Origin: a virus
Length of the DNA stretch: 24,131 bases
Virus record (IMG/VR): IMGVR_UViG_3300006875_000161
Coordinates: 1 to 24,131 of that record
Direction: 5' to 3' (one strand)
Shown: positions 1 through 24,131 of the stretch, in pieces
Position numbering within the stretch: position 1 is the stretch's first letter
How the letters are laid out: every line of letters begins with the position of its first letter
Notes under the pieces: generated by a model
Told to the model about the DNA's origin: nothing
Databases searched by the model: none
The model's input: the letters and a program-made list of their open reading frames with translations, nothing else
Translations under genes and position numbers: made by a program

Positions 1-96
1 CCCACCACCAACGTTTGATATTGGCTTAGGTTTGGGGGCTTGTTTCTTTTCAGTCTTCTTCTTTTTAGGAGTTGAAGAAGTCTTCTTTGCAGCCAT
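1..96 (-). CDS. Lys-rich protein, N-terminal part only (3' end outside window)
   Basis: Thirty-two codons are open from an ATG at 96 to the window edge, so only the N-terminus is visible. It begins MAAKKTSSTPKKKKTEKKQ and continues with a Lys/Pro-rich stretch and a Gly run at the edge, with no hydrophobic segment. The start codon lies inside the last codons of the preceding 53-aa gene, and AAGGA/GAGAG stretches lie 5' of it, which suggests translational coupling. Basic, Ala/Lys/Pro-rich tails like this occur in phage structural and DNA-associated proteins, but no family can be named. It follows the giant 1778-aa gene and the 53-aa gene on the same strand. What is seen is the open frame and its composition; everything else is unknown. 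Confidence 0.55.
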   Translation of the reverse strand, partial: MAAKKTSSTPKKKKTEKKQAPKPKPISNVGGG

Positions 97-226
97 GTCT
101 CTCTTTTTCCTTGCGTCTTTGCTTGTACTCTAGCTTTTCTTGTTCTTCATACACTTCATCAAAAATGTCGTCTATGTTCTGTGAGTTAGCTAGTTTACGC
201 CAATCATCATTGCTGTACTTACGCAT
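65..226 (-). CDS. Small charged protein of unknown function (53 aa)
   Basis: This complete 53-codon frame starts at an ATG preceded by a good Shine-Dalgarno (AGAGG about 9 nt upstream). The product begins MRKYSNDDWRKLANSQNIDD, then has an acidic stretch and a Lys/Arg-rich segment (residues 28-43) that should form one long charged helix. There are no membrane segments. It lies 47 nt downstream of the stop of the giant gene and its 3' end overlaps the start of the next Lys-rich gene by 32 nt, so the three are probably cotranscribed. The function is not recognisable. The W at position 9 and the IDDIFDEVYEEQ helix could be a protein-interaction segment, but that is only inference from composition. 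Confidence 0.6.
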   Translation of the reverse strand: MRKYSNDDWRKLANSQNIDDIFDEVYEEQEKLEYKQRRKEKERHGCKEDFFNS

Positions 227-273
227 ATTGTTTATTACCTCTAAATATATGCTACTGGTTTTTACCTGTTATT

Positions 274-3200
274 TCAAGATTGTTGATCGTCTTTTTTGAT
301 AGTTGTGTTGTCAAACTGACCTGATAGTTTGGGAGGTGGGGGAGGCATCTGGCGACCTGATGTAGGTGTTAAGGGTATGTTATCAGGAGTTAGGTCGCCT
401 GTTCCAGCTTGAGTCACAGGACCCAATGCTGGTCTAGCTTGTCCTGGAAACGCGGATTCCCGGGATGATGGTGGTATTGATGGAACACTTAGTCCACTAG
501 GAGATGTGGGGTACTCAACATCAGGTGACATAGCGGATATGGTTATTCCGCGTTTACCACGGCCACCTGGTCCTGCTATTTCTGAATACCTTGGGCCTTC
601 ACCTGTATAGGTGACTTCCCCATAGAAGCGTTTGTTTCTATCGTTAACAGAAGCAGTTCTCTTAGGTCCAATTCTTGTGTACTGTCCAGCAGTGACTAAT
701 CTGCTAGTTGGTATTTCGTCGCCTTCTAGGTAAGGCCTTCCAACTGGAGTAGCAGTTGTAGGCATTAGTGTTGGAATACCAGTTCTAGGAGTACTGGGTG
801 GAGTTGGAGCATTAGGCTTTATCCACGACATAACCCTACCACCCCTAGGATCTTCACGAACTTGAATGGTGTCGGGGTCATAGGCTCCGGCCTCTTCTGG
901 AGAAACCGGTTGTTGCTCATTCAGGTTCAGTTGCTTGCTTAGGGTTCCTCCTAAGTTTTTTGGTACAAGAGGAGCTCCATATTCGTTTAACCTTGGTGTG
1001 GTTTTGGGAAGACTCTTTAAGAAAGCAGCTCCATATGGGTCTAAGAAAGCAACTCCATATGAGTAAGTTGTTCTGGTTGCTTTTCTTGCAGCATCAGCTT
1101 TATTGTATTCATGCATTGCTTGACGAGCAGCAGCGTTTTCTTCACGAGTTTTACGTAATGAGAACTCAGATAGTGCATCACTACTTGCAACACCTGATGT
1201 TGCTTGAGCCAAAGCTCCCAACGCTGGAGCGCTTTCGTCTATGTCTACGTTAGTTGCGGGCTCTTCTGCAGGGGCTTTTGGTGTTGGGCCAAGAATCTCT
1301 TTAACTGATTTACCAGCACTTTGACGCGTAGAACCTTTAGCAGTTCTAAGCATATTTGGAGTAGAAATAGAAAGGTTTATTTTCAGTTTCTGTGCAAGCT
1401 TAATTCGTTCCGCTGTGCTTTCTGGGATATCTATCTTAGAAGGGTCCCTAGGTTCAACACCAGTTGTTGGAATATCAAATTGCGAACCTAGGGCTCTAGA
1501 TCGTGGTGCTGGGGTTGTTTCCCCAGTTGCTTCTTCTACCGAGGCCATATCACCAGCCATCTCTGACCGTGATGTTCGATAATTAAGATCATTCAAGGTG
1601 CTGATGCTGACACCTTGTGGCACTGGTGTCAAGAACGGCTTTGTTGTACCGGCGTCATCACCCGTTGGCACGCGAAGGCTATCTAGAACACTGTGTATTA
1701 GTCCTTCATCTCCAAGCTTCATTTCACCAGAACGGGTAACAAGACCTTTTTCTCTTAATCTTTCTGATTTTGTTCTGGCAACTGTTACAGGAGTAGCTTC
1801 TTTTACAATGTATTTTCCTGTTGGGTTTTCTGTTGGGTGCCAGACTCCACCTTCATCTTGTATATCTAATTCTGATTTAACTGATACACCAGGAGTTTTG
1901 TTCTTACCCTTGCCCAACTGTTCGGCGGTTGTGACAAACGGAGTTAATTTAACGTTTGCTCTTTTGGTTACCGGGTTACCAGCCTTGTCAAGTACAGGAA
2001 CTGGGTTACCACGTGCGTCTACGGTTGGTTTACCACTCTCGTCTGTTACATACTCTGGAAAGTTTCTCTCTTCAGTTTCTTTTATAACTGGGTTTCCTTC
2101 AGAATCCAGTACCGCTTTTCCGTGCTTGTCTTTCTCTATTTCATAATAGAATTTTCTTGGCTTTGGATTTCCAGCTGCGTCAGTTCCCGCAACGGAGCGT
2201 GTTGGGGAAGTACCAGCAACGGTTGGGTCTATACGTTGTTGCAAAGCACGCAACATGCGAACACGTATTTCGGTTTCATCGTCAGGGTTGACTACTGAAT
2301 CATCGTCATCTCGTTGAATAGGTGTACCGGATTCGTCAAGTCTGACGTAACCTTTTGCGGTGGTTTTAAACCCTAATGCTTCTTCAATTTTGGCAATATG
2401 TTCACTGACCGCTTTTCGTCCAGCTAGATTTACTACTCGTTTTTGAGCAGACGTCCTTTGTCTGTGACGCTTTTTCTCTTCAGGAGAAGCACCTGGTGCT
2501 AGAGGTTCAATAGGCATAAACGTTGGGTTGACTGTTCCGTCTTTTCTAAGTGCCATTGGGTGGCTACCTTCACGGATTTGCCGCATAACGTCAGCTTCAG
2601 CTTTAGATTTTATGTCTTTTATTGCAGCAAGGTCAGCAAGTCCTTGCTCAACATATGGTTTTCTTTGCGCTAGAGCCTCAACCCCTGCTCGTAGATCTTC
2701 TTCATCGCGGCTTCCTTGTTCAGCTCTGTAGTCTTCCAGTTTTGCTGCTTCTTCATCGGTGTACATTGGTTTTTCACCAATGGACTTCAAGTATTCTCTT
2801 TGTTCTGCCTCTGAACGCAACCGCACCGGCCCTGTTTCACCAGCAGCCTTTCGTTTTAATATATCTTTTTGTATATTTGCAAACATTGGGAGTACAAGCT
2901 GCGAACTGATTACACCAGGTATACCCTTTTCTTTAAAGCCTGGTATAAACTGTTCAATTTTGTCTGCAGTATCTTCTTCAATTGTTGGGCCTACTGGCTT
3001 GAGGCCTTTAGCAGTAGGGACAATTCGACGCACTACTCCTTCTTCAGGAGTTTCTACCTTTGTGACATTGCCAGCTTCATCAGTTGATTCTTTTTCAACC
3101 ATCTTTGTTGAATAGTCATAGTCAGTCCATCTTGGATCTGCAGTATCAACGTTTGTTAGTACTTCTTCTCCACCTTTGAACTTAAGTTTTTCTGAAACGC

Positions 3201-5610
3201 CTGCAGGTATTCTTACGTTACCAGTTGCTGGATCTATCCTGGTGTCACTTCTATACACACCAGCTGGTTGTGGGGCAACGTAGTAACTTGGAACACGCAT
3301 TGCATTTACAGTTGCGTTATTTGCCATCTCTTCAAGACTGACATCGGCTGATTTTAGACGCTTTGCATTTCTGCGAAGGATTACTCGCCGTTGCCCTGAA
3401 CGTGTACGTTTACCTGTTGTTGGGTCAGTAACAACTTGTTCAGATCCTTTGACTTCTTTTAGTTCTCCACCCTGAGCAAGTTCAGATGCCACTACATCAG
3501 TATCTAAACCAATGTCAGTCAATTCACCGTTTTGTTTTCTGGTGTATTGTCGAGAACCCCGTGCTTCGTCTTGTGCTTCTACTGCTTCTTGAAGTTTATC
3601 AAAGTAAGCTTGTTGTTCTTCATCAGACATATCTTCTACGTCTTTTGTTGCTGGAGCCCCGGGAATAGTACGAACATAAGGTTGTGCTGACTTATCAACC
3701 CATGGATATTTAGCTGGATCAAGATTAGTAGTTGGAGTAAAAGGACCACCAAAACCCGATTGATTGCCAGATGGGTCTACTTTAACAGTAGCTTCTCCAG
3801 TGTCTGGGTCGTATGTTTCAGTGCGCGATGTTACAGTGGCTGTGTACGGCTCGCTTCTTGTAGCACGCATTGCTTCAGCTTCTTGTTCTTGTTTTGAACC
3901 TGCGGTGCTGACGCCCTCTAAATATGACTCTGCGATTTGTTTTTCATAAGGAGTTAGTGTTGGAGAAGTTTCATCGGGTTCAACAGAGAATGGCCCAGTG
4001 ACACTAGCCCTACTGGGTACTACTTCTTCTTTTCCTGTACCAGAAGTTTCCAATGGCTGCGTTTCAGCTTGACCCGACCTATCTTTTTTCCAAACGAGTT
4101 TTCCTCTTGAGTCCCTAGCTTGACGCCCGGTATTGGGGTCCATTACTGGAGTTTTTACCAACTTAGATTCACTTGGTCTTCGTCTTACTGTGTAGTTACC
4201 TCTATATACAGGCTCTGCTACTCCGCGAGCTGCTTCGCCCTCTCGCAAACGCATTCTGTTTAATTCTGGGGTTATTAAAAGGTTTGCTGCAGCTGAAAGT
4301 CTTGCAGAGTCAGTTGTGTCAAACTGACTTGACAGAGCTTTGGAAGATTGATTTGTTTGTAGCATGCTACGTTCGAGATCTGACGCTTCTGCTAGAGGGT
4401 TAGGAACATCTCCTTGCCCTGGTGTAGGTATAGCACCAAGTTCTGAAAGAGCTCTGCTTTCAGTATCGGCAGCTGATCTTGCTGAGCCTTTTACTATGTC
4501 TTTTCCACCTTTACCAAAGGTAATAGCACCAGCTTCACCTGGTTCTACCAGTGAAGAGCTTTCGGTAAACGGCGTCGTTGGAATGTCTAACTGCTCGGAT
4601 ACATCCTGAGCGGCTTGTTCATCGTCAGCTCTTGGGGCCTCATACATTGTGTTTGGAGCAAGATCATCATCTGCTGCATCTGCTCCCCATCCTTGCATAT
4701 ACAGAATGTGAGATACGTAGTCTTTTGCAGTTGGCTTTCTACCACCTGGGCCAACTCTACCCATGCTGTCTGCGTTTCTAGAGCCAGGTGGAGCAGTAAG
4801 TAACGGACGAACTTCTTTTGATTTAAACGTTTTTGCGTATGTCGCCAGGTCTTCTGGATGAAGTTCTGGTGAGTCTGACCCACCTGAGTGGCCTTCCTCA
4901 CCCGGTAGAACTACCCTTATGTTAGTGCGTCCTTCTACGGGCTTATGACCTTTCCCTGGTACATACAGATGTAGGTTTTCGGCTTCCTTAGTTCTAACTA
5001 CTTTAGAACCAGTACCAGTAACTACAGTTTTGGGTCCAACTTGCGACGTACCACCCTGTATACGTGGGGTGGCTCCCGTACCTTCAAGCTGTACCGTGCC
5101 TGATGGATCTGGTACTACTACAGTTTTTCCAGTATCAGGGTCTGTTATCTTAGTTTGTCCCCGCTGTTTAAGAGATAGAGTTTCTTTTACATCAGCAATA
5201 TCTGAAGTTTTTGGGAAAGCCGCAACCCGAGCAGCACGTGCAGATACTACATCTGCTCTTTCTTTTGCAGTTCCAAGTTTCTTAACGCGCCCCGCTGCAG
5301 CTGCTTTAACAGTCTCTGTTTTTGAAGAACCAACACGTCTGTTTCGTTCTGGGTTTTCTTTATCAGACTTAAGTTCTTTACTTACTCTGTCCTTGGCAGT
5401 TTTAACTAGATCACTTACTACGGCGCGTACAACCGGGCTTGCGGCTTTAAAAAGGTCTCTATACTCAGGAGTTTTTGGAACTTGTTGAGCTTTTCCCTCT
5501 TTTGCAACGTAGAACCCACCTGAGGCCTTTATTAGCTTTTCTAGATGAGCACTATCCTCAGCTGATAGCTGGCTAACTTCAGGCGTCTCTTCTTTTGGGT
5601 TCTCGGCCAT
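274..5610 (-). CDS. Giant low-complexity, repeat-containing phage protein (1778 aa)
   Basis: The single largest gene of the window. It has an ATG start with GGAG seven nt upstream. The protein is almost entirely hydrophilic, rich in Pro, Thr, Ser, Gly, Glu and Lys, with no signal peptide or membrane span, so it is predicted to be largely disordered or a chain of short turn-rich modules. Two kinds of repeat are visible. A short motif, L-(S/G)-x-Q-(F/L)-D-(I/N)-(P)-T-T, recurs near residues 338-346, 424-432, 1373-1382 and 1761-1770 (the last nine residues follow it). Turn units of the type D-P-x-T-G-(K/N/E) and D-x-x-G-(N/K)-P-V recur at about residues 151-171, 489-511, 597-617, 727-804 and 1141-1214. 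An octapeptide Y-G-(V/A)-A-F-L-x-x is tandemly repeated at about 1516-1532. The N-terminal 120 residues are more helical and basic. A length of 1778 aa suggests a virion, scaffold or ejected protein, but it lacks the hydrophobic and coiled-coil look of a tape measure. Function is unknown. Confidence 0.9.
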   Translation of the reverse strand: MAENPKEETPEVSQLSAEDSAHLEKLIKASGGFYVAKEGKAQQVPKTPEYRDLFKAASPVVRAVVSDLVKTAKDRVSKELKSDKENPERNRRVGSSKTETVKAAAAGRVKKLGTAKERADVVSARAARVAAFPKTSDIADVKETLSLKQRGQTKITDPDTGKTVVVPDPSGTVQLEGTGATPRIQGGTSQVGPKTVVTGTGSKVVRTKEAENLHLYVPGKGHKPVEGRTNIRVVLPGEEGHSGGSDSPELHPEDLATYAKTFKSKEVRPLLTAPPGSRNADSMGRVGPGGRKPTAKDYVSHILYMQGWGADAADDDLAPNTMYEAPRADDEQAAQDVSEQLDIPTTPFTESSSLVEPGEAGAITFGKGGKDIVKGSARSAADTESRALSELGAIPTPGQGDVPNPLAEASDLERSMLQTNQSSKALSSQFDTTDSARLSAAANLLITPELNRMRLREGEAARGVAEPVYRGNYTVRRRPSESKLVKTPVMDPNTGRQARDSRGKLVWKKDRSGQAETQPLETSGTGKEEVVPSRASVTGPFSVEPDETSPTLTPYEKQIAESYLEGVSTAGSKQEQEAEAMRATRSEPYTATVTSRTETYDPDTGEATVKVDPSGNQSGFGGPFTPTTNLDPAKYPWVDKSAQPYVRTIPGAPATKDVEDMSDEEQQAYFDKLQEAVEAQDEARGSRQYTRKQNGELTDIGLDTDVVASELAQGGELKEVKGSEQVVTDPTTGKRTRSGQRRVILRRNAKRLKSADVSLEEMANNATVNAMRVPSYYVAPQPAGVYRSDTRIDPATGNVRIPAGVSEKLKFKGGEEVLTNVDTADPRWTDYDYSTKMVEKESTDEAGNVTKVETPEEGVVRRIVPTAKGLKPVGPTIEEDTADKIEQFIPGFKEKGIPGVISSQLVLPMFANIQKDILKRKAAGETGPVRLRSEAEQREYLKSIGEKPMYTDEEAAKLEDYRAEQGSRDEEDLRAGVEALAQRKPYVEQGLADLAAIKDIKSKAEADVMRQIREGSHPMALRKDGTVNPTFMPIEPLAPGASPEEKKRHRQRTSAQKRVVNLAGRKAVSEHIAKIEEALGFKTTAKGYVRLDESGTPIQRDDDDSVVNPDDETEIRVRMLRALQQRIDPTVAGTSPTRSVAGTDAAGNPKPRKFYYEIEKDKHGKAVLDSEGNPVIKETEERNFPEYVTDESGKPTVDARGNPVPVLDKAGNPVTKRANVKLTPFVTTAEQLGKGKNKTPGVSVKSELDIQDEGGVWHPTENPTGKYIVKEATPVTVARTKSERLREKGLVTRSGEMKLGDEGLIHSVLDSLRVPTGDDAGTTKPFLTPVPQGVSISTLNDLNYRTSRSEMAGDMASVEEATGETTPAPRSRALGSQFDIPTTGVEPRDPSKIDIPESTAERIKLAQKLKINLSISTPNMLRTAKGSTRQSAGKSVKEILGPTPKAPAEEPATNVDIDESAPALGALAQATSGVASSDALSEFSLRKTREENAAARQAMHEYNKADAARKATRTTYSYGVAFLDPYGAAFLKSLPKTTPRLNEYGAPLVPKNLGGTLSKQLNLNEQQPVSPEEAGAYDPDTIQVREDPRGGRVMSWIKPNAPTPPSTPRTGIPTLMPTTATPVGRPYLEGDEIPTSRLVTAGQYTRIGPKRTASVNDRNKRFYGEVTYTGEGPRYSEIAGPGGRGKRGITISAMSPDVEYPTSPSGLSVPSIPPSSRESAFPGQARPALGPVTQAGTGDLTPDNIPLTPTSGRQMPPPPPKLSGQFDNTTIKKDDQQS
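1017..1064 (-). repeat. Two tandem copies of a 24-nt unit inside the giant gene
   Basis: Positions 1017-1040 and 1041-1064 are near-identical 24-nt units (core gaaagca-g/a-ctccatatg-g/a-gt). On the minus strand they encode consecutive octapeptides of the form YGVAFLDP / YGAAFLKS. The frame is preserved, which points to an in-frame duplication. A weaker related peptide, EYGAPLVPKN, follows about 16 residues later. Confidence 0.75.
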
Positions 5611-5627
5611 TGATCACTCCGTTAGGC

Positions 5628-5639
5628 TAACACGTGTTA
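5628..5639. promoter_or_regulatory. 12-bp perfect palindrome, operator candidate upstream of the giant gene
   Basis: TAACACGTGTTA reads identically on both strands and lies 17 nt upstream of the giant gene's ATG, between that start and a candidate extended -10 box. This places it at or just after the predicted transcription start, where a repressor would act. No protein in the window can be assigned to it. Confidence 0.4.
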
Positions 5640-5645
5640 CTTAAT

Positions 5646-5654
5646 ATAATACCA
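5646..5654 (-). promoter_or_regulatory. Candidate extended -10 promoter for the giant gene
   Basis: On the minus strand the sequence reads TGG-TATTAT, a TGn extended -10 element, in the 60-nt gap between the SpoVS stop and the giant gene. A convincing -35 hexamer is not visible. The same nine bases occur upstream of the plus-strand Dps gene, which adds some weight. Confidence 0.35.
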
Positions 5655-5670
5655 GCTATTTATAGGTGTA

Positions 5671-5952
5671 TTACCGAGTAACTGGTTTAAAAGAGATGGC
5701 AGAAATGGTTTCTCCGTTGTCACCAGGGATATCATCAAACCCTATAATGAAGCACAAATCAACACCTCTTGGTGCTACAAAACCTCGTGCTATAGCGCAA
5801 GCTTTAACAGCTTGGTTGACTGCACTAGCACCTATTGCGCGCATCTTTGGAGACTGGCCGGCAATTACTGACCTGGCGACAATCGATCCAACACTTTGTG
5901 GGTTACTACCACCTGATACTTTTACAATATCATCTACTGGTTCTTGAGACAT
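5671..5952 (-). CDS. spoVS: SpoVS-like (stage V sporulation protein S family) small nucleic-acid-binding protein
   Basis: The 93-aa product has the SpoVS signature almost throughout. VKVSGGSNPQSVGSIVARS (from residue 11) matches the family's KVS-x-x-S-x-P-x-S-V-A-G-A start. AIGASAVNQAVKACAIARGF and VAPRGVDLCFIIGF match the highly conserved core AIGAGALNQAVKA-IARGFVAP-GVDL. Its length equals that of typical SpoVS proteins plus a short N-terminal tail. Members are small Alba-like proteins thought to bind nucleic acid; in Bacillus SpoVS affects sporulation and septation. The ATG has a strong GGAG seven nt upstream. It sits at the 3' end of the replication operon, after the Holliday-junction resolvase and a small hairpin. 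In a phage it could coat DNA or RNA or interfere with host differentiation; both roles are inference. Confidence 0.88.
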   Translation of the reverse strand: MSQEPVDDIVKVSGGSNPQSVGSIVARSVIAGQSPKMRAIGASAVNQAVKACAIARGFVAPRGVDLCFIIGFDDIPGDNGETISAISFKPVTR

Positions 5953-5972
5953 AGTTTACTCCGTATGTTTAA

Positions 5973-5990
5973 AAGGTTGTTATCAACCTT
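5973..5990 (-). terminator. Small hairpin after the resolvase gene, possible weak terminator or attenuator
   Basis: AAGGTTG and CAACCTT form a perfect 7-bp stem around a 4-nt loop in the 44-nt gap between the resolvase stop and the SpoVS start. On the minus-strand transcript it is followed by only two further T residues, so termination would be weak. It may instead stabilise an mRNA end. Confidence 0.35.
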
Positions 5991-5996
5991 ATAATT

Positions 5997-6362
5997 TTAG
6001 GAGTAACCGCCCTCTTTCAGCAGAGTAACAAAGTCATCTAACCGCATCACAACGTAGGTATCACCTAGTGCTTTTTCCCCTTTACCAGCCCGTTTAACAA
6101 CTAAGGCTGGCAAAGATTTACCTAGTTTTGCTGCCTGTTCAACAGTAGCGTCTAACCACCCGCTTAAGTTTAACTTACGTTGGTTTTTACACTGTATGGC
6201 AAGTTCTCTTTCGGCTATGTTATTGCGTATGCCGTTGATATCTCCGGTGTCTTCACTACCCTTGAGCACTGTACGAGAAGCTTTAAGGAACCCGTTGCTG
6301 TTTAAATAACGTTTGATAGATGTTTCAAACGAAGTTCCTTTTTGTTTTGCTCTATTTGTCAT
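5997..6362 (-). CDS. PD-(D/E)XK endonuclease, Holliday-junction resolvase-like
   Basis: This 121-aa protein has the layout of phage and archaeal Hjc-like resolvases. KGTSFETSIKRYLNSNGF (from residue 8) carries the first acidic residue, E13. GSEDTGDINGI carries D41. The third motif reads AIQCKN, giving Q57-x-K59. A helical segment with GWLDATVEQAAKLGK and a final beta strand (YVVMRLDDFVTLL) complete the fold. Such enzymes cut four-way junctions and branched replication products, which fits its place downstream of RecA and polymerase in the same operon. The oddity is Q57, where the usual residue is Glu; many active nucleases tolerate variants, but activity is not assured. The start overlaps the preceding 53-aa gene by 11 nt. 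Confidence 0.8.
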   Translation of the reverse strand: MTNRAKQKGTSFETSIKRYLNSNGFLKASRTVLKGSEDTGDINGIRNNIAERELAIQCKNQRKLNLSGWLDATVEQAAKLGKSLPALVVKRAGKGEKALGDTYVVMRLDDFVTLLKEGGYS

Positions 6363-6513
6363 CTCTAAAGATATTTCTAATTTCGATCAGCAAGGCTTTG
6401 ATCTCTTTAAGAGTGTCATTAATTCGGTTAAGTGGTTCTGTGGTAGAACGATATGCGTCGGACTGAGACGCTAGTCGAGCGTTGGCCTTGTCTGCCCATT
6501 CGTTAGTGTTCAT
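6352..6513 (-). CDS. Small helical protein of unknown function (53 aa)
   Basis: This complete short frame starts at an ATG with GGAG eight nt upstream, just 2 nt after the stop of the preceding gene (that gene's last codons supply the Shine-Dalgarno). It overlaps the resolvase start by 11 nt. The product begins MNTNEWADKANARLASQSDA and ends in a predicted amphipathic helix with heptad-like Leu/Ile spacing (LNRINDTLKEIKALLIEIRN), so it may oligomerise through a short coiled coil. No family is recognised. The tight packing and good ribosome-binding site are the main reasons to accept it. Confidence 0.65.
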   Translation of the reverse strand: MNTNEWADKANARLASQSDAYRSTTEPLNRINDTLKEIKALLIEIRNIFRDDK

Positions 6514-6515
6514 AG

Positions 6516-7010
6516 TTATGCTCCAAATCTAGATGTACGTTGTTCTTTACTGTTTAAACCTATACGCCTACTAAGTTCTCTTGAAAGAAGCTGAGCCCCT
6601 CTCTCACATGATTCAAATACAGCTTCTACTAGCTTTCTATAAGCTCTAGACACTTGGTATTTTTCTTGCTGAGCTACGACTCGTGGGTCTGTATCTCTAC
6701 GGGCTTTGGCAATCGTAACTCTATCACCTTTTACATCTGAACCCCATTGTTCAATGAGCACCTTGGCTTCTGTAATGCGGCACAAGTTACCGTCTCTGTC
6801 CTCATCAATCTCAGCCTGTACTAGTTGTCCTTTAGTGTATGACACCCAGGACATAAACTCAGTGTACAAATCCATAAGGGAACTATCGTCAAGGTCGTCC
6901 AGGTGGTCAGGTAGTTCTGGTGGGCTATCCGACGGTCTTGTTGGCAACGAAAACTTACTCCTAAATTTAGTAAGAGCTGGGTCTCCATCGTCTTTTGGTA
7001 TTACTCTCAT
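6516..7010 (-). CDS. Conserved-looking phage protein of unknown function (164 aa)
   Basis: The chosen start is the ATG at 7010, because it forms an ATGA overlap with the stop of the upstream Cas4-like gene and has AAAGG about 10 nt upstream; the frame stays open to a TTG nine nt further up, which would add only three residues. The product has a Pro-rich N-terminus (residues 20-36), then a helical segment beginning LDDLDDSSLMDLYTEFMSWV that matches the style of helical bundle proteins in actinophage replication modules, and ends with basic helices rich in Arg (RELSRRIGL). There are no Cys or metal motifs and no membrane segment. The context suggests a DNA recombination or repair accessory role, but no function can be assigned. 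Confidence 0.8.
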   Translation of the reverse strand: MRVIPKDDGDPALTKFRSKFSLPTRPSDSPPELPDHLDDLDDSSLMDLYTEFMSWVSYTKGQLVQAEIDEDRDGNLCRITEAKVLIEQWGSDVKGDRVTIAKARRDTDPRVVAQQEKYQVSRAYRKLVEAVFESCERGAQLLSRELSRRIGLNSKEQRTSRFGA

Positions 7011-7876
7011 TTCCAACAAACCTTTTTGTATGGGCAGTACTTACATCCGTTGGCCTTGCTGTCTGTAGCCCAATCCGGATGTTCTGGTTCTGTGTTGCTT
7101 TCTAAGTGTGCAATAACCTTACTACAGTTGTCAAGAATTGGCTGCATAATTTCTTCTTGAAAGGTAACTGTAAATTCCTTTACTTCTTGAGTTGGCTTCC
7201 ACTCGTATATAAAGATAATCTTATCGTGCCCAGTGCAGTGCATGTAGATATGTCCTTGACGAACATGTGAAGCAAATGGTTTTTTTATGTTCTTCCATAA
7301 ACCATCAAGTGTAAGTTCTCCACTTGAGTACGCTTTGTAAAGGTTTGGGTGATCCCATCTAACTGTACCTAGGCCAACGCTCTTTATTTCAATAAGGGCT
7401 TTGCCTTCTCCATCAACCAGTTCTCCATCCGCGTGACCGAGTATGCGAAACCCATCGTCACGTACAGGTACCTCCCTATAAACGACATTGTGAGAACCAC
7501 ACTGGTGACAAGTGCTAGGAGAAACCCCATACCATACTTCATTACACGACGAGCATTCCCACTTACCAGCCAGTACACCAGCTTGGTGCATCCATCTTTG
7601 CCATTTTGCATGAATTGCATGGCCCTCCTCAAACACGTTTAACCTAGTCATATTATATGACTCATCTGAGGCTGGATACTTATTAATTTTATACCAAGCT
7701 GCTCTGGCGCACCAGTCTTTCTTTGACAGCTCCGATGGGTGTAGATGGTCAGTATCTCTGTGCTTGTTTCTTTCGCGGTTACTGGCAATAAGACGTTCTT
7801 GTATTACTGGAAGTATCCGGCCTTTGGACTTAATTGATTCTTTGTAAGTCTTGGCGTACCAAGGAGTGTCTGTCAC
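7007..7876 (-). CDS. Cas4/RecB-family PD-(D/E)XK exonuclease with zinc ribbon and Fe-S-type cysteines
   Basis: The motifs of the RecB/Cas4 nuclease family are all visible in 289 aa: H89 in EGHAIH, D150 in GHADGEL, E163-I-K165, and Q207-x3-Y211. Four cysteines placed as in Cas4/AddB 4Fe-4S enzymes are C56 (KKDWCARAAWY) and C278, C281, C287 at the C-terminus (CKYCPYKKVC). A separate zinc ribbon, C108-x2-C111 and C123-x2-C126, is inserted before the catalytic core. It should resect or process DNA ends in recombination, next to RecA two genes upstream. The start is GTG, 2 nt after the preceding stop, with only a weak GGGA upstream. It is unlikely to act in CRISPR adaptation, because no array or other cas gene is present. 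Confidence 0.85.
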   Translation of the reverse strand: MTDTPWYAKTYKESIKSKGRILPVIQERLIASNRERNKHRDTDHLHPSELSKKDWCARAAWYKINKYPASDESYNMTRLNVFEEGHAIHAKWQRWMHQAGVLAGKWECSSCNEVWYGVSPSTCHQCGSHNVVYREVPVRDDGFRILGHADGELVDGEGKALIEIKSVGLGTVRWDHPNLYKAYSSGELTLDGLWKNIKKPFASHVRQGHIYMHCTGHDKIIFIYEWKPTQEVKEFTVTFQEEIMQPILDNCSKVIAHLESNTEPEHPDWATDSKANGCKYCPYKKVCWK

Positions 7877-7878
7877 GG

Positions 7879-8214
7879 TCAGTTCCCGTCTACTCCTATA
7901 AGCATTTGAAAGTCAGCTTCGTTGAGAATGACATAGTGCTTTCCACCCAAGTCAAACTGCATTACCGGCAAGCGATCTTCCAATACACCTCGTTGTGTTA
8001 AGTCCACAAGCTCACTGGCTTTGATTGAATAAGACTTTAGGTTGTTTGTAAGCTTATTCTCAATTAGTAGTTCATGGGTGCGTACATCATTCTTGCGCAA
8101 CCAACCAGAACCTGAACCAGCATTACGGCTACCCTTATAGATTTTTGCTGAGCGCTTTTCCTGCTTTTTTGAAGCCTTCATTATGCTCTGCTTTTCTTCT
8201 CTACCAAATATCAT
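7879..8214 (-). CDS. Small PD-(D/E)XK-like nuclease candidate (111 aa)
   Basis: The N-terminal half carries GSRNAGSGSGWLRKNDVRT followed by LLIENKLT, which reads as a compact nuclease core: a Gly/Ser-rich loop, D43, then E52-x-K54. The C-terminal half (residues 80-108) is a beta-strand pair, MQFDLGGKHYVILNEADF. This is the pattern of small phage resolvase-like or VRR-like nucleases; the exact family is inference. The ATG overlaps the RecA stop (CTATGA), and AAAGGAG lies 8 nt upstream inside the recA coding sequence, so translation is coupled to RecA. An internal ATG at codon 12 is possible but has a poorer ribosome-binding site. It stands between RecA and the Cas4-like nuclease, which supports a role in recombination. 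Confidence 0.65.
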   Translation of the reverse strand: MIFGREEKQSIMKASKKQEKRSAKIYKGSRNAGSGSGWLRKNDVRTHELLIENKLTNNLKSYSIKASELVDLTQRGVLEDRLPVMQFDLGGKHYVILNEADFQMLIGVDGN

Positions 8215-9230
8215 AGGAAATACTCCTTTGCTTTCTCTTTGAGCTCTGATTGTAACTCTAGATCTTCACGAACACCAAGCAATAGGGCATCTTTTCCTTG
8301 CCACTTTTGGTCTTTGTAGTTGTAGTAGGCGCCAGCTCTTGTAATTATGTCTGTTGCAATACAGATGTTTACTATGTCTTTGATAACGTCAAAGTCACCA
8401 AGTTTAAATGATTGGCAATCAGCAAAGTAAAAGTCAACAACAGCAACCTGTTGCGGTCTGTATGTCTTGTTCTTCATTGTACGAGCTTTGATGGTTTGGC
8501 CAACTGGCTCGTCTTTAAACTTCAACCATTCATCTCTCTTGACTTCTAGTCTAACAAAGTAGTGGAAGTTTTTAGCTTTACCACCTGGTGTGGTTCTGGG
8601 ATCACCATACATAACACCAATCTTTTCACGCCACTGATTGATGATCAACCCGGTACACCCACGGTCGTCATTAATCAATGACCGTTTCTGAGCCTTGCTG
8701 CTCTTGCGGAAGAACTTACCAGTAAGTCTGGCCCCAAGACCCATGGAGAACTCATCCATCATCTTCTCAGCTTCATCACCAGGTACTAAGGCTGGGAGTG
8801 AATCAAGAACTATACAATCAACAGCCCTATTTTCCATAGCTCGTAGAATTAGATCGTAGACCTGTTCCATAACATTGGTCTCAACTACCCACAGACGATC
8901 AAGGTCAACACCAATCGCCTTAGCGTAGTCTGGAACAAACTCTTCAGCAGCAATCCACATTGCTACCCACTCTGGGTCAGCGGCTTGGTTTGCTGCAATA
9001 GTCTTGTATGCAAGAGCTGTTTTACCGGATGATTCATCACCAATGATTTCAGACCATTGGTTCATGGGCCACCCTCCACCAAGCATTAAGTCAAACGCCA
9101 ACACACCAGTAGTAATGCGTGGTACTTCTTCTTTTACTTGGTTACCTTGTACTATTACATTCTCACCGTACTTCTTGTTGATAGAAGAGATGATTGATTC
9201 AAGGCTCTCACGGCTAGTTTCACTTTTCAT
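8211..9230 (-). CDS. recA: RecA-like recombinase
   Basis: The 339-aa protein follows bacterial RecA from the N-terminal helix to the end of the ATPase core: Walker A GDESSGKT (about residues 64-71), the catalytic Glu region AAEEF, Walker B CIVLDSLPAL, and the signature INQWREKIGVMYGDP followed by TTPGGKAKNF, which matches the L2-adjacent TTxGGxAxKF segment. It forms filaments on ssDNA and promotes strand exchange, serving phage recombination-dependent replication or repair. The start ATG at 9230 was chosen because AAGGA lies five nt upstream; the frame is open for 23 more codons but these overlap the zinc-ribbon gene. Walker A has Asp where most bacterial RecAs have Pro. A tail of about 60 residues follows the core, shorter than in E. 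coli RecA's C-terminal domain. Confidence 0.95.
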   Translation of the reverse strand: MKSETSRESLESIISSINKKYGENVIVQGNQVKEEVPRITTGVLAFDLMLGGGWPMNQWSEIIGDESSGKTALAYKTIAANQAADPEWVAMWIAAEEFVPDYAKAIGVDLDRLWVVETNVMEQVYDLILRAMENRAVDCIVLDSLPALVPGDEAEKMMDEFSMGLGARLTGKFFRKSSKAQKRSLINDDRGCTGLIINQWREKIGVMYGDPRTTPGGKAKNFHYFVRLEVKRDEWLKFKDEPVGQTIKARTMKNKTYRPQQVAVVDFYFADCQSFKLGDFDVIKDIVNICIATDIITRAGAYYNYKDQKWQGKDALLLGVREDLELQSELKEKAKEYFL

Positions 9231-9244
9231 TGTTTTCCTTGTTG

Positions 9245-9655
9245 TTATACTCCCCAAGAAGCTTGGGAGGCTTGGTCGTACATCCCATTCCAACCGCATT
9301 CAAAGCATCGTGGAGCTGGACTGTTTCCGTTGATTGTTGTATTCCCACCTTTTGCTGTGCGCACAAAAACGTTGCCACTACCACATTCTGGGCAAGTTAG
9401 GTTGCCTTGCTTTTTAGCAGCTTCTCCACGACCTTCCCACAGGTGGGGTTGTCTGAGGGCTTCTCCCATAGTTATGGGTTCATTAGGATTGTGTTGTTGG
9501 GGAATAGTTGTGTCTTGATAAGGTTGTGGATTTGAGTGAACTAACCCTGATGGTATGCGTATGGGTGGTGTCACTGGTGGCATAGATGTTGTGGTAGGTC
9601 TAGAGGCAGCGGGTTGATTGCTACTTAAACGTTTTGACCACCAATCACTGCTCAT
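9245..9655 (-). CDS. Zinc-ribbon protein with Pro/Thr-rich linker
   Basis: The product (136 aa from the ATG at 9655) begins MSSDWWSKRL, has a disordered Pro/Thr/Gln-rich middle (residues 15-60), a short helix with EALRQPHLWEG, and a C-terminal zinc ribbon C88-x2-C91 and C117-x2-C120 (CPECGSGNVFV then CFECGWNG). The ribbon suggests nucleic-acid or protein binding; the WW-containing N-terminal peptide looks like a docking segment. An ATG four codons upstream (9667) is possible but sits directly against AGAGG, while the chosen ATG has that motif about 12 nt away. It overlaps the preceding gene by 11 nt and precedes recA by 14 nt. The partner is unknown. Confidence 0.8.
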   Translation of the reverse strand: MSSDWWSKRLSSNQPAASRPTTTSMPPVTPPIRIPSGLVHSNPQPYQDTTIPQQHNPNEPITMGEALRQPHLWEGRGEAAKKQGNLTCPECGSGNVFVRTAKGGNTTINGNSPAPRCFECGWNGMYDQASQASWGV

Positions 9656-10103
9656 CTTCTTCACCATCCTCTAGATCTAGCTCGTCGTCATCTGATAGTG
9701 ATGACGATAGCATAAAGCCTAGCAAGGACACAATATTAGTTTCAACTAATGATGGGTCATAGTTTTCTGGTTCTAGTATGCTCAACATCTCTTGGTCAAT
9801 CAAATGAGATATGGCAGCTATACCAAATGCAGTTATGATGTTTTCGGTTGCGGCCAAACTTTCGTCATCTAGATCATTTGTATCTTTGATTACATTGATC
9901 ATCCAGTTAGCACATTCTTTTACACTATCTAGTATCCCAGCATGAGATAATGTAAACCACTTTTGCATAATGTCCATAATCTCGTGTTCCTGGACATCGG
10001 CAGATGGCACAGAAAACCCAGCCGCATGAGCAAGTTTCTGCCCTTCTAATATGGAAAGGGTTAGATAAAAATTGCGCTCTTCTACTGGACTTGAGGACAT
10101 CAT
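9645..10103 (-). CDS. Acidic helical protein of unknown function (152 aa)
   Basis: The start ATG at 10103 makes a TAATG overlap with the polymerase stop and has AAAGGG just upstream (the next ATG, one codon later, has better spacing). The protein is mainly alpha-helical by pattern, with a central segment (about residues 85-110) of moderately hydrophobic residues and a strongly acidic tail (SDDDELDLEDGEEDEQ). Acidic C-termini of this type bind replication partners in ssDNA-binding proteins, and its location directly after DNA polymerase fits an accessory role. No catalytic motif is seen and no family is recognised. Confidence 0.8.
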   Translation of the reverse strand: MMSSSPVEERNFYLTLSILEGQKLAHAAGFSVPSADVQEHEIMDIMQKWFTLSHAGILDSVKECANWMINVIKDTNDLDDESLAATENIITAFGIAAISHLIDQEMLSILEPENYDPSLVETNIVSLLGFMLSSSLSDDDELDLEDGEEDEQ

Positions 10104-12190
10104 TACCCTTTCGCCTCCGACCAATTATAGGCTGAGTGGCATGAAACTTTTAATGGAATACCATTAATAATATTACCATCTCCCATGGACATAATAAACT
10201 TGGGCTGTAGCTCGTCTACCAATTCCTCAGGAACCATGGCCACCAATTCGTCATGCACCTGTACCAGGATTTTGGCTCCTGTATCTTGCAAAAGAGCGTT
10301 TACATCGATCATAGCTTTCTTACAAATATCAGCGGCAGACCCCTGAACTACAGCGTTGACTGCTTGACGCTCTGCCCTAGATTTTAGGGAGTTGTCGTCT
10401 GACCGTAGATCGGGTAAACGCCGGCGTCTACCGGAGATAGTTTCAACGTAACCATTCTTGATACCCGATTCTATTACACTCTTTTTCCATTTTGTAATTC
10501 CAGAAAATTGCTTGTAATACTGGTCAATTACTGAACGGGCATGCTCAACATCTACTCCGGTAGTTCTGGCAAGTTTTTGTGGACCACCACCATATGCTGT
10601 CAAGAAGTTGACACCTTTACCAAGCTGGCGTTCTTCTGGTGTAATCTCAGACACATCTTTGCCTAAGATCAAAGCCGCTGCTCCAGCATGAATATCTTCG
10701 TTGTTAAGGAAGAACTCACTCATCTTCTTGTCTCCAGAGAACATGCACATAACACGCAATTCAATCTGGTCATAGTCAGCTACAAGGAGCACATAACCAG
10801 GATGGGCTACAAACAGTCCTCGTACGCTGCTGTCTCTTGGAATGTTTTGCAAGTTTGGGTTACTAGATGAAAGTCTTCCAGTAGCAGTTCTGTGTAGGTG
10901 AAAAGATGGATGAAGAGAACCTTTGTGCAGTTTAGTAAGTAGACCGTCTACATAAGTAGACTTTGTTTTCTTGGTCTCTGCCCAATCAAGTAATAATGGT
11001 ACTACAGGATGCTTGTTTTCTAAGTTGCGCAAAGCTTCCTCATCAACTGATGCTGAACCTTTTTCAGTATATTTAGTTGGCTTTAGGCCTAACCCGCCCT
11101 CACGTTTGCCACTAAACAGTAACTGTTGTTTGTGCTTTGGACTATCTGGATTAAAACCAGGTGGTGCGTAATCCATCATTTGTAGAAGAAGTTCGTTTAG
11201 ATGTGTGTCTAGTTCTTTGCCAAGCTTTGTCATAGACCTATGGTCTACGGGTATGCCTGTGTCCTCCATGTCCATTAAAACACGGATTACATCCATGTCT
11301 TGACGTAGACATGACAACAGTTCTTCTTTGTTTTGAATCTTCTGCCAAAGAAGTTTGTACAAATGCCAAGTCCACTTAACGTCTAGATGCACGTACCTAA
11401 CTGCTTTAGAGAATGGAACCTGAGTAATTATGGCTCCTATTTTTCCGTCCATGTAGTAAGGATTAAAGCCACCAAAGTTATGGGCAATAAGTTTGTCAAG
11501 ACTGTATTCAAGCAAGTTCTCGTTGAGAATGTGTTGAATGATCATTGTGTCTACAAACGGCCCGTGCGGCAGACAGTCGTTGTAATACTTACGTATTGAC
11601 CTAGCATCGAACTTGATGTTGTGCCCCACCTTAACCAGATCACTAAAGAACAGGGGTTCTAGAGCTTGAAACACATCGGTGCGTGATAGTTGCTCTGGGG
11701 CTTCTGAGTACTGTGCTGGTATATAGTACCTAGCTTTTGCTAGAGACTCTTTGCCATTTGCTAAAAGTTTGCGATACCCAGGGGGAGGTACGGTTGTTCC
11801 ATCTCCACGCTCTTCGGGTACAAGGATTTCCCCATTTGGATGACCCATTGGGATAGCCCATGATTTTCCTTCCGTTGCTATGCCTATCCAAAACACTTCG
11901 TTTCTCATTGGATCAAGGGCCAAGGTGTTTTGCCATCTTAAGATGATGGCCTCTTTTGATCTAGCTAAGACTTCTTCGGAAGTTGTTTTTAAAGTGCTTT
12001 CGTGTTGCTTCCACTCTTGTTCAATCCACGCAAGCACATCACTGTGACGTTCAACGTTGCCACGTGTTTCTACGTCAAAAGCAAAAGCTCCAACACTTTG
12101 TATGTGTTGGACTATCTCGTGTAGTTCTTCTATTGAAGACACCACGTGGGGGGCCATAAGACCCCCCACGTCGTTCGTTAGGTTTGTCAT
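10103..12190 (-). CDS. polA: Family A DNA polymerase with 3'-5' exonuclease domain
   Basis: The 695-aa enzyme has the DEDDy proofreading domain (AFAFDVETRGN with D39/E41; VGHNIKFDARS around residue 197; YVHLDVKWT near 265-269) and a complete polymerase domain: motif A VADYDQIELR (about 469-478), motif B RQLGKGVNFLTAYGGG (about 519-534) and motif C QVHDE (about 643-647). The residue matching E. coli Phe762 is Phe. The 5'-3' exonuclease domain of bacterial Pol I is absent, as usual in phages. An unusual insertion of some 130 residues separates exonuclease motifs I and II. It is the phage replicative polymerase, in the same operon as helicase and primase. The annotated start has almost no Shine-Dalgarno and lies 1 nt after the ssDNA-binding gene; a second ATG at codon 12 lies in the loop of a 10-bp hairpin. 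Confidence 0.95.
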   Translation of the reverse strand: MTNLTNDVGGLMAPHVVSSIEELHEIVQHIQSVGAFAFDVETRGNVERHSDVLAWIEQEWKQHESTLKTTSEEVLARSKEAIILRWQNTLALDPMRNEVFWIGIATEGKSWAIPMGHPNGEILVPEERGDGTTVPPPGYRKLLANGKESLAKARYYIPAQYSEAPEQLSRTDVFQALEPLFFSDLVKVGHNIKFDARSIRKYYNDCLPHGPFVDTMIIQHILNENLLEYSLDKLIAHNFGGFNPYYMDGKIGAIITQVPFSKAVRYVHLDVKWTWHLYKLLWQKIQNKEELLSCLRQDMDVIRVLMDMEDTGIPVDHRSMTKLGKELDTHLNELLLQMMDYAPPGFNPDSPKHKQQLLFSGKREGGLGLKPTKYTEKGSASVDEEALRNLENKHPVVPLLLDWAETKKTKSTYVDGLLTKLHKGSLHPSFHLHRTATGRLSSSNPNLQNIPRDSSVRGLFVAHPGYVLLVADYDQIELRVMCMFSGDKKMSEFFLNNEDIHAGAAALILGKDVSEITPEERQLGKGVNFLTAYGGGPQKLARTTGVDVEHARSVIDQYYKQFSGITKWKKSVIESGIKNGYVETISGRRRRLPDLRSDDNSLKSRAERQAVNAVVQGSAADICKKAMIDVNALLQDTGAKILVQVHDELVAMVPEELVDELQPKFIMSMGDGNIINGIPLKVSCHSAYNWSEAKG
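12144..12171 (-). promoter_or_regulatory. 10-bp GC-rich hairpin at the start of polA, with an AUG in its loop
   Basis: ACGTGGGGGG and CCCCCCACGT are perfect inverted repeats separated by 8 nt. In the polA mRNA the loop contains the AUG of codon 12 (12157-12155), and the left arm's G-run sits where a Shine-Dalgarno for that AUG would be. There is no U-tract, so it is not a terminator. It could control internal initiation or elongation. Confidence 0.55.
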
Positions 12191-12191
12191 C

Positions 12192-12887
12192 TCAGTCAGA
12201 CAGGTCTTCCAATGCGATTTGGATCAAGTCCTTACGGACGGGTATCTGAATGATATCTGAGGTGTACACCGACTTGCGAAGAACTTTGAAGTCTGCTTCA
12301 TCAAGCACATCAATATTCCATTCTTCCAAGTCACGCTCCTTGACCAGTTGGTGGTTGGTTGCCGAGGTGGCTCCCTTACCGGAGCGACTTACTGCCCAGA
12401 AGTGCTTTGACAAAGGACCCTGGCGTGGGTCGATGTGGAAGTTCTTGAGCTGGTCAATGACGCGAGGACCTACTTCGTAGGACTTCAACACTGGTTCTGA
12501 GTCGGGAGACAACAAAACAACATTGAACGCAAATCTAGTTGAAGGCCGACTACCAGCATCACACAGTGGGCAACCCTTTGGGTCTAGGTCTGCAATGCAG
12601 GTAAATGACTTCTGTCCGGTTCGTTCAACCCAGTGCTGTCTGTATGTTGCATAGGGCTCATCTTCAAGAAACTTGATGATGATTGGGTCTTCGCTAACAC
12701 GAAGACGTTGTGCGTAAGGAGAGTCTGCAGACTTTGCCTGCTCAACCGCACCCCATCCTCTACGGATTGAGTTTGAAGCAGCAACCGGGGCCGGCGTGTC
12801 TTCATCCTCTACTACCGTCAGACGCCGACGCGGCGCTGCAGCTTCCTCTTCCATCATTTCTGTTTCGTCATCATCGTATCTTGACAT
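12192..12887 (-). CDS. gp32-type ssDNA-binding protein with zinc motif
   Basis: The 231-aa product carries H85-x11-C97-x8-C106-x2-C109 (QHWVERTGQKSFTC then GCPLC). This spacing is nearly that of the T4 gp32 zinc site (H-x12-C-x9-C-x2-C), and the flanking FLEDEPYATYRQHW and a basic/aromatic core match actinophage proteins annotated as ssDNA-binding. It would coat exposed template strand for PolA, one nucleotide downstream, and interact with RecA and helicase. An acidic tract lies at the N-terminus (YDDDETEMMEEE), while the C-terminus (IALEDLSD) is only mildly acidic, unlike classical SSBs. AAAGAGA upstream of the ATG is a modest ribosome-binding site. Function is well supported by motif plus context, but not proven. 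Confidence 0.75.
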   Translation of the reverse strand: MSRYDDDETEMMEEEAAAPRRRLTVVEDEDTPAPVAASNSIRRGWGAVEQAKSADSPYAQRLRVSEDPIIIKFLEDEPYATYRQHWVERTGQKSFTCIADLDPKGCPLCDAGSRPSTRFAFNVVLLSPDSEPVLKSYEVGPRVIDQLKNFHIDPRQGPLSKHFWAVSRSGKGATSATNHQLVKERDLEEWNIDVLDEADFKVLRKSVYTSDIIQIPVRKDLIQIALEDLSD

Positions 12888-12906
12888 GTTTTTCTCTTTT
12901 CTTTTG

Positions 12907-13341
12907 TTAGTTGGGCCACTTGTTTTTTATGTGTTTTCTAAAACCATCCCAATTGGCCTTGTTGGGATCGTCTATCTTGAAATGCTCTAGGGCATCCATC
13001 AAGAACTCTACCTGCTCCAAACTGTAAAGTCTACGACCTTTCAAAGTTTTTCCAGGAATTTGTTCGCCTTTTGGTGTGGGTGTTCTGTAGGTGGCTTTGG
13101 GTATCCACCCTTGCTGTTCCCACATCCTAATAGTTACTGGTTTACGATTCAAGCATTTAGCAAGTTCTCCTACTGAGAAGAACATACGCTCTTCTCCACC
13201 TATCCTAAAGACCTTACCTTTTGCTCCGTTGAATCTATCCTCAAGCCTATTATCTGACTTTTTTATAGAACGGTTTTTAGGTGGTGTTTTTCCAGGGAAA
13301 TCAGGAAGGTCGTTAAATAGGTCAAGAGGATCACGGGGCAC
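12907..13341 (-). CDS. MerR-like winged-helix DNA-binding protein
   Basis: The frame contains a typical MerR/excisionase helix-turn-helix (about residues 54-86 from the chosen start: FFSVGELAKCLNRKPVTIRMW, then EQQGWIPKATYRTP) and the following wing with GRRLYSLEQVEFLM. It has a basic, Pro-rich N-terminal tail and a C-terminal helix, but no effector domain. The start was set at the GTG at 13341 because GGAGG lies six nt upstream; the open frame extends 12 codons further to another GTG at 13377, but those overlap an overlapping 57-aa gene. It probably binds DNA in the early region, as repressor, activator or replication accessory; the operator is unknown. Confidence 0.82.
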   Translation of the reverse strand: MPRDPLDLFNDLPDFPGKTPPKNRSIKKSDNRLEDRFNGAKGKVFRIGGEERMFFSVGELAKCLNRKPVTIRMWEQQGWIPKATYRTPTPKGEQIPGKTLKGRRLYSLEQVEFLMDALEHFKIDDPNKANWDGFRKHIKNKWPN

Positions 13342-13504
13342 TAGTTGCCTCCATGTATGCGTTCTTCCAATAATCACGTTCTTCCATTAAGAACTCAATC
13401 AAAGAGATTGCTTCTTTAAACCTTACTACATCGTAGGTATCACCAGATCCAGTGTGTACTACTGCGTGATCTTTTAACCAGTTGTAAATGTCATTCGTCG
13501 TCAT
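13331..13504 (-). CDS. Small protein of unknown function (57 aa)
   Basis: This complete frame starts at an ATG at 13504 inside the last codons of the upstream gene (14-nt overlap) with AAGAG just upstream, and ends 11 nt into the MerR-like gene, whose Shine-Dalgarno it contains. The product begins MTTNDIYNWLKDHAVVHTGS and continues with a helical segment ending FLMEERDYWKNAYMEATSAP. The pattern looks coding and the gap between two well-supported genes would otherwise be unexplained. No family is recognised. Confidence 0.7.
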   Translation of the reverse strand: MTTNDIYNWLKDHAVVHTGSGDTYDVVRFKEAISLIEFLMEERDYWKNAYMEATSAP

Positions 13505-13931
13505 AGCTCTTGCTTTCTGAAAGCTTAAACGCCCAGGTTTCTTTCTTTACATACAGGTTGTCTAGTGCCGGCTTTAGTTCAGGATTTTCCCAAACTTTGC
13601 CTAGTAGTTTGTCTTCATCAAGGACACGCACTACTTCTGATACGTCATCCCAGATGTTGTTATCTTTTGCCCAAGCTTCTGCGCCATTAGCATCAAGGTT
13701 TACAGAAACTCTACGTTCTCTTTTTATTTGAAAATTGCCAGCTCTAAGCCACTTGTGGCCTTTGTCGTCTTCATCTCCAAAAAGGTCTGCTTGTTGGTTC
13801 AACTCTTTCTTAAGCTGATCAAGTCTTGTTTGGTACTTATCAATCAAACTCTTTAGATCATTGTACTCTTTGCTGATCAGAGCTAACTCTTGCTCTGGGT
13901 ATTTACGTGCAATTTCAACAACCTTTTCCAT
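13491..13931 (-). CDS. Coiled-coil phage protein, possibly Gam/Gp157-like (146 aa)
   Basis: TAGGAG lies five nt upstream of the ATG. Residues 1-50 form an evident coiled coil (LISKEYNDLKSLIDKYQTRL and LDQLKKELNQQ), followed by an acidic turn (DEDDKG) and a beta-rich second half with GNFQIKRERRVSVNLD and LYVKKETWAFKLSE. Phage host-nuclease inhibitors of the Gam and Gp157 groups have this order, N-terminal coiled coil then a small beta domain, and often stand near recombination genes. The resemblance is by layout only and no diagnostic residues can be claimed. It is 7 nt downstream of the SNF2 helicase gene. Confidence 0.8.
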   Translation of the reverse strand: MEKVVEIARKYPEQELALISKEYNDLKSLIDKYQTRLDQLKKELNQQADLFGDEDDKGHKWLRAGNFQIKRERRVSVNLDANGAEAWAKDNNIWDDVSEVVRVLDEDKLLGKVWENPELKPALDNLYVKKETWAFKLSESKSYDDE

Positions 13932-13938
13932 GGTTCTC

Positions 13939-15486
13939 CTATACGTGTGATTGTTTTAAGAAGTTTGAGAGACTCCCTAACGTTATGTCAAAGCCACCTT
14001 TATGATCATGGTGCTTACCATCAACAAACGCTTCGTTGATTGAACGTTTTTGTTGAAGCATCTCATACTGTCTCTCTTCAATACTACCCTGCATAACAAA
14101 AGTTGCAATAGTTACGTGAGGAAATTGTGAAGACAATCTAATGATTCTGGCTTCTCTCTGTTCCAACTTACCGCTGCTCCATGGTAGGTCGTATGATATT
14201 AAGTAATTTGCCATTGGCAAGTCTACTCCGTACCCACCGGCATCCGAGGATAAAAACAAACGAGTGTTTGCATCGTTACCAAAAAGCTGCTTGGCTTTAT
14301 CCTTTTCTTCAGCGCTCATTCCTCCCATAAACAACACACTATTTGTTAACTTTGAGGTTGCTTGTTGTATTAGTCTTAAGTTTTCTTTAAAGAAAGAAAA
14401 TAATACAACCTTGTTTTTAGGGTCAGCTGATAGGACTTCCTGAATGTACTCCACTACAGCGTCAAGTTTGGGAGCAGCTGTAACTTTAGACATAAGCCCC
14501 CTAGAATATATATCATGAGCATAAGCGCTACCCTCGTCGGGCCTTTTTGGATCAGCGTAGATTTCTGAAGATCTAACTACTAATTGTGGGTTATCACATA
14601 ACATTCTTAGCACAGTTAATCTAGACATTATTTGACCCTGAGCTTCGTTTGATTCCGGGTCGTTGTAGTGCTTCCATAAATTAAAAGATCCACCGTGTTT
14701 AGACATTGCTTGTTGTAAATGATAAAGCAAATCTTTTGATATAGACCTGTACAAAGAAGCACCAGCTTCGTCAAATGGCACAGGTATTACTTGATGGATA
14801 ATCTCTGGTAGTTGATCCGCAATATCTTCTCTTGTCTTTCTGATCATACAGTGGGTCAAAGACTTGTGAAGTTCCGCAAGGTTTCGATACCTAAGTGGTT
14901 TGCCCCAATGATCTCGTACGATAAACGTTCTATCAAAGTCTGTAAACGCGCCAAGAACACTTGGGTCAACAAACTCCATAATTGAGAACAATTCCTCTGG
15001 CTTGTTTTCGATTGGTTGACCGGTTAAGGCATACCGATAGAGCATCGGCTTTGCAATTTTCTTTACCAACTTTGAGCGTTTGCTGACTCTAGATTTAAGC
15101 ATTGTTGCCTCGTCTACCACTATGGCTTGACAATCAACTTTTTTAAATAGCACCAGGTCGCGAATCAAACACTCGGGGTTTACAATTACATATTTTGCCG
15201 ATAACGCTGACTTCCAACACCGCTCTCGTTCCTTTACAGTACCGTCAATTACAGTTACACGAGAGTTAGTAAAACGTTCAATCTCTCGTTTCCACTGGTA
15301 TTTAAGTGATGCGGGGGTTACGACTAGGCAGCGGTCTATTTCGTTAGCGTCAAACAAAGACTCTATTGCGGCGATGGTTGTAACAGTCTTACCAGCACCC
15401 ATCACCAACCCAAGTAGTACTTGACCTCTGTCGAGCATCTTCTCAACAGACTCCTCTTGATATGGGTATAGTGATCCTGTAAACAT
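13939..15486 (-). CDS. SNF2-family DEAD/H-box helicase/ATPase
   Basis: The 515-aa protein has both RecA-like lobes of superfamily 2. Lobe 1 holds Walker A GLVMGAGKT (G30-K33-T34), motif Ia LVVTPASLKYQW, motif II DEAT (125-128) and motif III ALTGQPI (153-159). Lobe 2 holds VVLFSFFKENL, FLSSDAGGYGVDL and LEQREARIIRLS near residues 440-455. The Q-x-x-A-R-x-x-R box is a variant of the usual Q-x-x-G-R-x-x-R. SNF2 enzymes translocate on dsDNA; phage versions are thought to remodel or unwind replication and recombination structures. Its place between primase and the coiled-coil protein suggests a replication-fork role. ATG start one nt after the primase stop. Confidence 0.9.
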   Translation of the reverse strand: MFTGSLYPYQEESVEKMLDRGQVLLGLVMGAGKTVTTIAAIESLFDANEIDRCLVVTPASLKYQWKREIERFTNSRVTVIDGTVKERERCWKSALSAKYVIVNPECLIRDLVLFKKVDCQAIVVDEATMLKSRVSKRSKLVKKIAKPMLYRYALTGQPIENKPEELFSIMEFVDPSVLGAFTDFDRTFIVRDHWGKPLRYRNLAELHKSLTHCMIRKTREDIADQLPEIIHQVIPVPFDEAGASLYRSISKDLLYHLQQAMSKHGGSFNLWKHYNDPESNEAQGQIMSRLTVLRMLCDNPQLVVRSSEIYADPKRPDEGSAYAHDIYSRGLMSKVTAAPKLDAVVEYIQEVLSADPKNKVVLFSFFKENLRLIQQATSKLTNSVLFMGGMSAEEKDKAKQLFGNDANTRLFLSSDAGGYGVDLPMANYLISYDLPWSSGKLEQREARIIRLSSQFPHVTIATFVMQGSIEERQYEMLQQKRSINEAFVDGKHHDHKGGFDITLGSLSNFLKQSHV

Positions 15487-15487
15487 A

Positions 15488-16405
15488 TTAGGTAATCCAA
15501 GGTGGTAGGACAGTTGCGGTATCTAATCCTACCTTAATTTCCTCGTCTTCCATGTCACCTATGTCTTTGCAGTTTGAATTACTATAGTTCCACCACAAAA
15601 GACCTGCTCGTGGGGTACCTAGTGCTTTGTATATCTTCTTGCTAGAAGCAACACCTGCGTCATCGTTGTCCATTGCTACGACAATTTTGTCGGCAACATA
15701 CAAAGTTAATCTAAGTTGTTCATCGGATACATAAGCACCAAATGTACCTAACGCTTGAGCATCAGTTCCTATGGCTGCAAACCTAACTACGTCAAGTGGG
15801 GATTCTACAAGGACGGCTGTCTTGCTTTTAAAACGTTCAATACCAAAAAGTGTTTTAGATTTCTTTACACCATTTGGGTAATTAAGAACACTGCCAAGTC
15901 TCTTCTCTTGCCACCCCTCTAGTCTTCCGGTAGGCGACATAATCGGTATGGCCCACGCCCTACGGTCTTTGTTCCAGCGTACGCCGTGTTTGTGGGTTAG
16001 TTCTGGATCAAGGTTTCTTGATGCACAAAGTGCTTCTGGCACTCTTGCAAAACCAAAGAATGCATCGCGGTCTACGTAAACTTCTTCTTGTTGAACTTTT
16101 GGTGCTTTTAAAGCTTCAAAAGAAGATTCAACAAGCATCTTCTGTATGCCTAGAGAATCAGAATCACCAGTAAGTTCATAGAGTAACGATGATAACGACC
16201 CGCGAGCACCACATGAAAAGCATATCCACAAACCTGTTGTGGCGTTCATGCTCCATGACGGGGAGTTATCTTGGCGTCCAACAGTACGAATGTGCACAGG
16301 GCATTTGCCTGTTATCTCTCTGTCGCCAACGCGCTTAATCTCAACGCCAACCGACTCAAGAACTTGAGCTAGGTTAATCGAATGATGGGTTGATGTAGTC
16401 GTCAT
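15488..16405 (-). CDS. DNA primase (CHC2 zinc finger plus TOPRIM)
   Basis: The 305-aa product begins with a DnaG-type zinc finger, C35-P-V-H38 and C62-F-S-C65 (GKCPVHIR and WICFSCGARG), then a short catalytic linker region, and a TOPRIM domain with VESPLDVVRF (Glu near residue 200) and MDNDDAG (about 244-250). It synthesises RNA primers on the lagging strand. The C-terminal helicase-binding domain of cellular DnaG is missing, so recruitment may be direct or through the phage helicase encoded just upstream. The ATG has AGGAAG about 10 nt away, and the first codons overlap the 3' end of the helicase gene by 32 nt. Confidence 0.92.
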   Translation of the reverse strand: MTTTSTHHSINLAQVLESVGVEIKRVGDREITGKCPVHIRTVGRQDNSPSWSMNATTGLWICFSCGARGSLSSLLYELTGDSDSLGIQKMLVESSFEALKAPKVQQEEVYVDRDAFFGFARVPEALCASRNLDPELTHKHGVRWNKDRRAWAIPIMSPTGRLEGWQEKRLGSVLNYPNGVKKSKTLFGIERFKSKTAVLVESPLDVVRFAAIGTDAQALGTFGAYVSDEQLRLTLYVADKIVVAMDNDDAGVASSKKIYKALGTPRAGLLWWNYSNSNCKDIGDMEDEEIKVGLDTATVLPPWIT

Positions 16406-17627
16406 AATCGTTTACTTCCTCAAACTCCATGGTAGCCCAATCCCATTTTACGTGTACTTCTCCAGTTGGGGCAGTTCTTGCTAGCACAACTCTGATAATC
16501 GCTTGATCGTCTACATCAGGATTTCGTTCTACACCAAGTATCAAGTCTGCGTCTTGAGCAAACGAAGATGTGTAACCGATTGCGTCCGCGGTTACGGCTC
16601 GTGTTTTTCTGTTCTGTAGCTTCCATGACAACACCTGTGTTGTTGCAACTACCGGAATATCAAATCGTTGGGCAAGTCGCTTCAACGCTCTGGTGATATT
16701 TGTTAAAGCCTGTGGTGAGCCTTTTGCCTCACCCTCTTCGTCGTCCATCAGGTACACACCATCTACAACAAGCAAGTCTGGTTGATATTCCTGAACCTTT
16801 CCTGCCAGTGCTGTAACTGTTGTCAACGACGATGTGTCCTCGCTAAACACAAAGGGTTGCATGTTCTTTCTTATACTCAGCGCACGTTTGATCTTTGCCA
16901 TATCAGAGTTAGATAGGTCGCCCGAAAGGATACGCGTATACGGAACTTTAGAAATAAGAGAGTCATAACGAGCCTCTTGTTCCTCAATGCTCATTTCAAA
17001 GGAAACAAACAATGGGCGCTTTCCATGGATGTGAGCGGAGTTGGCAAGGATCAATGCAAACAAAGATTTTCCTCGCTTTGGTTCTCCTGCAAACACAATA
17101 AACTGTTGCGGACGAAGACCGTGTGTGATTCTGTCTAGCCCATGAAAACCTGTAGGTATGCCACGAAGAGCATTTGGTGTATTACGCATCTCTTCATAAC
17201 GCGACATTCTGTTTTCCCAGTTTTGAATAATGTCAATGTCTCTAAGACGTGATGATTCAACTGAGGCTTTTTGAAGACCCGCCGCAAGGGCTGACATTGC
17301 TTCATCAATGTCGTTGTTGTTGATCGCGGGGATTGCATGGGATAGAGAATCCATGATGGTTCTCTGCCGGTACGCAGCGAGGACTTCATCAATAAGTCTG
17401 GAGAAAGTTTCTCCGGATGCATCCTCAAGATGTATGTCGCCAAACTCTTGTGAAAACACACGTTCAGTAGGAACTGCACCGTGAGTACGTTGGAAGTCAA
17501 GCAACCAAGACCAAACCTCAACCCAAGAACCAGTAAAGTGGTCTGGTTTTAGTCCGGCTCGTACCGGAGTAGTTATATCTTTTTCTTGAATTATTTTTGA
17601 AACTAAATACAGCTCACTGGAAGCCAT
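16374..17627 (-). CDS. dnaB: Replicative DNA helicase, DnaB-like
   Basis: The 417-aa product has a DnaB-type N-terminal helical domain, a linker ending RGIPTGFHGLDRITHGL, and a RecA-like motor with Walker A GEPKRGKS (about 181-188), H1a FVSFEMSIEE and Walker B LLVVDGVYLM (about 284-293). ATTQVLSWKLQNRKTR matches the motif III/QVxR region, and ADLILGVERN comes near the end. It should form a hexameric ring that unwinds the fork, loaded by the DnaC-like ATPase two genes upstream. The start at 17627 was chosen because it makes a TGATG overlap and has GGAG six nt upstream; an ATG four codons earlier has no ribosome-binding site. Sequence alone cannot say whether it acts only as a helicase. Confidence 0.94.
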   Translation of the reverse strand: MASSELYLVSKIIQEKDITTPVRAGLKPDHFTGSWVEVWSWLLDFQRTHGAVPTERVFSQEFGDIHLEDASGETFSRLIDEVLAAYRQRTIMDSLSHAIPAINNNDIDEAMSALAAGLQKASVESSRLRDIDIIQNWENRMSRYEEMRNTPNALRGIPTGFHGLDRITHGLRPQQFIVFAGEPKRGKSLFALILANSAHIHGKRPLFVSFEMSIEEQEARYDSLISKVPYTRILSGDLSNSDMAKIKRALSIRKNMQPFVFSEDTSSLTTVTALAGKVQEYQPDLLVVDGVYLMDDEEGEAKGSPQALTNITRALKRLAQRFDIPVVATTQVLSWKLQNRKTRAVTADAIGYTSSFAQDADLILGVERNPDVDDQAIIRVVLARTAPTGEVHVKWDWATMEFEEVNDYDDYINPSFD

Positions 17628-18070
17628 CAGATTCTCCAAGCAGTGTTTGGTTGTACGACATGGGCTCGTAACCCTATCGTTAGTGCGTCGTCATCGTTGG
17701 CAACGTAGACGGTTTTTATTCCACGGTTGTAGCGAAGGTCAAGAGCATACTCCTCAGCTGAGGGGTAATACAACACGGTAGTAGTAATTCCTTTTCTGAG
17801 CAACCAGTTATAGATGGGGTCTACAGCATCTTGAGATAGAAATGTGATCACGTCAGTACCAATATGCAATCTGTTGGTACAGTCAGCAATTGATCTGACG
17901 GACAAGTCATTTGGTTTCCACATTGGTATGGCTGAATCCCAGTTGTTGGCACGCTCGTAGAAACGATAACGAGTTTTAGAAGTAAGCCCTTCAGGTGGAT
18001 TAGCAAGTACGCCTTCCCAGATACAAGCTTGGGAAATAATTGTGTAATCGGATATGTCTCCGCGTTCCAT
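17627..18070 (-). CDS. Unknown protein encoded between helicase loader and helicase (147 aa)
   Basis: The gene is locked to its neighbours by a TAATG junction at its start and a TGATG junction at its end, so it is almost certainly translated. The N-terminal 55 residues are rich in aromatic residues and end in WKPNDLSVRS. The C-terminal half is an alpha/beta pattern: ITFLSQDAVDPIYNWLLRKG, then TTVLYYPSAEEYALDLRYN and TVYVANDDDALTIGLRAHVV. The last element resembles the phosphatase-like DD box of HAD folds, but the nucleophile motif DxDx(T/V) is missing, so HAD membership is doubtful. It may be a replisome partner or nucleotide-binding protein. No function can be assigned. Confidence 0.85.
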   Translation of the reverse strand: MERGDISDYTIISQACIWEGVLANPPEGLTSKTRYRFYERANNWDSAIPMWKPNDLSVRSIADCTNRLHIGTDVITFLSQDAVDPIYNWLLRKGITTTVLYYPSAEEYALDLRYNRGIKTVYVANDDDALTIGLRAHVVQPNTAWRI

Positions 18071-18699
18071 TACGAAACTCTAATCTCTGTCATCTCCGTT
18101 GTTGCGACCTTTACCCGATCCCCATAACGTCGATTGAAGTCCATTACACCCATCGTTGTTGTGATGATCATTGATCTGGTGTCTTCATATCTGCGCCTAA
18201 TGAGGCTACCGATTTCGTGTGTTGAGAAATCAGTTTCTCTTTCTTGACCAACACCATCAAGCATGACAACATCAAAGACACCTTGAATGTACTTCAGTAA
18301 ATATGGCATTGAGTACATTTCAGGAAGTAGTCCACCATCCTGTTCAAATGTATCTTTGAGCATGTCGATATACCGATCGCTACTTACAAAGCGGCCAGAA
18401 AGCTCGTGGTTAGAAACAATCTCAGATAGGACTGCTTGAGCAACAACACTCTTTCCACAACCTGATTTTCCGTGTAGGAAAAGACTGTCACCTGGTTGAT
18501 AATTATTCAACCACTTTGATACTTCAGATTTAGTGGAGTCACTTACTTCTAGATTTTCCAGAGTGAAGCTAGTCCATCTTGCTGGTATGCGTGTGTGGAA
18601 CACACGTTCGTCTTTTGAGCGGTTACGCCACCACTTTTCAGATTTCCAATCAGTCGGAACCGGGAACGTCTGTGTTGGTACTTTCCGTGTAATAGCCAT
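18070..18699 (-). CDS. DnaC-like AAA+ helicase loader ATPase
   Basis: The 209-aa protein has a basic, Trp-rich N-terminal segment (TDWKSEKWWRNR) and an AAA+ core: Walker A GKSGCGKS (about residues 77-84), Walker B FDVVMLDGVG (Asp148), a sensor strand SMIITTTMG and Arg-rich helices (IRRRYEDTR, FNRRYGDR). DnaC/DnaI loaders open the helicase ring and place it at the origin, which fits its position between the initiator and helicase genes. The ATG at 18699 is used; a TTG two codons earlier is better spaced from the same GGAG (5 nt instead of 11) and cannot be excluded. It overlaps the 71-aa gene by 50 nt. Confidence 0.87.
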   Translation of the reverse strand: MAITRKVPTQTFPVPTDWKSEKWWRNRSKDERVFHTRIPARWTSFTLENLEVSDSTKSEVSKWLNNYQPGDSLFLHGKSGCGKSVVAQAVLSEIVSNHELSGRFVSSDRYIDMLKDTFEQDGGLLPEMYSMPYLLKYIQGVFDVVMLDGVGQERETDFSTHEIGSLIRRRYEDTRSMIITTTMGVMDFNRRYGDRVKVATTEMTEIRVS

Positions 18700-18865
18700 T
18701 TTCAATTATGCTCCAAAATTCATTGTCAATTTTTGAAAAGTCTGAGGTCCGTGACTCTACCCATTCCATGAACTCTTGTGGGTCATCAAACGATGCTGTG
18801 ACCCAAGTCACAAAGTTGATAAGGTCTTCAAAACTTGCAAACGCAAACATACCGTCATACCCCAT
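18650..18865 (-). CDS. Small acidic protein of unknown function (71 aa)
   Basis: The start ATG at 18865 has AGAGG five nt upstream and lies 11 nt inside the 3' end of the initiator gene, a typical coupled start; open sequence further upstream (to 18943) is not used because it has no such signal. The product begins MGYDGMFAFASFEDLINFVT and has an aromatic, acidic middle (FDDPQEFMEWVESRTSDFSK) with no membrane span. Its 3' end overlaps the loader gene by 50 nt. An acidic partner or regulator of the initiator or loader is plausible by position only. Confidence 0.7.
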   Translation of the reverse strand: MGYDGMFAFASFEDLINFVTWVTASFDDPQEFMEWVESRTSDFSKIDNEFWSIIENGYYTESTNTDVPGSD

Positions 18866-20108
18866 GAGAACCTCTTCGATAATTATAAATTGCTGAAACA
18901 ATCGTATCAGCTGCTGGTCTAAGGGTTGACCTAGTTTTTGCAAGCAACTCTTTTGGAAGTGTGATATCAGAAAGAATTTTTAAAAGTTCTTCTTTATCGC
19001 AGTCCTCTTCGTTTAAGTGCCACTTAACTAAAGAGTTAAGCGCAGATAGTTTACGTTTAAACTCTGGATGATAGAAGTCTGTGTAGGATTCAATTACTTT
19101 AGCAACTACTTCTGGATAGCGATAACAAGCATCCATTCCAGACATGATAACTGTTTTACGAAGATGCTCGTCTGCTGATGAATCCCACGGTAGATGTACA
19201 TTATCTCTGTTGAAGTCATTGAGCATCAATGTCAGAACTGGGTTGGTGTTCTCATCTAATTCAGTTTCAACTTTGTCCATCAAAGATTGTTGAACTGCTT
19301 TGCTTGAGAACATGTGTACAGGGGAATCTGCTGAGCGCATTCGGTCGGTGCTAAAGAACTTGTCAATCATTTTTGCAATTGATGCCCGTGTAAGCCCAGA
19401 GTCTAGGAGTAACCGTACAGTTCTTCTGAGTATTTGTGTTTCTTGAAACGTGTACGAACACGCCATTACTGATCGTGGATGATAAACAAAGTAGTTTACT
19501 AAGTGATTTACTTCAGGACGTGCCTTGCGTTTAACCGGTTCATCACTCTTCACAACATCGTTTGGATCTGCGCCTAAAATCATGTCATTAACCTTACCAT
19601 CTCCGCCATCGGCCTTTTGTAGTACTTCTGTATTTTCTCTGTTTAGTAATAGTATTACTCTAGGAGTTTCAGAAAACCCCTCACACGCTGGCAGTTCAAG
19701 CGTTTTAATAGGGTCATGTACGACCCTATCCCCTACCGTAGTAGGGGTCACTGATGCCCCCATGAATGGGTCATCCATGACCCTATATGGGGTCACTGAT
19801 GACCCCATCACTTGCTGAGTGTAATGCACTGTGTATGTGTTTGGGTTTGGTTTTTTATCAACAGTTACGCTGATTACAAAGTTGTCAGCTAACCATTTTA
19901 GTGATCGTTTTACAGTTTCTTTTGATGTGTGGGCAATCTTTGCCAGCTCAGTCACAGACACGGTTACAGACTTGTCATGAAAGTTTATCATTGACACAAT
20001 ACATGTTAGTATCTGTAGATCACGTGGCTGTCCGTGCTCGTTTACGTAGGTCAATGCCCACTCAGGTACAGCGACAAAACGCCCACCAAATACGTTATTA
20101 GTTCCCAT
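18855..20108 (-). CDS. Replication initiator with N-terminal winged helix (lambda O / DnaD type)
   Basis: The 417-aa protein begins GTNNVFGGRFVAVPEWAL, which is how many actinophage initiators open. A winged helix-turn-helix follows at about residues 29-86 (LAKIAHTSKETVKRSLKWLA), then a linker of about 50 residues containing MGSSVTP and MGASVTP repeats, and a C-terminal helical domain (YTFQETQILRRTVRLLLDSG and DKFFSTDRMRSADSPVHMF). It is first in the operon and precedes the loader and helicase genes, as lambda O precedes P. The linker-coding DNA contains the dyad cluster of the predicted origin. The ATG at 20108 is the preferred start, although its ribosome-binding site is weak; GTG at 20195 would run through the divergent intergenic region. 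Confidence 0.82.
   Translation of the reverse strand: MGTNNVFGGRFVAVPEWALTYVNEHGQPRDLQILTCIVSMINFHDKSVTVSVTELAKIAHTSKETVKRSLKWLADNFVISVTVDKKPNPNTYTVHYTQQVMGSSVTPYRVMDDPFMGASVTPTTVGDRVVHDPIKTLELPACEGFSETPRVILLLNRENTEVLQKADGGDGKVNDMILGADPNDVVKSDEPVKRKARPEVNHLVNYFVYHPRSVMACSYTFQETQILRRTVRLLLDSGLTRASIAKMIDKFFSTDRMRSADSPVHMFSSKAVQQSLMDKVETELDENTNPVLTLMLNDFNRDNVHLPWDSSADEHLRKTVIMSGMDACYRYPEVVAKVIESYTDFYHPEFKRKLSALNSLVKWHLNEEDCDKEELLKILSDITLPKELLAKTRSTLRPAADTIVSAIYNYRRGSHGV
19620..19806. other. Predicted replication origin: dyad iterons plus adjacent A+T-rich stretch inside the initiator gene
   Basis: Between 19711 and 19806 there are five short inverted repeats built from GGGTCA/TGACCC: 19711-19726 (one mismatch), 19730-19747 (a CCCCTAC/GTAGGGG variant), 19744-19761 (one mismatch), 19768-19783 (perfect, 2-nt centre) and 19789-19806 (GGGGTCACTGATGACCCC, perfect). 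The sequence downstream in the transcript, about 19620-19665, is rich in A and T (tagtaatagtatta). Lambda's origin has this order: 18-19-bp dyad iterons in the linker part of gene O, then an A+T-rich melting region. Alternatively the dyads could be operator sites only. Confidence 0.65.
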
Positions 20109-20196
20109 TGGACCACTGAGGTTAGCGCCACCTGTTGCTGTCCGCAACCATTGTCGAGATGGTATTATTTGGGGTGACCGTTTGACTAGGAGCACA
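20109..20196. promoter_or_regulatory. Divergent intergenic region between the replication operon and the Dps island
   Basis: These 88 bp separate the minus-strand initiator start from the plus-strand Dps start and must hold promoters in both directions. For the plus strand, an extended -10 (TGG-TATTAT) lies at 20160-20168, about 28 nt before the Dps ATG. No clear -35 is visible. For the minus strand only A+T-rich AATAAT on the complementary side is seen, so that promoter remains undefined. Confidence 0.45.
20160..20168 (+). promoter_or_regulatory. Candidate extended -10 promoter for the Dps island
   Basis: TGGTATTAT is a TGn-TATTAT extended -10 box. Its predicted start point (near 20175) leaves a short leader containing AGGAG, four nt from the Dps ATG at 20197. 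The same nine bases occur upstream of the giant gene on the minus strand. Confidence 0.35.
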
Positions 20197-20631
20197 ATGG
20201 AAGAATTAATTAAAGCTTTAAAAGTACTCGTGTCGGACGTAGTTACATTTTACTTTATGGCCCATGGGTACCATTGGAATGTAGAAGGGCCTGACTTCAG
20301 TCAATATCACGATTTGTTCTCAGACATCTATGAAGACGCCTACGGGAGCATCGACCCTATTGCAGAGAACATCCGTAAGTTAGATGACTACGCTCCATTT
20401 AGTTTAAAGAAGTTTAATGAGTTAACTACGGTACAGTTTAAAGATGTTGAGCCATCCCCAAAAGCAATGGCAAAAGCTTTGCTTACCGCCAATGAATCTG
20501 TAATTAAATCACTTAATGATACCTTTAAAAAAGCAACTAAAGCAGATGAACAAGGTATTGCGGATTTTATATCTGGACGAATTGATATGCACAAAAAATG
20601 GGCGTGGCAACTCCGCGCCTCAACCAAGTGA
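20197..20631 (+). CDS. dps: Dps/ferritin-like DNA-protection protein
   Basis: The 144-aa protein begins MEELIKALKVLVSDVVTFYF and carries the Dps hallmark AHGYHWNVEGPDF (HWN, H26), then YHDLFSDIYED and IDPIAENIRKL. Aligned to E. coli Dps, H26, H38, D53 and E57 match ferroxidase residues H51, H63, D78 and E82; the position matching D67 is S42, with Asp next to it (D43). Dps dodecamers store iron and bind DNA. There is no Lys-rich N-terminal tail, so DNA binding would depend on other surfaces. AGGAG stands four nt before the ATG; an in-frame TTG at 20182 is less likely. It is first in a plus-strand island opposite to all neighbouring genes. Confidence 0.88.
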   Translation: MEELIKALKVLVSDVVTFYFMAHGYHWNVEGPDFSQYHDLFSDIYEDAYGSIDPIAENIRKLDDYAPFSLKKFNELTTVQFKDVEPSPKAMAKALLTANESVIKSLNDTFKKATKADEQGIADFISGRIDMHKKWAWQLRASTK

Positions 20632-20638
20632 GGTAACC

Positions 20639-20803
20639 ATGGCAGCTAAGAAAAAACACCCAGGATTCAAGGCAGCACAAAAAGATATTGCCAAGAAAGA
20701 GGGCATCAGCGAAGAACAAGCTGGAGCAATACTTGCATCTAGTTCTCGTAAAGCTAGCCCCGCAGCTAAGAAGAAAAACCCCAATCTAAAGAAGGTGAAG
20801 TGA
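20639..20803 (+). CDS. Lys-rich small protein (54 aa)
   Basis: The ATG follows GAGGT by four nt, only 7 nt after the Dps stop. The product has a basic start (MAAKKKHPGFKAAQKDIAKK), a middle helix with EEQAGAILASSSRKAS, and a basic tail (AAKKKNPNLKKVK). This shape, a short conserved helix-turn segment flanked by Lys clusters, is seen in many small phage proteins of unknown role. It is likely DNA-associated by charge. It ends in a TGATG overlap with the next gene. Confidence 0.8.
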   Translation: MAAKKKHPGFKAAQKDIAKKEGISEEQAGAILASSSRKASPAAKKKNPNLKKVK

Positions 20804-21078
20804 TGGCTAAAAGTGCAGCATGGCAACGCAAAGAAGGTAAAGACGATAAGGGTGGCCTTAACGAAAAAGGCCGTAAATCCTATGAGCGGGAGCACCCAGG
20901 TAGCGACCTAAAACCACCCGTGTCAAAAGAAAAAGCAGCTAAATCCAAGAAGGACGCTGCCAGACGTGACTCTTTTTGTGCACGCATGGAAGGTATGAAG
21001 AAGAAGAATACTTCAAAGAAGACAGCAAATGACCCCAATTCACGGATTAACAAGTCTTTGCGTAAGTGGGATTGCTGA
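20803..21078 (+). CDS. Basic small protein, DUF6321-like (91 aa)
   Basis: The ATG at 20803 overlaps the previous stop, with AAGG seven nt upstream. The N-terminus SAAWQRKEGKDDKGGLNEKG, followed by RKSYEREHPGSDLKPPV and later DSFCARMEGM, matches from memory a small basic family (WQRKEGK-x-GGLN-x-KGR-x-SY ... FCARM-GM) present in phages and bacteria; the DUF number is recalled, not searched. It is rich in Lys and has no membrane segment. The stop is TGA directly joined to the ATG of the next, frameshifted frame. Confidence 0.78.
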   Translation: MAKSAAWQRKEGKDDKGGLNEKGRKSYEREHPGSDLKPPVSKEKAAKSKKDAARRDSFCARMEGMKKKNTSKKTANDPNSRINKSLRKWDC

Positions 21079-21174
21079 TGGCCGCTAAAAGGCAACAGCG
21101 AAGGTAAACAGTTTGTAAAACAGCCTGAAGCAATTGCTAAGAAAACAGCAAAGCATAGGAAGGGAGGTAAATAG
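21078..21174 (+). pseudogene. Frameshifted Lys-rich mini-gene (31 codons if corrected)
   Basis: An ATG overlaps the previous stop (TGATG) and opens MAAK, then reaches a stop nine codons in. If one A of the AAAA run at 21087-21090 is skipped, the frame continues for 31 codons as MAAKGNSEGKQFVKQPEA and onward to a basic tail (AKHRKGGK) ending at a TAG at 21174. Explanations are an indel in the genome or assembly, a programmed +1 frameshift, or decay. The same downstream frame is also that of the preceding gene after its TGA, so stop readthrough would give a C-terminal extension. Confidence 0.5.
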
Positions 21175-21175
21175 T

Positions 21176-21292
21176 ATGTGTGCATCATGTGGATGTGGCC
21201 TCAAGGATAAGAAGGACCCCGGTTACGGCAAGGGTCCCGCCAAGGGCAAGAAGTCAGCACCTGCCAAGAAGGCAGCCCCCAAAAAGAAGTGA
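21176..21292 (+). CDS. Cys-motif plus Lys-rich tail mini-protein (38 aa)
   Basis: GGAGG lies nine nt before the ATG. The product starts MCASCGCGLKDKKDPGYG, a C-x2-C-x-C motif that could bind a metal, and ends in an Ala/Lys/Pro tail like a histone H1 tail (SAPAKKAAPKKK). Codon choice shifts to C/G-ending codons compared with neighbours (ggcaaggg, gccaagaag). It is the last gene before the terminator. A metal-binding or DNA-binding function is plausible but unproven. Confidence 0.75.
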   Translation: MCASCGCGLKDKKDPGYGKGPAKGKKSAPAKKAAPKKK

Positions 21293-21323
21293 ACTCATTG
21301 ATTACCTGCAGTTGTAGGTAAAG

Positions 21324-21355
21324 AAAAAGCCCCAGGAAAAACCTGGGGCTTTTTT
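21324..21355. terminator. Strong bidirectional rho-independent terminator
   Basis: GCCCCAGG and CCTGGGGC form a perfect 8-bp GC-rich stem around an A5 loop, flanked by A5 on the left and T6 on the right, so either strand gives stem plus U-tract. It separates the plus-strand island from the convergent minus-strand tail-module genes. A weaker TACCT/AGGTA pairing lies just upstream (about 21303-21320). Confidence 0.92.
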
Positions 21356-21373
21356 ATTTGCAACTTGTGCAGA

Positions 21374-22174
21374 TTACAAGTTTGCTTGATGATCTAAAAC
21401 TACATCCATGATCTTTTTTAGTAGATCTTTATTCATGGAAAACCCAAGTTCTGTGCCATCATTAAACATTAACAAAACAGTTCCTACATCCAAACTAGCA
21501 ATCTGTTCTTCAATAGGTGTTCCTGTCAAGGCATTAATTGCTTCCTCTTTTGTCTTAACGTTAAACCCTGCGTTTGCAGCCATTCGTTTAACGGATACTG
21601 CTGGCATAACCTCAAGTGTTTCTCTATCAAAACTACTTGTGTCTAGATTTAACAAGTTATCAATGTGTGCGTCAGTGTTGCTCTTGGTTGTTAATTGCAT
21701 AACACCAGACTGATTGTTAGAAGCGGGTATGATTAAATCTGAATCTTCTACAATTATCGGCACTAATCCGTTTGTAAGCTCAAGAGACTTAATACCCATA
21801 CCCAACGCTGTTGATGCCAAAAACAATGAACGCTGTGGGTTTGACTCATCCCACATAATTAATGCAGCACTGTCCTTTGTTGCCTCAAGAAGAGACATGA
21901 TTTCCATGTCTACTTCATCCGTTTGTTCTACAGATGCAGCTGACTTTTTAATTGCGTTTGGCAACGGTCTACCATCAGTAGCTTCGATGACTACGTATTC
22001 CATCTCGTTATCCAACAGCCAATCGTAAACATACTCAAGAGCTGGGGATATCTTTTTAGTTCCGTACCAAGGAATTACATATCGGCCTTTACCACTGTCC
22101 GTCAGTGACGCAACGATGACCTCTCTTGGAACATCAGAAGTTCCGAGTATTCCGTAAGTTGTGTTAGTACCCAC
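21374..22174 (-). CDS. Alpha/beta protein of unknown function at the end of the tail operon (266 aa)
   Basis: The N-terminal 140 residues alternate strands and helices (TYGILGTSDV, MEYVVIEATDG, SAALIMWDES, then STALGMGIKSLELTNGLVPI), a Rossmann-like layout as in SLOG or similar nucleotide-binding domains. A second half (about residues 195-266) is helical with SVKRMAANAGF and a C-terminal MNKDLLKKIMDVVLDHQA. There are no catalytic motifs or membrane spans. It is the last gene before the terminator on this strand and lies 8 nt after a membrane-protein gene. Actinophages have similar unknown proteins near replication or lysis genes; a specific role cannot be stated. Confidence 0.85.
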   Translation of the reverse strand: MGTNTTYGILGTSDVPREVIVASLTDSGKGRYVIPWYGTKKISPALEYVYDWLLDNEMEYVVIEATDGRPLPNAIKKSAASVEQTDEVDMEIMSLLEATKDSAALIMWDESNPQRSLFLASTALGMGIKSLELTNGLVPIIVEDSDLIIPASNNQSGVMQLTTKSNTDAHIDNLLNLDTSSFDRETLEVMPAVSVKRMAANAGFNVKTKEEAINALTGTPIEEQIASLDVGTVLLMFNDGTELGFSMNKDLLKKIMDVVLDHQANL

Positions 22175-22182
22175 TAAATCTC

Positions 22183-22437
22183 CTATCTAATATTTTTTCT
22201 GGAAGCTGCGTCTCCACTTAGAGTTAACAAGCGAAGGACTGAGTGCACTGTACCAGATAGTGCGGAAACTGCCGCTCCATTAATTAAAATATTCTCGGTA
22301 GAAATTAATGCGCATGCACCGTACGACAGTGACAGTGATGCAAGCAGCTTTACCCATGGCATGGCTTCTTTTGGTAGCAAGGAATCAATAAACTGTAATA
22401 CTTTGTATACAGCTAACCCAGCTATAATTAAGTCCAT
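22183..22437 (-). CDS. Small membrane protein, holin candidate (84 aa)
   Basis: AGGAG lies seven nt before the ATG, one nt after the tail-protein stop. Hydrophobic stretches at about residues 2-20 (DLIIAGLAVYKVLQFIDSLL), 31-46 (LLASLSLSYGACALIS) and 50-70 (ILINGAAVSALSGTVHSVLRL) suggest two or three membrane segments, with a basic C-terminus (SRKNIR). Size and membrane topology suit a holin, but position next to a tail gene also fits a tail-associated or unknown membrane protein; no lysin is present in the window. Confidence 0.75.
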   Translation of the reverse strand: MDLIIAGLAVYKVLQFIDSLLPKEAMPWVKLLASLSLSYGACALISTENILINGAAVSALSGTVHSVLRLLTLSGDAASRKNIR

Positions 22438-22438
22438 T

Positions 22439-24131
22439 TTAAACTCCTGGTATGTTGTCGTATGTTATTACGTATTTGTAAGTTGGTATCTTTGAAATAA
22501 CGTTACTTGTATTTTTGTAGTAACCATTACTGTACAGGGTTCCAGAAGAAATTGATTCGGTTACGGGAATTATGAACTGAAGAAGTCTGTCTATTACATT
22601 TTGAGTTTTTGCCCAGTTGGATGAGTACACAGATTCAGAATCGTTTGCTGTCCCTTTCCAGCGATAGTCTGATATTGAGCCAGTTGACCCGATCAACCAC
22701 CCACCACGAGATGTGTTTCCATCAAAGTATTCTCCAATATAATCTCTTTCAAGAAGGGCGTATTGGAAGTCATTATAAGATATAGACACCGACCCAACAG
22801 AGTTAGCAAAGCGTATGCTTAAAACAGCATCTGTGTAGGACGTTACAGAAGAAGGTACTTCTAATCTCCAATAACTTTTTCCAGCATAAATTTGAGCAGT
22901 GCTATCCGTGGTTATTAACCCAGCAGATCCTCCAGAGGCACCCCCTGGTGCATACAAAGATACTGAGTTAATAGAATCTTGTATATACGCAGCAACGTCT
23001 GTTTCAGGAGGTACAGAAATTGAAAAGTATAAAATGTCTCCACCTATTACTTTTATGTATTTTGGAGAACCAGGACTTGCCGTAGAGGCTGTCTCAAGGT
23101 ACGTATAGGTAGTGTCTATTGGGTCTGGAAAACTTGACCACCGTTCGGTAGTGGCAACTCCTGAGCTAAGTGTCTCGTTTGGCGTTGATCCACCACTGTA
23201 CACCACGGTCTGTGAATCTCCTAAGACACCAGAATCATATGCTATTACACTGTTTGCTACAGTTGGCTCTCCACCATCAAGGCCAGATGCAACTCCACTG
23301 GTGAATGCTGGGTCAGATAAAAGGTTTATTCTTTGTGGGTATACTTTTATTGTTTTAGCAGATTCGTTTAATATTACATCTGCTCCACACAAAGCTTCAA
23401 GGTGTGCTTCAATAGATGTTTTTGATCCTGCTTTCTTTTTAAGTTTTGAAAAACTTATTAAGTAATCTCTTAAACGTTGAGAACCTACGTCATCTGTCGT
23501 TAGTGTCACTCCTAAATCTTGAGCCACATAGTTAAGTAATTCTTCATCGGACACCAATGGGTCACGCATTGCTAATGCATACCGTAGCGTAGATTTAATT
23601 TTGTCCAAGTCCCAACTGAATATTGACAAATATTTTTGTAAATGCCCTGAATCTGCCTCGTCTAAAGCCCGGTAGTGTTCAGGAATTTTTGAGTATAGAT
23701 CTTCCAAAGAATCCTGGTTACTGGGTAGTAGTACTGGCATCTTTGAAACGATCTCATAGTAATCGTCCCCTTCATAAGATCTATATCTAATGAACATTGA
23801 ATAGTAAGCCCATACACCTATAACTTCTGTATGAACAAAACTAGATATGTTACGCGTTTCAACTATTACGGAACCCTCAGCGATAGTGTCTGGGCAACCA
23901 TAGTTTGAATACACAATCAATACTGAGTATGGTCTTGTAGAGGACGGGTTAGTTGGGTCTGTATCATACAGAGTTAAATCCCAAGACAGTGTTACTTCAT
24001 TGTAACTAGAAGCCGCTGCTTCAAAATAAGCAGCGTTGTATAGCGTATTACCAACCGGTACAGCCGTACCTAGAGTAGGTGGTACTTGAACGCCATCTCC
24101 GCGTATATAGGCAGCAGATGCTGCTCCAGTA
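22439..24131 (-). CDS. Tail/baseplate protein, P2 gpI-like (5' end outside window)
   Basis: The frame is open from the window end to the stop at 22439 (563 codons visible), so the 5' end is missing; an internal TTG near 23920 is not the start. The visible N-terminal part reads TGAASAAYIRGDGVQVPPTL then GTAVPVGNTLYNAAYFEAA, typical of phage tail proteins, and there are only a few codons upstream to expect. A P2 gpI-like domain follows (PEHYRALDEADSGHLQKYLS, then DLDKIKSTLRYALAMRDP and ELLNYVAQDLGVTL). Later come beta-rich, Ser/Thr/Gly-rich segments, possibly a carbohydrate-binding or spacer region. It probably forms part of the tail tip or baseplate. Confidence 0.85.
   Translation of the reverse strand, partial: TGAASAAYIRGDGVQVPPTLGTAVPVGNTLYNAAYFEAAASSYNEVTLSWDLTLYDTDPTNPSSTRPYSVLIVYSNYGCPDTIAEGSVIVETRNISSFVHTEVIGVWAYYSMFIRYRSYEGDDYYEIVSKMPVLLPSNQDSLEDLYSKIPEHYRALDEADSGHLQKYLSIFSWDLDKIKSTLRYALAMRDPLVSDEELLNYVAQDLGVTLTTDDVGSQRLRDYLISFSKLKKKAGSKTSIEAHLEALCGADVILNESAKTIKVYPQRINLLSDPAFTSGVASGLDGGEPTVANSVIAYDSGVLGDSQTVVYSGGSTPNETLSSGVATTERWSSFPDPIDTTYTYLETASTASPGSPKYIKVIGGDILYFSISVPPETDVAAYIQDSINSVSLYAPGGASGGSAGLITTDSTAQIYAGKSYWRLEVPSSVTSYTDAVLSIRFANSVGSVSISYNDFQYALLERDYIGEYFDGNTSRGGWLIGSTGSISDYRWKGTANDSESVYSSNWAKTQNVIDRLLQFIIPVTESISSGTLYSNGYYKNTSNVISKIPTYKYVITYDNIPGV

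Follow-up and report, generated by a model that had tools for sequence, protein, structure and literature searches.

A recurrent Q-F peptide as a candidate docking tag on a giant phage protein and on small enzymes of its relatives

A 24-kb IMG/VR virus record (24,131 nucleotides, analysed whole and hereafter called the window) encodes a giant protein with conserved copies of a short peptide, [LM]-[SG]-x-Q-F. The peptide occurs above chance, is conserved in divergent homologues, is common to unrelated proteins and shifts position within one protein family. From these patterns we consider it likely to be a docking tag shared by the giant and by small enzymes, and its use for packaging into the virion is plausible by analogy with known phages. 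The first-pass annotation had proposed multivalent docking through a motif repeated in an otherwise disordered chain; conservation of the motif, its excess over shuffled and permuted controls, and its presence on unrelated proteins support that proposal, and the motif proves more widespread than was visible there.

The giant protein and its motif copies

As first annotated, positions 274–5610 form a single open reading frame of 1778 aa, which lies on the minus strand with an ATG start. It is the last full gene of the window's replication-side operon, behind a SpoVS-like gene (5671–5952, minus strand; Pfam SpoVS, 3.7e-20) that serves as the upstream syntenic marker. Elsewhere the window encodes RecA, PolA, DnaB, primase, an SNF2 helicase, a Cas4-like nuclease and two resolvase-like genes; a Dps/ferritin-like gene with two small basic genes behind it, one of them DUF6321, occupies 20182–21078 on the plus strand, opposite to the remainder of the window. 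Rfam and tRNA scans of the window returned no matches.

Profile searches of the giant against Pfam, PHROGs, NCBIfam, the PDB and annotated phages gave no match. The protein is rich in proline (8.3%) and poor in tryptophan and cysteine (six in total). Its initial description as low-complexity was overstated: mean entropy in 100-residue windows is 3.83 bits, mildly low against the 4.0–4.07 (about 4.04) bits of the window's folded proteins. Two segments modelled with AlphaFold, from six or seven homologous sequences, were mostly of low confidence outside a predicted helical hairpin (residues 952–1079; 2374–2757, minus strand), whose first helix reached a pLDDT of about 90 and which is the best-conserved block of the giant in the alignment. 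The low confidence agrees with disorder without proving it, and the notion of a disordered chain would apply to most of the modelled sequence, the hairpin excepted. Foldseek of the hairpin, using a model of mostly low confidence, retrieved nothing at E <= 0.001 from viral models. A segment at 1081–1179 (minus strand) aligns with the GreA coiled coil of one homologue (L003; REENAAARQAMHE) and is possibly a remnant of that coiled coil; Pfam did not find the Gre N- and C-terminal domains in the window giant. The overall explanation weighed below would make the giant a long phage protein that diverges fast and is disordered over most of its length.

The tripeptide Q[FL]D is found at residues 340, 429, 1377 and 1765, within a few residues of the positions originally given, the last about 12 residues before the end. 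These four sites exceed chance (0.30 expected in the shuffled protein, p about 2e-4), as does QFD alone (three observed, 0.06 expected). No single copy fits the proposed consensus, L-x-x-Q-(F/L)-D-(I/N)-(P)-T-T, as written; copies 2–4 share the core L-[SG]-x-Q-F. On the minus strand, copy 2 is LSSQF (ALSSQFDTTD; residues 426–430, 4321–4335), copy 3 is LGSQF (ALGSQFDIPTT; residues 1374–1378, 1477–1491) and copy 4 is LSGQF (residues 1762–1766, 313–327), within the C-terminal KLSGQFDNTTIKKDDQQS. Copies 2 and 4, which had been noted to match at the DNA level, do so only in using identical codons for QFD, and the codons of copy 3 differ.

Copies 2 and 4 survive in homologues diverged to about 20% identity. 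Aligned counterparts of copy 2 read LSGQF in a 63%-identical homologue (L005) and MGPQF in L015 and L030, and are lost from L003 and L013; the core of copy 3 is identical in L005. The presumed copy 1, VSEQLD (residues 337–342; 4585–4602, minus strand), is VSEQVE in L005, where the Q and F of copies 2–4 are kept, and is missing from the other homologues; it is therefore probably not a functional copy.

Giants at the same locus and the Streptomyces relatives

Related contigs, retrieved through the Cas4-like gene, carry portal, terminase and capsid genes and, as recognised by sequence, contractile-tail genes; IMG/VR holds at least 574 contigs related by capsid. Among annotated phages the nearest belong to the BRock group, from Streptomyces (Cas4 about 40% and capsid about 61% identical), and an actinobacterial host is therefore likely. 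Downstream of SpoVS, the related contigs encode proteins of 987–1953 aa, one of them 63% identical to the window giant and others about 20% identical and homologous in segments; some are positional counterparts only, with no detectable similarity. Eight of 11 same-locus giants have QF within their last 20 residues, where shuffles predict about 0.016 each. The C-terminal variants comprise LSPQFKNT, LSPQFDNT, LSSGQFK, LQSGQFDK, GGSQFNQ and NSIQFGQ, and several giants stop one or two residues past QF (SGQFK, SGQFDK, GSQFNQ); L015, L017 and G016 have no QF at the C-terminus.

The C-termini of the window giant and of L003 are not independent, because near-identical flanking DNA (97% over 318 bases, window 1–330 against L003 17,200–18,400) begins inside the tag; in L013, flanking identity begins only past it. 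The L003 giant (L003:12272-18130) contains a complete GreA domain (residues 1577–1722) with a GDLRENAEY acidic tip, and the neighbouring Cas4-like protein is 99% identical to that of the window. The giant gene appears to have been swapped between these near-identical phages, the C-terminal tag marking the junction. A series of short genes with apparently disordered products (MRKYSNDDWRKLANS..., MAAKKTSSTPKKKK...; window 1–273 and G003 51976–54428) is found downstream of the giant and is conserved whereas the giant varies.

The annotated Streptomyces phages BRock, GiJojo, LuckySocke, Alone3 and pSt2308, with capsids about 61% identical, lack a giant downstream of SpoVS. In this group a disordered-looking protein of 252–388 aa, adjoining a tgt-like gene, has MG[AS]QFK close to the N-terminus together with another copy of QF, and MG[AS]QFK is kept in LuckySocke (isolated on the laboratory strain S. 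lividans JI 1326), GiJojo, pSt2308 and BRock although the middle of the protein has diverged.

The peptide on small proteins of the phage group

Scans of the related contigs found the same core at the termini of small proteins that are unrelated to one another and are encoded in variable cassettes. Both contig sets provide examples at the N-terminus (MSASGSLSSQFK, MPLGPQFSNTY, MPRFGSQFNNTY, MPIFGPQF) and at or near the C-terminus (HMSPQFKDVPLPGMDGF, HMGPQFK, HLGDQFKD). We evaluated 2349 proteins in 695 clusters, counting a match as terminal when it began no more than 20 residues from the N-terminus or stopped no more than 25 from the C-terminus. Terminal [LM][SG].QF was found in 13 clusters (2.05 in shuffles, maximum 6 of 100) and terminal [GS][SGPND]QF in 22 (5.07 in shuffles, maximum 11), values that are somewhat optimistic because the terminal windows and the second expression were chosen after the second contig set had been listed. 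Eight permuted control motifs stayed at or near shuffle level. We built the core expression on the giant and the first contigs, before the second set was fetched, and, so fixed, it gave like terminal matches on the later contigs. Scans of terminase, portal, capsid and putative scaffold gave no terminal tag, and the long contigs G023, G024 and G026, which are fragments from a third batch, had no tag at all. Two apparent matches were set aside: VFGGQFDTYV, whose protein belongs to a conserved family that starts like a signal peptide, and RLSSQFxHV, which has a conserved internal position in the SNF2 helicase and was regarded as unrelated.

The tag is concentrated on effector-type proteins (13/33 vs. 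52/2316 of the others; Fisher 6e-13, with related sequences counted). In this contractile-tailed phage group, tagged small proteins include ADP-ribosyltransferases, metallopeptidases, GNAT acetyltransferases and ParB-like proteins. Pfam support comprises PARP at 4e-9 and ART-PolyVal at 5.2e-5 (below the curated cut-off) for the ADP-ribosyltransferase (ART)-like proteins and 3.2e-5 for the GNAT protein; matches are weak and below cut-off for the M78-like metallopeptidase (0.0016) and for the ParB-like protein (ParB_N, 0.031). Five of the six zincin-type proteins in the pool are tagged.

One ART-like family, defined by multiple alignment (pairwise BLASTP of two members is weak, E 0.012), has four members with an N-terminal tag directly ahead of a V-[FY]-H core; two members without it have KHLGPQF or KHLNTQQF near the C-terminus. 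Switching ends within the family, the tag behaves as a movable docking tag; such mobility is hard to attribute to ancestry and would be expected of a docking peptide. Annotated phages yielded no relatives of two tagged ART-like proteins, and prophage-like capsid relatives in actinobacterial genomes yielded no clear tagged genes, although ORF calling in that high-GC DNA was poor. No description of such a tag turned up in the literature searched.

Docking, packaging and alternative readings

Since the small enzymes bear the giant's tag, both they and the giant appear to be clients of a single receptor, which inverts the earlier suggestion of a packaged enzyme as the giant's partner. The best explanation, to which we give an even chance taken whole, would run as follows. 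The giant would present a central helical hairpin and three conserved tag copies, one of them C-terminal, and across the phage group the same peptide would act as a transplantable tag, placed N- or C-terminally on small enzymes that target the host. All tagged proteins would dock on a single conserved receptor while the head assembles, whether scaffold, portal or the inside of the capsid, and would be packaged and delivered together with the DNA. The giant's several copies would give high-avidity binding, and the giant may help to fill or organise the load. From the common peptide we infer a single receptor; that it lies in the head is less certain, and is suggested because packaging and injection have been predicted for the same kinds of enzyme in polyvalent proteins (PMC5512222), because T4 loads its internal proteins via a short common peptide and packages an ADP-ribosyltransferase too (PMC9026906), and because most cassettes share a strand with the structural genes.

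Comparison with known systems bears on the packaging step. In T4, the capsid targeting sequence (CTS) is a 10-residue N-terminal propeptide, found on the internal proteins IPI-III and the Alt propeptide and removed by the gp21 protease, and by one proposal it enables phages to load a variety of proteins (PMC9026906). The peptide described here is likewise short and common to otherwise unrelated proteins, some of them host-directed; unlike the CTS, it may be N-terminal, C-terminal or internal, is repeated in the giant and differs in sequence. The tagged small proteins carry ART-PolyVal, zincin metallopeptidase, ParB-like and GNAT domains, kinds of domain whose packaging in polyvalent proteins was predicted by Iyer et al. 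2017 (PMC5512222), and the tag may on these grounds be read as a head-loading signal. In contrast to polyvalent proteins, these domains are separate small proteins sharing a tag and are not fused in one chain, and the window giant has no recognised enzymatic domain (GreA is the one such domain in its L003 homologue). Another very large phage protein is the virion RNA polymerase of N4, and the giant, like it, might be delivered with DNA; the giant, however, lacks a polymerase or peptidase domain and appears mostly disordered. It is plausible, by analogy, that the tag functions like the T4 capsid targeting sequence with a different sequence, and the capsid link that had been suggested for the motif is reasonable on the same grounds. 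More tentatively, and at somewhat less than even odds, we propose a new loading code in a large group of actinobacterial contractile-tailed phages, in which a movable L/M-S/G-x-Q-F would bring into the head both a disordered giant with multiple tags and a changing set of injected host-takeover enzymes, effectors being recruited by gaining the peptide at either end.

The main rival is a receptor outside the virion, in which case the tag would recruit giant and enzymes after infection to an intracellular partner such as host RNA polymerase, the replication machinery or another phage hub. We regard this as unlikely, though the tag statistics are compatible with any common receptor, the GreA domain of the L003 giant points to RNA polymerase, and the giant sits behind replication genes. 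Since the same enzyme cassettes also bear beta-clamp-like QLx[LM]F peptides, these phages probably do have peptides for docking inside the cell. Against this, carriage in the virion has been predicted elsewhere for enzymes of the tagged kinds (PMC5512222), and most cassettes are on the structural-gene strand.

That the repeats have no function and stem from shared ancestry or gene-end recombination, together with composition bias, is improbable: the edge of near-identical DNA at the window and L003 C-termini would fit such an origin, but in L013 that identity starts past the tag, the tag occurs at both ends of and inside proteins of unrelated families, and it exceeds shuffles where permuted controls do not. 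A prohead protease site marking packaged or scaffold proteins for processing, quite improbable in our estimate, would suit sites near termini and scattered along a long chain, and the T4 targeting sequences are themselves cleaved (PMC9026906); yet capsid and putative scaffold, the usual substrates, showed no such terminal site in scans, and cutting the copies that lie one or two residues before the end would remove almost nothing. Least probable of all is a beta-sliding-clamp-binding motif of the QxxLF type. QFD and QLD, with Q followed by F/L and D, do resemble clamp peptides, and these phages have true QLxLF-like peptides on other proteins, several of them exactly C-terminal; the tag, however, lacks L-F at positions 4–5 (it fits neither QxxLF nor QLxLPL), several copies end one or two residues past QF (SGQFK, SGQFDK, GSQFNQ), conservation precedes the Q ([LM][SG]x) and does not follow it, and QLx[LM]F is present alongside the tag in the same proteins.

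If the tag loads virions, phage proteins delivered with DNA would become predictable from sequence, a standing problem for polyvalent-type effectors, and the peptide would offer a portable means of placing cargo in actinobacterial phage heads. Even with an intracellular receptor, its presence on ARTs, peptidases, acetyltransferases and the giant would define a functional class among unannotated genes.

Further short peptides recur in the cassettes. Beta-clamp-like Q[LM]x[LM]F was found in cassette proteins of G019, G022, G025 and others (e.g., L184 9100–9534), in 14 clusters vs. 6.3 in shuffles (maximum 11 of 60), with control motifs at or below shuffle level; several copies are exactly C-terminal (NQLSLF, DQLTLF, EQLKLF) and others lie near the N-terminus. 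A second common C-terminal ending, LPGM[ED]GF, is present on several cassette proteins, one of them zincin-type (G019 80561–85219, G018 79179–79913).
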